DNA from: Saccharibacillus sacchari DSM 19268
Lineage (GTDB): Bacteria > Bacillota > Bacilli > Paenibacillales > Paenibacillaceae
Assembly: GCF_000585395.1 (NCBI RefSeq)
Contig: NZ_KK073875.1
Location: 1,206,407 to 1,270,406, forward strand
DNA length: 64,000 nucleotides
Reading direction: 5' to 3'
Shown: positions 1-64,000 of the stretch, one piece after another
Position numbering within the stretch: the first letter of the stretch is position 1
Layout: every line of letters begins with the position of its first letter
Notes under the pieces: model-generated
Told to the model about the DNA's origin: nothing
Databases searched by the model: none
What the model saw: the letters and a program-made list of their open reading frames with translations, nothing else
Program-made: the position numbers and the translations under genes

Positions 1-3000
1 GCTCCGTTCTCCATTGAACGCTCCAACTCTCGCACAAAGCGGCGATTCTGTTCGGTCAACTCGGTTTTGACCTCTTTTAAGCGTACGATATGCTCGTTTT
101 TGTTCAGGCGCGAAGGGACGGACTTGAGTGCTTTTCCTCCCTTCGTCACCTCGATCTCAGGCAGGCCGCGGTCGTTGATCGCCAACTTCACTTCGACGTC
201 GTCGACCTGGTGCAGCTCCGTATAGACCTTAAGCTCGTCCATCTTGCCCGCTTCCATATCCCATTGCAAACGGGTCGAGTCCGCATAGCCCGCGCTTCTC
301 GCCAGATTGCCGAGCGCGATCTGACCCGCCGCTCCTTCACTGGCACGGCGCTGCGCACCGAACTGACGGCTTTCGAGCAGGAACTTCTGAATGAAATCGT
401 AACGTCCGCGCAGATCCGGCTCCCGTTTTTTCGCGAGCGGAATCAGGCTGTACGCCAGAAGTTGGTCTTTGCCGCGCTTGGATTCCACCTGCTTGCGCGT
501 ATCTTCCAGCTTCAGCTTGCCTAATACCGCATCGGCAAACAGCTGCGACCGACGGTGGTTCGCGCCGCCCGAGATATACTTGGCGCAATCGTACAGCAGC
601 TTGAAGCGTTCGGCTCCGATCTCCTGATACGCTTCCTCGAACCATTGCACGTCGAACGCCCCGTCGTTGAACTCTTGAGGCGTAATCGGCGAATAATGCG
701 CGACGATCGTTTCTTTTTCCGCCGAGAAGCTTTCGTTGATATGCGCATGGAAATACCAGGCGGCGCTGCGCAGTCCCGGCCAATTCAGGTGCGCCGATAC
801 GATCTCGATCCACTGCGGGGCATACATGGCGGCTTCGAGCAAACGCTGCTCCGAAATTCCCGTGCCTTCGAGCTTTTGCGCAAGCGCGGCCGAGTCGTCG
901 CCTTCCGCCGGATGGCAGACCTTAAGCAGGTGGCTGAGCGATTCCTTTTTCGTCTGGTTGTCGCCGTAACCGTAAATATACCCCCGCACGAACGTTTCCC
1001 CGCCGAGACTGACCAGAATGCGGATAAAAGCATCCAAGCCTTCGATTCGCTGTAAAGCCATCGTCAGCGGAGTCGCTTCGGTTGCCAGATCGCCGCGCGC
1101 CAGCTCGATCTCCAGCAGACGGCCCACGATGGACGCCATGATCGCTTGCAGCGATTCGCTTCGCTCCAGCTCTTCGGGCGGATGGCTCGTCAGATGGCGC
1201 ATCATGTAATTGGCATTTTCGCCCAAAAGCTGCTTGTACACCTCGTTGTCGCCGATGAAGCCAAGCGTATGCGCTTTGAAAACCATTCGGATATCCAGCA
1301 TCGAACGGAAATGGACCGCATCGAATTCCTGTTGTCTGCGGTCGTAACGGTAACACAGCGATACGTAACGTTTGAACGACGCATCGTCGTGCACGCTCCG
1401 GCGCAGGACGATCATCCAGTCGCCCGCAAGCGCCGCCCAAACCGGCTTTTCTTTTTGCGGCGCTTGCTCCGGAAACTCCGCCAAAAGCCGTTCCATGGCG
1501 GAAGCCGCCGTCTCGAAAACAGGTGCCGGGGCAGCGTCCGCGTAAAAGGCGCCGATCAGCGTGCAAACGGCATCCGCGTAACGGCACTTGTCCAACACTT
1601 TCCACAGATTTTTCAACCGTTCGAGCGGGTACAGACCCGAAACGAATTCTTCCCGCCAGCCGTCGAGCAGACGAATCCGCTGCATTTTCTGATAATCGTA
1701 ATAATCGGAAAATTCGCTGTAGAAGTCGTCCAGCGTTCCCGACAATTCCTTGGTTTCCACGATCATGTACAGGTTCAGCAGCTCTTCCGCTCCGAATCCG
1801 CTGTTTTCCAGGTAAGCCGACCATTTTTCGGCCAACGGGTACAGTTCCAGCGCAGGGTCCCGGGCATAATCCGGTTCCAGCATCGGAATGTTCGAACCCG
1901 TGTTGTAAGCCGTCTGGCGAAGCTCGGTGCCGAGCAGCAGCTTCTCTTTGGAACCCGCGTAATATTGCACTTCGTACTCCGTATCTCGCAAGCTGTGCAC
2001 CAATTCGTCCAACCCGCGAATGAACCCGGCCGCCCTCTCCTCGTCCAACGAAAAAACCCGATCGAAATCCGCCTGTTCGCCGCCCGGCTGCATCAGCCAC
2101 TCTTCGGTCGCGTCGGGATCATACAACCCGAATCCTTTGGCCGCCGAGTATTCGCTGCGCGTGCCCGGAGAGTCCAACTTTTTAAGCAATTGCGATTCTT
2201 TCGGCGTCGGATCGCTCACTTTTTGCGCCAGCGGCAGCAATCGCTCATAGTCCTCCGCGCGCTCCTCGTCAGCCGACAGCTCGGTCAGCAGTTCCAAGCC
2301 GGCCAGACGCTGAAGTTCGGTTTTCGCGCCGAGCAAGCGGTCCAGAGCGTTTTCGAGCGAAGCCTGCGGTTGGCTCAACAACAGGCCGATCGCGCTTTGA
2401 CGGAGCGATCCTGTTTTGAGCTTCAGCAGCGCTTCGACCCGCTGCAGCTCGGAATCGCTCAAATCGAGGCCGCGAGCGCGTTTCAAAGCCGTTTCGCGGT
2501 TATGCATGTTTTTATCCGACAGCATGGAGAAAATGAACTCCCGCTGCTTCACTTCTTCCGGATGGACCAAGAAGAATTTTAATAAATCATTGCGGCGGTC
2601 GGCATTCATCAGAGGAGACAAGTCGATCAGGCGGGATACCCATTCGCGATCCATGTCGTACGCCGTCAGATACATCATTTTGCGCAGGATTCCCGCAGGG
2701 TCGTAAGTGTAGGACAAGAAGTCGAGCGCACCCGACTTTTTGCTGATCGGCTTGGTCAGCCCATCGCTGAGCACCGAGGCCAAAGCTTCAAACTGCTCGC
2801 GGCGCGCTTCTTTGTCGTCGAGACCGGGAGCGCGATGGACCTTCAGTTTTCTCCGCTCATTTTCCATCCAAGAAATGGATTCATTTTCTTCGTCTTCGCT
2901 TATCCACTCCAAGGCGTAATCGTATGTATAGTTGTTCATCATCCAATACAGCAGCTCGGGATCGCGCTCGCCGCCGAGCAGAACATGCAGCGCCGAGACA

Positions 3001-4076
3001 TATTTGAAATGTTCGTATTGGCTCATGGAAATCACGTATTGCGCCGCTACTTTGCGATAATGCGGTCCGTTTTCCATGATGCGGTTCACGCGCGCCGGAA
3101 GCTCGCTTTCTTCGATCAGCCCCTGGGTGAACAGCCCGACGAACACGTCCTGAGCGTTGCTCGAATCCAACCATTCCTCGCGCAGCTTGGCATCGTTCAT
3201 TCCCGAGTAGATCTTTTCCAGCATCTTGGCGACCGCTCGTTCGTCGGACACGTCAAACGGCATTCCCGTCCATACGGCGGCGGCGCGCACGATCGAAGCG
3301 TACCGAACGAATCCGTTATCCAGAATCAATTTGAGCAAATAAGCAAAAGCCTCTGCCGTGCCGAAGTCCATGCTTTCCACGATCGATTGGCGCAGTCCTT
3401 CCTGCAGGCGCGCGGCGATCAGCAGATCCCCCACCAGCGCGTGCATATCGGATCGGTGACTCATCAGCATGCCGGAAATCATCTGCCGGGTAAGCAATGC
3501 AGTCTGGTTCTCGCCGAGAATAATGTCTCTCAGTGCCGCTTCGACTGTCGGATCATGGTCGTCCAGCTGCTGAGCGATCAGATCGGGCAGAACATGGCTG
3601 ACGCGATAAAAATTGCTCGTATGGGCATTCGAATATTCGCGCTCCGTCAGGTACTTCTCCAACGTAAAGCCTGCCGCTTCCATCCATAACAAGCCGACGA
3701 TCTTCGTCAGAACGCGAACCACATGCACAGACGGCTCAGAAGTGCGGAACGGACGTCGCATATACCCGTTGGCATACGGATATTCGGCGGCCTGATCGAT
3801 CATTCGCTTCGCCCGCGAAGAGATCGCTTCTCCGGCCAATGCAAAAACGGCTTGTTCCAGCGGCTTCAATAAGGCATGCGGCTGCGTTTTGGATGCGTCG
3901 CCCAACAGTTGGCGCATTCGCTGCACGGGCTCGTAATGCTCATTCACGTAACCGTACTCCGCAATCTCCAACAGGCAGGCCGCAATCGATGCCTCCGGGC
4001 CTCCCATTTTGCCTGCGCGTTCTTTCAGCGTTTCAAAATACTGCTCTTCCCGCTTCTGCTGCAACTCTTCGTTCAT
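1..4076 (-). CDS. DUF4132 domain protein, C-terminus cut by window edge
   Basis: A single open frame of about 1358 codons runs from an ATG at 4076 (good GGGAGG site about 10 nt upstream) off the left edge, so the C-terminus is missing. Most of the protein is helical and Leu/Glu/Arg-rich. The last visible 150 residues carry features I associate with DUF4132: ALGNLARSAGYADSTRLQW, then DDVEVKLAINDRGLPEIEV, then a lysine-rich GGKALKSVPSRL stretch. DUF4132 is shared with the E. coli MolR/YehI group and its biochemistry is unknown to me. It lies 53 bp after a small ubiquitin-like candidate and is probably co-transcribed with it. Several antisense frames over 250 codons overlap it and are shadows. 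Family assignment is fairly secure; function is not known. Confidence 0.8.
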   Translation of the reverse strand, partial: MNEELQQKREEQYFETLKERAGKMGGPEASIAACLLEIAEYGYVNEHYEPVQRMRQLLGDASKTQPHALLKPLEQAVFALAGEAISSRAKRMIDQAAEYPYANGYMRRPFRTSEPSVHVVRVLTKIVGLLWMEAAGFTLEKYLTEREYSNAHTSNFYRVSHVLPDLIAQQLDDHDPTVEAALRDIILGENQTALLTRQMISGMLMSHRSDMHALVGDLLIAARLQEGLRQSIVESMDFGTAEAFAYLLKLILDNGFVRYASIVRAAAVWTGMPFDVSDERAVAKMLEKIYSGMNDAKLREEWLDSSNAQDVFVGLFTQGLIEESELPARVNRIMENGPHYRKVAAQYVISMSQYEHFKYVSALHVLLGGERDPELLYWMMNNYTYDYALEWISEDEENESISWMENERRKLKVHRAPGLDDKEARREQFEALASVLSDGLTKPISKKSGALDFLSYTYDPAGILRKMMYLTAYDMDREWVSRLIDLSPLMNADRRNDLLKFFLVHPEEVKQREFIFSMLSDKNMHNRETALKRARGLDLSDSELQRVEALLKLKTGSLRQSAIGLLLSQPQASLENALDRLLGAKTELQRLAGLELLTELSADEERAEDYERLLPLAQKVSDPTPKESQLLKKLDSPGTRSEYSAAKGFGLYDPDATEEWLMQPGGEQADFDRVFSLDEERAAGFIRGLDELVHSLRDTEYEVQYYAGSKEKLLLGTELRQTAYNTGSNIPMLEPDYARDPALELYPLAEKWSAYLENSGFGAEELLNLYMIVETKELSGTLDDFYSEFSDYYDYQKMQRIRLLDGWREEFVSGLYPLERLKNLWKVLDKCRYADAVCTLIGAFYADAAPAPVFETAASAMERLLAEFPEQAPQKEKPVWAALAGDWMIVLRRSVHDDASFKRYVSLCYRYDRRQQEFDAVHFRSMLDIRMVFKAHTLGFIGDNEVYKQLLGENANYMMRHLTSHPPEELERSESLQAIMASIVGRLLEIELARGDLATEATPLTMALQRIEGLDAFIRILVSLGGETFVRGYIYGYGDNQTKKESLSHLLKVCHPAEGDDSAALAQKLEGTGISEQRLLEAAMYAPQWIEIVSAHLNWPGLRSAAWYFHAHINESFSAEKETIVAHYSPITPQEFNDGAFDVQWFEEAYQEIGAERFKLLYDCAKYISGGANHRRSQLFADAVLGKLKLEDTRKQVESKRGKDQLLAYSLIPLAKKREPDLRGRYDFIQKFLLESRQFGAQRRASEGAAGQIALGNLARSAGYADSTRLQWDMEAGKMDELKVYTELHQVDDVEVKLAINDRGLPEIEVTKGGKALKSVPSRLNKNEHIVRLKEVKTELTEQNRRFVRELERSMENG

Positions 4077-4129
4077 CTTTCGTTCGCCTCCCTAAGTTTT
4101 GATTCGCCCTATGCGATGCGCGATTCAGA

Positions 4130-4552
4130 TTACCTGCCCCATAGCCCGCCCGTCAGCATCGTAAAGCGCATGAACACAACTTCGTCGCCGTCTGCCAGTG
4201 TTAACGGAGCATCCAATCCGGTGACTTCTTCCTGACGCACAAAAACCCGATACAAACCATCCTCAAAGCCCAATAGCGCAGCCGCTACAGCCGAATCCTC
4301 ATTAACCGGCTGCTCACCGTAAATCGCCTCAAAGCCGACTTTCCCGTCCTTTGCGCCACTGTCGATCTGCTGCTCGGTTAGCGCCCGAAGCAGATCGTCG
4401 CCCGTGCGCCGTTCTTCGTATTCACTTACCGTCAGTCGTACGATTTGTTCGATCAACTCGCGCAATGTGCGCGGCATGCCGGGCAAGTCCAGCTCGCGCC
4501 CGGCTATCCCGCGCTTGCGACCCGGACTTTTGACCAATGCGGTCAGCTTCAT
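4130..4552 (-). CDS. Small protein with a ubiquitin-like (beta-grasp) look, first gene of the DUF4132 operon
   Basis: 140 residues. A GGGAGG site 7 nt before the ATG at 4552 (MKLTALVKSPG) decides the start over an upstream in-frame start at 4615 that has no such site. I do not recognise a named family. The protein begins with a basic beta-strand-like segment, has a central helix (TLRELIEQIVRLTVSEYEER), and ends ADGDEVVFMRFTMLTGGLWGR. That ending resembles the MoaD/ThiS pattern of an acidic DGDEV turn, a hydrophobic strand and a Gly-Gly near the C-terminus, here followed by LWGR. It directly precedes the DUF4132 gene (53 bp gap) and follows a terminator, so the two genes probably form a unit. 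The fold is inferred from pattern only. Confidence 0.6.
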   Translation of the reverse strand: MKLTALVKSPGRKRGIAGRELDLPGMPRTLRELIEQIVRLTVSEYEERRTGDDLLRALTEQQIDSGAKDGKVGFEAIYGEQPVNEDSAVAAALLGFEDGLYRVFVRQEEVTGLDAPLTLADGDEVVFMRFTMLTGGLWGR

Positions 4553-4671
4553 CGTTGTTCCTCCCTCGCAATTCGACTCCGTATGATCTTGCCTGGTCAA
4601 GAGTATCTTATCCAAAAAAGCGAATGCGTGTTCCCGTATTACTTAAGCTCTATTCTACCAGAATTCGCCAC

Positions 4672-4703
4672 GCAAAAAAACCCGCCGCAAGAGCGGTCGG
4701 GTC
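4672..4703 (-). terminator. Rho-independent terminator after the acyl-CoA dehydrogenase
   Basis: Read on the minus strand: an 8-bp GC-rich stem (CCCG-A-CCGC / GCGGCGGG, one bulged A, loop TCTT) followed by seven T. It separates the acyl-CoA dehydrogenase gene from the DUF4132 unit. Confidence 0.75.
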
Positions 4704-4806
4704 TTAGGCGCAAAGTCTTGGATCTTGGAGAAGGTCTGCAAAAAGCCAGGTCTTCTGTCGTGAAGCCAAATTTCCTGTTCGAAAAAGCCGATCGAAGATT
4801 CCAAGC

Positions 4807-6114
4807 TTATTCGTCCAAAGCCGTCCGTGCCAACGATTGAAGAACCGCATCTTCCATCGGCGGATTATGCAAACCCGCCCGCACGTCCCGATAATACCGC
4901 TCCAACGGCACGCTTCTCGACAAGCTGGCTCCGCCCACGATCTTCATTGCTTTATCGACGACTTGCGCGGCAAGATGGGTCGCATTGTATTTGACCCAGC
5001 CGAATTCCGGCCGCATCGTCGCGCGTTCATCGGGCAGCCGATCCCAGCGATCGGCAATATCGTACAGAGCCGTACGGGCCAGGCGCAGCTCGCTATCTAT
5101 CTGTCCGATCCATTGGCGAATATGAGGAAGCGTCGCGATCGGCTCCTTCAAGCTGTTCGGCGTATAGTTTTTGGCAAAATTCAGGGCATAATCGCGCGCA
5201 GCGTAAGCAATGCCCAAGTAGCAGGCCGGAATATGCAGCATCCAGCCGTCTCCGTCGTCCACGCCGCCTTTTTTTTCTCCGGGCGCGTAGATTCCCATCA
5301 CCTGCTCATCCGGTACAAAGACCTCATTAAGCACAATATCGTGACTGCCTGTTGCCCGCATGCCGAGCGTATCCCAGGTTTCTTCCAAGGTCACGCCTGC
5401 CGCAGAGCGAAGCTCGGCCGCACGCCGCTCGGAAGCTTGCGCGCGGCGCACGATTTCCTCAAGCTCCGGCAACGACGTTCCGTCCGCATCGAACGGAGAT
5501 CCGGCCGCGTATGCCGGTTCGTCGGCTTCGCCTCCCAGGCGAACAATGAAATCTCCGACTTCCGGTGAATTCTCAATACCCGCGCTCACGATATAATCCG
5601 TCAGCAGCGGACTAAGCGTACTGTACGTTTTACGCCCGCTCAGCTTCCAGCCGCCTTCAACGCGAACCGCCGTCGTCTGCGGGCGACCGCCGCGCGTCGG
5701 ACTTCCGGTCGCGCGTTCGCTGGCGAACTTGTTGATCATCGCTCCCGAACCCGCCGCATCCCGGCAAAATTTTGAGTAGCTCGGCTCCGGCCAGATATCC
5801 GTCTCCCGGTAATGCAGCATCATCCCGCCGTGCCAGCCCGCGCTGAGCGCCGTCGAACCGTCGCCGCGCGCGATCCGCTCTTGCACCAACAGCCATTCGT
5901 ACAACGATGCGCCGTCGCCGCCCTGCTCCTCGGACAGCGTCAGCTTGGCATATCCGGCCGCTTTCAGCTCTTCGAAGTTTTCGAACGGAAACGAACCTTC
6001 CTGGTCGTGCTTGGCGGCCCGTTCCGCAAAACGTTCGGCCAGTCGATCGGCCCACGCTACAAGCTTCGCTTCACGTTCGTTTCTGACAAATGCGTCTATC
6101 GCTTTTTTCCTCAA
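4807..6114 (-). CDS. Acyl-CoA dehydrogenase family flavoprotein
   Basis: 435 residues, normal length for the family. The N-terminal helical domain contains GYAKLTLSEEQGGDGASL, the middle beta domain contains WKLSGRKTYSTLSPL and TWDTLGMRATGSHDIVL, and the C-terminal helices contain VDKAMKIVGGASLSRSVPLERYYRDVRAG. These are the usual acyl-CoA dehydrogenase landmarks for FAD and substrate binding. The frame opens with TTG at 6114, about 10 nt after GGAAGGG; no in-frame ATG lies nearby. The substrate cannot be read from sequence. The branch resembling SfnB/DszC-type flavin monooxygenases also belongs to this fold, so a monooxygenase role is possible. It is monocistronic, with its own terminator downstream and a 500-bp repeat-containing gap upstream. 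Confidence 0.85.
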   Translation of the reverse strand: MRKKAIDAFVRNEREAKLVAWADRLAERFAERAAKHDQEGSFPFENFEELKAAGYAKLTLSEEQGGDGASLYEWLLVQERIARGDGSTALSAGWHGGMMLHYRETDIWPEPSYSKFCRDAAGSGAMINKFASERATGSPTRGGRPQTTAVRVEGGWKLSGRKTYSTLSPLLTDYIVSAGIENSPEVGDFIVRLGGEADEPAYAAGSPFDADGTSLPELEEIVRRAQASERRAAELRSAAGVTLEETWDTLGMRATGSHDIVLNEVFVPDEQVMGIYAPGEKKGGVDDGDGWMLHIPACYLGIAYAARDYALNFAKNYTPNSLKEPIATLPHIRQWIGQIDSELRLARTALYDIADRWDRLPDERATMRPEFGWVKYNATHLAAQVVDKAMKIVGGASLSRSVPLERYYRDVRAGLHNPPMEDAVLQSLARTALDE

Positions 6115-6242
6115 TTCCGCTCATCCCTTCCGCTTTTCCGCTGTACGATTTCTTTCTCTCTATTATAGAGAAAAAAATACCCGCAAAGCAAAGCGAATGA
6201 CTCGGATTTGTGAATGCGACCGATAAAATCCGTCGGCTCGGC

Positions 6243-6436
6243 TAACGGATTCTATGTCCCTTAGAAGCCGAAATCAAACCTCTTCGCGATTTTAACGGAT
6301 CGTATTGCCGTTAGGTGCTCATTTCCCCGCTTTTTCCAACAAAATCAAGCCAATTCCTGCTCTAAGCGTCATCTGAATCCGTTAGAATTTTCAAACTGCT
6401 CAAAACAGCTTCTAAGCGTTATCTCGATCCGTTAAA
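6243..6436. repeat. Array of four TAACGGAT...CTTAG units at 50-bp spacing, two direct and two inverted
   Basis: The 517-bp gap between the acyl-CoA dehydrogenase and the GNAT gene holds four copies of a roughly 25-bp unit of form TAACGGAT-n10-CTTAGAAG. Plus-strand units start near 6243 and 6293. Inverted units have their TCCGTTA ends at 6378-6384 and 6428-6434. The spacing is 50 bp within each pair and the spacers are unrelated to each other. I see no gene in this gap. Confidence 0.7.
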
Positions 6437-6632
6437 ACTACATACGACCGTGCCGCTGCAATCTTTTCGCCTCGTCTTCGCCCTCTTGCGAATTCGCACC
6501 GGAGCTTGCAGCGGTCGGAACGACGCCGATCGGCATCCTCCAAACGCATGTTGTTCATCCGCCGAGGGCTGCGCCGCCATCCCGCTTGACCCGCCGAGGC
6601 TCAGGATCAATCACAAAATGCTGGCTGTTTTT

Positions 6633-7112
6633 TCACAGCTTTTTAGCCATCGTATAATCCGTAATCGCATATCCGGCTTTCTGATACACATGCAGCGCCG
6701 TCTGGTTATGACCGAACACGTGCAACCCGATCGTCGCCGCTCCGAGCGAACGCGCCGTGTCATCCAACGCCTTCATCGCCGCCTGCCCGAACCCTTGGCC
6801 CCGATACTCGTCTTCAATGATAATGTCATACAAAAAAGCCCGCACTCCCGTCGGCTTATCCGAAACATCAAGCCAAACATAACCGACGCTCGCCTGCTGT
6901 CCTTCTTGGCGCACAACATATAAATATTGCTCTTTGCTATGTATCCCGTCCGGCAAATACTTCCGATACGTCTCTTCCGAAAGCTCCAACGCTTCCTCTT
7001 CCGTCCAACTCCCCGCCTTAACCTTATCCTCCGCATACTCCACGACCGAACGCGCCCGATACACACCGAACTCTTCCTCCGTCATCAACTCCAAAATCAC
7101 TTTCCGCTCCAT
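6633..7112 (-). CDS. GNAT family N-acetyltransferase
   Basis: 159 residues with the GNAT core: VGYVWLDVSD, then FLYDIIIEDEYRGQGFGQAAM (beta4 and the RGxGxG/A acetyl-CoA loop), then a late IGLHVFGHNQTALHVYQKAGY motif. A likely cytosolic acetyl-CoA-dependent acyltransferase; the acceptor is unknown. A GGAG site lies 6 nt before the ATG. It is separated from the upstream radical SAM gene by a terminator and a family-1 inverted repeat, so it is probably transcribed alone. Confidence 0.9.
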   Translation of the reverse strand: MERKVILELMTEEEFGVYRARSVVEYAEDKVKAGSWTEEEALELSEETYRKYLPDGIHSKEQYLYVVRQEGQQASVGYVWLDVSDKPTGVRAFLYDIIIEDEYRGQGFGQAAMKALDDTARSLGAATIGLHVFGHNQTALHVYQKAGYAITDYTMAKKL

Positions 7113-7162
7113 CTTTCCGCTCCTTTTTGTTTATATATTTTGTTTATGTATTCAGATACAAC

Positions 7163-7186
7163 AAAAAACCGCCCTTCGAGCGGTTT
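7163..7186 (-). terminator. Terminator after the radical SAM gene
   Basis: Minus-strand hairpin AAACCGCTCGAAGGGCGGTT followed by T residues. It lies beyond the family-1 repeat that directly follows the radical SAM stop codon. Confidence 0.65.
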
Positions 7187-7229
7187 AATCTTTTGAACTT
7201 CCTTACTTCTAAAAAAACGAGCGTACCCA

Positions 7230-7346
7230 GCGGAGGGAGAAATTCAGTGAAAAACGCCTTTGAACCCGGAAATTCAGAAACGGCATGTATGCCGTTCCTG
7301 AATTTCCGGGTGAGACAGCGTCTTTCACGAATTTCTCCCGCTGCGC
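7230..7346 (+). repeat. Family-1 inverted repeat, copy a (reference copy)
   Basis: A 117-bp imperfect palindrome. Outer arms are GCGGAGGGAGAAATTC and GAATTTCTCCCGC, the next stem is GTGAAAAACG / CGTCTTTCAC, and the inner stem begins ACCCGGAAATTC / GAATTTCCGGGT. The internal loop has CCTTTGA on one side and GAGACAG on the other, both conserved in nearly all other copies. It ends 4 bp before the radical SAM stop codon. Confidence 0.85.
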
Positions 7347-7350
7347 CTAG

Positions 7351-8277
7351 TCACGCTCCAAACCGTGTCCGATACCCGCACTTCCGGCACAACTCCTCAA
7401 CCGCCTCACGGCGAGAGAACCCGTACACGATATCATTGGCGCGCTTGCTTTCCACGATCTCGGAAAACTCCTGCTCCAGCACGTTGCCGAGCTTCATCAC
7501 GCCTTCGCCGTCCAGGCAGCAAGGCACCACTGTGCCGTCGACCAGAATAGCCGCATGATTGCGCAGAGCGTGACAGAAGCCTTTTCCGTCATCCTCCGGC
7601 GCGCTCAGACTCGGCCATTGGAATTCATGATCCTGGTTGAGATAAACGTTGCCGGACACTTTCAATCCTTTGCCCCGTTCCACCTTTTCCTCGATCCGGT
7701 AATCCAAATTGTATTCGCGCTCGATCAGCTCCAACGTCTCGCGGTTGCGGCTGCGTGCGGCGTTGGTCATATTGTCCTCGGTCAGATTCCAGAGCCGGAA
7801 CGAGAACAGCACCTTATTGGCCGCATCATCCCGGGACGCCTCGCGCACGAACGACAGAATCTCGTTCAGATAACCGTCGCGATCCGTCGAGCCCGCATGG
7901 CCGTCGAAACTGTGCAGCGAGAAGTTCATCTGGCGCAGCGCCGGCTTGCCGAGCAGCTTGTCGCGGTTCTTTTTGATCAGCGTGCCGTTGGTGGTGATAT
8001 TGACTTTCAAACCGCGCTCGTGCGCCGCATCCAGCAGCAGATCGATCTTCGGATGCAATAGCGGTTCTCCTTTTACATGCAAATAGATATGGTTCGTATG
8101 CGGGTCGATCTTATCCAAAATCTGCTCGAACGTCTCCGGCTTGATAAACTTGGCTTGACGCTCCGTCGGCGGACAAAAGTGGCAGGACAGATTGCATACG
8201 CTCGTAATTTCGATATACACTTTTTTGAATGTTCGCAAAGGTTGACGCTCCATTTCCGGGTAAAATACATGTTCCAC
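7351..8277 (-). CDS. Radical SAM/SPASM protein
   Basis: 308 residues. The N-terminal radical SAM motif SVCNLSCHFC (Cys28, Cys32, Cys35) binds the [4Fe-4S] cluster that cleaves S-adenosylmethionine. KGEPLLHP and VNITTNGTL are the usual SAM-site strands. The C-terminus holds a SPASM-type cysteine set (GFCHALRNH, VVPCCLDGEG, LCRKCG) that should bind auxiliary clusters. Such proteins modify peptides or act as anaerobic maturases; no precursor peptide is visible next to it, so the substrate is unknown. The frame opens with GTG at 8277, but the AAGGA site is only 2 nt away. An ATG at codon 9 has no better site, so the start is uncertain. Confidence 0.85.
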   Translation of the reverse strand: MEHVFYPEMERQPLRTFKKVYIEITSVCNLSCHFCPPTERQAKFIKPETFEQILDKIDPHTNHIYLHVKGEPLLHPKIDLLLDAAHERGLKVNITTNGTLIKKNRDKLLGKPALRQMNFSLHSFDGHAGSTDRDGYLNEILSFVREASRDDAANKVLFSFRLWNLTEDNMTNAARSRNRETLELIEREYNLDYRIEEKVERGKGLKVSGNVYLNQDHEFQWPSLSAPEDDGKGFCHALRNHAAILVDGTVVPCCLDGEGVMKLGNVLEQEFSEIVESKRANDIVYGFSRREAVEELCRKCGYRTRFGA

Positions 8278-8362
8278 GATCCTTATGCACGATACGGATC
8301 ATGTAAAAAGGTTCTGTGTCTATTATGTGTCCCGAGAAGCAAAAGCTCAACCCCGAATCCTT

Positions 8363-8719
8363 TTAAAAACGATCCATCCGCGCTCCGACCAAGCCTTCGA
8401 CGATGATCGAGACCGCCACGACCGGCATTCCCGCCAGCTTTTCGACGCTTGTCTCCACATTGCTGCGAAGCTCGCGGCATACTTCCTGAATCCGTTCGCC
8501 GAAGCGCACATCGATGCGCAGTTCGACGTCCACGCCGTCTTCGAGCACCTTCAGCAGTATTCGGCCGCTTTTTCCCGCCGCGCGCAAACGCTCCGACAGA
8601 TCAGCGGAATCGCCTGTTCCCAACGCCACGCCCTCCGTGTCTACCACCGCTCCGGCCACGATCTTGTGCAGCACTTTCTCCGTCATCGTGATGCGTCCGA
8701 CTCCCGTTTCGATACTCAT
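8363..8719 (-). CDS. Asp23/Gls24 family envelope stress protein
   Basis: 118 residues resembling Asp23/Gls24 proteins (GRITMTEKVLHKIVAGAV near the N-terminus, ELRIDVRFGERIQEVCRELR in the middle, VEGLVG at the end). Family members are small cytoplasmic, often membrane-associated, proteins of cell-envelope homeostasis. The second ATG (8719) is preferred because GGGGAGG lies 7 nt before it but only 1 nt before the ATG at 8725. The gene follows a TetR regulator by 24 bp and is probably in its operon. Confidence 0.8.
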   Translation of the reverse strand: MSIETGVGRITMTEKVLHKIVAGAVVDTEGVALGTGDSADLSERLRAAGKSGRILLKVLEDGVDVELRIDVRFGERIQEVCRELRSNVETSVEKLAGMPVVAVSIIVEGLVGARMDRF

Positions 8720-8743
8720 CGCCATTCCTCCCCTGAATATTCG

Positions 8744-9322
8744 TTATGATTGACGTTCGCCGGCTCCGAAACCCCTGCGTACCGTGCTTTCCACTAAGGC
8801 AGCTGCCTCGCTTGGAGTCAGGTTACCGCCGGCCATTCGTTCCCAAGCCAGAAAAAGCACCGACTCCGTTACGCTCCAAATCCACTCCGCATCGCAGTCT
8901 TGCCGCAAAATCCGCTGTTGCTGAAGCAGCTCGATCTTTTCCAGCACAGGCTGGCGAATATCCCGGTACGTATGCTCCATATCCGGATTACCGTCAATCG
9001 TGGCATCTCGGGTCAAAAAGTAAATCCGATCCCCGAGCGGAATCAGCGTCTCGATCAATCGGGGAATGTATCGCTCCGGATTGACCGCGTCTTTTTCCAC
9101 CGATTCGAAAGCTTTCCGCAGCACATCCATCGCCCGAAATCCCAGATGCAGCATCAATTGTTCCCGGCTCTCGATATAGCGATGCAGCGTGGCAATTCCG
9201 ATCCCGGCGCGCGTCGCGATTTCATTCAGCGAAGCCGTCGGCCTTTCCACCAACAACGACGTTGCCGCATCCAAAATCGCGTTCAACTTGGCTTGTTTGG
9301 CGGGCATCTGTTCCTTTTCCAT
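8744..9322 (-). CDS. TetR/AcrR family regulator
   Basis: 192 residues. The N-terminal helix-turn-helix (ILDAATSLLVERPTASLNEIATRAGIGIATLHRYIESREQ split across about residues 14-55) is typical of TetR. The C-terminal helical ligand-binding domain ends SEAAALVESTVRRGF. GGGGG lies 6 nt before the ATG at 9322 (MEKEQMPAK); the frame is open further upstream to 9373 without a better site. An 18-bp palindrome about 60 bp upstream is a likely autoregulatory operator. It probably controls itself and the Asp23-like gene behind it. Confidence 0.85.
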   Translation of the reverse strand: MEKEQMPAKQAKLNAILDAATSLLVERPTASLNEIATRAGIGIATLHRYIESREQLMLHLGFRAMDVLRKAFESVEKDAVNPERYIPRLIETLIPLGDRIYFLTRDATIDGNPDMEHTYRDIRQPVLEKIELLQQQRILRQDCDAEWIWSVTESVLFLAWERMAGGNLTPSEAAALVESTVRRGFGAGERQS

Positions 9323-9382
9323 TTCCGGCCCCCTGACCCGATCCTGTTGAGAACTGACAAGAACACGAATCACCGCTTTTTT

Positions 9383-9400
9383 TGATAGAACATTCTATCA
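9383..9400. promoter_or_regulatory. TetR operator candidate
   Basis: Perfect palindrome TGATAGAA-CA-TTCTATCA, 60 bp upstream of the TetR start. Placement fits autorepression. The rest of the 300-bp gap to the flavin monooxygenase holds only a weak terminator. Confidence 0.6.
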
Positions 9401-9573
9401 TCTCTACATCAATTTTAACCGCTGCTTCACGGAAAAACAAACTGGAATGTAGGCGTCAATCAATATTCGAGATTCTCGAATCGTTCCGCTTGATCGATAT
9501 CGTAAAACATAAATTTCTGACCTTCAGCCTTGAAAAAGAAACCTAATCCTCTACTTCTTCGTCAACAACAGCG

Positions 9574-9612
9574 TAAAATTTCAAGAAGCACAGGCCATTA
9601 TCAGCCTGTGCT
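9574..9612 (-). terminator. Terminator after the flavin monooxygenase
   Basis: Minus-strand stem AGCACAGGC / GCCTGTGCT, then an interrupted T-rich tract. It lies just past the monooxygenase stop. The T-run is weak. Confidence 0.45.
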
Positions 9613-9626
9613 CTATATTGCTTCTA

Positions 9627-10958
9627 TTAAGATAATCGTTTATCTACACCATATTGATAGGGCACACCCAGATTTGCTCTTAATGTCTCTCCCTCATAAT
9701 CTTTATGGAACACACCGCGTTCCTGTAAGATAGGGACCACTTCTTCCACAAAACGTTTCAAGTCGGTTTCATAAGCATCCGGTAGTATCCAAAAGCCATC
9801 TGCCGCGCCGCTTTCAAACATTTCGGTTAGATAATCCGCAGTTTCTTTTGCATCGCCTAATGTTGCAGGATGGTAATCAATCACAGAATGATAAATGATA
9901 TCGCGTAATGTCCAGCCTTCGCGCGCCACCTTTAAAACATTCTCGGCGCGAGGATCAGAGTAACGGCCGATCTTTACCTTGTCTAAAAGTTCCGGTGCGA
10001 TCGGACGCTCTAAATCTTCGGGGGTTAAGCTGATTCCTAATACCATTCCGATGTGATATGCACGTTGTTGTATTGTTTTTTCATCCATAAAACTTGCGTG
10101 ACGATCTATGGCTTCACGTTTGGAATTTGCAACAACCGGCATGAGTCCTGCGATAAATTTAATCTCATCCGGATTTCGACCCGCGTCTATCGCAACTTGG
10201 CGTAGTGCATTTCTTGTAGCAATACCTTGTTCCATCGTCCACACTTCACCAATCATTGCACTCGCATAGCGTCCTGCAAACGCAATACTATTTGGAGATC
10301 CACCAGAGTGAAAAATGACCGGTTGTCCTTGCGGTGAAGGCGGAATGGGCAAAACTCCAATTGCCTGTATATATTTACCGGATATATGAACAGGTTTTAC
10401 TTGGCTATAATCCGCAAATACACCGGTTTCTTTATCGGCTTTTAGAGCATCTTTTCCCCATGTTGCCCATAAGTGCTGTACAGCTTCTACGAACTCGTAA
10501 TGACTTTCATAACGTGATCTATTATCCATTAGTTTTACACCAAAGTTCTCTGCTACCTTCGGACTTGATCCCGTAACCGCATTCCAAGCAATACGTCCAC
10601 CACTCATTAAATCTATCCCTTTGAATTGACGTGCCAAAGTAAAAGGATTATTCCACTGAGTATGTACAGTTGACGCTACACCAATGTGTTTTGTTTGTTG
10701 TAATATTGCAGTGGCAGTAATGATAGGTTCAAGCGTCATCGATGGCACTTCCCTGTTATCATCGGGTATCGCTCCAGGGAAATCGCCTACAAATAGAAAT
10801 TGAAATTTACCTTTTTCAGCAAGTTGAGCATAACGAATATCTGCATGAATATCTGGATAAGTAGTCACATGGACACCTTCGCTTTTCCAAGCTTTAGCAT
10901 TTGCACCGTATGCCCCTGTAAACCCTAAACCAAGCAGCATTTGTTTTTTTTCAGGCAT
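9627..10958 (-). CDS. Bacterial luciferase-like flavin monooxygenase (NtaA/SnaA/DszA type)
   Basis: 443 residues, the full length of two-component FMNH2-dependent monooxygenases. Landmarks are LGLGFTGAYGANAKAW at the start, WNNPFTLARQFKGIDLMSGGRIAWNAVTGS (about residues 100-130), HSGGSPNSIAFAGRYASAMIGEVW in the middle and FESGAADGFWILPDAYETDLKRFVEEVVPILQERG at the end. The enzyme should oxygenate a small organic (amine, sulfur or chelate) substrate with reduced flavin from a separate reductase. A GGGGG site precedes the ATG. It belongs to a lower-GC, MarR-controlled island and probably follows the nitronate monooxygenase in one transcript, although a 160-bp family-2 element sits between them. 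Confidence 0.9.
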   Translation of the reverse strand: MPEKKQMLLGLGFTGAYGANAKAWKSEGVHVTTYPDIHADIRYAQLAEKGKFQFLFVGDFPGAIPDDNREVPSMTLEPIITATAILQQTKHIGVASTVHTQWNNPFTLARQFKGIDLMSGGRIAWNAVTGSSPKVAENFGVKLMDNRSRYESHYEFVEAVQHLWATWGKDALKADKETGVFADYSQVKPVHISGKYIQAIGVLPIPPSPQGQPVIFHSGGSPNSIAFAGRYASAMIGEVWTMEQGIATRNALRQVAIDAGRNPDEIKFIAGLMPVVANSKREAIDRHASFMDEKTIQQRAYHIGMVLGISLTPEDLERPIAPELLDKVKIGRYSDPRAENVLKVAREGWTLRDIIYHSVIDYHPATLGDAKETADYLTEMFESGAADGFWILPDAYETDLKRFVEEVVPILQERGVFHKDYEGETLRANLGVPYQYGVDKRLS

Positions 10959-10993
10959 AACTTAATCCCCCTAATTTATTTTCGTTTTGATTA

Positions 10994-11153
10994 GGGCGTG
11001 TACGCAAACTCAACACCGTGCATCTTGACCTGTCTTTTCGCCCTCCGCGGCGTCATTTTCCCTTGACGTGCCCCGGCACGACTTCGGAAAAATTCCTTGC
11101 CGAGAACGAAAATTCAGCTCAATCTGCTCCCGGCGGAGTTTGCGTACACGCCC
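10994..11153. repeat. Family-2 inverted repeat (MITE-like), 160 bp
   Basis: Ends GGGCGTGTACGCAAACTC and GAGTTTGCGTACACGCCC form perfect 18-bp terminal inverted repeats, flanked on both sides by TA. The interior matches the 58701-58898 copy (for example CCCTTGACGTGCCCCGGCAC and GAACGAAAATTC-like blocks). No reading frame of note. It lies between two genes that otherwise look like one operon. Confidence 0.8.
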
Positions 11154-11178
11154 TAGACAGCGCTTGGGATATGTTTGT

Positions 11179-12138
11179 TTAATTGAAGTCTTGCATTAAA
11201 GTAACCACCACTTCTTTTACCGTCTTGATTTCTTTAATCGACGTGATTCCCGTACCCACGGAAATATAGCCGTCATCTAAATTGCCTTCTAGCATGCCGA
11301 TCCGCATGCCGATCGATCCGCGCATAAGTTTTGCCGTTTCTTCGCGACTGGCGCCTTGTTCATCCATTTCGACTAGTTTTTTCGCCAACTTAGTGGGTAA
11401 AGAACGGTAGTATGCGGGTAAGGTACGGAACATTAGCAAATCTTCTGCCGTAGCGTCCACAATCATCTTTTTTACATTTTCGGCTGTCGGATTTTCTTTT
11501 GTCGGAATAAATACGCTGCCGGCAAATACACCTTCAGCACCTAAAGCAAATGCGGCACGCACGCCTCTAACGTCACCGATGCCGCCCGCTGCCAATACAG
11601 GAACATTTACGGCATCGACAATCATAGGAACAATCGAAAACGTTCCGATGACTTGTTCCGGAACCGTACCGCCTTCGTCAAATCCAGTCGCCACGTAAAC
11701 ATCTACTCCGAATTCTTCTGCCGCCCTTGCATTCTGGATAGTAGGAGTAATAGGCCTATAAACGATCTTAATGCCGTTTTCTTTCAATGGTTTAAAAATT
11801 CTTTCATCCAGCACATCGTTTATAAGAACAACAGGAACTTTCTCTTCAATAACTATTTTGATAAGCGGCCACGTATAATCCAAATCGCGATTGATAATCA
11901 AAGGTATGCCAAAAGGCTTATTTGTTAAGGCTTTTATTTTTCTTATCTCGAATTTCATTCTTTCCGTACTAATCTCAGGAGAGCGAGTTACCTCAACTTG
12001 TCCGGCATTAGGTCCCAAAAACCCCAATCCGCCCGCATTGCTTACGGCCGCGACAAACTCAGCGTTCGTAACCCAAGACATGGGACCCTGTATAATCGGC
12101 TTATCTATATTCAATGCTTCGCATACTCTGTTATTCAT
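11179..12138 (-). CDS. Nitronate monooxygenase (2-nitropropane dioxygenase family)
   Basis: 319 residues, an FMN-binding TIM barrel. Landmarks are IIQGPMSWVTNAEFVAAVSNAGGLGFLG at the N-terminus, VYVATGFDEGGT (about residue 155), PVLAAGGIGDVRGVRAAFALGAEGVFAGSVF (about residues 195-225, phosphate-binding) and a C-terminal GMLEGNLDDGYISVGTGI. Members oxidise alkyl nitronates or are annotated as enoyl-ACP reductase-like proteins. AAGGAG lies 8-9 nt before the ATG. The perfect palindrome at 12170-12185 in its promoter is shared with the MarR promoter, pointing to MarR control. Confidence 0.9.
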   Translation of the reverse strand: MNNRVCEALNIDKPIIQGPMSWVTNAEFVAAVSNAGGLGFLGPNAGQVEVTRSPEISTERMKFEIRKIKALTNKPFGIPLIINRDLDYTWPLIKIVIEEKVPVVLINDVLDERIFKPLKENGIKIVYRPITPTIQNARAAEEFGVDVYVATGFDEGGTVPEQVIGTFSIVPMIVDAVNVPVLAAGGIGDVRGVRAAFALGAEGVFAGSVFIPTKENPTAENVKKMIVDATAEDLLMFRTLPAYYRSLPTKLAKKLVEMDEQGASREETAKLMRGSIGMRIGMLEGNLDDGYISVGTGITSIKEIKTVKEVVVTLMQDFN

Positions 12139-12169
12139 CTATATATTCTCCTTGTACGACTCGGATTTT

Positions 12170-12185
12170 ATTTAGCCCGCTAAAT
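12170..12185. promoter_or_regulatory. MarR operator candidate, site 1
   Basis: Perfect palindrome ATTTAGC-CC-GCTAAAT upstream of the nitronate monooxygenase, identical to the 16-bp site at 12653-12668. Confidence 0.75.
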
Positions 12186-12202
12186 ATTTTTTCGAGAAAA
12201 AT

Positions 12203-12628
12203 TCAATACAAATTTTTCTCCATCCGTTGTAATAAGTCTTTCATGATCAATCGCTCTTCATCCGAAATAGAGTTCAGCAATTTCTCTTGCTGTTGCTTCC
12301 ATCTAGATCGCACCGGTTTTTCCAGCTTTTTTCCTTCATCCGTTAAATAAATGCGCATAACCCTTCCGTCTTTTTTATCGCGTACACGCAAGATGAAGCC
12401 GTTTTGCTCCAGCGATTTAACCATGTTTGTCACAGTAGGCGGTTCACATTTTAAATGTTCGCATAACTGCATTTGCGTTATTCCGTCACTGGTCCATAAG
12501 CGCGAAAGTAAATTATCTTGGCCTACGTAAAGATTAAGTTCCCTGAGATTCTCGTTATAATCCCGGCGCATTTTAGCAGAAATTTTATCTAAGGACATAC
12601 GAATCTCACAGTCAAGACTAATCTCCAA
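12203..12628 (-). CDS. MarR family regulator
   Basis: 141 residues with the MarR winged helix: TQMQLCEHLKCEPPTVTNMVKSLEQNGFILRVRDKKDGRVMRIYLTDEGKKL across about residues 50-102, including the wing DKKDGRVMRIYLT. Starts at TTG 12628 with GGGAGG 7 nt upstream; no in-frame ATG competes. It is divergent from nothing: all genes here are on the minus strand. A perfect operator candidate lies immediately upstream and a second copy lies before the next gene. It probably represses itself and the two flavin oxygenases until a ligand (perhaps their substrate) is present. Confidence 0.88.
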   Translation of the reverse strand: MEISLDCEIRMSLDKISAKMRRDYNENLRELNLYVGQDNLLSRLWTSDGITQMQLCEHLKCEPPTVTNMVKSLEQNGFILRVRDKKDGRVMRIYLTDEGKKLEKPVRSRWKQQQEKLLNSISDEERLIMKDLLQRMEKNLY

Positions 12629-12652
12629 GACTTATCCTCCCTTATCCAAAAC

Positions 12653-12668
12653 ATTTAGCCCGCTAAAT
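12653..12668. promoter_or_regulatory. MarR operator candidate, site 2
   Basis: Same 16-bp perfect palindrome as at 12170-12185, 25 bp before the MarR start codon. This suits autoregulation. Confidence 0.75.
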
Positions 12669-12747
12669 ATATCATGATCATTTTTCTGTGTCAATTTGAT
12701 TGCATAACTTCTATCAAATTTTAAAAGCCTGCCTTTTCGCACATCCG

Positions 12748-12981
12748 CTATTCCATCTGCCTCACTGTTGATTTTCCCAACACCCAACCGATCAACTCCG
12801 TGCGCAGCGTCTGCGCGGCATCTCTGCGGTCCATCCGCATCTGCCGGCTCAGTTCCTCGATATCCGGTTCCAACAATTCGACGATTCGGCGCAACGCTTC
12901 CCGGTCTCCTTCGCGTGAACGCTTTAACAGTAACTCGAATTCAGCGTCCGCCGCAGATGATCCAACGATTTCCGCTTCCAT
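12748..12981 (-). CDS. Small helix-turn-helix protein, second half of a split sigma-like pair
   Basis: 77 residues. FELLLKRSREGDREALRRIVELLEPDIEELSRQM resembles the N-terminal helical part of ECF-type factors and of the helix-turn-helix proteins (HTH_16 type) found with such genes. Its start lies 58 bp inside the preceding gene, with its own GGGGGTG site 6 nt before the ATG, so the overlap is real. The pair recalls the two-subunit SigO-RsoA factor of Bacillus subtilis, where one protein supplies region 4 and the other region 2. That link is by architecture only. Confidence 0.6.
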   Translation of the reverse strand: MEAEIVGSSAADAEFELLLKRSREGDREALRRIVELLEPDIEELSRQMRMDRRDAAQTLRTELIGWVLGKSTVRQME

Positions 12982-13268
12982 TTGCTCACCCCCTGTTGGC
13001 TCATCCGCATCATCTCCGCCGTTTCCGCTTCGGTCCTGCCTTCGATAAATATCGATTCGATGATCTGCCTGCCTTTGTCAAAAGGAATAAGCTCGATATA
13101 TTCGTCCAGTTCGCGCCTTGTTTCCCGCAAGTCGGGTTCCGCCTCGGCGCGTAAATATTCGACTTCAATGCCTATTCGTTCTTTTCGATACTGTGCCCTC
13201 TGATGATAAGCGACCCGCCAAGCGGTTCGTTGAAGCTCGCGACGATAGTTTTGAATGTTTTCCGACAT
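12924..13268 (-). CDS. Sigma-70 region 4-like protein
   Basis: 114 residues, too short for a complete sigma factor. The C-terminal part (about residues 66-108: ESIFIEGRTEAETAEMMRMSQQGVSKWKRKSLDHLRR) is a good region 4 helix-turn-helix. The N-terminal part is basic and aromatic without a clear region 2. An AGGAGG site lies about 11 nt before the ATG. It is translationally coupled to the 77-residue gene by a 58-bp overlap. Possible roles: promoter-recognition subunit of a two-part sigma factor, or a regulator derived from one. Confidence 0.65.
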   Translation of the reverse strand: MSENIQNYRRELQRTAWRVAYHQRAQYRKERIGIEVEYLRAEAEPDLRETRRELDEYIELIPFDKGRQIIESIFIEGRTEAETAEMMRMSQQGVSKWKRKSLDHLRRTLNSSYC

Positions 13269-13399
13269 TATTGTTTTCCTCCTCTTGAATCACTTCCAGA
13301 ACACTTGTTCTTATTATTTATACTATAACCTTTGCCATTTGGATAGAACCATTTTCTAAAAAGGCACAACTATTGCGAAATAAGCGGCGTACATCGTAG

Positions 13400-13502
13400 T
13401 AGCTTGTCAACGCTAAAAGTAAGGTTGCGCCCGTCTAAAACGCAGCTAAAGCGTGTGCGTTTCAGCCAAACGTAATCCTCTGATCAAGAGTTGACAAGTT
13501 AG
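13400..13502. repeat. Family-3 inverted repeat, copy A
   Basis: About 103 bp. Ends CTTGTCAAC and GTTGACAAG pair, and an inner hairpin AAACGCA-GCTAAAGCGTG-TGCGTTT has a 10-nt loop core also found in copy B (55945-56052) and inside the family-2 element at 58701. It fills most of the 368-bp gap before the DUF4127 gene; the rest is AT-rich. Confidence 0.75.
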
Positions 13503-13636
13503 CATTATAGGGGATTTTACAAAAAAATTTGGGTGAACGGTTGTAAAACGTCCCTCCGTTTCTCCTTATCAAGTAACGGCGGAAAACAGCGAGTTTCGGC
13601 ACGCTTCCGTCAAACCAAGCCAAAGGAGCGATACTG

Positions 13637-15418
13637 ATGAAAAAGATCGTATATATCCCGCTGGACGACCGTCCGGCAAATCTCGACGACGTGATTGTAC
13701 AAGGACATGCAGCAGGACTGGAGGTCGTGACGCCGAATGCTTCGATCATCCGCAACCGAATGGACGACACAGGGGAGATCGTAGGCACGGAGGTGGTCGG
13801 AACAAGCGGAGCCGTCTACGGCGATCCGGCAGCGGCCGGGCAGTTTTTGCAAAGCAAGGCGGCCGAAGCGGACGGGTTCATCATCTCGATCGATATGTTG
13901 GCTTACGGAGGCCTGATCGGCAGCCGACGCCTTCGTGCGGACGGCGGAGCCGATTATCCGACTTATGATCCGCAAACGACGTCGCTGCTCGATACCATTG
14001 TCGGTTTGAAACGCGATTATCCGAACAAGCCGATCTTCCTGCTGGATACGGTCATGCGGTTGGCGACGACCACGATGGCCGAAAGCCTCAGCATCGAAGC
14101 CTATAACGAATCGCGGGCGCTCATGATGAAGCCCCGGCTTCCGCAAACGGAATTCGATGCCATTCTCGGCGGTTACGATCTCCAGCCGGACGGAACGAAT
14201 TATGAAGATACCGTTCATTTCGACAAGCAAACGTACTACAATGCCCGTCAACATAAATTCAAAACCAACCGTTACGTGCTGGAAGCTCTGGTACGCGATG
14301 CCGGCGTGGATTTCGTGGCTTTCGGCGTGGATGATGCTTCGACCCAAGGCGTGCAGGCCAACGAGATCGATTGGATCGAAGCCCATATCGATACCTGGCT
14401 CAGCGGCAGCGGCGGACAGAATCCGGATCGAGCGATCATCCTGCCGGACGCCGACGGTCTCGGCCATTCCCTGATGGCACGCATGGCAGCCAAGCTGCAT
14501 GCGGAGGATTCGACGCAGCCGGTCAAACCCGTCGTGGCCGTTCGCTATTTCGGTCGTGACGGCTCGGAGATCGTGAACACTTACGAATACATGGATGTGC
14601 ATACCAATATTCTGCGGCATATCGACATCGTGGGCGGTACGTATACGGGCGATGGTCGTTCGGTATCGAATCCGGATTACGAGTTGGAACTTGTAGCGTT
14701 GACGAGCGAGGATCAGATCGGTGCGGCGATTGCTCATATCGAAGACAACCGCGCGGCCAAGCTGCCGACGCTGGTCGTGGACTTCACGCGCGGCGGCTCG
14801 GCAGGCGTAGTCGTGACCCCGGAACTGCTGAACTCTCCGGCCACGGGCACGTTGTTCGGCTATAGCGCTTGGAATACGGCGGGCAATAAGATCGGCATGT
14901 CGCTCGGCATGGCGCTATCCCGCTTCTTTTTCCTCAAAAAAGAAACGCAGGAACGGGCGCTCGGCCTCGCATTGGATGCGCACGGCTCGCTGCTGTTCAA
15001 GCGTTTCCTGAAAGATTACTCGTACAAAACGATTGAGATCGCGAATATCCGTACGGAATCGCGTGCTCGTACGCCTTATACGAACGTGACGGCCGATCAG
15101 AACATGAAGATTTTCAACACGCCGCAGGACTATGATTACCTCGTGCAGCTGCTGCGTACCGATATGCAGACGCGTACCGCCGAATTGGCCGCGACGCCTG
15201 CTTTCGGGATCGGCACCGATGCTCCGACCTGCGCGGTTCGACGCTTTGGCGTTCCTCAGGGCGAACCCGGTCCGAACTCGCGCGACTGGCGCTTTGCGCA
15301 GTATGCCGGCGTCGTGCTTCCGCAAGACGACCCGGACTTCATCTGGTGGCGGGCGTTCGAGATTACGCTGAATCCGCAGATCGATCTGGAGCGGACTTCG
15401 CAGGGTGCATGTGAGTAA
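13637..15418 (+). CDS. DUF4127 family protein
   Basis: 593 residues. Begins MKKIVYIPLDDRPANLDDV and contains GFIISIDMLAYGGLIGSRR and LDTVMRLATTTMAESL, which I associate with DUF4127; later come DFVAFGVDDASTQG and ILPDADGLGHSLMARMA. No signal peptide or membrane segment. The fold and activity are not established to my knowledge. AAAGGAG lies 7 nt before the ATG. It is a single-gene plus-strand unit, with a family-1 repeat and a strong terminator behind it. Confidence 0.8.
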   Translation: MKKIVYIPLDDRPANLDDVIVQGHAAGLEVVTPNASIIRNRMDDTGEIVGTEVVGTSGAVYGDPAAAGQFLQSKAAEADGFIISIDMLAYGGLIGSRRLRADGGADYPTYDPQTTSLLDTIVGLKRDYPNKPIFLLDTVMRLATTTMAESLSIEAYNESRALMMKPRLPQTEFDAILGGYDLQPDGTNYEDTVHFDKQTYYNARQHKFKTNRYVLEALVRDAGVDFVAFGVDDASTQGVQANEIDWIEAHIDTWLSGSGGQNPDRAIILPDADGLGHSLMARMAAKLHAEDSTQPVKPVVAVRYFGRDGSEIVNTYEYMDVHTNILRHIDIVGGTYTGDGRSVSNPDYELELVALTSEDQIGAAIAHIEDNRAAKLPTLVVDFTRGGSAGVVVTPELLNSPATGTLFGYSAWNTAGNKIGMSLGMALSRFFFLKKETQERALGLALDAHGSLLFKRFLKDYSYKTIEIANIRTESRARTPYTNVTADQNMKIFNTPQDYDYLVQLLRTDMQTRTAELAATPAFGIGTDAPTCAVRRFGVPQGEPGPNSRDWRFAQYAGVVLPQDDPDFIWWRAFEITLNPQIDLERTSQGACE

Positions 15419-15436
15419 CGCGTCAAGACGTGCTTA

Positions 15437-15634
15437 GCGTTTCGGGAAAGGCACGTAGGCGTGGGAAGCGAGAAGACTCCGAGGAGAATTCGTTCCAGTC
15501 GCATGTTGAAATGGAGAAAAAGATTGAATTTCCAGCGGAATTTTCTCCATTTCAAAGGCGAACGCTATCGCTCTTTCACTGAATTCTCCTCTCCGTCTTC
15601 TCACTTCCAGCTACGTTGGGCTTTCTCGAAACGT
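15437..15634 (-). repeat. Family-1 inverted repeat, copy b (diverged, long outer stem)
   Basis: A nested palindrome of about 198 bp. Outer arms CGTTTCGGGAAAG / CTTTCTCGAAACG, then GTGGGAAGCGAGAAGAC / GTCTTCTCACTTCC, then GAGGAGAATTC / GAATTCTCCTC, then an inner arm TGAAATGGAGAAA / TTTCTCCATTTCA. It keeps the GCCTTTGAA side (as TTCAAAGGC) but not the GAGACAG side of the internal loop. Confidence 0.65.
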
Positions 15635-15636
15635 TC

Positions 15637-15674
15637 AAGCCCCTCTTTCTTCTAAGAGAAAGAGGGGCTTTTTT
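15637..15674 (+). terminator. Terminator of the DUF4127 gene
   Basis: AAGCCCCTCTTTCT / AGAAAGAGGGGCTT stem with a short loop, followed by six T on the plus strand. Confidence 0.9.
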
Positions 15675-15753
15675 ATGTGCTTATTGAAATAGGATGATTT
15701 CTACTTGGCATATAACCTTCGAGGATTTGATTCAAGAACTTTGATCGTATCCC

Positions 15754-18420
15754 TTACAACCGCGGATCGATCTCTTTCTCTCCGGCCACTTCGAACAGCA
15801 AATCTGATGCGGCTTCGCGGTATTCCGTATGATCCGGCGAGATTTCGTCGATCGGGACGTTCAGCATGCGCTGTCCCAGCTTATGCTCCGCGATCGAAGT
15901 ACGCAGTTTGCGTTGAATGCTTTTTTGCTTGATGAGCTTGGCGTATTTGTGCGGGAAACGGTAATCGTAGCCGTACACGATCGTCAAATAATCCGGGTTG
16001 CGGATCTTCATGTTGGGCGCGACGCCGTCGGCCGGAAGCTCAGGCTTGACGACGACGCCTTCCATGCCGCGATCCAGCGTAAGCTTGCCGAAGAAGTCGG
16101 AAGCCTGCTCGTAAGCGTCAGCCGCCGACAAGTCGAGCGTCAAAGCTTCGTCGTCGGACAGCCATGCGTACAATTCGGACTGCTTGCGCGTCTCGCCCGG
16201 AAGCTCTTCCCGTCCGTCTTCGTAGACGATCTTGAGCAGTCCGAACGGCTTGTATTCGGCTTCGCCTTCGCCCGCATAGAGTCCGAGCTGACGGTCGTAC
16301 ACGGCGTAAGCTTCTTCATGCGCTTCCAGCGGCATACGAGCCTGGCGGATCTCATGCACGTATTTGTAGTTCTGGTAAGCGCCGTTGCCGTATTTGTCGA
16401 TCAGCTTGCTTTTGGAATCGTGAATCCGGTCTTGCCCGAAGCCGCTATTGTCGTAGTCCTCGTTCAAGCGGTCGAGCGCCTGCTCGAAGCCGTGCTCTTT
16501 GAGGAATGACAACTCGCTGCTCAGCGCCGCGCCGATCGGACGGAACTGGCGCTCGATCAGACCTTCGCCAAGCGTGTGCCACGGCATCAACTCTCCGTCG
16601 AGAATCAGGATGTGGATACCGTTTTGCGCCATGTATTCGCCGAAACGTTCCAGCAGCTTTTCATACACGGCCGTCAGGTCGACCTGTTTGATCTTATAGC
16701 CGTTGCGGCTGACCGCGAAACTTTCTTCCGCCGTCCGATGCAGATACAGATTACAGCGCGAACCCATGTATTTCGGCTGCAAAATGACTTCGTTCACGCC
16801 ATTTCCCCGGAAATAATCCAGCCCGCGGCGCAGCGATTCCAGTTCTTCCGCATTCATGTCTTTGTCCGAAGGAGACATGGTGCCCGAGATAAAATTGATT
16901 TTATGCCGCGAAATATAGCGCAATCGACGCACGTCGTCCTCGCTCAACTCGCGCGGCTGAACACGTCGTTCCTGACGGAACAATGTCGGCAGCTCATCCG
17001 GTACGCCGGCGACCGCCGATTTATGCGATTTGAAAAACGGCTTGTAGCCCATGCTGACCGAAGTGAGCATATTGCCGTGCGCCGCTCCCGTGTCCAGATG
17101 CAGTTTGTTGCGGATACGAAACGCCTGCTTCGCCGCCACGTGGCCGAACAGATGATACGGATTATTGCCGACCGCGTCGCGCTGCAAAAAGGACAATTGA
17201 TCTTCTTTCGGCACATCAGGCATTAAACGGAACGTGCGCTGGTGGCGCTGCGCGTAGTTATCCAGCTTGCCGATGTATTTGTTCTCGCACGGCGCATGGG
17301 TCACGTAAAAGGACGGCTGACCTTCGCCTACGCCGACCCGGCGGTAAAACGGTTGGGATGCCTCCACCAGCTCGTCAAACTTGGCACGCAGCGCTTCGTC
17401 TTTTTGCAGAACCGGGATCGAATCGAAGTAATTGTCCAACAGTTCGCCGTCCACGCCCGCGATTTCGCCGCGCATGTATTTGTAAACGAAGTTCTCGTGG
17501 TTGCCTTTGACGAACAGGAAATGCTCCCGGTTCGCGTGCAAAAACTCGATGGTATCGCGCGTCCGTTTGCCTTTGTCGATCCAGTCGCCCGCCAGGATGA
17601 ACGTCGTCCGTTTTAATTTATCGGGCAGTACCAACCGTTCGTCGTCCAGCTTGCAGCCGTAATCGAGCAGCAGGCCTCTAAGCGCATCCGTGCTTTCATG
17701 CACGTCGCCGATTACGATATAATCGCGTCCTTGCGGCAGAATGCAGTCGACGTACTCCGCTTCATTTTCAACGATAACGGAGTAGACGGTCGGTTCGTCC
17801 GATTGAAGATCGGCCTCGGAACCGGTGTTCGGCGGATCGGACTTCCGCGCGGACACGCCGCCGAAATCTTTCGCTTTTATCCGGTGGACCGCATCGTACT
17901 GCTCTCTCGCGAGCACCGGCAGAACGTCTTTTTTCAGCCGGTTGATATGGTTCGAGATCAGCCGCTTGGAGCGTTCGGACGCGTAATAGTCGCTGCGTTT
18001 GCGGTAATCGAACACGACGGCTTCCACGCGGTAATGATTGGCTTTCGCGATCGAACGTACCTGCTGACGGAAATCTTCGGACAATCCCGTCGTATCGACG
18101 ATGACGAATTCGGCATTGATCGGGAACGTCGTGGCCAGCTTCAAGCGTTCGAACAATAGCGCAAAGGTCTGTTCGCTCGCCTCCAGCATCACCGAATCGT
18201 ATTTGTCGTAATCATACCCGAGCATCTCCTGCCGAATCCGGTCGGACGCCAGCAGCTGCACGTTGCCTTGCAGGCCGCGTTCTTCGTTTTTCAGACGCAG
18301 CTTCGGCAGCAGAACGCGTTCGGCAAAGGTTGTTTTTCCGCATTCCGTCGGGCCGACCAACATCAGTACCGTATGCACCTTCGTGCGGATTTCCAGCGTT
18401 TTAGGCGTGGATTCGCTCAT
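15754..18420 (-). CDS. pnkp: Bacterial Pnkp: RNA 5'-kinase, phosphatase and ligase-like adenylyltransferase
   Basis: 888 residues in three modules. Residues 1-190: P-loop kinase with GPTECGKTT (23-31). About 235-450: calcineurin-like phosphatase with GDVHE (238), GDWIDKG (278), GNHEN (306), THAPC and FGHV. About 490-888: ligase-type adenylyltransferase with lysine nucleophile in LQPKYMGSRC (near 550), LDGELMPW and MEGVVVKPE. This order is that of Pnkp of the bacterial Pnkp/Hen1 system, which heals and seals cut RNA. AGGAGG 8 nt before the ATG at 18420 (MSESTPK) decides the start over an in-frame ATG at 18450. It overlaps the hen1 end by 20 bp, so the pair is coupled. The adenylyltransferase alone is known to need Hen1 for sealing. 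Confidence 0.92.
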   Translation of the reverse strand: MSESTPKTLEIRTKVHTVLMLVGPTECGKTTFAERVLLPKLRLKNEERGLQGNVQLLASDRIRQEMLGYDYDKYDSVMLEASEQTFALLFERLKLATTFPINAEFVIVDTTGLSEDFRQQVRSIAKANHYRVEAVVFDYRKRSDYYASERSKRLISNHINRLKKDVLPVLAREQYDAVHRIKAKDFGGVSARKSDPPNTGSEADLQSDEPTVYSVIVENEAEYVDCILPQGRDYIVIGDVHESTDALRGLLLDYGCKLDDERLVLPDKLKRTTFILAGDWIDKGKRTRDTIEFLHANREHFLFVKGNHENFVYKYMRGEIAGVDGELLDNYFDSIPVLQKDEALRAKFDELVEASQPFYRRVGVGEGQPSFYVTHAPCENKYIGKLDNYAQRHQRTFRLMPDVPKEDQLSFLQRDAVGNNPYHLFGHVAAKQAFRIRNKLHLDTGAAHGNMLTSVSMGYKPFFKSHKSAVAGVPDELPTLFRQERRVQPRELSEDDVRRLRYISRHKINFISGTMSPSDKDMNAEELESLRRGLDYFRGNGVNEVILQPKYMGSRCNLYLHRTAEESFAVSRNGYKIKQVDLTAVYEKLLERFGEYMAQNGIHILILDGELMPWHTLGEGLIERQFRPIGAALSSELSFLKEHGFEQALDRLNEDYDNSGFGQDRIHDSKSKLIDKYGNGAYQNYKYVHEIRQARMPLEAHEEAYAVYDRQLGLYAGEGEAEYKPFGLLKIVYEDGREELPGETRKQSELYAWLSDDEALTLDLSAADAYEQASDFFGKLTLDRGMEGVVVKPELPADGVAPNMKIRNPDYLTIVYGYDYRFPHKYAKLIKQKSIQRKLRTSIAEHKLGQRMLNVPIDEISPDHTEYREAASDLLFEVAGEKEIDPRL

Positions 18421-19717
18421 TGTTTTCTCCTCCTTTTCCCGTCGATTCAAGTTTGGTTTCCCGCACGAACAATACGCCCTGCGTCGTCGTCACGTCATTG
18501 ACCCGGTCGCCGATCTCCAGCCATTCCGTGTGCAATCCGCGTCCTTTTTCCAGCTGTTCGATCCAAGCCCGGAACTCGGCCTGCTCCATCTCCCAATCGT
18601 GGTCGTCGTGCCTCATGCCTTCCAGCTCGTAAAAACGGTTGAAATCGGCATTCGGCGTCGTGATCACGAAACGGTCAAAGTCCACCTTGTCCAGCACCTG
18701 CCGAATCAGCGCCGCCGCTTCGTCTTTGCCCATATGCTCGACGACTTCGGTGAGAATGACGTCGACCTGCTCGCCGTTGTAGGTTTCCAAAAACAGCCCA
18801 AGCGAAGCGAACGGAACCAGGTTGTCGAGTTCTTTGCTTTCGGCTTTGCGGACGGTCTGCTGCAAGACTTCTTCGTTCACGTCGATCGCGTAATAGTTGT
18901 AGTCGTCCTTGATCCGGTCCGCGTAAGGAATGGCATAAAAGCCTTCGCCGCAGCCAATATCGAGAATGGATTTGTCGAAAGACAATTGCTCGGAAATGAC
19001 GCTGCGCCGCTGATAGGCCGTGCCGCCGAAGTCGAATGCGATCTTGTAGCGGTCCGTCCGTTCCAGCTCGCCCACGTATTTGCGGAAACGCGATCGGGAA
19101 CCGAGGAAGTTGCGGACGAACAGGCTGCGGATATAAAACGGCGCGTCGATGATATTCACGCTGCGCGCATACTTTTCCAATACCGCATCGCTGACGTCCA
19201 GAAATTCTTTGCCGAACATGGACAGGAATAAAAATAATACGCTCGCCGAGTGCAGCAGATAGTGAAGATTGCGCTCGGTCGTCATTTTCAACGAGTAACT
19301 TTTATGAGCCAGATGCGTGAGTTCGAATTGAATATCCGGCAGATGCTTGGCAAAAAAGTGAATGTAGCGGTCGCGCTCCACATGCACCATGTTGATGAAC
19401 AGCGTCGAGGTGGCGCCGTCCGTGTCCCGTTCGTCGGGCTTGAGCGGATGCGAGAAAAACTCGTTGATCGCGTTCAGCGGAAACAGCGGCGTATTATAAC
19501 GGGAAACGTTAAGATACTCGAACTCTTCCAGCTCGCTGCGTTTGTACGAAACTTCGTTGTCCGCGTCTTTGAAATACACGTTGAACGTCTGCGGATCGCT
19601 GTACCAGCCGTAGGCCAGACCTTTGCGGATCGGACGGATCAACATGCCGGTCGACGGATTTTTGCGGATTAAAAAAGAAAAATCAGGATGAGTCGAGCTT
19701 AGTTGGACGATAGCCAT
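18401..19717 (-). CDS. hen1: Hen1 3'-terminal RNA ribose 2'-O-methyltransferase
   Basis: 438 residues. The N-terminal half (1-240) is the bacterial Hen1 N-domain that in known systems activates Pnkp ligation. The C-terminal half is a SAM methyltransferase: LDIGCGEG (252-259), the Hen1 metal motif EVVEH (324-328), VITTPNADFNRFY (351) and RHDDHDWEM (369), whose histidines complete the metal site. In the known system it methylates the 2'-OH at the cut before ligation, so the repaired RNA resists recutting by the same ribotoxin. Starts 6 bp after rlaP ends, with GGAGGGAG upstream. Confidence 0.92.
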   Translation of the reverse strand: MAIVQLSSTHPDFSFLIRKNPSTGMLIRPIRKGLAYGWYSDPQTFNVYFKDADNEVSYKRSELEEFEYLNVSRYNTPLFPLNAINEFFSHPLKPDERDTDGATSTLFINMVHVERDRYIHFFAKHLPDIQFELTHLAHKSYSLKMTTERNLHYLLHSASVLFLFLSMFGKEFLDVSDAVLEKYARSVNIIDAPFYIRSLFVRNFLGSRSRFRKYVGELERTDRYKIAFDFGGTAYQRRSVISEQLSFDKSILDIGCGEGFYAIPYADRIKDDYNYYAIDVNEEVLQQTVRKAESKELDNLVPFASLGLFLETYNGEQVDVILTEVVEHMGKDEAAALIRQVLDKVDFDRFVITTPNADFNRFYELEGMRHDDHDWEMEQAEFRAWIEQLEKGRGLHTEWLEIGDRVNDVTTTQGVLFVRETKLESTGKGGENNERIHA

Positions 19718-19723
19718 ATTGAT

Positions 19724-20521
19724 TTACGTCTCCCTCCAGGCCGCTCGCAGTACGGAAATAAATAACGGATCGAGCCGATCGTCGACCGACTGTCCGGAAT
19801 CCGGCATGCGCGGGGCTTGCTGTTCATAATAAAAAATTTGAGTTTCCAGATATTGATTAATAACCCCGATTCGAGGCTCTGCTTTCAGTTCGATGCCTGA
19901 TTTTTTGCGTTCCAGCAGTCGGTCGATCGCCGTTCGAAGTTCGCCGGGCTCCAGGATCGTGTCTTTGAGCGCGTCGAACTCCATAGGCGGCATATCGCCG
20001 AAACGTTCGATCCAGGCACAGGCGAGCAGCGGGCGCAGTACATAAAAATACTTTTTGCTGTGTACCGTCTCCCCTTGCAGGTAGTCCCGGTAATTGCCGC
20101 GAGCCATGTGGAGATAATGGAACGTGCAAGCTTTGGCGGAAAAGGATAGACCGGATAAGCTGCGGATTGGATTCGTCGCTTCCGGCTGATCTTTGTACAC
20201 GATCGGCGATTGCAACCATTCAAGCAGCGGTGGATTGCTTTTACGGAATAAACGTAGTGCTTTGCGCAGATCCCAGCCGTTCACGTCGAGCAGATCGCTG
20301 ATCGGCCGCTCGATCACGTCGCGACGGTTGAATACGGACAGATACCAATCGGGTTCGTGCACATATAGAAAACGCACGTCATAATCACTATCCTGCGAAG
20401 GAAACCCCCATGCGCGGCTGCCGGATTCGCAGGCGTACAGGATACGAACTTTTTCTTCGCGTTCGATCCGGGACAGCTCGGCTTGGATGTTGGACAGTAC
20501 GACCGAATCAGTTAGGGTCAT
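19724..20521 (-). CDS. RlaP-like nucleotidyltransferase of RNA repair
   Basis: 265 residues. CESGSRAWGFPSQDSDYDVRFLYVHEPDWYLSV (28-60) is the pol-beta fold motif GS...DSDxD with metal-binding aspartates, in the form typical of the RlaP family (RNA repair pathway DNA polymerase beta). The rest is helical. GGAGG lies 9 nt before the ATG. First gene of the rlaP-hen1-pnkp operon. It probably adds or trims a nucleotide at the 3' end of damaged RNA before methylation and ligation; that reaction is an inference from context in other genomes. Confidence 0.85.
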   Translation of the reverse strand: MTLTDSVVLSNIQAELSRIEREEKVRILYACESGSRAWGFPSQDSDYDVRFLYVHEPDWYLSVFNRRDVIERPISDLLDVNGWDLRKALRLFRKSNPPLLEWLQSPIVYKDQPEATNPIRSLSGLSFSAKACTFHYLHMARGNYRDYLQGETVHSKKYFYVLRPLLACAWIERFGDMPPMEFDALKDTILEPGELRTAIDRLLERKKSGIELKAEPRIGVINQYLETQIFYYEQQAPRMPDSGQSVDDRLDPLFISVLRAAWRET

Positions 20522-20623
20522 GTTCGGGTTCCTCCTTTTATTTGGTTAAGATTGTGTTTGATTGTAAAGGATCGGCGCAAGCCGCGGAAGGGCAAAAGTA
20601 TGGCGATAAAAAATGAACGCATG

Positions 20624-20659
20624 CAAAAAAGCCCCGAACCGCTATGCGGTTCAGAGCTT
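20624..20659 (-). terminator. Terminator of the lipoprotein gene
   Basis: Minus-strand stem AAGCTCTGAACCGC / GCGGTTCGGGGCTT (14 bp with G-T pairs), loop ATA, then six T. Confidence 0.85.
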
Positions 20660-20707
20660 CTTATACCGGAGATATCCGGGAGTATGATTAGAATTCAGAA
20701 CAGACTT

Positions 20708-20724
20708 TTAGCGTTGACAAGGTA
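20708..20724. repeat. Family-3 end fragment
   Basis: TTTAGCGTTGACAAGG matches the left end of copy A (inverted). It abuts the TAA stop of the lipoprotein gene. Confidence 0.5.
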
Positions 20725-21288
20725 TTATTCCGCTTTTACAGCCGTTTCGCCTGTTACTTTCGCGCCGTCTTCAAGTTTGAAAGCGTCCAGTTGTTCTTGC
20801 GTCGAGAAGTACAGGTTGCCTTCGACCGTAGCATCCACGACTTGGAAACCGTTAGCCGTTACGTATACGTCGCCTTTGAACGTTCCGCCTTGAATACGCG
20901 CGTTTTCGCTGTTTACCGTCAGTTTTGGAGCAGTCAGCGTGTAGCGTGCGGTTACGTTGCGATCGGCGTCTTGCGCGTACAGCGCGATTTTACGTGCAGG
21001 CGCGTCTTTATTTTCGAATTGTCCGTCCAGAACCAGATCCTGATCAATCGTCATGTCGTTCAGAACCGCGATGATCCAAGTTCCTTTCGCGCTAATTGCA
21101 TTCAAGAATGCGTCGTTGTCGTTGACAATCGAAGCCGTTGTTTGTACGTCTGCTGCCGGAGTCTCAGTCGTTGCCGCCGGAGTTTCTGTTGCTGCTGGTG
21201 TTTCTGTCGTTGCGGCGTCGTTGCTTCCGCATCCTGCCAAGAGTGCAACTCCCAATACCAGGCCCATGCCTACTGCTGCTTTTTTCAT
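20725..21288 (-). CDS. Predicted lipoprotein, unknown function
   Basis: 187 residues. Signal peptide with lipobox LLAGC (Cys20), then a low-complexity Thr/Glu/Pro/Ala linker with repeated TETPAAT, then a small domain (about residues 50-187) rich in short strands (IIAVLNDMTIDQDLVLDG, KLTVNSENARIQGGTFKGDVYV, GNLYFSTQEQLDAF) that suggests a few turns of a beta-helix or jelly-roll. I do not recognise a family. AAGGGGAG lies upstream of the ATG. The region 21300-21400 upstream is very AT-rich and likely holds the promoter. Confidence 0.8.
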   Translation of the reverse strand: MKKAAVGMGLVLGVALLAGCGSNDAATTETPAATETPAATTETPAADVQTTASIVNDNDAFLNAISAKGTWIIAVLNDMTIDQDLVLDGQFENKDAPARKIALYAQDADRNVTARYTLTAPKLTVNSENARIQGGTFKGDVYVTANGFQVVDATVEGNLYFSTQEQLDAFKLEDGAKVTGETAVKAE

Positions 21289-21418
21289 GCGTAATTTCTC
21301 CCCTTATGAATGTCTTCTCTTTACTTTGTTCAATATATCACAATGTTAAATTTAATAAAGTAACATTTTTCACAAAGTTTTATCTATTTTTTGAACATCA
21401 CAAATTCAGGGCGGCCTA

Positions 21419-21475
21419 GGGCATGTTTTCAAACCTGCCAATGTGCATCTTTTGCTGAGGTTTGAAGACACGCCC
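21419..21475. repeat. Family-2 inverted repeat, short internally deleted copy
   Basis: 57 bp between flanking TA dinucleotides. Ends GGGCATGTTTTCAAACC / GGTTTGAAGACACGCCC. The internal GTGCATCTTTTG is shared with the other copies, but the middle is missing. Confidence 0.75.
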
Positions 21476-21502
21476 TAGCAGCCGATCCGAATTTCAAATA
21501 AG

Positions 21503-21526
21503 GGTTGCGATGAGCCTAACCCAACA
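21503..21526. repeat. Small hairpin GGGTTGCGATGAGCCTAACC
   Basis: Hairpin related to one at 28000-28024 (GGTTTCCGATGAGCGTAACC). Both may be shortened forms of the inner GGTTACG stem of family 3. Confidence 0.4.
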
Positions 21527-21567
21527 ATAAAAACCGGAATCCGTCTGTATTGAACGAATTCCGGCTC
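21527..21567 (-). terminator. Terminator of aroD
   Basis: Minus-strand stem GCCGGAATTCGT / ACGGATTCCGGT followed by TTTTTATT, 20 bp past the aroD stop. Confidence 0.8.
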
Positions 21568-21587
21568 AGTATGAGCAGTGGCAAAGA

Positions 21588-22343
21588 TTAAGCGTATAGC
21601 GCGTTCAAAATCACTCTCAACTCCGCTACCGCCAGTTGTCCGGGCGCAGAGGCATTTTTCGCCGCTCCGAAAGTCAACGCAGACCCGAAAGTCCCTCCGG
21701 CGATGCGACTCACTACGCCCGTCTGAGCCATCGACATCGTAATGATCGGGCCGTGTTCCTCGGAACTGACCTCGTAAGTTACCGCCAGTAGCGTCAATAC
21801 ATCTCCGGGATTCCGAGGCATCACCGCAATCTTCGGAACATCGGCGCCAAGCTCTCGTGCCAGGCGAAGCCGCGAAGCTAGTTCTTCCTGCGAAGGGGTC
21901 GCGTTAAAATCATGATTCGACACGATCGAAACGGCACCCAGCCGACGCACCTCCGCCGTTAATTCGCGCACGACCTCATCCCCGGTAAACAGCTCGATAT
22001 CGATCACGTCCGCATGACCCGAAGCAGCCGCTTCGCGATTCAAGCGGGCATATGCTTCCGCATTCAGTTCACGCTGCCCGCCTTCGCGAGCACTGCGAAA
22101 CGTAAAGATCAGCGGAATATTTCCGAGCAGATTGCGCAGTTCCGCAAGCTGCCCCAGTACGGCCTCTACCGAATCCGCCTTTTCAAAAAAGTCTACTCGC
22201 CACTCCGCAAAATCCAAATCGACCGTACGCAGCAGCCCGGCCTCCTCGCGCAGCTCTTCCTTCGTCCGTCCGGTCAGCGGCACACAAATTTTAGGTACGC
22301 CTTCGCCCAGACGTATCCCTCTGATTTCCACAATGCGGCTCAT
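21588..22343 (-). CDS. aroD: Type I 3-dehydroquinate dehydratase
   Basis: 251 residues, normal length. Converts 3-dehydroquinate to 3-dehydroshikimate in the shikimate pathway through a Schiff base. Catalytic residues visible: Lys171 in ADVPKIAVMP and His144 in VSNHDF; EWRVDFFE (47-54) and IFTFRSAREGG bind substrate. The C-terminal FGSALTFGAAKNASAPGQ is the usual lid. AAAGGAG lies upstream of the ATG. Single gene with its own terminator. Confidence 0.95.
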   Translation of the reverse strand: MSRIVEIRGIRLGEGVPKICVPLTGRTKEELREEAGLLRTVDLDFAEWRVDFFEKADSVEAVLGQLAELRNLLGNIPLIFTFRSAREGGQRELNAEAYARLNREAAASGHADVIDIELFTGDEVVRELTAEVRRLGAVSIVSNHDFNATPSQEELASRLRLARELGADVPKIAVMPRNPGDVLTLLAVTYEVSSEEHGPIITMSMAQTGVVSRIAGGTFGSALTFGAAKNASAPGQLAVAELRVILNALYA

Positions 22344-22493
22344 TCCCTTTTGCTCCTTTCACCAACGATCTTCCTGATGCTTATTCTTCTACGGTAACGC
22401 ATATCCGCGTTAATTACTAGAGACAGTTGCAGGATGCGTTCGAACGCGATAACGGATATTTGGGTTTAAATACTTCTCAAGTGTCAAAAAGTC

Positions 22494-22522
22494 TTTACAC
22501 CTTTCTGTTTTTTATCTATACT
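22494..22522 (+). promoter_or_regulatory. Sigma-A type promoter of the XRE/membrane protein operon
   Basis: TTTACA (22494-22499), 17-bp spacer, TATACT (22517-22522). The next gene begins 56 bp downstream. Confidence 0.75.
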
Positions 22523-22524
22523 CA

Positions 22525-22548
22525 AAGTGTCAAATATATTTGACACTT
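22525..22548. promoter_or_regulatory. 24-bp perfect palindromic operator
   Basis: AAGTGTCAAATA and its exact reverse complement TATTTGACACTT, starting 2 bp after the -10 box, hence over the transcription start. A half-copy AAGTGTCAAA lies at 22479-22488 just before the -35 box. Confidence 0.8.
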
Positions 22549-22578
22549 CTTGATCCTACTATAGAAAGCGGTCCTGCC

Positions 22579-22779
22579 ATGCAAAATCGTATCAAAGAAC
22601 ACCGGGAACAACTCGGCTTGTCTCAGGGACGCCTGGCCGAACTATGCGACGTCAGCCGTCAAACGATCAACGCGATCGAAAACGACAAATACGATCCCGG
22701 CCTCCAGCTTGCCTTCGACCTTGCCCGCATACTCGGACTTACGATGGAGCAATGCTTCATTCCGGAAAGGAAGGAATAA
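22579..22779 (+). CDS. Short XRE (Cro/CI-type) regulator
   Basis: 66 residues, essentially one helix-turn-helix domain: LGLSQGRLAELCDVSRQTINAIENDKYDP (12-40) followed by LAFDLARILGLTMEQCFI. ATG at 22579 is chosen because it gives the standard length of this family; the frame extends upstream to a TTG inside the palindrome, which would be unsuitable. The ribosome site is weak. A perfect palindrome on its own promoter predicts autorepression. Coupled (3-bp gap) to a membrane protein, a common pairing for this type of small regulator. Confidence 0.85.
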   Translation: MQNRIKEHREQLGLSQGRLAELCDVSRQTINAIENDKYDPGLQLAFDLARILGLTMEQCFIPERKE

Positions 22780-22782
22780 ACC

Positions 22783-23172
22783 ATGACCACCAAACGCATC
22801 CTCAGTTGGGTTGCCGGAACAACCGCCATCATTATCACCAGCTATACGCTGTACAAAGTGTTCTCCGGACAACCTACAGGCTTCAACGAAATACTCGCGA
22901 TCGGCTCTACCCTAATGCTGTTCTTCTCAGTTGTAACCTGGGGTCGCAAAGGCGAAGACAACGGCATCCGCCAAGACGAGGAGTTGGGCAAGCGCATCTC
23001 CGAAAAAAGCGGCATGATCGGCTACTACATCCTGCTCGCCCTGCTGTTTCTTGCGTGCGTCAGCGAACAATGGTTCTACGGTACCCAGTCGCCTTTCCTC
23101 CTGATCCTGCTCGTGATCGGCCTGTTCCTGCATCCGATGATCGAATTCGTGCAAGTTCGGAAATACCGTTAA
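22783..23172 (+). CDS. Small membrane protein
   Basis: 129 residues with four hydrophobic segments (about 8-26, 36-52, 79-95, 101-118) and a charged loop (GRKGEDNGIRQDEELGKRI) between the second and third. AAGGAAGG lies before the ATG. Family not recognised; function unknown. Partner of the XRE gene. Confidence 0.75.
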   Translation: MTTKRILSWVAGTTAIIITSYTLYKVFSGQPTGFNEILAIGSTLMLFFSVVTWGRKGEDNGIRQDEELGKRISEKSGMIGYYILLALLFLACVSEQWFYGTQSPFLLILLVIGLFLHPMIEFVQVRKYR

Positions 23173-23297
23173 ACAGAAGACCCGACTCAACGACTCACCC
23201 TCCATCTAAGAAAAATACCTTAAACAAACCGCAAACCTGAACCCAATACCTGCATACATCCATCTATTTCGCCCCAAACATCCTGTCCCGAAAAATT

Positions 23298-23431
23298 AAA
23301 TACATATATACAGTTAATCACCGAGAATACGCAGAAAAACAGAACAACCAGACCCATTAACTGTATATATGCACTTATTCCCCGATCCTCTTCCCATACT
23401 CCCGAAAATAAATGTACATATCCACTTAATC
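23298..23431. repeat. Three spaced copies of an ACATATATACAGTTAATC unit
   Basis: CATATATACAGTTAAT (23303-23318), its exact inverse ATTAACTGTATATATG (23356-23371) and a diverged direct copy near 23412-23431 (TACATATCCACTTAATC). Unit spacing is about 55 bp. The 500-bp gap 23173-23681 otherwise holds one terminator and a family-1 repeat. Confidence 0.6.
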
Positions 23432-23470
23432 AAAAAAGCCCCGATCCCACCGAAGTGGAAACCGAGACTT
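23432..23470 (-). terminator. Terminator after the L,D-transpeptidase
   Basis: Minus-strand stem GTCTCGGTTTCCAC / GTGGGATCGGGGC with loop TTCG, then six T. It lies about 210 bp past the stop, beyond a family-1 repeat. Confidence 0.65.
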
Positions 23471-23588
23471 TTGATCTTCGTTCTTCTGATTTCTTCTCAT
23501 TCACACATCAGAATCTGATTTAGGGCAATGCCCCTAAATCTCTTTCCCTTTCACCAACCCGAGAATGTTATTCTCCTGCCGAAGTCCC

Positions 23589-23676
23589 AGCGTAGCGGAG
23601 GGAGAAATTCAGGTCAAAACGCCTTTGAACCCGGAGGGTGAGACAGCGTTTTGACCGAATTTCTCCCGCAGCGCAG
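23589..23676 (+). repeat. Family-1 inverted repeat, copy c (shortest)
   Basis: 88 bp. GCGGAGGGAGAAATTC outer arm, GTCAAAACG / CGTTTTGAC stem (covarying with copy a), CCTTTGA and GAGACAG loop sides, and a minimal inner hairpin ACCC-GGA-GGGT. Confidence 0.8.
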
Positions 23677-23681
23677 CGCCC

Positions 23682-24575
23682 TTACTTCGGCGCGATCAGA
23701 GAAACAACGTTCTCTTTCCCATACCATTTTACCGTATATCCCGACAGCTTCGACACGTCGCGCAGCGGAACGTACAACTTGTTGCCCACAAAGCGCGAAG
23801 CCGTCATGTTAACCGACTTGCCGTTCACTTTCGCAGTCTTGGACTTTGCGGTGTGAACGATCGTTTTTTTGCCGACCGTCGCGGTAACCGTCATGTTTTT
23901 GGCATTCCAGTTCACTGTTCCGCCCAGCATCTCGAACCCTTCGCGCAGCGGCACGTACAGCGTCGAGTCGATGTTCATGATCTTGTCTTCCATCTTTTGC
24001 AGTTTGCCGTTCACGAACACGCTGCCCGTGAATTCGCCGCTGCCGCTGACCGAGTAACCGTTGTTGGCCGCGATTTGCTCGAAGCTCAGGCTCGAAGTCG
24101 TGATCACGGCGTACGTGCCTTTATCGACTTTCTCGAACAGCCCGCGAATCTCTTCGTTGTGCATGCGAATGCAGCCCGCGCTCACATATTTGCCGATCGA
24201 ATTCTCGTTGCTGTTGCCGTGGATCGCGTAAGTAGTGCCGTACGTGCTGCCTACTTCAAGACCGAGCCAACGATCGCCCAGCGGATTTTTCGGATCCCCG
24301 CCCGGAATGTTATCTTTATAGTAAGGACGGTTTTTGATTTTGTTGACGATCTTGAATTTGCCTTCCGGCGTCAAATCGTTCGTCTTGCCGGTAGCTACGG
24401 AGAACGTGGCATTCAGCTTGCCGTTATCGAAAAAGGCCAATTTGTTCGTCTTTTTGTTGATAATAATCAGTTGCCCCGTACTTTCGGCGGCCTGCGCGGC
24501 TCCTGCAAACGAAAAGCTTCCTACGAACAGAGCCAATAAAGTCAGCGCCGCCATCCATCTTTTTAAATTTTTCAT
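23682..24575 (-). CDS. L,D-transpeptidase with C-terminal copper amine oxidase N-like stalk domain
   Basis: 297 residues. Signal peptide 1-29 (AQAA cut). Residues 34-158 are a YkuD domain with IHGNSNENSIGKYVSAGCIRMH; catalytic Cys135, with His119 upstream. It should form or edit 3-3 peptidoglycan cross-links outside the membrane. Residues 180-297 contain two VPLREGFEMLGGTVNW / VPLRDVSKLSGYTVKW repeats typical of the copper amine oxidase N-terminal-like domain common in Paenibacillus surface proteins. AAGGGGA lies before the ATG. Single gene. Confidence 0.92.
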   Translation of the reverse strand: MKNLKRWMAALTLLALFVGSFSFAGAAQAAESTGQLIIINKKTNKLAFFDNGKLNATFSVATGKTNDLTPEGKFKIVNKIKNRPYYKDNIPGGDPKNPLGDRWLGLEVGSTYGTTYAIHGNSNENSIGKYVSAGCIRMHNEEIRGLFEKVDKGTYAVITTSSLSFEQIAANNGYSVSGSGEFTGSVFVNGKLQKMEDKIMNIDSTLYVPLREGFEMLGGTVNWNAKNMTVTATVGKKTIVHTAKSKTAKVNGKSVNMTASRFVGNKLYVPLRDVSKLSGYTVKWYGKENVVSLIAPK

Positions 24576-24878
24576 GATGATCCCCTTCCTGGTGCGTCAT
24601 GCGCTTCTGCGTTGCGAATCGGACGCTCTTCTTTACTTTAGACGTTAGCTATGCGAGACAAGTTGCACAAATCGACAAGGTTTTCCTCAATTGCTCATAT
24701 GTTCACGTTTCGCAAAACGTCCTCGCCTTATTTTACCCGAAACTAAACCGCTTGCTATTGTTTTGCGCAAAAGCGTCAAAACTGTATCTTTTCTCATAAC
24801 ACCCGTCCGCTGCAACCCTTATTTTAAAGATTCGTTATTTCGAAAAGGCCGCTGAATTGTATCCGAATCGTAAACATT
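24576..24878. other. Gap with no gene seen
   Basis: About 300 bp holding the L,D-transpeptidase promoter region and the tail of the next unit. No frame with a ribosome site and no clear repeat was found. Confidence 0.5.
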
Positions 24879-25430
24879 TTACCGGAACCATTCACGGAAT
24901 TGATCGGCGATCGGCTTCAGCACTTCCTTTTTCAACCAGGATAACGGAGGCAAAAAAACGGTTCGCCACAGCCAGCGCAGCGGACGAACCACGATCATGC
25001 GCCATAACGCCGCCAACATTTTCCCGATCCATACCGCCGCAATCTCGCAAGCGCGCAGCACCGGTTTCAAAATATGCACGTAAAAACCCCGAAGCAGATA
25101 CACCCAGAGAAATCGTAGCGGAACATAAAGAATATAGTAGAAAAACGGATAAACGATTCCTTTCCATATGAAAAGAAGCAGCGGCTTCAGCAGGTTTTTC
25201 CACAGCCAACGCCCCGGAATTTCAAACACGCACCGCCACAGCGGCTCCAGCAAAAATCGCCAGACCCAAGCCGTAATCGGCATTACGATCCGCAGCATGA
25301 GCCAGGAGGTTATCGGTTCCAACACTTTGTTCCACAACCAGCCGAATGCCGTTTGGATCAGATAGATCGGAAAGTACAGCACGAACACGAGACCTTTGAG
25401 CAGGTTTTTCATCAAATGCGGGACAGTCAT
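24879..25430 (-). CDS. Hydrophobic Pro/Trp-periodic membrane protein, unknown
   Basis: 183 residues, extremely rich in Trp, Leu, Phe, Pro, Lys and Arg. From about residue 30 to 170 it is built of units 9-12 residues long, each with aromatic or basic residues followed by a hydrophobic pair and a proline (VLEP, IVMP, LLEP, FEIP, LLKP, IVYP, LYVP, ILKP). No family recognised. The units look like short amphipathic helices kinked at proline, perhaps lying in the membrane surface rather than crossing it. GGGAG is 7 nt before the ATG. It lies downstream of uppP but beyond a terminator. Confidence 0.75.
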   Translation of the reverse strand: MTVPHLMKNLLKGLVFVLYFPIYLIQTAFGWLWNKVLEPITSWLMLRIVMPITAWVWRFLLEPLWRCVFEIPGRWLWKNLLKPLLLFIWKGIVYPFFYYILYVPLRFLWVYLLRGFYVHILKPVLRACEIAAVWIGKMLAALWRMIVVRPLRWLWRTVFLPPLSWLKKEVLKPIADQFREWFR

Positions 25431-25460
25431 GCGCCTTCTCCCTTCCTTTCCGATATCTAA

Positions 25461-25497
25461 AAGAAAAAGCCCGTACGGCCACTAAGGCTATACAGGC
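25461..25497 (-). terminator. Terminator of uppP
   Basis: Minus-strand stem AGCCTGTATAGCC / GGCCGTACGGGCT followed by TTTTTC. Confidence 0.75.
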
Positions 25498-25521
25498 TTC
25501 AATTATACCGCTGTTCGTCGA

Positions 25522-26367
25522 TCAGAACCAAACCAGGTAAATGATCGCCGCCAATACGATCCGATAGATCGCGAACGGAATCAGCTTGACCCGGTTGATC
25601 AGCTTCAGGAAGAAACGGATCGAGATGATCGCGAATACGAAAGCGCTAATGAATCCGACGATAAAGTACGGCAGCGCGTCGATCGTAAAGTACTCCCAGT
25701 TTTTCACGATGAACAACAGGCTCGCGCCCGCCATGATCGGCACGGCCATGATGAACGTAAAATCGGCGGAAGCGCGGTGGCTCATCCCGACCAGCACGCC
25801 GCCCGAGATCGTCGCGCCGGAGCGCGAAAAACCCGGCCACAGCGACAAGCATTGGAACAGCCCCATCGAGAGCGCTTTGCCGTATGTAATCTCGTCCACG
25901 TTCTCGATCACCCGACGATTCGATCGGCGCATCACGAGGTCGGCCACGATCATCAGGATCGCTCCGGCCACCAGCGCCCATAATACCGTTTTGAGCGAAA
26001 ACAAATGCTCGTCGATGTAATCGTCGAACAGCAGACCCAGTACGGTCGCAGGCAGCAGACCGACCAAGATATGCAGCAGGTTCAGTTTCGGCGTGCCTTT
26101 GGGAGCGCCGGAATGCCGTCCTTTCAATCCGAGCAGTTCATAGAACTTTTCGCGGAACAAAATAACGACGGCCAAAATCGAGCCCAACTGGATCACGACC
26201 TTGAACGTGTTGGCCACGTAAGGAGAACCCAAAAACTCTTTCGACTTCAACCATAGATCGTCGACGATAATCATATGCCCGGTCGACGATACCGGCGCAA
26301 ATTCCGTCATCCCTTCGACGAAGCCCAGAATCAGTGATTTAAATAATGAAAATAAATCCCAATCCAC
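25522..26367 (-). CDS. uppP: Undecaprenyl-diphosphatase
   Basis: 281 residues of the BacA/UppP family. Removes a phosphate from undecaprenyl diphosphate to recycle the lipid carrier of cell-wall synthesis; also confers bacitracin tolerance. EGMTEFAPVSSTGHM (19-33) and PGFSRSGATIS carry the catalytic Glu/His/Ser/Arg residues. Seven to eight membrane segments. GTG at 26367 (MDWDLF) with GAGAGG 7 nt upstream is chosen over a TTG at 26406, because the family starts just before the first helix. Confidence 0.95.
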   Translation of the reverse strand: MDWDLFSLFKSLILGFVEGMTEFAPVSSTGHMIIVDDLWLKSKEFLGSPYVANTFKVVIQLGSILAVVILFREKFYELLGLKGRHSGAPKGTPKLNLLHILVGLLPATVLGLLFDDYIDEHLFSLKTVLWALVAGAILMIVADLVMRRSNRRVIENVDEITYGKALSMGLFQCLSLWPGFSRSGATISGGVLVGMSHRASADFTFIMAVPIMAGASLLFIVKNWEYFTIDALPYFIVGFISAFVFAIISIRFFLKLINRVKLIPFAIYRIVLAAIIYLVWF

Positions 26368-26526
26368 ACTCTCACGCCTCTCTCCACTTTCTTTTGTCTG
26401 ATTCAATTCAACTCATCTTAGCACGGCGGCAGCGGAATAAACCAGCGCGCGTCGAAAGGACTGAAAGCCGGAATTTTTCCGGTTTCCAGTTTTCTTTTGC
26501 CAAAGCCGACGACATCGTTAAATTCG

Positions 26527-27246
26527 TTACTTCGCGTACTCCAACAGCGCTATTGCCGCACGTGCACGAAGCTCCGAATTATCGCTGCGAAGCATGTCTC
26601 GCAAGACGGTAATCGCTTCACGAAGCGTCTCCTCATCCACCTGCGCACCCGAGCGTTCTTTGGCATGCGCGCCCGAACGATTCACGGCAGATTGAAGAGA
26701 GTGTATGCCGTGTGACTCAGCTTCTACTGCATTCGCAAAGCCAGAGACGTTGCCTCCGGGCGATTGCGCCGCGAACAATTCTAACCCAGCCAGATCAACC
26801 GGCAGCGGGAAAGAAGCGATATTCGCGACTTCTGCTTCATTAGATGTCGAGACGAAGTCTCGCAGCAACGGGTTCAGCGAAGATTCCGGCAGCACGCCGA
26901 GCCAGGTGACACCCCGCCGATGGCAAGTCGCTTCTTCCGGGCTATCGTAGTCGTCTCGGTAATAATAGTCGCCGAGATCGCCCAACCAGACATTCCCTTG
27001 AGTCGAAACGACCACGTAATCGCCGTCCTCCATGCCTTGTACGAAGATGTCCACGTCTGCAAGGGCACGCCGTAATCCGGTCCCTTCATATCCATACACC
27101 CGTTTAAGCCGCTTAGAAACCTCCGATTCGTCCGCATGTTCAAGATTCCCGATTCCCGGGTATCCCATGCTGACAAAACAGTCTCGCAGAAAGTCCTCCA
27201 TACGGCTTCGTCCCTGCACGAACGGCGAGATTCGAAACAGATTCAT
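26527..27246 (-). CDS. Protein with N-terminal PUA/EVE-like domain as in modification-dependent restriction proteins; no nuclease domain
   Basis: 239 residues. The N-terminal 125 residues (MGYPGIGNL, then GDYVVVSTQGNVWLGDLGDYYY, then CHRRGVTWLG) resemble the PUA-like N-terminal domain seen before Mrr-type endonucleases, but no PD-(D/E)XK motif follows. The C-terminal 40 residues (EETLREAITVLRDMLRSDNSELRARAAIALLEYAK) look like one HEAT-type repeat. The start is the ATG with GGAGG 8 nt upstream (27246), not the GTG at 27255. It is 22 bp after dck and likely in the same transcript. Function unknown; the domain assignment is by pattern. Confidence 0.6.
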   Translation of the reverse strand: MNLFRISPFVQGRSRMEDFLRDCFVSMGYPGIGNLEHADESEVSKRLKRVYGYEGTGLRRALADVDIFVQGMEDGDYVVVSTQGNVWLGDLGDYYYRDDYDSPEEATCHRRGVTWLGVLPESSLNPLLRDFVSTSNEAEVANIASFPLPVDLAGLELFAAQSPGGNVSGFANAVEAESHGIHSLQSAVNRSGAHAKERSGAQVDEETLREAITVLRDMLRSDNSELRARAAIALLEYAK

Positions 27247-27268
27247 GACCGCCACCTCCGCTGATGAA

Positions 27269-27937
27269 TTAGACGTTCAAGCTTGCTTTGGCCCTGCGCG
27301 ATTCTTGAATGGCGACTCCGATTCTGGAAATGATGTCATCCAACGAAGAAGGATCGTTTACGTCGTATTCGTCGATATTGAGACGCAATACCGGGCAAGC
27401 GTCGAAGCTGCCGATCCAATCCGCGTAACGTCCGTGCATCTTTTCCCAGTACGTCACTTCGGTCTGAATCTCCATCTCGCGGCCGCGCTCCGTAATGCGT
27501 CCGAGAATGGAGGGCAGACTGCCTTCCAGATAAATAAGGACATCCGGATGCGGGAAGTAAGGCGTCATCACCATCGCTTCGAACAGGCTCGAATACGTCT
27601 CGTAATCGACCGCGGACATCGTGCCTTGATCGGCGTGCATTTTGGCGAAAATTCCCGTATCTTCATAGATCGAGCGATCCTGCACGAAACCGCCGCCGGC
27701 TTCGAAGATCGCTTTTTGTTCTTTAAAACGCTCCGCGAGGAAGTAAATCTGCAAATGGAAACTCCAACGTTCGAAATCGTGATAGAACTTTTCCAGGTAA
27801 GGATTATGGTCAACCTTCTCCAGCGAGGTCCGGAAATCAAGGCGCTGCGCAAGAGCAGCTGTCAGCGTCGATTTGCCTACGCCTACTGTACCGGCTACCG
27901 TAATCAGGGCATCGGAGGGAATAGAGATTTGTGTCAT
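27269..27937 (-). CDS. dck: Deoxyadenosine/deoxycytidine kinase
   Basis: 222 residues, very close to Bacillus subtilis Dck in pattern. P-loop AGTVGVGKSTL (15-25), substrate motif VDHNPYLEKFYHDFERWSFHLQIYFLAERF split around residues 42-70, QDRSIYEDTGIFAK (86-99) and the LID ERGREME. Phosphorylates deoxycytidine and deoxyadenosine for dNTP salvage. Second gene after dgk. Confidence 0.95.
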   Translation of the reverse strand: MTQISIPSDALITVAGTVGVGKSTLTAALAQRLDFRTSLEKVDHNPYLEKFYHDFERWSFHLQIYFLAERFKEQKAIFEAGGGFVQDRSIYEDTGIFAKMHADQGTMSAVDYETYSSLFEAMVMTPYFPHPDVLIYLEGSLPSILGRITERGREMEIQTEVTYWEKMHGRYADWIGSFDACPVLRLNIDEYDVNDPSSLDDIISRIGVAIQESRRAKASLNV

Positions 27938-27971
27938 CGTTAAAGTCAGACTCCTTCTGTTTGAATAACTT

Positions 27972-28055
27972 GAAATAGTACCTTGACCGCATTAAATCCA
28001 AGGTTTCCGATGAGCGTAACCTAACATCTTAAGCGGTCATGGTAATAGGCTCTAC
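27972..28055. repeat. Diverged family-3-like inverted repeat between dgk and dck
   Basis: Ends TACCTTGACCGCATTAA / TTAAGCGGTCATGGTA surround the small hairpin GGTTTCCGATGAGCGTAACC. It lies inside what should be one operon. Confidence 0.5.
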
Positions 28056-28079
28056 TTCCGATAAACGGCAAGCAGGCAA

Positions 28080-28718
28080 TCAGCGGGGATGACCGCTGGA
28101 GATCCGCGATTTGACTTGTGAGACAATATGGGCAAAATGTTCCGGGTCCGCAACGAAATCCGTCGAATCGCCGTCAACCGTGATAATCGTAGTCTCCGGC
28201 TCCGTGACCGCAAGCGAAGACATGGCCGATTCGTAATCTTCGATCAACTGCTCCAGATAAGCGTGATCCATATCCTGTTCGAATGAACGACCGCGTTTGG
28301 CGATTCGGGCGAGCAGCGTTTCCAGGCTGGCCTTGATGTACACGATGATATCCGGCTTCGCCAAATCGTCCGTCAGCACATGATAAATCTGCCGATACTT
28401 CTCGCGTTCGCGCCCTTTGAGCGTGCGTTCGGAGAAAATCAGGTTTTTGTAAATATGATAATCCGACACGACGGGCTGCCCCTGCCGGATCAACTTGGAT
28501 TCGGTATCGCCGAGCTGCTTGTACCGGTTGCACAGAAAGAACATCTCAAGCTGAAAACTCCACTCGTCCAGGTTCTGGTAGAACCTCTCCATGAACGGAT
28601 TCTCCTCGACGATTTCTTTGAGCAAAGGCATATTCAACTCCGCGGCCAACATCGAAGCAAGCGTGGTTTTGCCCGCCCCGATCGCGCCTTCGACCGCGAT
28701 AAAAGGAACTTGATTCAT
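28080..28718 (-). CDS. dgk: Deoxyguanosine kinase
   Basis: 212 residues matching Bacillus subtilis Dgk in pattern: P-loop EGAIGAGKTTLASML (10-24), EIVEENPFMERFYQNLDEWSFQLEMF around 35-60, SDYHIYKNLIFSERTL (85-100) and RIAKRGRSFE. Phosphorylates deoxyguanosine. GGAGG lies 6 nt before the ATG. First gene of the dgk-dck-PUA-like run. Confidence 0.95.
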   Translation of the reverse strand: MNQVPFIAVEGAIGAGKTTLASMLAAELNMPLLKEIVEENPFMERFYQNLDEWSFQLEMFFLCNRYKQLGDTESKLIRQGQPVVSDYHIYKNLIFSERTLKGREREKYRQIYHVLTDDLAKPDIIVYIKASLETLLARIAKRGRSFEQDMDHAYLEQLIEDYESAMSSLAVTEPETTIITVDGDSTDFVADPEHFAHIVSQVKSRISSGHPR

Positions 28719-28806
28719 AAAAAGCCTCCTGCCTCCGCTACCGCCTTTGAACTTGCCTTGATCGGCGGCTTTCGTTTCGAAAAAATAAGGCGTCGATCTA
28801 CTACCC

Positions 28807-28827
28807 TTAGCGTTGACAAGGTACTAC
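28807..28827. repeat. Family-3 end fragment upstream of dgk
   Basis: TTAGCGTTGACAAGGTACTA, the same end sequence as at 20708 and 56036-56052. Confidence 0.5.
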
Positions 28828-28892
28828 AGACCGAACACCGTACAACATTGTATCACAGCCGACTACCAACCGGACCCCCCAATTCAAAAATC

Positions 28893-28916
28893 AAAAAAAG
28901 ACCCTTCCGGGTCTTG
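28893..28916 (-). terminator. Terminator downstream of the first MpsC gene
   Basis: Minus-strand AAGACCC-GGAA-GGGTCTT followed by a run of T. Two family-1 repeats lie between it and the MpsC stop codon. No gene is seen in the 640-bp gap 28719-29362. Confidence 0.75.
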
Positions 28917-28950
28917 GAAGAGTCGTAGAAGATCCTATTCGCTTGGGAAG

Positions 28951-29083
28951 AGCAGCCGGCTGCGGGTGAAAATTCGTTCAAGCCGCTGTCTCGCCCAAGA
29001 ATGTATGATTTGAATATATTCAAATCATACATTCTTGGGCTCAAAGGCGTCTTTCACTGAATCTTCACCCTCCGCCTACCTCT
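28951..29083 (-). repeat. Family-1 inverted repeat, copy d
   Basis: Minus orientation. The inner stem is a perfect 48-bp palindrome at 28993-29040 starting GCCCAAGAATGTATG. The base pair next to the conserved loop is G-C here and A-T in other copies (TTTGAGCCC / GGGCGAGACAG versus TTTGAACCC / GGGTGAGACAG). Confidence 0.8.
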
Positions 29084-29187
29084 TCGCCAAAACTCAAATC
29101 TTTCTACCTCTTCTTTTGAGTTAGCATTCAAAAATCTTTTTTCCCACCCAAAAAAAGAAATTCCTGTTCGCTTTTTCGAGCGTACTA

Positions 29188-29329
29188 GCGGAGGGGGAAA
29201 TTCAGTGAAATACAGGATTTCGAAGAAAAACTGCGGTAACATTCAGTACGATGTTGACGCCTTTGAACGCGGAAAGCCGTAGGCTTTCTGCGTGAGACAG
29301 CGTCTTGAACGAATTTCCCCCGCAGCGCC
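29188..29329 (+). repeat. Family-1 inverted repeat, copy e, with accessory stem-loops
   Basis: Outer arms GCGGAGGGGGAAATTC / GAATTTCCCCCGC. After GTGAAA it has an extra segment (ATACAGGATTTCGAAGAAAA, then CTGCGGTAACAT) also present in copy g. It keeps CCTTTGA and GAGACAG; the inner stem is ACGCGGAAAG / CTTTCTGCGT. Confidence 0.8.
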
Positions 29330-29362
29330 TCCACGCACGAAACCTCCCCGAACAGGATATTC

Positions 29363-30049
29363 CTACCCCCCGAACCGACATATGAGCACGCTATCGTCGC
29401 GGTCGAAGTCCCAATCGATGTACAAGTCCGTCATCTGCCGCCCCAAGGCATTGCCGATTCTGGCGTCTTGCCATAGTAATTCTTTTTCCAGCTTGCGCTT
29501 GGCGGTTTTCAGAATGTCGGACTGTCCCAAGTCGTTGAATTCTTTTTCGAGCAGGATAGCAAGTCCTTTACGGAAAACGAACAGGTTATCCGGGTCGATC
29601 CACCAGGATAGAATAAGGTCCGGCGTTGTTTGCACTTTGCCCAACAACTCGGCGATCTGCTTGTGCACCGATTCCCGACCCGGATAATCCTGCGCGGCTT
29701 TCAGAATTTCAGACTCGTCGCGGATCAGACCTGTAATCATTCCCGAAGCCTGCCCAACATTCCAATCATAAAAGAAGTTCATGGGCGGAAGTCCAAGCTC
29801 CTCTTCAAAAAAGGTCTGGATATCCGGAACCAACGACTTTATCAACAGTTCGCGCGTGTATCGAAAGGTCTTCTCGTCTTCCCGGGCGAGCAGTTCGTCT
29901 TCGACCGGATTGGTGAAGCGATTTAGCGTAAGCACGACACTTTGTTTATCCAGAAAAACACTCAGCGCTTCGGGCCCCTTACCGAAACGGGCTCTGAGCA
30001 ATTTTCCGACAAATCCGGTAATCGACTGTACGATTTCTTTCTTTTCCAT
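29363..30049 (-). CDS. MpsC/DUF2294-like protein, duplicated domain, copy 1
   Basis: 228 residues, about twice the usual length of the DUF2294 (MpsC) domain. The N-half has GKGPEALSVFLDKQSVVLTLNRF and ends FFYDWNVGQASGMITGL. The C-half ends LTDLYIDWDFDRDDSVLICRF-like, suggesting an internal duplication. Soluble; role unknown (MpsC was named from a staphylococcal membrane-potential system). About half of positions match the second copy at 30774-31451. The ribosome site is weak. A receiver gene lies between the two copies. Confidence 0.75.
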   Translation of the reverse strand: MEKKEIVQSITGFVGKLLRARFGKGPEALSVFLDKQSVVLTLNRFTNPVEDELLAREDEKTFRYTRELLIKSLVPDIQTFFEEELGLPPMNFFYDWNVGQASGMITGLIRDESEILKAAQDYPGRESVHKQIAELLGKVQTTPDLILSWWIDPDNLFVFRKGLAILLEKEFNDLGQSDILKTAKRKLEKELLWQDARIGNALGRQMTDLYIDWDFDRDDSVLICRFGG

Positions 30050-30229
30050 AGTTCAAGCACCCGCATTCGTTTTCCGAAGATATACCCGGCGTTCAGAATC
30101 CAGTACACAGACGCATTCAATAAATCTTGCGAATCGTGATGTCCGGTGCACTTGGCTGCGGCAGTGTGGCAGAACGTGAGCATTCACCGCCATTATACGC
30201 CGATACCTTCCGATAATCGACTCCCCGCG

Positions 30230-30625
30230 CTACTGATCGTCCGCGGCTAGCAGGCTTTCCCGGATTTGGTGAACAAAGCTTTCCATGGCCAACGGTTTTT
30301 TCAGATATTTCCGAAATCCCGCATCAAGGCCACGCTGTACATCGTCATTCAGCGCACTGGCACTGATTGCCCATATTGGAATCATCGCTGTATTCGAATC
30401 GGAACGCAAACGTTCAAGCCCTTCGTATCCGTCCATGCCGGGCAACTGAATATCCATGAGGATCAGGCTCGGCCGATGCAGGTCCATGAGCATGATGCCT
30501 TCTTCCATCGTGACGGCTTCCAGCAATTGGAGTTCAGGCAGTTTTTTTCTGAAAATATGACGCATAAGCAGCATACTGGAGCGATCGTCTTCGATGTAAA
30601 GCACATATTCCGCATTTTTCCGCAT
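30230..30625 (-). CDS. Stand-alone response regulator receiver domain
   Basis: 131 residues, a CheY-like receiver without an output domain. Acidic pocket IEDD near the N-terminus, phospho-acceptor Asp in LILMDIQLPGMDG (residue 58 from this start), switch Ser in WAISAS and conserved Lys in YLKKPL. The ATG at 30625 has AAAGG 9 nt upstream; an ATG at 30634 is too close to it. Lies between two MpsC-like genes, so it may relay phosphate in their pathway. No cognate kinase is adjacent; the hybrid kinase at 32.6 kb is the nearest. Confidence 0.88.
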   Translation of the reverse strand: MRKNAEYVLYIEDDRSSMLLMRHIFRKKLPELQLLEAVTMEEGIMLMDLHRPSLILMDIQLPGMDGYEGLERLRSDSNTAMIPIWAISASALNDDVQRGLDAGFRKYLKKPLAMESFVHQIRESLLAADDQ

Positions 30626-30649
30626 TTCGACCATCCTTTCCGCATAAAA

Positions 30650-30692
30650 ATAGGCCGAAGAAGAGGTGCGCGCACCTCTTCTTCGGCCCGAT
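30650..30692 (-). terminator. Terminator of the second MpsC gene
   Basis: Near-perfect palindrome GGCCGAAGAAGAGGTGC / GCACCTCTTCTTCGGCC, then TATTTTTAT on the minus strand, just before the receiver gene. Confidence 0.85.
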
Positions 30693-30773
30693 TAATCAGC
30701 GCATCCCGAAGGAGTCTGAACCGTTACCGATCCTATACGTTGTCGAATCTGTACCTGGTCAATACCAAAGGTA

Positions 30774-31451
30774 CTATTCCTCAAATATGTAAATGACGAT
30801 GCTGCGATCGAGATTGAAATCCCAATCCGCATACAGATCCGTTAGCTTCTTGTTCAAAATAATTCCCGCATCGGCGTCCTGTTCCAGCATCCGCTTTTCA
30901 AGTCTTCGCTTAGCCGCTTTTAACACTTCCGTATAACCGAGCTCGACCATTTCCTTTTCCAGCAGTACGGTTATACCCTGTCGAAAGACGGCAAGCATCC
31001 GCGGATTGACCCACCAAGAATCGATATGTTCCGGAACCTTTTGAATCGCGGCCGTCACTTCGGTCACTTTTTCGTGAACGTCTGCTTTACCCGGATAATC
31101 AGGCGAATCGGCAGGCGTAGGATCGAACATTCCGATGATCGCGCCCGAAGCGTTATGCACGCCCCAGTCGTAATAAAATTCGGATACGTTCATCCCTGTG
31201 TTTTCTCGCAAAAAATCGCTTAATTCCGGCAGCAACGACTCCATCAGAAGTTCGCGCGTGTAACGGAACGCTTTCTCTTCTTCCTGCGTGAGCAGAAATT
31301 TTTCGACCGGTCCCATGAAATTGCGCAAATGGAACACGATGCATCGCTCACTCAGGAAAACGCTCACGGATTCGGGGCCTTTACCGAAGCGCGTTCTCAG
31401 CAGCTTTCCGACGTAACTCGTCACCAGGCTGATTGTCTCTTTTTCGTTCAT
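30774..31451 (-). CDS. MpsC/DUF2294-like protein, duplicated domain, copy 2
   Basis: 225 residues, paralogous to the 29363-30049 product (GKGPESVSVFLSERCIVFHLRNF, FRYTRELLMESLLPELSDFL, YYDWGVHNASGAIIGM, LTDLYADWDFNLDRSIVIYIF). ATG at 31451 is chosen over GTG at 31460 because GGGCCGG lies 8 nt before it. Transcribed separately from the receiver gene by the terminator at 30650-30692. Confidence 0.75.
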   Translation of the reverse strand: MNEKETISLVTSYVGKLLRTRFGKGPESVSVFLSERCIVFHLRNFMGPVEKFLLTQEEEKAFRYTRELLMESLLPELSDFLRENTGMNVSEFYYDWGVHNASGAIIGMFDPTPADSPDYPGKADVHEKVTEVTAAIQKVPEHIDSWWVNPRMLAVFRQGITVLLEKEMVELGYTEVLKAAKRRLEKRMLEQDADAGIILNKKLTDLYADWDFNLDRSIVIYIFEE

Positions 31452-31736
31452 CAATAACACCGGCCCAGCTTATCAAGATATGCCCAGAATTCGGACACAT
31501 CGGCTCTACGACCCAATAATGAGGCAGCCGAATATGAGCATTCCAATCAAGTATACTGGATCTTGTTTCAATATGCGATAGCAAAATGTGGGAAATAAAA
31601 AAATCAAAACACCGGTTATAAGCCAACATCGCGTTGCTTGCCTAAGATGTCGCAAGAGGCTTACAATAAAAATAGAGAGAATGCAACCCGGGTACGGACA
31701 AGCGAATCATCCAACACAGCTAGCGAGGTGAACGAA

Positions 31737-32477
31737 TTGAATAGGGATAATCGGTATGGAACGAGCGCAGAAGGCATCCGTTATCTGGTGTCGGGAGATT
31801 CGATCTCCAAAGGCGTCATTTACGATGAAGCTCGCAGCAAGTATGTGATTTTAAAAGAAAATTACGTCTCCCTGTTGCAAGGCCGCCTTAAAGGTCCGGT
31901 CCGCAACACAGCCAGATTCGGCAACACTGTGCTCAAAGGCGTCGGCCATCTCAAGCGCGATGCGCTAGAAGATCGCCCTAATGTCGTATTGATCGAATAC
32001 GGAGGCAACGACTGCGACTTCGATTGGGATGAAATTGCGCGCAACCCGGAAGCGGATCATCGACCGAAGACCGGATTCGACGAGTTCAGAGTGATGCTGA
32101 CCGAATCGATCGAGTATCTCAAAAGCCTACAGATCACTCCCGTTCTCATGACCCTGCCGCCGCTGAATGCCGAGAGCTATTTTAAATGGGTTAGCAAAAA
32201 CGATCCCGAAACGCAGCGCAATATTCTGCAATGGCTGGGTAGCGTCACTAAAATCTATTGGTGGCAGGAGCGCTACAATTCCACGATTCTCAAAGTATCG
32301 GCCGCAACCGGGACTCGATTCATCGATGTGCGCGGCGCTTTCCTGGAGCATCCGGATTTCACTCGCTTCCTCTGCTCGGACGGCATCCACCCCAACAAGG
32401 AAGGCCATCAGTTGATATGTGACAAAGTATTGGATTTTATGCGGACGGATTACGGACACCTGATTCATCAACGTTGA
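31737..32477 (+). CDS. SGNH/GDSL hydrolase
   Basis: 246 residues from TTG 31737 (GAGGTG 7 nt upstream). The frame is open to 31638 but that part reads as a low-complexity tail. Block I LVSGDSISKG (Ser nucleophile), block III EYGGNDCD (Asn), block V SDGIHPNKEGH (Asp and His) identify an esterase or acyl hydrolase of the SGNH fold. No signal peptide, so intracellular. Substrate unknown. Confidence 0.88.
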   Translation: MNRDNRYGTSAEGIRYLVSGDSISKGVIYDEARSKYVILKENYVSLLQGRLKGPVRNTARFGNTVLKGVGHLKRDALEDRPNVVLIEYGGNDCDFDWDEIARNPEADHRPKTGFDEFRVMLTESIEYLKSLQITPVLMTLPPLNAESYFKWVSKNDPETQRNILQWLGSVTKIYWWQERYNSTILKVSAATGTRFIDVRGAFLEHPDFTRFLCSDGIHPNKEGHQLICDKVLDFMRTDYGHLIHQR

Positions 32478-32503
32478 AAACGACTCGAATTTTGAACCTT
32501 TAT

Positions 32504-32542
32504 GCCGAAAAGCAGGCTTATGCCCTGCTTTCGGCTTTTTTT
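32504..32542 (+). terminator. Terminator of the SGNH hydrolase
   Basis: GCCGAAAAGCAGGC / CCCTGCTTTCGGC stem with seven T on the plus strand. Confidence 0.85.
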
Positions 32543-32595
32543 ATCGGCAAAATGTTTGAATTCTTCGCGAATCGGCAAATAAAGTATGGATTCCC

Positions 32596-35500
32596 GTGCC
32601 TGTCAGAATTAAAGTATTACTTATGGGACACTTTACGGGCAAGTTACGCGCAACATCGTTTCGCTTATCGCCGACATGGTCGATTTTTTTGCTTCTACTA
32701 CTTATTTTGATGATGCTGTCGGGGCTTCGATTGATTTTGACAAATCCGTATTCGATGCAAGAAGCGCCGCGCGCTTCGCAAGGTATATTGGATCTCAGAG
32801 GAACGAAGCTCGACAACTGGCATACGCTGCGATTGGACGGCGAATGGACGTTTTACCCGGAACGATTTATCGGCACCGATCCTTACGGGTCAGCAGATCC
32901 TTCATTTATTCGGGTACCCGGGAGTTGGCAGGGAGCGCTGGAGACGGGCAAGCGTTCCCCCGAAGGTTACGGCAGCTATCGCCTTCGTATTTTGTTCGAT
33001 CCGGTGCCGGACCGCTCCTACAAATTAATGATCAAGGACATCCAGACTTCTTTTCGGATTTATGCCAACGGGGAGTTGGAAGCGCAGTTAGGGCAACCGG
33101 GCGCAACTGCAGATTCCCATGTGGCCGAGGTGAACACCGAATTGGTATCTCTTCCGCGCGCAGCAGAGATTGACCTGATTGTGGAAGCTTCGAATTTCGA
33201 GAACGCGTACAGGGGAGGCATCGCCCGTTCGATCAAGTTCGGCTCTTCCAATGCGGTCAATTCCGAGCGTACGTACAATGTAGCAATGCAACTGATCACA
33301 TTGGGCATTTTACTGCTTCACGCGATCTATATCGGCATTATTTATTTGTTCAGCCGAAAAGACAAAATCTTTTTGATGTTTACGCTGCTTCTTGTCGCGG
33401 CCGTATTCAGTATCTCGCTGGACGAGGACAAAGTGCTGCTTGCCGTCTGGCCGTTCGATTATGCCGCAGCCAAAAAGATTTCGTTGTTCGCGTATGCAGC
33501 CATGACGACGCTGATGCTCAAGATCGCCGTATCCTTTTGCTTGGAAAAAGCACGTCAGCGAAAATATAACGTTTACTTCGCCTTGGCCGGCCTTTACGGG
33601 CTGTTCATCGCGGTTGCTCCGATCGAAGCCGTGCTGCTTTCGGCCAAATTCGGAATTTTCACGATTGCGACGTTGTTCCCTTCGATCTGGGTTCCGTTGC
33701 TTCTGGTCCGTTACGTGCTTCAAAAAGACCGAAACGGCATTTTCTTGTTGATTGCCGCAGCCGGCATGACTTCCACGATGATCTGGGGCGGCTTCAAAAA
33801 TTTGGGGTGGGTTGAACCGGGCTTCTACGCTTTCGATATTCTGCTTTCCTTCTTGGGAACCGTTGCGTACGCGGTGGGCCGATACTTCCGCAACAATAGG
33901 GAACTGGCCTCGCTCGCCGAACGGCTGCAAAAAGCGGATAAAGCAAAAGACGACTTTCTTGCCCAAACCTCGCATGAGCTGCGCACGCCGCTGCACGGCA
34001 TGATCAATATGGCCGACGGCGTGCTGGCTATCGAAGGAGACGCCTTGACCGAACGTTCCCGCAAAGATTTGCAGCTGCTCGGTCAAGTGGGACGCCGCAT
34101 GAGCCTTCTGCTCGGCGATCTGCTGGATGTCACTCAAATCCGGGAAAACAGGCTTTCTTTGCGCCTTGAATCGGTCAAAATCCAGTCCGCGGCCGCAGGC
34201 GTGCTCGATATGCTTCGATACATGACCGCAGGCAAGCCGTTGGAACTGATCTTGGACATTCCGGATGATTTTCCCTCCGTCTATGCGGACGAAAAGAGGC
34301 TGACTCAAATTCTGTTCAATCTGGTGCATAACGCGATTAAATTCACGCCTTCGGGTCAGGTCATCGTGAGGGCGAACATTGTCGGCCACCGCGCAGAAAT
34401 TAGCATTGCCGACAGCGGAATCGGCATCGCAAAAGAAGATTTGGATCGAATTTTCCTGCACTACGAACAAGGCGATTCTCTTCAGAATGCCGCAGGCATA
34501 GGCCTCGGACTTGGAATCAGTCGCAGCTTGGCCGATCTGCACGGCGGAAAGCTTGAAGCCGAGTCGGAAGCCGGAAAAGGTTCTACGTTCTTTTTCTCTC
34601 TTCCTTTGGCGGAAACATCCGCTTGGGAAGCGGGTCTTGCGGAAAAAGCTTCGGCCTTAACCGCGCATGACATACAGAAGGATTCGAGAAGCGGAAAGCC
34701 GGACTCCGGCACCGCTGACGGGGCGCTTGCCTCCTATCCGGCAAGTTCGTTCGAATATCCGGATTCCGACGGATGGACCGACATCGATCAGCGTCCCCGA
34801 GTGCTGGCAGTGGATGACGATCCGGTCAATCTGCGCGCCCTTCGGAGCATGCTGCCGGAAGAACGGTACCAAGTCGATTTTGCTTTAAGCGGCGCGGAAG
34901 CGTTGAAACTGCTGGAAGAACGTCCCCGCGACCTCATTATCGCGGACGTCATGATGCCTCAGATGTCGGGATACGAACTATCCACCCGTATCCGGGAACG
35001 CTACTCCCGCGCAGAGCTGCCGATCTTGCTCCTTACCGCCCGAAGCCGTCCGGAAGATATCTATGCCGGCTTCGCTGCCGGCGCAAGCGATTACCTCGCC
35101 AAACCGGCGGATGCGCTGGAATTGAATTACCGGGTCAAAGCGCTCACGGATCTCAAGCGTTCGGTCAGCGAACGCTTGAGCATGGAAGCGGCCTATTTGC
35201 AGGCTCAGATCCAGCCGCACTTTTTGTTCAATGCGTTGAACTCGATCACGGCGCTGAGCGGCATCGATATCGATAAAATGAACGAAACCATCGAGGCCTT
35301 CGGCTCCTATCTCAAAATCAGCTTCGATTATTGGAGCGCCCGCCCTCTGGTTCCGTTGGAACGCGAGCTCGAATTGGTTCAATCCTATTTGTATATTGAA
35401 TCCATGCGCTTTGAAGATCGGCTTCGGACCAAGGTGACGATCGCTGCTGACTTGGACACGGAATCCGTCTTGCTGCCTCCCCTCTGTATCCAGCCGCTTG

Positions 35501-35823
35501 TCGAAAATGCCGTTCGCCACGGTGTGCTCAGCCGCTCCAAAGGAGGCTCGGTCTCGCTCGATATCCGAATCGAAGGCGAAAGCCTTGCCGTTACCGTTCA
35601 AGACGACGGGGTCGGCATGGACCAACAAACGCTCGACAGCCTGTTAACTCCTGTCAGCAGCGGACGCCAAGGAATCGGAACCTTGAACACCGACCGTCGC
35701 TTGAAAAGAATGTACGGTTCCGGTCTGCTCATCGACAGTCTGCCCGGTGCGGGCACTACCGTATCGTTCCGTATTCCGCTGACGGGTTCGGGCTTGCCGC
35801 TCTCCGGCACGGCATCCGACTAA
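32596..35823 (+). CDS. Hybrid sensor kinase with two kinase modules (7TM-DISM, HisKA/HATPase, receiver, LytS-type kinase)
   Basis: 1075 residues. One membrane segment (27-46), an extracellular sensor of jelly-roll type (about 70-215), a 7TM block (about 228-435), HisKA with His460 in SHELRTP, HATPase with NLVHNAIKF and GLGLGISRSL, a receiver with Asp784 in IIADVMMP, and a second His_kinase domain with His875 in QIQPHFLFNALNSI plus its own ATPase (LVENAVRHGV, DDGVGMD, GIGTLN). Signal input at the membrane thus feeds two phosphotransfer modules in one chain. The partner is the downstream regulator (30 bp). Opens with GTG at 32596; the site is weak and an ATG at 32623 is the alternative. Confidence 0.9.
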   Translation: MPVRIKVLLMGHFTGKLRATSFRLSPTWSIFLLLLLILMMLSGLRLILTNPYSMQEAPRASQGILDLRGTKLDNWHTLRLDGEWTFYPERFIGTDPYGSADPSFIRVPGSWQGALETGKRSPEGYGSYRLRILFDPVPDRSYKLMIKDIQTSFRIYANGELEAQLGQPGATADSHVAEVNTELVSLPRAAEIDLIVEASNFENAYRGGIARSIKFGSSNAVNSERTYNVAMQLITLGILLLHAIYIGIIYLFSRKDKIFLMFTLLLVAAVFSISLDEDKVLLAVWPFDYAAAKKISLFAYAAMTTLMLKIAVSFCLEKARQRKYNVYFALAGLYGLFIAVAPIEAVLLSAKFGIFTIATLFPSIWVPLLLVRYVLQKDRNGIFLLIAAAGMTSTMIWGGFKNLGWVEPGFYAFDILLSFLGTVAYAVGRYFRNNRELASLAERLQKADKAKDDFLAQTSHELRTPLHGMINMADGVLAIEGDALTERSRKDLQLLGQVGRRMSLLLGDLLDVTQIRENRLSLRLESVKIQSAAAGVLDMLRYMTAGKPLELILDIPDDFPSVYADEKRLTQILFNLVHNAIKFTPSGQVIVRANIVGHRAEISIADSGIGIAKEDLDRIFLHYEQGDSLQNAAGIGLGLGISRSLADLHGGKLEAESEAGKGSTFFFSLPLAETSAWEAGLAEKASALTAHDIQKDSRSGKPDSGTADGALASYPASSFEYPDSDGWTDIDQRPRVLAVDDDPVNLRALRSMLPEERYQVDFALSGAEALKLLEERPRDLIIADVMMPQMSGYELSTRIRERYSRAELPILLLTARSRPEDIYAGFAAGASDYLAKPADALELNYRVKALTDLKRSVSERLSMEAAYLQAQIQPHFLFNALNSITALSGIDIDKMNETIEAFGSYLKISFDYWSARPLVPLERELELVQSYLYIESMRFEDRLRTKVTIAADLDTESVLLPPLCIQPLVENAVRHGVLSRSKGGSVSLDIRIEGESLAVTVQDDGVGMDQQTLDSLLTPVSSGRQGIGTLNTDRRLKRMYGSGLLIDSLPGAGTTVSFRIPLTGSGLPLSGTASD

Positions 35824-35853
35824 ACGGAAAATCGCTAAAGAGGTGAATCAATC

Positions 35854-37038
35854 ATGATGAAGGCTCTGCTGATCGACGATGAGAAGCTAGCCGTAATGCA
35901 TATGGAAAAGCTGCTTCGCGAGCTGCCCGAATTCGAAGAAATCACGGCCTATACAGACCCGTTGGCGGCGATTGAAGCGGCGCGTCAAAGCCAACCGGAC
36001 GTTATTTTCCTCGATATTGTCATGCCGGACCTTAACGGCATGCAAGCCGCGGAATTGCTTCAGCAGGCCAGTCCCGATTCGGATATCGTATTCGTGACGG
36101 GTTACGACCGCTACGCGATCGAAGCCTTTGAGCTGAATGCCCTGGATTACGTGCTCAAGCCGGTTCAACGGGCTCGGCTTGCCAAGACCGTGTCCCGTCT
36201 GAACGGAAGGCGAACGGAAAGCGAGAATTCGGAAAAGTCCGTTAAGGAGCTCATGATCGGCAGCTTCAAAACGCTTCGGCCTTCCGCGAATCCCGGAGCT
36301 TCGGCTCCGGCCTTTCGCTGGCGTACCAGCCGTGCCCAGGAAGCGTTCGCGTATCTTCTGCACCATCGGGAACGCTTTGTCGGCAAAGACGCGCTGATCC
36401 AGCACTTTTGGCCGGATTCGCCTTACAAGCAGGCATCTACGTACCTGTACACCACGATCTATCAGATCCGGCAATGCCTCAAACAAAGCGGTATTCCGGT
36501 CGAGATCGCGAATGCCAGCGGCGGAGAAGGCTATACGCTGCGCTTGAACGCAGTGGTGCTCGATACGGACCGCTTCGAATCGGGCATCCGATCGCTCGGC
36601 CCGGTAACGGAAGAAAACAGTGCGGAGCATCTGCAATTATCCGGGCTGTACATCGGCGACTACCTAGCCGACTACGACTACCCTTGGTCGGAAGGCGAAA
36701 AACAGCGGCTCCGGGCTATTCAGCTGCATCATGCGTCGGGCCTTGCTTTATTTTTGTTGGAAAACGGAAGAATCTCCGAAGCTACGGCCGAGTATAAAAA
36801 ATTGACGGACATCCATCCTTACTCCGAGCATGCCCACCTGGGCCTGCTTCAAGCTTACGCCCTTTCAGGCGACAAAGGTGCCGTGGACGAGCATTACCGA
36901 TTGGCGGAGCGTCTGTTCGAACAAGATTTGGATGTAGAGCTCCCCATCGTTTTGTCGGAGTGGTACGAGCGTTGGAACGCAGGCGTTTTTTCGTCTACAG
37001 ACCTACAGATAGCGGCGTTACGCCCGCACGGGAAATAA
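35854..37038 (+). CDS. SARP/BTAD-type response regulator
   Basis: 394 residues. Receiver (1-118) with Asp54 in VIFLDIVMPD and Lys in YVLKPV; a winged helix of OmpR type (about 150-235, QEAFAYLLHHRERFVGKDALIQHFWPD then YLYTTIYQIRQCL); and a C-terminal BTAD/TPR region (about 240-390). AGAGGTG lies 9 nt before the ATG. Two-gene operon with the hybrid kinase, which should phosphorylate Asp54. Target genes unknown; the divergent-facing surface protein next door is a candidate by position only. Confidence 0.9.
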   Translation: MMKALLIDDEKLAVMHMEKLLRELPEFEEITAYTDPLAAIEAARQSQPDVIFLDIVMPDLNGMQAAELLQQASPDSDIVFVTGYDRYAIEAFELNALDYVLKPVQRARLAKTVSRLNGRRTESENSEKSVKELMIGSFKTLRPSANPGASAPAFRWRTSRAQEAFAYLLHHRERFVGKDALIQHFWPDSPYKQASTYLYTTIYQIRQCLKQSGIPVEIANASGGEGYTLRLNAVVLDTDRFESGIRSLGPVTEENSAEHLQLSGLYIGDYLADYDYPWSEGEKQRLRAIQLHHASGLALFLLENGRISEATAEYKKLTDIHPYSEHAHLGLLQAYALSGDKGAVDEHYRLAERLFEQDLDVELPIVLSEWYERWNAGVFSSTDLQIAALRPHGK

Positions 37039-37073
37039 GATTCCAGCTGATCTCCTCCTTTTTATGAATGCCG

Positions 37074-37122
37074 AAAAGCCATCCTCGACGCGCATGCACG
37101 CGTCGAGGATGGCTTTTTATTA
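37074..37122. terminator. Bidirectional terminator
   Basis: AAAAGCCATCCTCGACGCG and its inverse around GCATGC, with A-run on one side and T-run on the other. Serves the regulator and the convergent surface-protein gene. Confidence 0.9.
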
Positions 37123-37176
37123 CTCATGGCTTGCCTGGTTAAAAGGTGGGGTTCGAACGTCATTCGGGTTTGCGGA

Positions 37177-40100
37177 TCATTTTTGTTCGTTGAGATTTTT
37201 CTTTCGGATCATCATGAAGCCGATCGCTCCGACCAGAATCATCGCGAAGCCCAACGCCCGCATCGGGAACGCGCCGGTTTCGCCGGTTTGCGGCAGCAGA
37301 CCGTTCGTAAATTCGGGCGATCCGGACGGAACCGAAGAATCCGGCGACTGCGTCGGCACATCAGGGACGGCCGGGTCCGGGTCGATATCCAGACCGCCTC
37401 TAGGCGTCTCGTCAAGCAGATTCAAGTCGCCATCCGGTACAGGCTGCGGAACCGGTTGAACCGTGGAAGGAACTTCGACCGGCACAACCGGAGCCTCCGG
37501 AGTCGGCGTAACCGGGTCCGGATCGACTTCAAGTCCGCCCGAAGGCGTACCGTCTTCCGGCAATACGATCAGAGGCGTCGGAAGCGGCAGTTGCGGGAAA
37601 TACAGCCCCGGCGGCTTAGGCGTCGGCGTTTCCGGCGCCGGATCAACCGGAGGCGTTACCGGAGGATCGACCGGTGTCTCCGGAGGCGTAATCGGAGGAC
37701 CAGGCGGCGTTACCGGAGTTTCCGGCGTGATCGGCGGGCCCGGAGGTGTTACCGGAGTTTCCGGAGTGACCGGAGGACCCGGCGGCGTCACCGGAGGTTC
37801 CGGATTTTTTTGATTGGTAACGGTTCGCAGGCTGTTGGCTTCTCCTCCGTCGCCGACGCTTTTGATCGTCAGCGGAAGCGGCTCGTCATCGAGCACGTAT
37901 CCTGCGGGAGCTTTCGTTTCCGTCAACAGGTAGTCGCCCAACAACAGATTGTTGAATTCGATTTTCCCTTCCGAATCGGTCGTTTGGATGCCGATCAGAC
38001 TGATCTTTCCTTTTTTTACGCGTTCAAGTTTGAATTCGGCACCCGCCAGAACGGTGCTTTCGGAACCTTCTTGAACTTTGAGGACGGTCAATCGGTAGTT
38101 TTCGCCGCTGCCCGTTCCTCCTCCGACGGATCTCATCACTTTTACTTTGCCTTCGTCCGTGCCGCTGATCTTGCGCGCGTTTTCCCCGCTGAAGACCGCA
38201 TTGTTGAACACTTCGACTCCGCTCTGGGCGGTGGTCAACGTTTGATATTCCAACACGTAAGCCGTAGTGATGGTGCGAAGGAAACTCAAGGTGAAGGTTT
38301 CGGCTCCGTTTTGATCGGTTTTGAACTCGATCGTATAGTCTTTGCCGCGTTCGAGCATTTGGCTATCGTCTTTGGTCACGACTCCTTTTTCCGATACCTT
38401 CGTCGCGTAAAGCTTGAATGCATCCAGATCTTTCATAAACAATTGGTTGGCACTAGGTCGGTCTTCGAGCACGGCTTTATCTACCGTGGATTGTCCGCGG
38501 TTGATCCAGATGGTCCAGTCGATAACGTCCTCGTCTTCCGTGTTCTGCTTGCCTTCTTTCTTCACGAATTCTCCGCCCGTCGCTACCGGAGCGGAAGCTT
38601 TCAATTGCTTGGAAACCGGATTCGTACCGCTGTTCAGCACGGCCGTATTCGGTATGGAAGCCGTCGTCACGAGGTTTTCAAGGCTGGTGTCGAATGTAAG
38701 GATATAGCCTTTTCCTGCCGGGATGGCATTTTTGAACGTGACGGTCAGCGTTCCGCTTACCGTATCCTTTTCCGGGTCGTAATCGACTGCCGGAACGTAT
38801 CGGACGGTGTATTCCGTATCTTCCACAAGATCGCCTGCGGCGATTTTATTGCCGGAGGAATCCTTGGCGTCGATCCGCATTTCGTGAATTCGAATGCTGC
38901 TTGGATCGGGTTTTTGCCCGTGAGTCAGCGTATCTACGATCGAAGCCGAACCCACTTCTTTCAAATTGTAATTGACGCCGATCGTCCAACTGATCTTTTT
39001 GTTGATCGCGTTATAGCTTCCGGACTTATAACCGTTGTTCAAAGCTTTTGCGTTCGGTTCGAAATCGTCTCCCGTGTTGACGGTATGGGATCCCGATTCG
39101 TCCGTCCAGGTTACGACGGCGTCGTTAAGAAACTTGGTCTTTCCGGAACTCAAACGATCCGTGTCGAACTTCGTCAAGTAAGTCAGGGTGTAGCTGTCCG
39201 AAGTTGTTGCATGGTCTCCGGTAAAGACGATATCGAATCCTTCAGGATTCCCTTGAGCATCGTTGCGCAAGGCAAACGTATAATCGTCTCCCACCTTAAG
39301 TTCGCCGTCCGGACCTTCGATCACGAAGGAGTTTTCGACCAGTTCAAGTCCCCGGTTCGTAAACGTATCTTGGATCGTTACGTTTTCCATCGTTCTTTTC
39401 GGATCGTTTTTATTGATTTCGATTTTCCATCCGATCGTTTTGTCTACGTAATTCGCGCTTTTATCGACGTAGTTTTTGATTCCGTAAACTTGGCCGATAC
39501 CGACTTCGTCGCTGGCTGTCTTCCCGCCGCTTTCGACGGTATTGACGAATTTTCCGTTGTTGTTGTATACGGGATCGATCGCCTGCGTGGCGTATTCGAT
39601 CATGTAAGCGGAGATAACGTCTCCTTTGAATCGGAGCTCGAAACCGTCCGAGCTTTCGTCGACCGTATACGCATCGTTAAGATCGACCTCGATTTTTCCG
39701 GACTCATCGCCGTTTTTCGCAGGAGCGTCGATCCGGTAAACCGTGATGCCGTTCGCGCCGTCGACCAGCTTCTGCTGCCCGTCAAACGTGTCTTTGAGCA
39801 CGGCGTCGGCTTCGGCAATCGTGTTCAATCCGTAGTTATAGTAGATTTTCCATGTTGCGCTCTGCTTGACAGAATTGTAGCTGTTATCTACGTAAATCTT
39901 GTCCAGCAGCTTGCCGAATGAAGTCGAGACCGTCGCTGTAGCGGTCGGCGGCTCTGCCACTCCGTCTCCGTCGAGCGTGGCGGTATTGGTATAGCTCTGT
40001 TCTCCTTCGACATTTTCCGTGATGTTTGTTTTGTACACGACCCGGTAAGCCGAATCGATAGTTCCGAATTTCAAAACAAGATCCGATCCGTCTTCCGGAA

Positions 40101-41118
40101 TCATGCTCGATACTTGTTCGCCCTGAGAGACCGAGCCGTCGAGGCCGACATTCAGTTTATAAATCTCGACCGAACTTTTATCCAATTCCAACCCGGACGG
40201 AATCGGATCGTTCAGGACGGCGTTTGCCACATTATCCTGCGTTTTATTGAAGTCGACCGTCCAGGTGATCACGCGACCGGCGAACTTTTTGTCGACCTCT
40301 CCTTTTTTCTCGATCGATTCTTTTACCGCCGATTTGATTTTGAATGTAAAAGGAGGCAGGTTTTCGTTAACAGGGAAAACGACGGTCGTTTCTTTGCCGC
40401 TTGAAAACTCCTGCAAATTGAAAGTCGTGCGTGCAAACAGTTCGCCTTTGATATTGTTGTAGTCTTTGACGAACCCGTTGAAAGTCATTTTGATTTTGCG
40501 ATCAGACTTGCTCATTTCGAAAGTACCTACCGAATCACTGCCGAATTTCAGATCCCCTTGCAAGTCACGCTCAAGGATGAATTCTTTCGGCAGTTCGAAC
40601 TCGTACCAGTCGCCTGCCTGGTACTCATGATCGTCAGGGATCGACCAAGTATATGCCAAATCGATAACCGCATTTTGCTCATACAGCGTATCGGGATCGT
40701 AGGCGATGAATTCGCCCTGCCCGTTCATAATTGTCAAGGACACGCTGTCGATCAGATTTTTTTCGATCGCCTGCGCAGGTCGTTCCTCCGCAGCTTCTTC
40801 AGCCTGAGTTTCCGCATCAGTATCTTTTTCCTCATTAGCGACATCTTCATCCGGCAGCGCATCGGCGTCTTCTTCGCCGAGCTCATCCGAACCCGGATTG
40901 TCGGTTGAGCTTTCTTCTTCCTGTGCATTTGGCGCAACCTCTGCATTCTCCGGCGCGACTTCTATCGATTCCGCCGTGATTGCCTGTTCTGCCGTCGCGG
41001 ATTGCTCGGTCGTCGCTGCCGTTTCTTCGGCGCTTGCGATGCCCCCAAATCCGAACCCCTGCAAGATCTGCACCACGAATAACAGGCCGATCAGCAGTAG
41101 GCTGACTCTCCTCTTCAT
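37177..41118 (-). CDS. LPXTG-anchored surface protein with Cna/collagen-adhesin type repeats
   Basis: 1313 residues. Starts at ATG 41118 (MKRRVSLLL; GGGAGG 10 nt upstream), signal peptide about 1-30, an acidic Glu-rich region (about 30-125), two SdrG-like ligand-binding Ig folds, then five or so repeated blocks (each with YVDKS, W(K/T)I, DTF or DTL and Y-L-TF-T strands) of collagen-binding domain type, a Cna B domain (about 1030-1110: LAGAEFKLE, LLGDYLLTETKAPAGYVL), a long Pro-rich PVTPPGPP stalk, LPQTGE, a membrane helix and KKNLNEQK. Exported and sortase-anchored. No sortase gene in the window. Confidence 0.92.
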   Translation of the reverse strand: MKRRVSLLLIGLLFVVQILQGFGFGGIASAEETAATTEQSATAEQAITAESIEVAPENAEVAPNAQEEESSTDNPGSDELGEEDADALPDEDVANEEKDTDAETQAEEAAEERPAQAIEKNLIDSVSLTIMNGQGEFIAYDPDTLYEQNAVIDLAYTWSIPDDHEYQAGDWYEFELPKEFILERDLQGDLKFGSDSVGTFEMSKSDRKIKMTFNGFVKDYNNIKGELFARTTFNLQEFSSGKETTVVFPVNENLPPFTFKIKSAVKESIEKKGEVDKKFAGRVITWTVDFNKTQDNVANAVLNDPIPSGLELDKSSVEIYKLNVGLDGSVSQGEQVSSMIPEDGSDLVLKFGTIDSAYRVVYKTNITENVEGEQSYTNTATLDGDGVAEPPTATATVSTSFGKLLDKIYVDNSYNSVKQSATWKIYYNYGLNTIAEADAVLKDTFDGQQKLVDGANGITVYRIDAPAKNGDESGKIEVDLNDAYTVDESSDGFELRFKGDVISAYMIEYATQAIDPVYNNNGKFVNTVESGGKTASDEVGIGQVYGIKNYVDKSANYVDKTIGWKIEINKNDPKRTMENVTIQDTFTNRGLELVENSFVIEGPDGELKVGDDYTFALRNDAQGNPEGFDIVFTGDHATTSDSYTLTYLTKFDTDRLSSGKTKFLNDAVVTWTDESGSHTVNTGDDFEPNAKALNNGYKSGSYNAINKKISWTIGVNYNLKEVGSASIVDTLTHGQKPDPSSIRIHEMRIDAKDSSGNKIAAGDLVEDTEYTVRYVPAVDYDPEKDTVSGTLTVTFKNAIPAGKGYILTFDTSLENLVTTASIPNTAVLNSGTNPVSKQLKASAPVATGGEFVKKEGKQNTEDEDVIDWTIWINRGQSTVDKAVLEDRPSANQLFMKDLDAFKLYATKVSEKGVVTKDDSQMLERGKDYTIEFKTDQNGAETFTLSFLRTITTAYVLEYQTLTTAQSGVEVFNNAVFSGENARKISGTDEGKVKVMRSVGGGTGSGENYRLTVLKVQEGSESTVLAGAEFKLERVKKGKISLIGIQTTDSEGKIEFNNLLLGDYLLTETKAPAGYVLDDEPLPLTIKSVGDGGEANSLRTVTNQKNPEPPVTPPGPPVTPETPVTPPGPPITPETPVTPPGPPITPPETPVDPPVTPPVDPAPETPTPKPPGLYFPQLPLPTPLIVLPEDGTPSGGLEVDPDPVTPTPEAPVVPVEVPSTVQPVPQPVPDGDLNLLDETPRGGLDIDPDPAVPDVPTQSPDSSVPSGSPEFTNGLLPQTGETGAFPMRALGFAMILVGAIGFMMIRKKNLNEQK

Positions 41119-41324
41119 GTTCAAAAAACCTCCCTGGTCTATGTAAAAGTGCTTGCTCGGCTTTGCCTGAAAAACAATATAGCCCACGCACATATACAAA
41201 AAATGAACATGCAAGCAAGGAAGTCGAATCCGAGAGCATCCATGCAAAAAATTCAGAGCAAAATGAAGAAAAAGACATGATCTTCCATAGGCCGAAGGCC
41301 GGTTTCAGCAGAAGAATCCGACCG

Positions 41325-41374
41325 AAAAAAACCGCTAAATCACCGCAGCCGGATAGGGACTGGTGATTTAGCGA
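41325..41374 (-). terminator. Terminator of the TerY-P triad
   Basis: Minus-strand CGCTAAATCACC / GGTGATTTAGCG stem, then seven T, just past the kinase stop. Confidence 0.85.
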
Positions 41375-41379
41375 TTCGC

Positions 41380-43374
41380 CTATAATGCATTAACGTCCAA
41401 TTCAGCTTGGGCCAGCGCGCGTGCCGTTCCTCCCGCTTCTTTGAGAGCAGCCTCTTGCCGGGAACGGATTCCTGCCGAGAGACGTGTCAGCTCCGAAGCT
41501 CCGAGACTGAGCCTGCGCTCCAAGTCGCGCGTACGAGCTTCGACTGTCCGTTCGAGCGCGAGTATTTCGGCTTGGGGAATTTGACCGACTGTCGGATCGA
41601 ATACGAATCGACGTTCGATTCGATCACGCCAGGCGAGCAGCATCCGGGTATTTGCCGGACCGAAGCCCGGAACGCGTGCCAGACGGTGCGTCTCGACCTC
41701 AAGCGCCGTCTCGATGCCGAACAAGGCGAGAGAAGCTTTGCGGCCCGGTCCGATTCCGTCGAGCTGAGCTTGTTCGATCCGGTGACGGCGCAAATGGATC
41801 TGCATCTGGCCGCTGCGCTGCTTGGCTTCGAGACGACGCAGTTCCGTCGCCTTGAAGACTTCCAAATCCATATACTCGCGCTTTGCCTGTTCCAACTCTC
41901 GCAACTTGCCCGCGAATGGCGCGAGGCGGCTGGCTTCCGCGTAGCGGAGGGATAATTCGTTCCAGCGCTCGCGCAGCCGATCGCGCTCTTCGCTGCGCGC
42001 GGAACGCAGCGAACGGCGACCGACGCCGGCAATCAACAAAAGCAAATTGACGCCGACCAATCCGCCGGCCGTGATCATCCAAAAGCCCGGCAGGAAAATC
42101 CATACCCCTGCCGCCGATAACAAAGACACTAACGAGAACGCGCCGCGCCATTTGCGCCTTCTCAGATAAGCAGCGACCGGAGCCGAAGGTTCTGCCGCGA
42201 GCGTTGAAGGTTCGGGCAACGTACGTGCCGGAGCCGGAGTCGGCACACGTTGGATTTGTGCCCAAATCTGATGCAGTTGGAACCCGGCGGCCGAATCAGC
42301 GGCAGTCCCTGAACCCGTTCCACCCATGGTTCCAGCCTGCGAAGCCATACGTTGCGAGGAGTCCGCCGGTCGGAATAAGAGTCCTCCGGTAGCGGCTTCC
42401 ATCGCGCACCACGGGCAACCTTTCGCCTGCGAAGGATATTGATGGGCGGAATTGCGGGAACAAGGCATCAAAACGCCGCCCATGTCTTGCAGAGCAGCGA
42501 TCCATTCTTGCGCGTCAGGCCTGCGCGTCATGGACTCCTGCGCAAAAGCACGCTCGAACAATGCCTGTACGGCAGGCGGAAGAACTTGCAGCGGCAGTGC
42601 TCCGGGGGGCGGCTGCATTTGTCTTGCGGACGCAGAAGAACCATAAGCAAAACGGAATTCGCGAATGGCTCGTTCAATCGGCATATCGCCTGTTCCCGAA
42701 TATTTGCCGGCAAACGGATGGCGCCCCATGAACAACAGCATGAAAATAAATACGGCCAGTCCGAAGTTATCGTGATTGCGGCTGCGCACGACGCCTCGGA
42801 AAGACGTTACGCCCTGAAGCTCCGGCGGCATATACATCGGAATTCCCACGTCGCAGCCGAATCTCGTGCCTCCGGACTGCACCTGAAAGCTATCGCAATC
42901 CAGCATCAGAATCGTAGCCTGGTCGGTCACGTAAAAGTTGCTGTGATTGATATCCCCCACCACATGCCCCGCTTCGTGCACGGCGGCAAAGGCACGCGCC
43001 AAGTTGGCCGCGGTATGTACCAAAAACGAATAGCCTGCCTGCGGAAATTCCGCCAATCTTGTTTTAGGCCCATACAGCTTGTGAATCTCCTGTCCGCTTA
43101 GGCACGGCATCAAAAACCCCACCACTCGCCTACCGGCATCGCGCATCACGTCAACCGGCCAAACCGTAAAGCGAAGCAAGCGCTCCGTCTTCAGTCGAAC
43201 CATCGCTTCGATCTTATCCTGCTTTTCTTTGGACAGCGGCTTATGATACAACTTGGCAACGAGATCGGAACGACCTTCGATCTCGAATACCGAACCTTCG
43301 CCGCCTCGACCCAACTCCCGACCGAAACGAATCTCTACGCCGCTTCCATTTACGATCCGGGCCGCCCGCTTCAT
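41380..43374 (-). CDS. Protein kinase with helix-hairpin-helix domain (TerY-P triad kinase)
   Basis: 664 residues. An atypical kinase domain at 1-310: glycine loop GRGGEGSVFEI, Lys41 in VAKLYHK, catalytic Asp141 in VVGDINHSN, metal Asp161 in LDCDSFQV. Then a possible zinc knuckle (CSRNSAHQYPSQAKGCPWC), two membrane helices (about 415-460), a coiled coil and helix-hairpin-helix repeats (LDGIGPGRKASL, VPGFGPANTRML, about 545-595). This is the kinase-plus-HhH architecture of the TerY-P triad, linked in the literature to DNA-processing stress responses. Start overlaps the phosphatase stop (ATGA). Confidence 0.88.
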   Translation of the reverse strand: MKRAARIVNGSGVEIRFGRELGRGGEGSVFEIEGRSDLVAKLYHKPLSKEKQDKIEAMVRLKTERLLRFTVWPVDVMRDAGRRVVGFLMPCLSGQEIHKLYGPKTRLAEFPQAGYSFLVHTAANLARAFAAVHEAGHVVGDINHSNFYVTDQATILMLDCDSFQVQSGGTRFGCDVGIPMYMPPELQGVTSFRGVVRSRNHDNFGLAVFIFMLLFMGRHPFAGKYSGTGDMPIERAIREFRFAYGSSASARQMQPPPGALPLQVLPPAVQALFERAFAQESMTRRPDAQEWIAALQDMGGVLMPCSRNSAHQYPSQAKGCPWCAMEAATGGLLFRPADSSQRMASQAGTMGGTGSGTAADSAAGFQLHQIWAQIQRVPTPAPARTLPEPSTLAAEPSAPVAAYLRRRKWRGAFSLVSLLSAAGVWIFLPGFWMITAGGLVGVNLLLLIAGVGRRSLRSARSEERDRLRERWNELSLRYAEASRLAPFAGKLRELEQAKREYMDLEVFKATELRRLEAKQRSGQMQIHLRRHRIEQAQLDGIGPGRKASLALFGIETALEVETHRLARVPGFGPANTRMLLAWRDRIERRFVFDPTVGQIPQAEILALERTVEARTRDLERRLSLGASELTRLSAGIRSRQEAALKEAGGTARALAQAELDVNAL

Positions 43375-44159
43375 GATCGTTCGTCCCGAGCGTCGATCCG
43401 GGTTGCCAACACCAAGGTTTTGTCGTCATCCGTGCGCTCGTTTACCCGCCCGGAATCAAGAAACGCTCGAAGCGAGTCGTCATAACGGTCATTCTGCGCC
43501 GTTTCCAGCTTTCTTAGCACCGAAAAGAAGGGACGGAAAAAAGGCTCGTAAGCCGTTTTCGTCTGATAGTGCAGCGCCAAACGCTGAAGACCATCCGTAA
43601 ATACGGCGACTTCCTTGCAGGAACGACCGACATGCACGCTATGCTGCAAAAATTTCTTTGCGCTGCTTTGCGTCGCGAAATACGTCGTATTTTCATATTC
43701 GCCTTGCTGAGGCCAAAATTCCCACATGTAGGCACCCTCCTTCTCCGAGCATACGATTGCGCCGTCTCCGATCTGAACGAACACCGCCGTCTCTCCGCTG
43801 ATGACCGCCGCCAAGAACGTACAGGCAAACTCACGGGAGCGACAGCCCGCCTTCGCCGCTCGGGTCCGTATCGCTCGCTGGAAACGGCCAAGCCAAGCCT
43901 CGCAGAACTCGCGGCTGAGCGCTTCGACGCTTCCTCCGTTTTTCAAGTGGCGCTCGATCGCATCCGCAAACGACGAACAAGCCAGTTCCGACCCTGCATC
44001 CGAACGCGAAGCGCTGCCTGCGCCGTCCGACGCAGCAGCGAGCAGCACTTCCGACCCCTTCGAATCGATAAACGTCCGACAGATCGAAAAGTCTTGGCAA
44101 GGTTTATCCGTCTTCGCATGCGAGGTACCGCGTACGGATGCATTTGCATACCGCCACAT
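43371..44159 (-). CDS. PP2C-type protein phosphatase (TerY-P triad)
   Basis: 262 residues. PP2C metal-binding motifs: KPCQDFS near 20, AAASDGAGS (Asp about 44), FVQIGDGAIV (about 128), VAVFTDG and a C-terminal DDDKTLVL. Divergent from house-keeping PP2C, as in TerY-P loci. Start and stop overlap both neighbours (TGATG with the VWA gene, ATGA with the kinase). Should oppose the kinase. Confidence 0.88.
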   Translation of the reverse strand: MWRYANASVRGTSHAKTDKPCQDFSICRTFIDSKGSEVLLAAASDGAGSASRSDAGSELACSSFADAIERHLKNGGSVEALSREFCEAWLGRFQRAIRTRAAKAGCRSREFACTFLAAVISGETAVFVQIGDGAIVCSEKEGAYMWEFWPQQGEYENTTYFATQSSAKKFLQHSVHVGRSCKEVAVFTDGLQRLALHYQTKTAYEPFFRPFFSVLRKLETAQNDRYDDSLRAFLDSGRVNERTDDDKTLVLATRIDARDERS

Positions 44160-44830
44160 CAGATCAGTGCCCAGCCTTCGGGCGATGCCGGATTCTCCAA
44201 GCGAATCTGATCGCCGGGCGTCGAATGCGAGACCGAATTGAGCGAGTTCGACAACCAGGAGAACAGATCGGCAAACCGCAATCCTTTAAGTTTCAAAGGC
44301 GCGCGCGTCGCAATCTGGTTCAGCACGTTCATATCCGCATTCTCGACGCCGACCGCGAAGAACATAAACGACTTTGACGCTTCGCCTTCGCGAACGAGCG
44401 AAGCCGCGCGCTGCCAGTCGTCGGTCGGCGCGCCGTCGGTAATCAGGAAGATCCACGGACGGTAATAGGAAATTCCGTTTTGCTTGTATACGTTTTTGCG
44501 TTCTTCGAGCATCGAGACCGCTTTTTCGATCGCTGCGCCCATCGGCGTATTGCCGCTGGCAGTCAGCATCGGCGGATAAAAGTCGTCCGGCGTTCCGAAA
44601 TCGGACGTCGCCTGTACGGGTCCAAAGCTGACCACGGCCAATTCCACGCGTTTAACCGACATGCTATCGGTCATCAGCTCTTCTTTAAACGAGGAGAGCC
44701 CGCGGTTCAGCTCATTGATCGGCTGCCCGCTCATCGAATACGAAGTGTCCAGCAATAAAATGCAGGGACATCTCGGCTCGGGATTTTCCGCAAATTCCGC
44801 GGCAAACGGTATCTGGTCGAATTCAAACAT
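44159..44830 (-). CDS. VWA-domain protein (TerY-P)
   Basis: 223 residues. VWA fold with MIDAS motif [11 protein letters not shown] (Asp28, Ser30, Ser32), Thr in SGNTPMG and Asp in [13 protein letters not shown] at 44830 with AAGGGG 9 nt upstream. First of three overlapping genes (VWA, PP2C, kinase-HhH), the TerY-P triad described by comparative genomics. No TerC/TerD proteins are nearby. Confidence 0.9.
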
Positions 44831-44921
44831 CGAAAGCAGCCCCTTCACTTCTGTAATTGTAGCCTTTTTCACCACTTTACCACGTATCGTCCACTTTGCG
44901 GCAGGTTATCTTGTCGGGAAG

Positions 44922-45629
44922 TTACTTAGGGGGAACTTCTATGCCCAGCGCTTCCGACAACCCTTCCAGCTCCTCCGCCTCTAAATCGCGCCACCGTCCG
45001 ATCGCAAGACCGCCTAATCGGATATTCATGATCCGCTCCCGCCTCAGCTCTAACACCCGATAGCCCAATTCTTTGCACATGCGCCGAATCTGACGATTCA
45101 ATCCTTGCTTAAGCACGATGCCGAAAACCTGCTCCGCGATGCGGTAAGTCCGGCATGGAAGAGTCACCGTATTCATAATCTCCACCCCCGCCGCCATCCG
45201 CTCCAGAAACTCTGCCGTAATCGGCTTATCCACCGCGACCGCGTACTCCTTCTCGTGCCCTTGCTCCGCACGCATCATGCGATTGACGATGCTCCCGTCA
45301 TTGGTAAGCAAAATCAAGCCTTCCGAATCCTTGTCCAGCCGCCCGATCGGAAAAATGCGCACCGGATAATTCACGTAATCCGCAATATTCCCCGTAACGC
45401 CTTTGGCATGCGTGCAAACGATCCCTCTAGGCTTATTGAGCGCCAGATAAACGGGAGCTTCTTTCCGCGGAATAGGTTGTCCGTCAATCTTCACCTCATC
45501 AGAGGCTTCCACTTCCGCCCCGGCTGCGCATGTCTCTCCATTGATGGTGATCCTTCCCGCCGCGATCAATCGATCCGTTTCCCTGCGCGAACAATACCCC
45601 GTCTCGCTGATATACTTGTTGATGCGCAT
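44922..45629 (-). CDS. rluF: 23S rRNA pseudouridine synthase RluF-like
   Basis: 235 residues. N-terminal S4 domain (MRINKYISETGYCSRRETDRLI), catalytic domain with LALNKPRGIVCT, IFPIGRLDKDSEGLILLTNDG (catalytic Asp99), LKQGLNRQIRRMCKELGY and RIMNIRLGGL. Fits the RluF branch, which modifies 23S rRNA near U2604. Start taken at the ATG 45629; an in-frame TTG at 45641 is possible and both sites are weak. Lies 91 bp before the TerY-P genes on the same strand; a TACAAT-like -10 in that gap suggests a separate promoter. Confidence 0.92.
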   Translation of the reverse strand: MRINKYISETGYCSRRETDRLIAAGRITINGETCAAGAEVEASDEVKIDGQPIPRKEAPVYLALNKPRGIVCTHAKGVTGNIADYVNYPVRIFPIGRLDKDSEGLILLTNDGSIVNRMMRAEQGHEKEYAVAVDKPITAEFLERMAAGVEIMNTVTLPCRTYRIAEQVFGIVLKQGLNRQIRRMCKELGYRVLELRRERIMNIRLGGLAIGRWRDLEAEELEGLSEALGIEVPPK

Positions 45630-45704
45630 GCGATTGACCAACTTTCTAATGTTTCTTCTTATTATAGTAATAACCGCCGCTTGCCTTCTTAACTCCTTAT
45701 TCCT

Positions 45705-45738
45705 TAAAAAGCGAAAGCGCCCCTATGAAGGAGCGCTT
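45705..45738 (-). terminator. Hairpin after the Nfu_N-like gene, upstream of rluF
   Basis: Minus-strand AGCGCTCC / GGGGCGCT stem then TTCGCTTTTT. Confidence 0.6.
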
Positions 45739-45779
45739 GTTGTTCGAATGATCCTAATTTGAAAGAGAAGCTTAGGCAC

Positions 45780-45890
45780 TGCGGGAAAAATTCGTTCAAG
45801 ACGCTGTCTCACCCGGAAAGGTCGATTGGAATTTAATAAGGAATCTTTCCGGGTTCAAAGGCGTCTTTCACTGAATTTCTCCCTCCGCTA
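45780..45890 (-). repeat. Family-1 inverted repeat, copy f
   Basis: Minus orientation. GCGGAGGGAGAAATTC arm on the right, CGTCTTTCAC stem, conserved TTCAAAGGCG and CGCTGTCTC (inverse of the loop strands), inner stem CCCGGAAAG / CTTTCCGGG. Confidence 0.85.
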
Positions 45891-45932
45891 GGGCTTCGCT
45901 GCCCTCAATAAATAGGATTTTCGAGAAAAAGT

Positions 45933-46241
45933 TTACTCGTAAACTTGATTAAATGCTTCCTCAACCTGAGGAATGATATCATCCCAACTTGCGTCAGGAA
46001 GCTTACTTACTGTAACAAAATCGCGCATACCGAAAATGTTGTCTACGCCGTCAATCGCAACAAGCGCTGCCGCAAGTGCATGGTCCGTAGCTTCTCCGGC
46101 TTTGACGGATGTGCTTTTCGGACCTTCGAAAAGAACGGAATCCGCTCCGATCCGGACCGAATTAGGATTAGGCGTCTGTTGAATATGAATTTGAACTGCG
46201 ATGATCCTCACCTCTTTCAAAAGTATAATTGCCCATCTCAT
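45933..46241 (-). CDS. Nfu/NifU N-terminal domain protein
   Basis: Up to 102 residues. IHIQQTPNPNSVRIGADSVLFEG and AALVAIDGVDNIFGMRDFVTVSK are the Nfu_N domain, a partner of iron-sulfur scaffold proteins; the C-terminal Cys-bearing Nfu domain is absent. Start unclear: the only upstream ATG (46241) lacks a ribosome site, while AAAGAGGTGAGG lies just before ATC-ATC-GCA (46202), where the family normally begins. A GTG at 46211 is part of that site. The coordinates given are the maximal frame. Confidence 0.7.
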   Translation of the reverse strand: MRWAIILLKEVRIIAVQIHIQQTPNPNSVRIGADSVLFEGPKSTSVKAGEATDHALAAALVAIDGVDNIFGMRDFVTVSKLPDASWDDIIPQVEEAFNQVYE

Positions 46242-46307
46242 ATGGATTGGCTTTATTGTAACATAGGCATGTGGGCCGATGCAGTGATCGTATCCATGAA
46301 ATGTGCA

Positions 46308-46805
46308 TCAAGCTCGATTTTGCAGCTCTTTCCATACCTTTTTATTGCTATACTCGCGCTTCGAACTGATATCTTCGCCGAACCAATCCGGAGGCGCGAA
46401 AGATTCCGCGTCCTCCATCGAATCGAATTCAACCTCGGCTACGGTCAGATTCAATTGATCGTAGCGATCCAGTTCGACTGTCAGACCCTGCCACTCCCCG
46501 GTCGTGCGCGTTTTGGTTAACGGTACAGCGCCCGAAGCCCGGAAAAGCTGCTCGTAAATGCTCTCGGTAATGGAATATTCGATCTCTTCCCGGCTCATTC
46601 CGTTCCCTTGTTTAAAGGTATGCGTATATTCAACTTCGCCCGTGTCTTCGTCCACCAATCGACGGACACGAACCTCCTGCTGTTCATCGAGTGCCAGATA
46701 CGTCTGATCGATCCGATGCTGGGAAAGCCGGTTAAACGCGCCTTGGGCAATCAGTTCTTCCGGCGTGCGGTCCAACAAAAACTTGCGCTCAATTTCCATC
46801 GCCAT
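46308..46805 (-). CDS. CYTH domain (triphosphate tunnel) protein
   Basis: 165 residues. MEIERKFLL carries the ExExK signature of the CYTH fold, and RVRRLV, YTHTFKQG, ELDRY and VAEVEF supply the tunnel's charged strands. Bacterial members are mostly inorganic triphosphatases. AAGGAGG is 8 nt before the ATG at 46805; a longer frame to 46952 has no site. Confidence 0.9.
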   Translation of the reverse strand: MAMEIERKFLLDRTPEELIAQGAFNRLSQHRIDQTYLALDEQQEVRVRRLVDEDTGEVEYTHTFKQGNGMSREEIEYSITESIYEQLFRASGAVPLTKTRTTGEWQGLTVELDRYDQLNLTVAEVEFDSMEDAESFAPPDWFGEDISSKREYSNKKVWKELQNRA

Positions 46806-46993
46806 ATGAATATCCTCCTTCGATCCATCGCTCTCTGTTCCAGTATACCCCGAAAGCTTCAAGAGTCGAAAGCAGCAAGCAGCGAATCCGGAAAAAGCAA
46901 AAAGCGCGCAAAACGAGATGCGCGCGCAAAAGATGATTATGTATTTAGCCATTCAGCAAATATTCGCATAGAAAAAGAGAACCGTCCGTTGCC

Positions 46994-47149
46994 TTAATTA
47001 TTTTTATGGCGCTCGTACTCGTTCAACCATTCGTCCAGCTTCTGCGATTGCACCAGAACCCGTTCATCCAAAAAGCCGAACTCGTCCGCCAACTGATGAA
47101 GAATCAGGCGTTGGCGCTCCATCTCGTTTTGAATATCTTGGCTGTTCAT
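46994..47149 (-). CDS. Spo0E-like aspartyl-phosphate phosphatase
   Basis: 51 residues. Two-helix protein with the signature SQKLDEWLNEY. Family members dephosphorylate Spo0A~P and delay sporulation. GAGGG is 7 nt before the ATG at 47149. Supports a spore-forming host. Confidence 0.85.
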   Translation of the reverse strand: MNSQDIQNEMERQRLILHQLADEFGFLDERVLVQSQKLDEWLNEYERHKNN

Positions 47150-47530
47150 CGCTACGCCCTCCCGATCGAATCCTCTATACCTTAGAATCGGTAAATCAGC
47201 GTCTCTCCGAGAGAGAATTTTTAAAGTTTTATCCAATTTTTCTCTACTGCATCTCTTTATAAATCCGCTGAAGGTGCCGAAGTAATAAAAGGTTCAACAG
47301 AAACAAAAGTTGCAATCGCACTGTATTCCATGATTTCCCGCGTTTTCATTTTAACTTTTATAGATCCGCTCATCATACATGAAGTTGTAGAATTTGGACG
47401 AAATTTGAATCGTTTCGACTCAATTGTAACAAATTCGCACGTTTTTCCTAGTCTTAATTACAAATTTGTCACTTGTGTTTCATTTTTAGGCTGTTATAAT
47501 CATGCGGTGTCGAGAAGTTGCGTGAAGGGT

Positions 47531-47560
47531 TTGACAAATCAGCAGGCAATAAGGTAGAGT
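47531..47560 (+). promoter_or_regulatory. Promoter of the riboswitch-hydrolase unit
   Basis: TTGACA (47531-47536), 18 bp, TAGAGT (47555-47560). Region 47150-47530 between Spo0E and this promoter is AT-rich with no gene seen. Confidence 0.55.
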
Positions 47561-47583
47561 ATCAATAGTTACAAAATCTTAAT

Positions 47584-47704
47584 AAATGCCGAATTTCTTT
47601 TTTGCAAGAAAACGGGGGAACCATTTCGGGTGAATTATTCTTGTTCCAGAGGGAGTATAGGGAAATTCCTACCACCGAACCCTTAGCTAACTCCGTAGGC
47701 ATCA
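47584..47704 (+). ncRNA. ydaO-yuaA leader (c-di-AMP riboswitch)
   Basis: Matches the motif in order: ATGCC of P1 (47586), CGGGGGAACC, GGGTGAATT, AGGGAGTATAGGG, then CCGAACCCTTAGCTAACTCC, GTAGGCAT closing P1 (47698-47702). Known c-di-AMP sensor, typically repressing cell-wall hydrolases. No terminator follows; the ribosome site CAGGGGG begins about 2 nt after P1, so control may be at translation. Confidence 0.88.
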
Positions 47705-47717
47705 GGGGGAAAAATTT

Positions 47718-48188
47718 TTGAAGAAGCTTGTTATTTCCGTATTGGGTGCAGCAATCGTATTTACATCTGGGGCAGCAAGTACATACGCCGCCAGCTCCAC
47801 TCCGATCAATTCCGCAGTCAGTCAAGTATCGGGAACGCCTTATAAATATGGCGGTACAACCACAGCAGGTTTCGATTGTTCCGGATTTACCCGGTACATC
47901 TTCGACAAATTCGGTGTGACCCTCGCCCGCACGGCGGCAAGCCAAGCACAGCAAGGCACAACGGTATCCAAATCCAATCTTCGTGTCGGCGATCTTGTTT
48001 TCTTCAATACAACGGGACGCGGCATTTCCCATGTGGGATTTTATGTAGGTAACGGCAAATTCGCAAATTCGTCCAGCAGCAAAGGCGTCAGCATTGCAAG
48101 CCTGTCCAACTCGTATTGGGCCAACCGTTATGTCACTGCCAAGCGCGTCACCAGCGAATGGACGTACGGACAAATGACGGACAGCTAA
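47718..48188 (+). CDS. Secreted NlpC/P60 endopeptidase
   Basis: 156 residues. Signal peptide 1-25 (TYAAS cut), then one NlpC/P60 domain: GTPYKYGG, catalytic Cys54 in FDCSGFTRYIF, His105 in ISHVGFYVGN, and KFANSSSSKGV. Cleaves peptidoglycan stem peptides. TTG start with AGGGGG 8 nt upstream. Expression should fall when c-di-AMP is high. Confidence 0.93.
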   Translation: MKKLVISVLGAAIVFTSGAASTYAASSTPINSAVSQVSGTPYKYGGTTTAGFDCSGFTRYIFDKFGVTLARTAASQAQQGTTVSKSNLRVGDLVFFNTTGRGISHVGFYVGNGKFANSSSSKGVSIASLSNSYWANRYVTAKRVTSEWTYGQMTDS

Positions 48189-48218
48189 CTTCAACGAAAA
48201 TTTTAACCTTTCCATTTA

Positions 48219-48258
48219 CCCGTTCCTTTCGGCGCATGAGCCGGGGAACGGGTTTTAT
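48219..48258 (+). terminator. Terminator of the NlpC/P60 gene
   Basis: ACCCGTTCC / GGAACGGGT stem, then TTTTATC. Confidence 0.8.
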
Positions 48259-48399
48259 CGTTTCCGGGAACCTTTTGTTATCTATAAGACGCGCGGGTTT
48301 CGGATTTAGTTGCATGTTTACGAAATTTTTTTAATTATTTTTCGGCGCGCAAAATCTGATATAGTAAACCTAACTTTTCCAAACGGGGTGAATCGGAGA

Positions 48400-48429
48400 A
48401 TGTTCTGCCGCATCGTTCGAAGTAACTGA
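48400..48429 (+). CDS. Putative 9-residue leader peptide MFCRIVRSN
   Basis: ATG-TTC-TGC-CGC-ATC-GTT-CGA-AGT-AAC then TGA. GGGGTGAATCGGAG lies immediately upstream as a ribosome site, and a TATAGT -10-like box lies 35 bp before. The stop codon is inside the 5' arm of the stem described next. Too short for frame finders. Could be chance. Confidence 0.4.
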   Translation: MFCRIVRSN

Positions 48430-48520
48430 ATTTCGGGCCGGATCAAAACGCGTACCGGCTATCAAGGGGGTAGTGGGCCTTTCGGGCCGCTCTGCCTGGT
48501 ACCTTGTCTCGGATTCAGTT
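48424..48520 (+). promoter_or_regulatory. Structured leader of the ABC exporter
   Basis: Closing stem AACTGAAT (48424-48431) / ATTCAGTT (48513-48520), enclosing GCCGG / CCGGC and AGTGG-CC / GGCCGCT hairpins. No known riboswitch class recognised. Together with the leader peptide it suggests ribosome-mediated control. Confidence 0.5.
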
Positions 48521-48609
48521 CTTTGTTCGACGTTCGACAGTCATTCTCTTTTTGCTGCGCCTTTTTTCGGTTCGCGGCGTCCCATCCTGTTTCGAAAGGC
48601 GGCTTTGCC

Positions 48610-50325
48610 ATGTTAAAATCTTCGGTTTTCGCATTCAAAAAACTAATTCTTCTATATATACTTCTCGGATTCGCTTTGCAGTTCTTCAGTGCTTACGGTG
48701 TCCAGGCCTTTCAACGCTTGTTGGATTCCGTCTCCGCGTCGGCGGGGCTTGGCGAGCTTCGCGGACTGCTGGTCCTGTACGGTGCCCTGCTGGCGGCGTG
48801 CGCAATCCTCAACTATGCGTTGGAATATCCGGAGACGGCTCTTCCCAAAGGCATCGCCGAACGGCTCAAACTGCTGGCGCTCGGCCGCATTTCCCGCATG
48901 GATTACCGTGCTTACGGCAATCTCGGAACCGGTGAGCTGATCCAGACCATCGACAACGGCGCGCTCGCCGGATCAGGCATCGTGCATGGGTTCTACCTGC
49001 GCATTTTCTCCGAGCTTTTGCCGACTTTGCTGTTCAGCCTGCTCTTCATCGGCCTGTATAGCCCTCAGCTAATGTGGGTGATCGCGGGCGGCTACGCGGT
49101 AGTTTTCTTTTTGACGCGTATCCTGCTCCGCTTTCTCTATTCCATCAAAGAATCGCTGTTAATCAGTCAAGAAAAGTCGTCCCGTTATTCGGTACGCGGC
49201 TTTATGGAGTTGGTCGTATTCCGACTGAACCGTCGGTACGAACGAGAGATCCTGAAGCTGACCGGGACCGCGGAAGACATCGTGCGCAAAAATGTACAGA
49301 TCCGCATGATCCATGAATCTTTTTTTGCCCTGTTCGAGTTGTTGGTCATTGTAGTCAAGATTGCGGTATTGGCGATTGGAATCACTGACATCGCTGCGGG
49401 ACGTTCCACTATCGGGATTACGCTGGCGCTCCTGCTGCTGATCGACAAGGTGTATTCGCCCATCGCCATCTTCAACGTGATCTACGTCGACTATAAGCTG
49501 GATCGGCTCGCCTACGACCGTTTCGAGCGTCATATGGATGCGCCTTCGGACTCCAATCTGGAGCAAGGGGTCGACGTTGCGCGGATCAAAGGCGAGATCG
49601 TTTTTGAAAAGGTTTCTTTCGGCTATGGAGGCGATCAGCCTAACCTTTTGCGCGACGTCTCCTTCTCGCTGCCCGCGGGTTCGTCGACCGCTATCGTGGG
49701 ACTCAGCGGCAGCGGGAAATCGACTTTGGTCAAACTGCTGCTGGGCCTGCTCAAAAAGAATTCCGGAAGATTGACGATCGATGGGACGGACATCGACGAA
49801 GTGAAGCTGGACAGCCTATATGCGCATCTCTCCTACATTTCGCAGGATGCTCCTGTGTTCGACGATACGCTGCGGGGGAATCTGGCGTTCGACGAGGCGA
49901 TTGGAGACGCGCAGCTGTACGAGGTGCTGGACGACGCGCTGCTGGGCGAGAAAGTCCGCAGTTTGCCCGAAGGACTGGACACGCAGGTCGGCGAACGAGG
50001 CATGAAGCTGTCGGGCGGGGAAAAGCAGCGACTGGCTTTTGCCCGCGTGTTGGCGCAGAGTCGCGACATGATCGTGCTGGACGAGCCTGTCTCCGCACTG
50101 GACAACATCAGCGAGCGGCGGATCATGGAGACGGTATTGGATCGTTTTCGGGGGCGGACGCTGCTTGTCGTTGCCCATCGGCTGCACGCGATTCGGCAGG
50201 TGGATCGGATTCTGCTAATGCGCGGGGGCGAGCTGGTGGACCAAGGAGGATTTGAAGAGCTGCTGGGGCGGAGCGTTTATTTTCGGGAGTTGTGGAGTAA
50301 GGACGGGGAAAGTCCTATTCGTTAG
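48610..50325 (+). CDS. ABC transporter, fused membrane and ATPase domains
   Basis: 571 residues. Six membrane helices in about 1-300, then ATPase with Walker A GLSGSGKST, Q-loop ISQDAP, signature LSGGEKQR, Walker B MIVLDEP and switch His in VVAHR. Exporter half-transporter, probably a homodimer; cargo unknown (lipid, peptide or drug). ATG at 48610 with GGCGG 8 nt upstream; the frame extends to 48523 without a site. Preceded by a structured leader with a possible leader peptide, as known for the Bacillus subtilis bmrCD multidrug exporter. Confidence 0.9.
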   Translation: MLKSSVFAFKKLILLYILLGFALQFFSAYGVQAFQRLLDSVSASAGLGELRGLLVLYGALLAACAILNYALEYPETALPKGIAERLKLLALGRISRMDYRAYGNLGTGELIQTIDNGALAGSGIVHGFYLRIFSELLPTLLFSLLFIGLYSPQLMWVIAGGYAVVFFLTRILLRFLYSIKESLLISQEKSSRYSVRGFMELVVFRLNRRYEREILKLTGTAEDIVRKNVQIRMIHESFFALFELLVIVVKIAVLAIGITDIAAGRSTIGITLALLLLIDKVYSPIAIFNVIYVDYKLDRLAYDRFERHMDAPSDSNLEQGVDVARIKGEIVFEKVSFGYGGDQPNLLRDVSFSLPAGSSTAIVGLSGSGKSTLVKLLLGLLKKNSGRLTIDGTDIDEVKLDSLYAHLSYISQDAPVFDDTLRGNLAFDEAIGDAQLYEVLDDALLGEKVRSLPEGLDTQVGERGMKLSGGEKQRLAFARVLAQSRDMIVLDEPVSALDNISERRIMETVLDRFRGRTLLVVAHRLHAIRQVDRILLMRGGELVDQGGFEELLGRSVYFRELWSKDGESPIR

Positions 50326-50336
50326 GGAAGCTTGAG

Positions 50337-50531
50337 GGCGGAGGGGAAAATTACCAGCATAGGCTTCCGAAGTGCATTTCTTCGAAATGCTTCACAAGAC
50401 GCTGTCTCACTCGGAAAAGTTGAATTGGATTTAAATAAGGAGTTTTCCGAGTTCAAAGGCCAACATTTTCATATATGTTACCGCAGGTTTTCTTCGAAAA
50501 CCTGTATTTCACTGAATTTCTCCCTCCGCTT
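50337..50531 (-). repeat. Family-1 inverted repeat, copy g, with accessory stem-loops
   Basis: Minus orientation, 195 bp. Inner stem CTCGG / CCGAG (CCCGG / CCGGG elsewhere, a paired change). Contains the same accessory segment as copy e (read on minus: ATACAGGTTTTCGAAGAAAA, CCTGCGGTAACAT) and another hairpin GCATTTCTTCGAAATGC. Confidence 0.8.
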
Positions 50532-50586
50532 GTCGCTTATCTAGCGAAGGAACGTTTACCGTTCGATAGATAGGTCCGAAGGATAG

Positions 50587-50616
50587 AAAAAAGCTTCCGG
50601 CTGCTGCCGGAAGCTT
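50587..50616 (-). terminator. Terminator of the chemoreceptor gene
   Basis: AAGCTTCCGGC-AGCA-GCCGGAAGCTT, then T-run on the minus strand. Confidence 0.9.
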
Positions 50617-50651
50617 CTTTCTTTTCCCGATCAATCGATCAACGGTTCCGC

Positions 50652-52364
50652 TTAAATCTTGAACTTCTCCACGATCTGCGACAGCGAATCCGCCATGTCG
50701 TTCAACTTGGCCGACGTGTTTTCCATCTCGATCATCGACGCGGACTGCTCTTCGCTCATGGCGGATACTTCCTGCGTGAGCGCGGCCATTTCTTCGGTCA
50801 CGCGCGTGATTTCGCTCACCGATTCGCCGACGCTTTGCGAGCCTTGGGACATTTGTTCGACGTTCGCCGCGACTTCGGCCACCTGGGCGCTGAGCGAACC
50901 GATCCGCTCGACGATCGATTCGAACGAACTGCCTGCTTCGCCCAGCGATGCGACGCCGTGCTCCACGCTGCCGGTGCTGGATTCGACCAGCTCCACGATA
51001 TCGCGGATGCCGGACGTCATGGCCGTAATGATCCGGCTGATCTCGCCCGTCGAACGCGACGACTGATCGGCCAACTTGCGAATTTCCGAAGCGACGACGC
51101 TGAAGCCGAGACCGTGCTCTCCCGCGCGGGCCGCTTCGATCGCGGCGTTCAGCGCCAACAGATTGGTTTGGCTGGACGTCTCGGAAATGTAGCCGGTAAT
51201 CGACAGCACTTCGTTCGAGCGCTCCGCCAGTTCCGAGACGCTGCCCCGAATCGACGAGAAGGCGTCGGCGACGCTTTGCACTTCTTCCACGCTCTGCTTG
51301 ATGCGGTATTCGCCGTCCGCCGCCATGCTCTGCGTCTGCTGCGCCAATCCCGCGACTTCCGCGGCGGCTTCGGCTACCTGCTCCAGCCCCGCGATCGTTT
51401 CTTTCATGACGGCGGTAATGTCTTCCGTTTGCACGACCTGCCGCTCCGAGCCTTCCGCCACGCGTTGGATCGACGTCGTGACTTCTTTTACGGCTCGCGA
51501 ATTTTCCTGCGCGCCTTGACGCAGCGAAGACGAAGCGCCGGCCAACTGCACCGTATTGTTTTTCAGATCGCGAATCATATCCTGCAAACTGACCAGCAGC
51601 AGGTTGGTCGCTTCGCCCAGGTCTTTGACTTCGTCGTTGCTGCGGACTTCGATCCGTTTGGTCAGGTCTCCTCCCGAAGAAGCGATGTCGCCGATCGTGG
51701 CGGTAACGGATTTGAGGCTGCGCGCGATTCTCGAAGAAGTGAACCATGCCAGAAGCAGCGCCGCGATTACCACGACGGCGAGCAGCACGAACAGAAGATT
51801 TTTCAAGGTCTGATTGCTGTTATGCAAATCGTCGACGCGCTGGGTCGTCAAATTCTTTTCCGTAGTCGCGAACGTATCCACCAGTTCCCGGAAAGCATCC
51901 ATGTCCGCCTTACCCGGATCATCCACGAAAAATTGGTCCAGAGCCGCGGAATCGTCCGCCCGCTTCATCGCGATCGTGGCTTCGCCGGCGACCTGAATCC
52001 AGTCTTCGATCTTCGCTTTGATCTGGTCCAACTTGTCCTGCTGGGCCGGATTGTCCGAGACCAGCTGATACAGCGCTTCATAATTTTCGTCCCATTGCGT
52101 TTTGCCCGCATTGTACGGATCCAGGTATTTGTCCTCGCCCGTGATAATGAATCCGCGCTGCCCGGTTTCCATATCGACGGCATTTTTAGCGATCTGATTG
52201 ATACGGTCATTTACGTCTATATCGTGACCGGCGATAAAGTTCATTTCATCTTCCAGTTTGTCGATCTGGCCGCGGACGACCAGAATTATCGCCGCCAGAG
52301 TCAATATAACGAGCAAATAACCGAGACCGATTTTGGCTCCGATCGTGAACCTGACCTTTTTCAT
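50652..52364 (-). CDS. Methyl-accepting chemotaxis protein with CHASE3 sensor
   Basis: 570 residues. TM1 (13-31), extracellular CHASE3-type four-helix sensor (about 35-185, with [19 protein letters not shown]), TM2 (about 190-211), HAMP, then a signalling coiled coil whose tip reads [28 protein letters not shown]. Two long heptad regions flank it. Couples an outside signal to CheA. Single gene. Confidence 0.93.
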
Positions 52365-52572
52365 CTATGCTGCACGCTCCCTGTTGTAAATAAGTTCTAT
52401 AAAACGATAAACAAATTGCAGTAATTTGTTTATCGGAAAAGCCTCCCCGAAAATAAAGCCCCTGCTTCAGATTTTTAATAAGCCTCTTTTTACATAGATC
52501 AAAACGACTTTTCAAAAATATTTCTTTTCCCGATAACGTTTTAAGTTCAGCGGCACGCTGTCGGGGTAAAGG

Positions 52573-52586
52573 ATAAAGCGGTTACA
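52573..52586 (+). promoter_or_regulatory. cre-like site before the first cellulase
   Basis: ATAAAGCGGTTACA, 12 of 14 positions of the CcpA consensus TGNAANCGNTNNCA, 47 bp before the start codon. Confidence 0.4.
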
Positions 52587-52633
52587 AAATTTTGATTTTA
52601 TACCGCCCATTTCTACATACCAAGGAGGCTCAC

Positions 52634-54352
52634 ATGTTCAAAAAAAGCTTTAAGCCCGCTTTTTCCATGCTGCTTGCCGTTATCCTGCTCCTTCCGCTTC
52701 TTCCGGCAGCGTCAGGCACGGCTTCTGCCGCGGAAAATCCGCCGAAAAGCAAAATGCAGACCTACGTGAACCAAATGCAGCCCGGCTGGAACCTCGGCAA
52801 CACGCTGGATTCCGTAGGTGAAGACGAGACGGCCTGGGGCAACCCGCGCGTGACGCGAGAGCTGATCAAGCAGATCTCCCGGCAAGGTTTTAACAGCATT
52901 CGGATTCCGGTGACCTGGGACAACCATATCGGACCCGCACCCGAATACAAAATCGATCCCGCTTATCTCGACCGCGTCGCGGAAGTCGTAGGCTGGGCGC
53001 GCTCGGAGAATCTGTACGTGCTGATCAACGTTCACCATGACTCATGGGTATGGATCAGCAAAATGGAAAGCAATCATGACGAGACGCTGGCCCGCTACAA
53101 TGCAATCTGGACGCAGGTCGCCGACAAGTTCAAGAACGAATCGGATAAAGTCTCGTTCGAGAGCGTCAACGAGCCTCGATTTACCGACGGCGGTACGACG
53201 GACGAAACGGTAGCGCAGGCGATGCTGGATGAACTGAACCTCTCTTTCCACGAGATCGTTCGTAATTCCGGCGGCAAAAACGCGACTCGCCCGCTCATTC
53301 TGCCGACGCTCGAATCGTCGCCGTCGCAGGAGCGCATGGACGAGCTGTACGAAACGTTCGAGCAGCTGAAAGACGACAAAAACCTGATCGCGACCGTGCA
53401 CTACTACGGTTACTGGCCGTTCAGCGTCAATATCGCGGGCACGACGACATTTGACGACACGACGCGAAACGATATCATCACGACTTTCGACAATGTGTAC
53501 GATACCTTCACCGCTCGCGGAATTCCGGTTATTCTCGGCGAATACGGACTGCTCGGCTTCGATAAGAATACCGATACGATCGAACAAGGCGAAAAGCTGA
53601 AGTTCTTCGAATTCCTGACCTATTATCTGAAAGAAAAGCATATCACCACGATGTGGTGGGACAACGGGCAGCACTTCAGCCGCACGCAGTATACTTGGTC
53701 CGATCCCGAACTGTACGAAATCATCCGCTCCGGTCAAAAGCAGCGTTCGTCCGTAGCCGAATCCGATCTGATTCAACTGCGAAAAGGCGAAGTCGTGACC
53801 GACAAAGTCGTGCAGCTCCAACTGAACGGCAACAAGCTCACTTCGCTGAAGGCGGACGGCAAACGTTTGACGAAAAACAAGGATTATAAACTAAGCGGCG
53901 AAACGCTGACGATTCCGGCAGCAACGCTCGAACGCTTAACCGCTTCAGGAAAGCTTGGCGTGAATGCCGTGCTGACCGCCGGCTTCACCAAAGGCCCGGA
54001 TTGGAACTTCTACCTCACCGTTCATGAGACACCCGTACTGAGCGCCGCGACAGGCACGAACGCGGACTTCGCGATTCCGACCGTCTGGAACGGCGACAAG
54101 CTGGCGACGATGGAAGCCGTGTACGTGTCGGGTGGCAACGCGGGTCCGAACGACTGGACTTCCTTCAAAGAATTCGAGTCGACATTCAGTCCGAATTACA
54201 ATGCGGGTGCAATCATCCTGCGCCCAGCCCTTCTCGATACGCTGCGCGACGGAGAAGCCGTGAAGCTGACGTTCTACTTCTGGAGCGGAGACAAGCTGAC
54301 GTATACGGTGACGAAAAACGGTACAAGCGTAACAGGGCAACCTGCTTCGTAA
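52634..54352 (+). CDS. Secreted GH5 endoglucanase with X2 and CBM46 modules
   Basis: 572 residues. Signal peptide 1-32 (ASA cut), GH5 barrel (about 40-370) of subfamily-4 look with general acid Glu180 in ESVNEP and nucleophile Glu303 in LGEYGLLG, an X2 Ig-like module (about 385-470: LNGNKLTSLKADGKRLTKNKDYKL) and CBM46 (about 475-572: GTNADFAIPTVWNGDKLATMEAVY). Same order as Bacillus halodurans Cel5B, which cleaves beta-1,4-glucans and xyloglucan. AAGGAGG lies before the ATG. Paralogue of the enzyme at 56365. Confidence 0.93.
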   Translation: MFKKSFKPAFSMLLAVILLLPLLPAASGTASAAENPPKSKMQTYVNQMQPGWNLGNTLDSVGEDETAWGNPRVTRELIKQISRQGFNSIRIPVTWDNHIGPAPEYKIDPAYLDRVAEVVGWARSENLYVLINVHHDSWVWISKMESNHDETLARYNAIWTQVADKFKNESDKVSFESVNEPRFTDGGTTDETVAQAMLDELNLSFHEIVRNSGGKNATRPLILPTLESSPSQERMDELYETFEQLKDDKNLIATVHYYGYWPFSVNIAGTTTFDDTTRNDIITTFDNVYDTFTARGIPVILGEYGLLGFDKNTDTIEQGEKLKFFEFLTYYLKEKHITTMWWDNGQHFSRTQYTWSDPELYEIIRSGQKQRSSVAESDLIQLRKGEVVTDKVVQLQLNGNKLTSLKADGKRLTKNKDYKLSGETLTIPAATLERLTASGKLGVNAVLTAGFTKGPDWNFYLTVHETPVLSAATGTNADFAIPTVWNGDKLATMEAVYVSGGNAGPNDWTSFKEFESTFSPNYNAGAIILRPALLDTLRDGEAVKLTFYFWSGDKLTYTVTKNGTSVTGQPAS

Positions 54353-54427
54353 GTTTTTCCATTGCATGCTAGCGATTGAACACTTCTTCCGAACAGAAAA
54401 GCCCCATAACGCAAAGCCAAAAAAGCC

Positions 54428-54475
54428 AGCCGCCCGATCCCGGATTTCCGGTTCATTCGGGCGGCTTTCTTTTTA
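54428..54475 (+). terminator. Terminator of the first cellulase
   Basis: AGCCGCCCGA / TCGGGCGGCT stem, loop with a nested CCGGA / TCCGG hairpin, then TTCTTTTT. Confidence 0.85.
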
Positions 54476-54620
54476 TGGGAAGACAACAGGGGCTTTTTAT
54501 TTTATGATTAAATGAAGAACCCTTATTTCCGAATACGAAATCACCCATTTCCGTTCCGGTAGCGCTCCTCCTCTTTGCGGGGCCGGCCCGAAGAACGGAT
54601 GCCCAGGAGGAACTTTTACC

Positions 54621-55730
54621 ATGACCGATCCACGATTACGACAGCTTGCACGCACCGTCGTGCATTATTCGGCAAGTGTCCAACCCGGAGAAAAGGTACT
54701 CATCCGGGCGCTCGACGTGCATGATGCTGCGATCCTTGCTCCTTTTATCGACGAAATTCATTCAGCCGGGGGACATGCTTTTATCGACTATACCGATTAT
54801 GCCGTAAACCGCCGGATGATGCTGAACGGCACAGAGGAACAATTCCGGATCGATGCCGCCATGAAGCTGGAGCAAATGAAGCAAATGGACGCGATCGTTC
54901 TGATCCTCGGCGAAGACAATATTTCCGAATACGCGGACGTCCCGGCAGCCAAACGCGACGCGTTCCGCAAATGGTATCGTCCGGTTACGGATGAACAAAC
55001 GAAGAAGAAATGGATTTTGTTCAACTACCCGACCAAAGCCTATGCGCAATTGGCAGAGATGAGCACGGAAAGCTACGCTCAATTTCTCTATGACACCTGC
55101 ACCATGGATTACAGCAGGATGTCCGCAGCCATGGACCCGTTAACCGAGCTGATGACGAACACCGACCGCGTGCGCATCGTCGCTCCCGGCACGGATTTGA
55201 GCTTCTCCATTCAAGACATTCCGGCTATCAAATGCGACGGAAAAGTAAACCTGCCCGACGGCGAAGTCTACTCGGCTCCCGTCCGCGATTCGGTCGAAGG
55301 CACAATCACTTTCAATACCCGTGCCTCCTATCTCGGTCAAAACTTCAGCGACGTCTCCTTCACCTTCGAAAAAGGGCGCATCACAGGCTGCCGCAGCGAC
55401 AATGACGCCAAGCTGAACGAACTGCTGAATACCGACGAAGGCGCACGATATATCGGCGAATTCGCGATCGGCGTCAACCCGCATATCGACCGCATCATGA
55501 ACGATATCGGCTTTGACGAAAAAATTAACGGCAGCATCCACTTCGCCCTCGGCCAAGCCTACGAAAACGCCGACAACCAAAACCGTTCCGACATCCACTG
55601 GGACATTGTCCTGCTGATGAAATCCGAATACGGCGGCGGCGAAATCTACTTCGACGACGTCCTGATCAGCAAAGACGGCCTCTTCGTCCTTGATTCCCTG
55701 AAAGGCCTGAACCCGGAAAACCTGATGTAG
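54621..55730 (+). CDS. M29 family aminopeptidase (AmpS/PepS type)
   Basis: 369 residues, normal length. Metal ligands expected in M29: Glu in DSVEGTITF and GEFAIGVNPHI, His in GSIHFALGQAYENAD and SDIHWDIV. Cytosolic, removes N-terminal amino acids. AGGAGG lies 11 nt before the ATG. Lies between the two cellulases but has separate terminators. Confidence 0.92.
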   Translation: MTDPRLRQLARTVVHYSASVQPGEKVLIRALDVHDAAILAPFIDEIHSAGGHAFIDYTDYAVNRRMMLNGTEEQFRIDAAMKLEQMKQMDAIVLILGEDNISEYADVPAAKRDAFRKWYRPVTDEQTKKKWILFNYPTKAYAQLAEMSTESYAQFLYDTCTMDYSRMSAAMDPLTELMTNTDRVRIVAPGTDLSFSIQDIPAIKCDGKVNLPDGEVYSAPVRDSVEGTITFNTRASYLGQNFSDVSFTFEKGRITGCRSDNDAKLNELLNTDEGARYIGEFAIGVNPHIDRIMNDIGFDEKINGSIHFALGQAYENADNQNRSDIHWDIVLLMKSEYGGGEIYFDDVLISKDGLFVLDSLKGLNPENLM

Positions 55731-55795
55731 ATTCCGCAAATCCAGCACCATTTCCTATCACAACCCCGTCCCTATACGTAAAACCCCAACTCTCC

Positions 55796-55832
55796 GGAAG
55801 CTGTTCCTCAAACGAACAGCTTCTTTTCTTTT
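55796..55832 (+). terminator. Terminator of the aminopeptidase
   Basis: GAAGCTGTTC-CTCAAAC-GAACAGCTTC followed by TTTTCTTTT. Confidence 0.88.
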
Positions 55833-55944
55833 GCCTTTTTCCTTGTGCCCTCTATTTTGTATATTTCTTCTTTCTTCTCCTCCCCACCATAAAATACGAC
55901 TGGCGTCTTCTTCCGTGCGCGGAAGTTCTGTTCACCGGGAAGCC

Positions 55945-56052
55945 TAGCACCTTGTCAACATTAAAGGAATGGTTACGCCCACCTGAAACGCACCTAAAGC
56001 GTGTGCGTTTCAGTCGAACGTAAACCTCCGATCAAGAGTTGACAAGGTACTA
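55945..56052. repeat. Family-3 inverted repeat, copy B
   Basis: 108 bp. Ends TAGCACCTTGTCAAC / GTTGACAAGGTACTA, inner stem GGTTACG / CGTAAACC, apical GAAACGCA-CCTAAAGCGTG-TGCGTTTC. Abuts a family-1 copy. Region 55731-56364 has no gene. Confidence 0.8.
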
Positions 56053-56167
56053 GCGGAGAGGGAAATTCAGCTCAAAACGCCTTTGAACCCGGAAAGCCAC
56101 TCCCTGAATTCCCTCCAGTCGCTTTCCGGGTGAGACAGCGTTTTGAGCGAATTTCCCTCGCAGCGCA
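56053..56167 (+). repeat. Family-1 inverted repeat, copy h
   Basis: GCGGAGAGGGAAATTC / GAATTTCCCTCGC arms, CTCAAAACG / CGTTTTGAG stem (third variant of this pair), conserved CCTTTGA and GAGACAG, inner ACCCGGAAAG / CTTTCCGGGT. Confidence 0.85.
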
Positions 56168-56306
56168 GCCCCGCATCAAACAGAACTCCCCCGCACCGAA
56201 CCCAAAGACACAAGACGTATTTTTTACATAACCCTCTAATTTTCACATGATTTTGTAGCTAATTCTCAGGGTGTTTCCAAATTATTTAATATGATATTTT
56301 AGTATC

Positions 56307-56320
56307 AGCAAACGCTTACA
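56307..56320 (+). promoter_or_regulatory. cre-like site before the second cellulase
   Basis: AGCAAACGCTTACA, 13 of 14 positions of the CcpA consensus, 44 bp before the start codon. Confidence 0.5.
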
Positions 56321-56364
56321 TTTACATATTCGTTTGCATTACCTAATTACAAAGGAGATCGATC

Positions 56365-58059
56365 ATGAAAAAAAGATCCGTTAAACCGATCGCTGCACTG
56401 GCTCTCGCTGCGGTTCTGCTCTTCTCCCTGCTTCCGATATCTTCCACGGCATCAGCCTCAGCCCCGCAAAGCGCTATGCAATCGTACGTCGAAGCCATGC
56501 AGCCCGGTTGGAACCTGGGTAACTCGCTCGACGCGGTAGGCGCCGACGAAACGGCTTGGGGCAATCCTCGCGTGACCAAAGAACTGATTCAGAAAATTGC
56601 GGCGCAAGGCTACAAAAGCATCCGGATTCCGGTAACCTGGGATGCTCATATCGGTGGCGCGCCGAACTATACGATCGACGCGGCTTACATGAACCGGGTC
56701 AAAGAAGTCACGCAATGGGCGCTCGACGCCAATCTCTACGTCATGATCAACGTGCACCACGACTCTTGGGTCTGGCTGAGCAAAATGGAAAACAACCATG
56801 ACCAAACGCTGGCACGTTACAATGCGGCTTGGACACAAATTGCAAATGCCTTCAAAAATAGTCCGAACAAACTGATGTTCGAAAGCGTGAACGAACCTCG
56901 CTTCACGGACGGCGGCACGACAGACGAAGGCAAGCAGCAAGCACTGCTCAATGAGCTGAACAATTCGTTCCGCAATATCGTACGTTCTTCCGGCAGCGGC
57001 AATACGACCCGTCCGCTCGTCATCTCGACGCTGGAAGCTTCGCCTTCGCAGGAGCGCATGACGGCAACATACAACGAAATCTCCAAATGGAACGACAAAA
57101 ACATTATCGCGACCGTCCATTACTACGGCTTCTGGCCGTTCAGCGTAAACATCGCCGGTTATACGACCTTCAATCAAGAAGTACAGAACGACATCACAAC
57201 AACCTTCGATAACGTCTACAACACCTTCGTAGCTAAAGGAATCCCGGTCATTGTTGGTGAATATGGCTTGCTGGGCTTCGACAAAAACACCGGAGTCATC
57301 GAACAAGGCGAAAAACTCAAATTCTTCGAATTCTTCGGTCAGTACCTGAAACAAAAACAAATTGCGACTATGCTGTGGGACAACGGTCAACACTTTAGCC
57401 GTACCCAGCACACCTGGTCCGATGCCGATCTGTTCAATATGATCAAGACAAGCTGGAGCGGACGCTCCGCCACGGCTTCCAGCGATCTGATCTACGTTAA
57501 AAAAGGAGCTGCCGCGCAAGACAAAAATGTAACGCTCAACCTGAACGGACGCACGCTCTCTTCGCTGACGGTCAACGGCACGACGCTGCAATCCGGCACG
57601 GACTATACGCTGAGCGGAAGCAATCTGACGTTCAAAGCTTCCCGTCTGAGCCAACTCACCTCCTCCGGCAACCTGGGCAAAAGTGCTGTAATCACGGCCA
57701 AATTCAACGGCGGCGCGGATTGGAAGTTCAACGTCGTGCTGTACCAAACGCCGAAACTGTCGAACGCAAGCGGCACGACTTCATCGTTCTCGATTCCGAC
57801 GGCGTTCAACGGCGATCAGCTTGCTACGATGGAAGCCGTGTACGCAAGCGGCGGCAACGCCGGCCCGCAAAACTGGACGTCGTTCAAAGAATTCGAGACG
57901 GCTTTCAGCCCGACCGGCAATGCGATCAAGCTGCAACCGGCTTTCTTCAACGAAACGAATAACGGCACGGTCAAACTGACCTTCCACTTCTGGAGCGGCG
58001 AAAAAGTGACGTACACGATCAACAAAAACGGCTCGAACGTAACAGGAACGGCTTCTTAA
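56365..58059 (+). CDS. Secreted GH5 endoglucanase with X2 and CBM46 modules, second paralogue
   Basis: 564 residues, the same module order and clearly similar over its whole length to the 52634 product (GWNLGNSLDAVGADETAWGN, YYGFWPFSVNIAGYT). Signal peptide 1-32, Glu177 and Glu299 catalytic, X2 about 380-465, CBM46 to the end. AAGGAG is 7 nt before the ATG. Tandem duplication with an aminopeptidase left between. Confidence 0.93.
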   Translation: MKKRSVKPIAALALAAVLLFSLLPISSTASASAPQSAMQSYVEAMQPGWNLGNSLDAVGADETAWGNPRVTKELIQKIAAQGYKSIRIPVTWDAHIGGAPNYTIDAAYMNRVKEVTQWALDANLYVMINVHHDSWVWLSKMENNHDQTLARYNAAWTQIANAFKNSPNKLMFESVNEPRFTDGGTTDEGKQQALLNELNNSFRNIVRSSGSGNTTRPLVISTLEASPSQERMTATYNEISKWNDKNIIATVHYYGFWPFSVNIAGYTTFNQEVQNDITTTFDNVYNTFVAKGIPVIVGEYGLLGFDKNTGVIEQGEKLKFFEFFGQYLKQKQIATMLWDNGQHFSRTQHTWSDADLFNMIKTSWSGRSATASSDLIYVKKGAAAQDKNVTLNLNGRTLSSLTVNGTTLQSGTDYTLSGSNLTFKASRLSQLTSSGNLGKSAVITAKFNGGADWKFNVVLYQTPKLSNASGTTSSFSIPTAFNGDQLATMEAVYASGGNAGPQNWTSFKEFETAFSPTGNAIKLQPAFFNETNNGTVKLTFHFWSGEKVTYTINKNGSNVTGTAS

Positions 58060-58083
58060 ACCCGGCCATTCGATTATGAAAAA

Positions 58084-58136
58084 GAAAAGCGTAACGTTTC
58101 CGGCGGCATCCGCCGTTCGAAACCGTTACGCTTTTT
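58084..58136 (+). terminator. Terminator of the second cellulase
   Basis: AAAAGCGTAACG-TTTC / GAAACCGTTACGCTTTT with an inner GGCGG / CCGCC hairpin, then T-run. Confidence 0.88.
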
Positions 58137-58250
58137 TGTCATGCTTGGCGTATGGCCGTCGATACAAGGGTAATAAACGATAGCTTGCAGCATTTTCCAA
58201 TCCATCAATCGAAGCCGCAACCAGGCAACCCCATCTACGAGGAGCTGAGC

Positions 58251-58664
58251 ATGATGAACGACCGCAATCCCCCGACCACCGTCCCGCGCACGATCGGACG
58301 TATTTTGTTCGCGCTGTTATTCGTGGCGGCAGGCATCTATCATTTTCAGGAAACGATCGGCTTCGCCGCCATGCTGCCCGACTTCGTTCCGCTGCGAAAA
58401 TGGATCATCTGGATCTCGGGCGTAGCCGAATGGATCTTGGCTATCCTGCTGTTCGTGCCGCCGATCCGCAAAAAGATGGGCATCATCATCTCGATTTTCC
58501 TGATCGCGATCTTCCCGGCCAACATCTACTCCGCGATCATGAACATCCCTATGCCGGGCCAGCACTATACGCCGCCGATTTATCTGTGGCTCCGCCTGCT
58601 CGTGCAGCCGCTGTTCATCTGGTGGATCATGTGGGCGACCTCGGTTCCCAAAGATAAGCGTTGA
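58251..58664 (+). CDS. DoxX-like small membrane protein
   Basis: 137 residues, four membrane helices; RILFALLFVAAGIYHF and NIYSAIMNIPMPG fit DoxX-like proteins. GAGGAG is 6 nt before ATG 58251; the frame extends to 58152 without a site. Role unknown. Confidence 0.8.
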   Translation: MMNDRNPPTTVPRTIGRILFALLFVAAGIYHFQETIGFAAMLPDFVPLRKWIIWISGVAEWILAILLFVPPIRKKMGIIISIFLIAIFPANIYSAIMNIPMPGQHYTPPIYLWLRLLVQPLFIWWIMWATSVPKDKR

Positions 58665-58675
58665 ATAAAGCTTAG

Positions 58676-58700
58676 ATCAAAAAAGCTGCCGGGCAGCTTG
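58676..58700. repeat. Left half of a terminator split by a family-2 element
   Basis: AAAAAAGCTGCCGGGCAGCT; its other half AAGCCCGGCAGCTTTTTATT is at 58900-58920. The intact relative is at 59603-59646. Confidence 0.75.
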
Positions 58701-58898
58701 GGGCGTGTCTTCAAACCTCGACGGAAGCAGATTTTGCCGAATTTTCGTGCTGAACAAGGAACTTTTCCGCAGTCGTGCCGGGGCACGTCAAGGGAAAGTG
58801 ACGCGGCGTTGCCGGAATCGTACACGCTTTAGGTACGAATCCGGAGCAGCGCGAAAAGGCGGCAAAAGATGCACGTTGGCAGGTTTGAAGACACGCCC
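58701..58898. repeat. Family-2 inverted repeat (MITE-like), full 198-bp copy
   Basis: GGGCGTGTCTTCAAACC / GGTTTGAAGACACGCCC ends, right flank TA, left flank TG. Interior aligns with 10994-11153 on the other strand, plus a 38-bp nested hairpin with loop CCTAAAGCGTG. Confidence 0.85.
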
Positions 58899-58914
58899 TA
58901 AGCCCGGCAGCTTT

Positions 58915-59190
58915 TTATTTAAAACTGATTGTCAATTCTTTATCCATGGCTGCCGCGATTTCATCCAACAATTTCACGGATACATTCATGCTTCCATTTT
59001 CGATCCTGGCAATCGTAGACTGAGGTTTTCCTGTCTTCTCTGCCAACTCCCGTTGAGAAAGACCTTTTTCTTCACGGAGTTTCATTAAAGCTACGGCCGC
59101 TTTGAGACGAGTATCTTCCGTTCTGAACTCACGCTCGAATACAGCACTATCCTTTTTCCTCTGTTGAATTAATTTGTCGATTCTGCTCAT
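58915..59190 (-). CDS. HigA-type antitoxin
   Basis: 91 residues with XRE helix-turn-helix KGLSQRELAEKTGKPQSTIARIENGSMNVSVKLLDEIAAAM (about 42-82). AAGGAGG is 6 nt before the ATG at 59190, and the start lies 44 bp inside the toxin gene. Binds and blocks the toxin and likely represses the operon from the palindrome at 59553. Lower GC than neighbours. Confidence 0.9.
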   Translation of the reverse strand: MSRIDKLIQQRKKDSAVFEREFRTEDTRLKAAVALMKLREEKGLSQRELAEKTGKPQSTIARIENGSMNVSVKLLDEIAAAMDKELTISFK

Positions 59191-59545
59191 TTTGATCCTC
59201 CTTATACGTTGCACGTAAATTTTTGGCATGCTCGATTTCAGAACGAGGCGTTTTCTGCGATTTTTTTGTGAATCCGTGTGTAATCACATAATGTGTTCCG
59301 ACTTTCTGAAAGTAAATCGCTCTTTGAATATTCTTTCCGATTTGCGATCTTAACTCGTACAAGTCGCCCTCTAACTTTTTTACCCACTCCATTTTAATCG
59401 CTACAGCAAGTCCATGTTCCTCTGTATTTTTAATGACAGCCAACAATTTTGCTTGATCTTTTTCAGGTATCGAATCAAGAAAGTCTTCAAATTCACTTGA
59501 TCCGTCTTCGTTGCGGATATAATCGAACTCCACTTTTTTATTCAT
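59147..59545 (-). CDS. RelE/HigB-type toxin
   Basis: 132 residues. KKLEGDLYELRSQIGKNIQRAIYFQKVGTHYVITHGFTKKSQKTPRSEIEHA (split over about 55-105) is the HigB/Gp49 ribosome-dependent mRNase core. Toxin-first gene order is typical of HigBA. The operator is directly upstream, leaving a very short leader. Confidence 0.9.
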   Translation of the reverse strand: MNKKVEFDYIRNEDGSSEFEDFLDSIPEKDQAKLLAVIKNTEEHGLAVAIKMEWVKKLEGDLYELRSQIGKNIQRAIYFQKVGTHYVITHGFTKKSQKTPRSEIEHAKNLRATYKEDQNEQNRQINSTEEKG

Positions 59546-59552
59546 ACACCCA

Positions 59553-59572
59553 TGATAGCATATACGCTATCA
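59553..59572. promoter_or_regulatory. HigBA operator candidate
   Basis: TGATAGC-n6-GCTATCA, 8 bp upstream of the toxin start. Confidence 0.6.
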
Positions 59573-59602
59573 AAATCATCAAATAAACCTTAAATTTTCA
59601 TA

Positions 59603-59646
59603 CAAAAAAGCTGCCGGACAGCCTAAGCCCGGCAGCTTTTTATTTC
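59603..59646 (-). terminator. Intact terminator behind the ArsR gene, sister of the split one
   Basis: AAAAAAGCTGCCGGACAGCC then TAAGCCCGGCAGCTTTTTATT. Overlaps the ArsR stop codon. Together with 58676-58920 it forms direct repeats around HigBA. Confidence 0.8.
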
Positions 59647-60254
59647 AACGTCTCCCAGCGCTGCCACAGCTCAGGCGGGTTCAGTTCGTAAATCCCGTCC
59701 TCGCGGAACATGTACTGGTGCATAATGAACTCCCGTCGTAACGTAGCAAAGTCTTCGTGGAAAGTCTTGATAAACTCGTTAATCTCTTTCTCCTCGTACT
59801 TGCACCCCGGCTCAAGCCGCTTGACCATTTCTTCGAGCACGATCAGCTTTTTCTTGAGTTGCGCCGGGATGCTCTTCAGACGTCCGTCGGACGCGATGAA
59901 GCTTTTCAGCACGGAGGCACGGGTCTTCTCCTGCTGCTCGGTGATCGTAGGATCGACTTCGGCCGAAACTCCTTCCGCACCGTGACGATAGATCAGATCC
60001 GCCGTGGCCGAACCGCTGGTGCGAATAAAATAATCGTCCAGCGAAAAGTAAATCGTATTTTTATCCCGCCGCTCCCGGATCAGGCTCGCTGCCCTAAGCT
60101 TGGTTGCGTGATGCGTAATGGTAGCCGGCGTGACGCTTAACCGCTGAGCCAGCGCCTGCCCGTTCAATTCGCCTTCGCGAAGCAGGATCAACATTCGGAT
60201 ACGCGTGGGATCGGCCAGCGCCTTGTGATACGCGACCAATTTTTCTAATTGCAT
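59640..60254 (-). CDS. ArsR-type regulator with C-terminal DUF2087 domain
   Basis: 204 residues. Winged helix (1-75: HKALADPTRIRMLILL, LAQRLSVTPATITHHATKLRAASLI) followed by DUF2087 (about 110-190: GRLKSIPAQLKKKLIVLEEM, EKEINEFIKTFHEDFATLRREFI). No metal-site cysteines. Last of four same-strand genes; likely controls the operator at 62645. DUF2087 may sense a ligand or bind the lone DUF2087 protein at 62243. Confidence 0.9.
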   Translation of the reverse strand: MQLEKLVAYHKALADPTRIRMLILLREGELNGQALAQRLSVTPATITHHATKLRAASLIRERRDKNTIYFSLDDYFIRTSGSATADLIYRHGAEGVSAEVDPTITEQQEKTRASVLKSFIASDGRLKSIPAQLKKKLIVLEEMVKRLEPGCKYEEKEINEFIKTFHEDFATLRREFIMHQYMFREDGIYELNPPELWQRWETLK

Positions 60255-60291
60255 GCCAACCGAACTCCTCTCGGGTGGATTTGGTTCCCCT

Positions 60292-60930
60292 TCAATTAGA
60301 GCATGAATCCGACGAAGGAAGCAAGTTGGTCAGATGGCGCGTATCCGCGAAGATCCCTAAGCGATACCGGCCCTTTTCGACGATCAATTCCGTGACGGAG
60401 CATTCGGGAATCAAGAGGCTTTGGACAACTGTAAAATCGGGGTTTACCGCATTCAACTGCTCAACATCCAGCGTCAAAGCCAGGAAATCAGTGATCAATC
60501 CGCCGTGCGTGAAAAATACAATCTCGCTGCCCGTCGTATAACGTTCTGCCCAATCCTTAAGCGCTCTCTGCATTCGCTTTGCCGCCTGCCGAGCCGAATC
60601 GCTACCGTCCAGCGGCATATGATCCGGCTCACGTGTACAACGTTCCCACTCTCTAACAAAGTCTTCAAAAGACTGCCCCGGTACATCCCCCCAATTCGCC
60701 CGTTCACGCAAGCGGATATCTTCGAAAGGTTCAATCTGAACTTCGCGAGCCAGAAATTCCGCCGTTTCTCGGGCTCGTGTCAGAGGGCTAGTGACGATTG
60801 CGGAAATCGACTTACTTTTTAAAAAGGTGGCTGTTTCTTGGGCTTGGCATCTTCCTGTCGAGGTCAGCGAAACGTCACCGCAAAACGCTTCTTTTAATCC
60901 ATGGCGAACCAACCAAAACGTAACGCTCAT
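60292..60930 (-). CDS. Histidine phosphatase family protein
   Basis: 212 residues. LVRHG (His nucleophile, about residue 10), VTSPLTRARETAEFL, Glu in RLRERANWG and second His in IVFFTHGG. Phosphatase of the phosphoglycerate-mutase fold; substrate unknown. ATGA overlap with the transporter before it. Confidence 0.9.
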   Translation of the reverse strand: MSVTFWLVRHGLKEAFCGDVSLTSTGRCQAQETATFLKSKSISAIVTSPLTRARETAEFLAREVQIEPFEDIRLRERANWGDVPGQSFEDFVREWERCTREPDHMPLDGSDSARQAAKRMQRALKDWAERYTTGSEIVFFTHGGLITDFLALTLDVEQLNAVNPDFTVVQSLLIPECSVTELIVEKGRYRLGIFADTRHLTNLLPSSDSCSN

Positions 60931-62222
60931 CCTGTCTTGCTCCTTTCAATTCCCGGATGACCTGTAGCCTGCGCATTCAATTGCCTTCGAAGCGGAAGCA
61001 GTACCAACGACGGGATGCAGGATGCGACGATCAAAAGTCCCGCGATCAATCCGATGACTCTGGCAGGCAGGTAGTCAAGCAGAACCCCCGCCGCCAGCAT
61101 CGAAACGCCCATGGAGACATTGGATAACGTCTCGTTCAGCGCGAAGGCGCGTCCGTGCACCTGCTGCGGCACGGCTCGCATCATGAGCGTCGCCAGTGCC
61201 GTGTTGCCGACACCTCCGCCCAGCGTCGCAAGCAGGATACACGCTGCGCCCCAGAACAGATTCGGCGCACCGCTGACCCCGATATGCGCCAATCCTTCCA
61301 CGGCAGCACCGAGAATGACCGCTTGTACCGGCCAACGTTTGAACGACGGCGCCAACAGACCGCCCAAAATAAAACCGATGCCCAGCGAACCGTACAAAAC
61401 GCCGACTCCGCGATCGCCTGCGCCAAATACTTGATACCCGTAAACGCTGATCAGCACATTGATCGCCCCTCCGCCGATCGGCCAGGCGATAGACTGGACA
61501 GCAACGACCTTCATGAAGGACGAACGGCGAAACGTTCGCCAGAACGCGGAAGGATCATCTTCGGCGTTCCTTGAGTCAAACCCCTTTCCGCGGAACCGTC
61601 TATCGAGCTTATTTCCGAACTGTTGCCCGTCGTTTCCGTTCACCGGCTTGTACGGCATGCGCCAGACCCACAACCCGGAAATCAAAAACGTCGTCGCGTT
61701 CAGCAGAAACGACCACTGCGGCCCGAACGCTGCGCTCGCCACGCCGCCAAGCATCGCCCCGAGCGTCATGTTCATACCGCCGAGCGTCTGGTCGAACGCA
61801 TTGGCCGCCTGAAGATTTTCGCCCCGTACGATCCTCGGAATAAGCGACTGCCGCGCGGGCAAAGACAGCGCCGAGAATACCACCAACCCGACCGTCGCGA
61901 CATAAGCGATCCATACCTCATCCGGCGAATCGACCAATAGCAGGGACAAAGCCAGCACGATCCGCGAAAAGTCCGACACGATCAGGATCGCTTTTTTATT
62001 GCGTCGATCGGCAAGAATCCCTCCGACCGGACCCATCACGAGAAAAGGCAGCGTTCTTGCCGCCAAGGTGATGCCGACCGCCATTCCCGAGCCGGTCAAT
62101 TGAAGCATAAGGCTCAAAATCGCCACGCTGCTGAACCAATCGCCGATGCCGCTGACGAAGTTGGCTGCGGCAAGCTTGCGGTAAGCCGGTTCTTTTTTTA
62201 ACACTCCAATCAGTTCGTTCAT
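60927..62222 (-). CDS. MFS transporter
   Basis: 431 residues, 12 hydrophobic segments in two halves joined by a basic loop (about 190-230). GGILADRRNKKAIL is the A-like loop 2-3 motif of MFS exporters. ATG at 62222 with GGAGGG 4 nt upstream, preferred over TTG at 62237. Resembles MFS_3 (enterobactin-exporter-like) proteins. Confidence 0.9.
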   Translation of the reverse strand: MNELIGVLKKEPAYRKLAAANFVSGIGDWFSSVAILSLMLQLTGSGMAVGITLAARTLPFLVMGPVGGILADRRNKKAILIVSDFSRIVLALSLLLVDSPDEVWIAYVATVGLVVFSALSLPARQSLIPRIVRGENLQAANAFDQTLGGMNMTLGAMLGGVASAAFGPQWSFLLNATTFLISGLWVWRMPYKPVNGNDGQQFGNKLDRRFRGKGFDSRNAEDDPSAFWRTFRRSSFMKVVAVQSIAWPIGGGAINVLISVYGYQVFGAGDRGVGVLYGSLGIGFILGGLLAPSFKRWPVQAVILGAAVEGLAHIGVSGAPNLFWGAACILLATLGGGVGNTALATLMMRAVPQQVHGRAFALNETLSNVSMGVSMLAAGVLLDYLPARVIGLIAGLLIVASCIPSLVLLPLRRQLNAQATGHPGIERSKTG

Positions 62223-62242
62223 TCTTCCCTCCTGCAAGCTTT

Positions 62243-62596
62243 CTAAGAAAGCTCCTCCCAGCGGCGTGCGGCCGACCGGGCATTGCGCCTATATACGTCA
62301 TTTTCTCGGGTCATGAAGCCTTGCACGATGAATTCCCGGCGAATCGTGGCAAAGTCTTCGTGATACAAGCGGACATACGCATTGATCTCGCTCTCCTCGT
62401 ACTCTCGTTCCCTATCCAGACGGTCAACCAAGTGCTCCAGCACGATCAGCTTCTTTTTCAGTTGGGACGGGATGCTTTTCAGTCGGCCTTCTTTATCGAA
62501 AAAGTTCCGGATAACGGAATCTCGTAACTTATGCTGCTGTTCGGACAGACTGATTAGGCTGGGAGAAATCGCTTGATTCGAATATTTTTCTACCAT
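62243..62596 (-). CDS. Stand-alone DUF2087 protein
   Basis: 117 residues. GRLKSIPSQLKKKLIVLEHL and EINAYVRLYHEDFATIRREFI match the C-terminal half of the ArsR protein at 59640, but there is no DNA-binding part. AGGAGG is 7 nt before the ATG. First of four genes (DUF2087, MFS, phosphatase, ArsR-DUF2087). Confidence 0.85.
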   Translation of the reverse strand: MVEKYSNQAISPSLISLSEQQHKLRDSVIRNFFDKEGRLKSIPSQLKKKLIVLEHLVDRLDREREYEESEINAYVRLYHEDFATIRREFIVQGFMTRENDVYRRNARSAARRWEELS

Positions 62597-62644
62597 CTTG
62601 CTTACCTCCTGGGTAATGCGGATTGATCAAATCCGCCTATTTAA

Positions 62645-62676
62645 TTTAACAATTATCTAATTAGTTATTTGTTAAA
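62645..62676. promoter_or_regulatory. 32-bp operator candidate of the DUF2087/MFS operon
   Basis: TTTAACAATTATCTAA and TTAGTTATTTGTTAAA are inverted copies matching at 14 of 16 positions, centred on CTAATTAG, about 50 bp before the first start codon. Size and place fit an ArsR dimer pair. Confidence 0.6.
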
Positions 62677-62711
62677 ATAGATCATAATAGCTGTCCCCAT
62701 GTTTGTCAACG

Positions 62712-62746
62712 CAAAAAAAGCGCCGGCTGCATCGCAGCCAACGCTT
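62712..62746 (-). terminator. Terminator of the kinase-like gene
   Basis: AGCGTTGGCTGC-GAT-GCAGCCGGCGCT then seven T on the minus strand. Confidence 0.85.
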
Positions 62747-62779
62747 TCTTCTCTTTTTCACCTGCATGCCGTGCAAGAT

Positions 62780-63652
62780 TTACGCTTCCGGCAGTAGCAT
62801 CCGCCAGAACTGCCAAGCCGCTACGTATTCGTTCAGCTCGCTTCGATTCTCCGCAGCACACTGGCCCATCCGGCAGTAGACGCGCAGCAGCGCTTCCTGC
62901 ACCAGTCGCTCTTGATCCACGGCTTTCTCGTCCAGCAGCGAATAAGCTTCGAACAGCACTTCCAGCGACAAATCATCCGGCGTCGAGCAGAAAGCCTGCA
63001 CCAGATCGTACAGAACCGGACCCGCCGTCGGCTTCGCTTCCAACACGCCTGCCAGTTCTTTGTCTTGGAAAACGAAGCTCGATGCGTCCATGTTGCCGTG
63101 CAATAAGAATTTGCTTCCCGTATTCGCCAGCGGCTCAAGCAGCAATGCTACGCGTTCGCAATCTTCTGCGGGCTGCAAGCCGTTCAAATTCTCGCGCGCC
63201 TTCGACAGCTCGCGCTCGTTGAATTCGCTCCAAGACGAGCAGGGCTCGGTCAATCGCCCCCATTTGCCTCCGGCTTCGTCCGCTTCGTAACGGTTCAGCA
63301 GCTCGGTCACGAGCAGCGGCAGCCAGACTTTTTTCGAACCGCGGCCTTCCGCGTCGTGTCCCGTCGTTCCGGCAACGTAAGGCTGAACCAGATACCCTTT
63401 GACCGGATCGGCGTACAGAATCTTCGGCAGCAAAGCGCTGTCCGGATAAGCTTTGTGCAGCTGCTCGGTCATCGCGACGTTCTCCGGCGTGTCCATGCGC
63501 AGCGCGTACTTCGGCTTCCCGTCCGCCGTGAGCAGATACGTGCGCTTGCCTTCTTCGTCTTGTTCCGGCTTTTCCCGAAGCTCGACGGTCTCGATGATGC
63601 CTTTCATAAACAAATGCTGAATCGTGGCGTAAATGCGTGGTGCGAGTGTCAT
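62780..63652 (-). CDS. Aminoglycoside phosphotransferase-fold protein
   Basis: 290 residues. HGNMDASSFVF (His185, Asp189) stands where APH-type kinases have HGDxxxxN; KYALRMDTPENVAMTEQLHKAYP fits the N-lobe. The following DxD metal motif is degenerate (GVLEAKPTAGPVLYDLVQAF), so activity is uncertain. GGGGG lies before the ATG. Confidence 0.65.
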   Translation of the reverse strand: MTLAPRIYATIQHLFMKGIIETVELREKPEQDEEGKRTYLLTADGKPKYALRMDTPENVAMTEQLHKAYPDSALLPKILYADPVKGYLVQPYVAGTTGHDAEGRGSKKVWLPLLVTELLNRYEADEAGGKWGRLTEPCSSWSEFNERELSKARENLNGLQPAEDCERVALLLEPLANTGSKFLLHGNMDASSFVFQDKELAGVLEAKPTAGPVLYDLVQAFCSTPDDLSLEVLFEAYSLLDEKAVDQERLVQEALLRVYCRMGQCAAENRSELNEYVAAWQFWRMLLPEA

Positions 63653-63761
63653 GCTTTCTTTTTCCCCCTAGTGCTTGGTTGCCTGTGTGTGTAGATAACT
63701 GACCCATTCTAACACGTAGAGGGAGGTTGGAAAAGGAATTTGTCTGCTGTTTGCGCTTGCA

Positions 63762-64000
63762 TCACTGCACGATGATATTCTGGCTGTTTAAGCTGATCGA
63801 GATAACATCTTCTATAGGCAGTGTTTCGGGCGCCGTCCATATGACTGGGCCACCATCGTGTTGCGTAAAACCAGCCGTCGCCGAAATTTCAGTGCCGTCT
63901 TTAAAATGGACCACCAAATCGAGCTTCTGCACACGATCCGAAGTTGTCCAGTCGATTTTGTCAAAGTGATTTCCGCTCAATGTGACCCCAAGCGGCGATA
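63762..64000 (-). CDS. C-terminus of an unrecognised protein, 5' part beyond the window
   Basis: At least 79 codons, open to the right edge, ending ISISLNSQNIIVQ. A TTG at 63980 could be read as a start but the frame continues upstream without a stop. Strand-rich (LDLVVHFKDGTEISATAGF); no family recognised. Confidence 0.6.
   Translation of the reverse strand, partial: SPLGVTLSGNHFDKIDWTTSDRVQKLDLVVHFKDGTEISATAGFTQHDGGPVIWTAPETLPIEDVISISLNSQNIIVQ

Follow-up and report, generated by a model that had tools for sequence, protein, structure and literature searches.

The target duplication made by most transposable elements is short and of fixed length. Class C group II introns, which combine a reverse transcriptase with a ribozyme, insert at intrinsic terminators and are placed after the terminator without duplicating it. 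Insertion at terminators is what they have in common with the Saccharibacillus element described here, which differs by duplicating the terminator. Among published systems the nearest relatives in kind are those of PMC5896051, PMC3733652, PMC2266710, PMC3049150 and PMC4596501, judged from the portions of these papers that were available. The BOX, RUP and SPRITE repeats of Streptococcus pneumoniae are, like our element, interspersed, folded, MITE-like and modular (boxB is optional). SPRITE is enriched near the 3' ends of convergent genes, both BOX and RUP duplicate their targets, and the S. pneumoniae repeats insert into one another (PMC3049150). They are set apart by description, not by sequence: the available part of that paper describes no duplication of a terminator hairpin, and SPRITE is itself terminator-like (PMC3049150). 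REP/BIME and CGTC repeats are likewise palindromic, mostly intergenic and arranged as head-to-head dimers; some of these families are inserted within palindromes, and the CGTC repeats are described, in the portion available, as lacking a dedicated transposase (PMC3733652). Their units measure 20–40 bp and carry a GTAG or CGTC tag, whereas ours measures ~200 nt, a length that sets it outside the REP/RAYT unit, possesses internal architecture and duplicates the hairpin it targets. QMITE2 of Coxiella is a similarly small MITE (150–190 bp), mainly found in 3' UTRs and intergenic DNA and associated with variable direct repeats; in the accessible text these repeats are of only 7–11 nt, and a GTAG REP within QMITE2 is targeted by IS1111 (PMC5896051). 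IS1549 and IS1634 share with our element long target duplications of variable length that come without a mechanistic model. Unlike it, they encode a transposase, and the available portion of the source names no hairpin target for them (PMC2266710).

The window, that is the whole stretch of DNA analysed here, comprises 64,000 nt (G000:C1:1206407-1270406) of the 6.08 Mb single-contig genome of Saccharibacillus sacchari DSM 19268. The original prediction had located eight copies of a repeat in it, between 7230 and 56053, in both orientations and all outside genes. A covariance model of 111 positions, R1, built from own-genome copies only, recovered all eight at these coordinates, and each copy lies between called genes (1035 genes, called with a simple purpose-written script). 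The reading as one family, with covarying stems and near-fixed loop strands, is supported. Both loop strands had been described as near-fixed in seven copies. CCTTTGA turned out to be exact in all eight, and GAGACAG in seven, the copy at 15437 having a different 3' strand. The copies and the features next to them are listed here; the core and arm types are described below, and G015 is a congener.

7163..7194, no strand, terminator-like hairpin flanking copy 1 on its 5' side
7229..7344, + strand, copy 1, core type A; R1 107.2 bits; paired differences from the orthologous G015 copy, seen by eye
7257..7263, + strand, fixed loop strand CCTTTGA of copy 1
7312..7318, + strand, fixed loop strand GAGACAG of copy 1
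15442..15635, - strand, copy 2, with type B outer arms and type B core; the core is the R1 match 15476-15597
15636..15674, no strand, terminator-like hairpin at the 5' end of copy 2
23594..23672, + strand, copy 3, a short terminal hairpin; R1 93.4 bits
28893..28915, no strand, terminator-like hairpin flanking copy 4 on its 3' side
28959..29076, - strand, copy 4, head-to-head with copy 5; R1 91.6 bits
29187..29326, + strand, copy 5; R1 58.7 bits
29211..29255, + strand, 45-nt side module of copy 5, missing from the orthologous G015 copy
45714..45741, no strand, terminator-like hairpin adjoining copy 6
45778..45889, - strand, copy 6; R1 match
50308..50533, - strand, copy 7, with side modules 50354-50394 and 50461-50506; R1 partial match 50401-50460
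55924..56187, no strand, 9-bp outer match AGTTCTGTT/AACAGAACT enclosing copy 8 and a second-family hairpin (55945-56049); seen by eye, may be chance
56052..56164, + strand, copy 8; R1 113.7 bits

The string AGCGGAGGGAGAAATTCA gave 6 matches with up to 3 mismatches (0.12 expected) and CGCCTTTGAACCCGG gave 14 (2.55 expected), and no shuffle was as high in either case. The short string GTGAGACAGCG alone, with 2 mismatches, was not above chance (20 matches, 16.7 expected, ~30 shuffles as high).

By eye, the flanks beyond the hairpin core also pair, and these outer arms extend the core to mostly 189–204 nt. Optional side hairpins, absent from the original prediction, were seen by eye next to the loop at 15437, 29188 and 50337, or within the 3' strand. 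Two kinds of core are distinguished by pattern. Type A, in which CCTTTGA faces GAGACAG, occupies 55 of the 73 own-genome sites of our sample. Type B, in which the CCTTTGA strand faces TCAACACGCGA, occupies 16 of these and all 38 of the congener loci considered below, and 2 of the 73 fit neither pattern. Cores have been exchanged inside the same outer arms at the 15437 site and at L141, with type A in one species and type B in the other. Arms also differ: seven of the eight window copies are type A-armed and 15437 has type B arms, the arm types of the congeners having been assigned by eye. Window copies and congener elements have core, stem and right arm in common, and the intact ends of recent copies read CAACGTGTCGAGAAAGTC...GACTTTCTCGACAGCCTG. 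The type A-armed copies, which have the core and the right arm in common with the others, may have eroded ends or have arrived by another insertion route. The element is short, has no coding capacity, inverted ends and many copies, as MITEs have, and offers no room for a transposase.

The extent of the family was estimated from the window and 60 sampled 20-kb stretches of the same genome, 1.264 Mb in all. R1 gave 59 matches at E ≤0.1 plus 58 at E ≤0.01, of which 23 and 21 (44 together) were removed as the opposite strand of the same palindrome. The 73 remaining sites correspond to an estimated ~350 copies per genome; a whole-genome R1 search returned at least 150 matches, and GCCTTTGA occurs 847 times in this genome, compared with 186 occurrences of the reversed string. 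All 15 congeners were matched by R1, ten with a best E below 1e-10 and five only at 1e-5 to 8e-8; many congener elements were found at E ~3e-11. Outside the genus, R1 matched 3 of 23 relatives, at E 2e-5 to 5e-3. When 148 genomes of the family were sampled, 27 of them matched at E 1e-4, 14 from the genus and 13 from others, and the best non-genus match (1e-8) overlaps the range of the weak congeners. A core-pattern scan of named genomes gave at least 75 stretches; among the matches listed, the recurring species belong to Saccharibacillus and other taxa have single matches. The element had no match in plasmids or phages, and its exact left end had none in viral contigs.

Between species the sites differ in content. 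The congener G015 is ~92% identical to the window in the main blocks and has six of the eight sites, one of them with its core swapped: at 15437 its orthologous site carries a type A core in the same arms. The 50337 copy and its G015 ortholog are identical in 236 of 240 aligned columns. The copies at 45780 and 56053 are missing from G015. At 45780 the orthologous site there has no core and stem and retains the outer arms, so that loss is possible at this site, and in G014 the same gap has a terminator only and no element. Copy 8 (56053) is absent from the orthologous G015 gap. Side modules are gained or lost between genomes at 29188 and at L209, and other hairpins behave likewise. The core swaps at orthologous sites suggest conversion besides transposition. 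From presence and absence, together with the target duplications reported below, the repeats are a mobile element, an identity absent from the original prediction.

Other repeats share the region. A second palindromic family, GTACCTTGTCAAC...GTTGACAAGGTAC joined by CTAG, lies at window positions 13397-13501 and 55945-56049. Its 13403 copy is absent from G015, which at window position 28807 has a 118-nt second-family hairpin that the window does not. The G003 ortholog of the 56053 gap (L180) has three tandem second-family copies in a terminator loop, and this terminator is intact in G008. A third palindromic family, AGGGCGTGT...ACACGCCCT, lies at 10991-11155, 21413-21455 and 58701-58904 and matches G010 and G015 at a fair number of places. 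The neighbouring segments 52742-54336 and 56464-58046 match each other piecewise at 70–82% identity and look like paralogous genes.

The boundaries of the element were studied at 38 congener loci, 20 from the R1 list and 18 from the blast list. These were picked for the likeness of their full-length, near-identical copies of ~200 nt, and G002 and G003 supplied 29 of them. Both ends could be located at 37, one locus being without recognisable ends. In 34 of the 37, the ends lie directly at a hairpin. At 34 of 37 loci the right boundary carries a second copy of the stem-loop found at the left one, and the scores exceed the highest value (26) among 1332 cross-locus comparisons. The duplicated stem-loop is identical over 20–32 nt in 22 loci and over only 16 at L309, and no duplication was found at three of the 37 (L265, L298 and L302). 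The hairpins are locus-specific. In the 14 loci that were parsed, the 8 nt before the hairpin contain 4–7 A's and the 8 nt after it 2–7 T's. Since the whole stem-loop is duplicated, the length and the sequence of the duplication vary by site. The target appears to be chosen by the shape of the hairpin, not by its sequence.

A clear empty site lies opposite L249, a locus of G002: in six species (G007, G015, G003, G008, G013 and G000) the orthologous gap contains one terminator like AAAAAGGCGGGAGATTATTTCTCCCGCCTTTT. The flanks of L249 overlap there by 25 nt in G007, which is the length of the duplication, and by 27 nt in G000; in G015, G003, G008 and G013 the alignment of the left flank ends earlier. 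The element is also present at this site in G010. At L290 of G003, three near-identical copies of one hairpin are separated by two elements, a tandem of terminator, element, terminator, element and terminator in which the duplicated hairpin has been used again. The genome of the window contains duplications too: L121:10738 has a hairpin on both sides, with a single terminator in G007 and G013, and older duplications are found in own copies, e.g. L118:12742 (25 of 27 nt). Thus a target-site duplication of the kind expected of a MITE, with a length that varies with the hairpin, is found at 34 of 37 congener loci and is not visible as a hairpin duplication at any of the eight window copies. Copy 2 has a terminator-like hairpin on its 5' side only and none on the opposite (3') side. 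Among 72 own copies, flanking direct repeats exceeded the 99% null level in only 7; the mean match of their flanks was higher in the inverted sense (22.1) than in the direct sense (17.4), with a null of 15.4.

For 69 own sites a gene was called on either side; the closest gene end is a stop at 50 of these and a start at 19. Of 68 sites, 24 lie in convergent and 5 in divergent gaps, whereas among the 452 gaps of ≥150 nt the corresponding numbers are 53 and 103. Where a stop is the closest end and lies within 60 nt, the element is antisense to the gene (23 to 4), and near starts it runs in the direction of the gene (16 to 3); the near gene end is therefore on the 3' side of the element. Eleven head-to-head pairs with facing 5' ends and gaps below ~550 nt (e.g. 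L211:16133/16365), some of them around a terminator, occur in this genome, and no close pair in another arrangement was seen among the own-site coordinates. By a strict terminator scan over 200 nt, 20 of 73 own sites have a hairpin on the 5' side and 10 of 73 on the 3' side, so that a terminator hairpin is not universal by that rule.

We consider it likely that the repeats are a non-autonomous palindromic mobile element of Saccharibacillus, whose intact-ended copies insert into intrinsic terminators and duplicate the hairpin. An A-run, stem-loop and T-run would become an A-run, stem-loop, element, stem-loop and T-run. The enzyme could recognise hairpin or cruciform DNA, or a folded single strand, cut the strands at opposite feet of the hairpin, and leave repair or gap filling to copy the hairpin to both sides. 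A duplication as long as the hairpin would result if it were extruded, cut at opposite feet on the two strands and the gaps then filled. Such an insertion would be tolerated, as transcription from either side would still meet a complete terminator with its T-run. For a full transposition system with a target chosen by shape, in which the hairpin or cruciform at a terminator is cut at both feet, the duplication has hairpin length, a complete terminator stands on each side and the duplicated one can be used again, we put the chances at about even. Such an enzyme might belong to a class that has so far not been linked with small palindromic elements. Several observations run counter to the explanation: no window copy and few own copies show the duplication, three of the 37 congener loci are without it, neither a mobiliser nor an autonomous copy was found, and the preference for a near gene end on the 3' side of the element is not predicted by insertion into terminators.

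The stems themselves covary, as the original prediction had proposed. In an alignment of 26 own copies (A1; 25 by pattern and the short copy 23594) with a hand-drawn structure of 34 pairs, 94.1% of the cells are paired, and 18 of the 34 pairs have both-sided changes, compared with 5.1 in shuffles, none of 500 being as high; further pair types in A1 were not above shuffles (107 of 500 as high). The kink-turn that the prediction had read into the loop, with a 3-nt bulge, a C-stem pair and tandem sheared G.A/A.G pairs, was set aside as unnecessary. In type B the partner of this UUGA strand is UCAA, so that no 3-nt bulge is needed to explain the fixed strand. For type A a continuous helix is a possible reading: by eye a C-G pair, a CU/CA mismatch, U-A and U.G are followed by tandem G.A/A.G, with opposed strands of equal length. 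Tandem G.A is also found at another place in the stem: among copies selected by a strict anchor pattern (105, of which 65 own), 76 of 104 have tandem GA/GA at columns 21-22 and 100-101, and the remainder mostly have Watson-Crick pairs. By this tandem G.A the forward strand is the likelier one to fold, whether as RNA or as DNA. G-U pairs outnumbered A-C pairs 19 to 6 in both the inner and the outer helix, and the middle helix had 3 G-U to 18 A-C; an earlier test of the inner helix only, restricted to the 112 of 145 copies with at least 5 of 9 Watson-Crick pairs, had given 26 to 6 and favoured the forward strand.

No Rfam family reached its gathering cut-off at the repeats, and no description of this element or of duplicated terminator hairpins was found in the titles and abstracts of the open-licence literature. 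With relaxed thresholds, the 7229 copy had nine matches, all below cut-off and six of them to microRNA hairpins, the best being MIR4374 (41.4 bits, cut-off 105, E 8e-8). At 50337 none fell on the element and one sub-cut-off match fell beside the copy. The sole match over cut-off in the window is a c-di-AMP riboswitch (RF00379; 47577-47716, 69.7 bits).

Does the covariation mean that each copy works as RNA in the 3' UTR of its gene, in stability, termination or protein binding, with selection maintaining the fold? The original prediction leaned this way, and in-place paired differences between orthologous copies (e.g. 7229, by eye), a stop as the nearest gene end at 50 of 69 sites and the folding of the L249 element as RNA (z -5.9; one element) are compatible with such a role. 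However, copies are present or absent and cores are swapped at orthologous sites, both orientations occur, and the position near stops is explained by terminator targeting. The G-U/A-C result is mixed between helices, and we therefore do not claim an RNA. Moreover, palindrome correction by template switching could yield paired changes in the absence of RNA selection. A single paired change of this sort separates the two terminator copies at L259, and either selection for pairing or palindrome correction would give it. A selected RNA is thus unlikely in our judgement. It could also be argued that slippage or recombination gave rise to the paired terminators and that the elements lie between them by chance, and hairpin-sized indels do separate G000 from G015. 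This is scarcely credible in view of the 34 of 37 loci whose fixed ends abut the hairpin and of the single terminators of six species at L249.

The nature of the mobiliser has to be considered as well. A REP/BIME-like repeat, moved on single-stranded hairpins by a RAYT or IS200/IS605 Y1 transposase, would account for hairpin repeats between genes, for the head-to-head pairs and for tandem G.A on one strand. Y1_Tnp (PF01797), however, was found in one of 16 genus genomes (G006) and is absent from the other 15, including those of the window and G002, and the ~200-nt units, in place of 20–40, and the precise hairpin duplication do not fit either; to our knowledge, Y1 elements make no target duplication. 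Such an origin seems very improbable. A reverse-transcribed element (group II intron or retron) was rejected, RVT_1 being found in 4 of 16 genus genomes and in none of G000, G002 and G003. Somewhat more plausible, if still on the unlikely side, is that the element is the MITE of a DDE transposon whose direct repeats are long and vary in length. Its inverted ends would fit, and IS1549 and IS1634 make direct repeats of 8–514 bp for which the available part of the source gives no mechanistic model (PMC2266710). Yet the IS1634 transposase (NF033559), the only DDE family searched, was over cut-off in none of the 16 genomes, with three weak matches in the genome of the window and none in G002. Among the stretches examined for an autonomous copy, no pair of ends more than 228 nt apart had a hairpin duplication; pairs 674–5519 nt apart had none. 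No known transposon end was matched, a library of IS ends lying outside the search.

The duplication of a complete terminator hairpin of variable length points to a choice of target by structure. It suggests a natural route by which DNA can be inserted behind genes without loss of the terminator, and it provides ~35 defined sites at which structure-guided insertion can be tested. The element also offers a concrete case for comparison with the unexplained variable-length duplications of IS1549 and IS1634. Finally, covarying stems in interspersed repeats need not imply a functional RNA.
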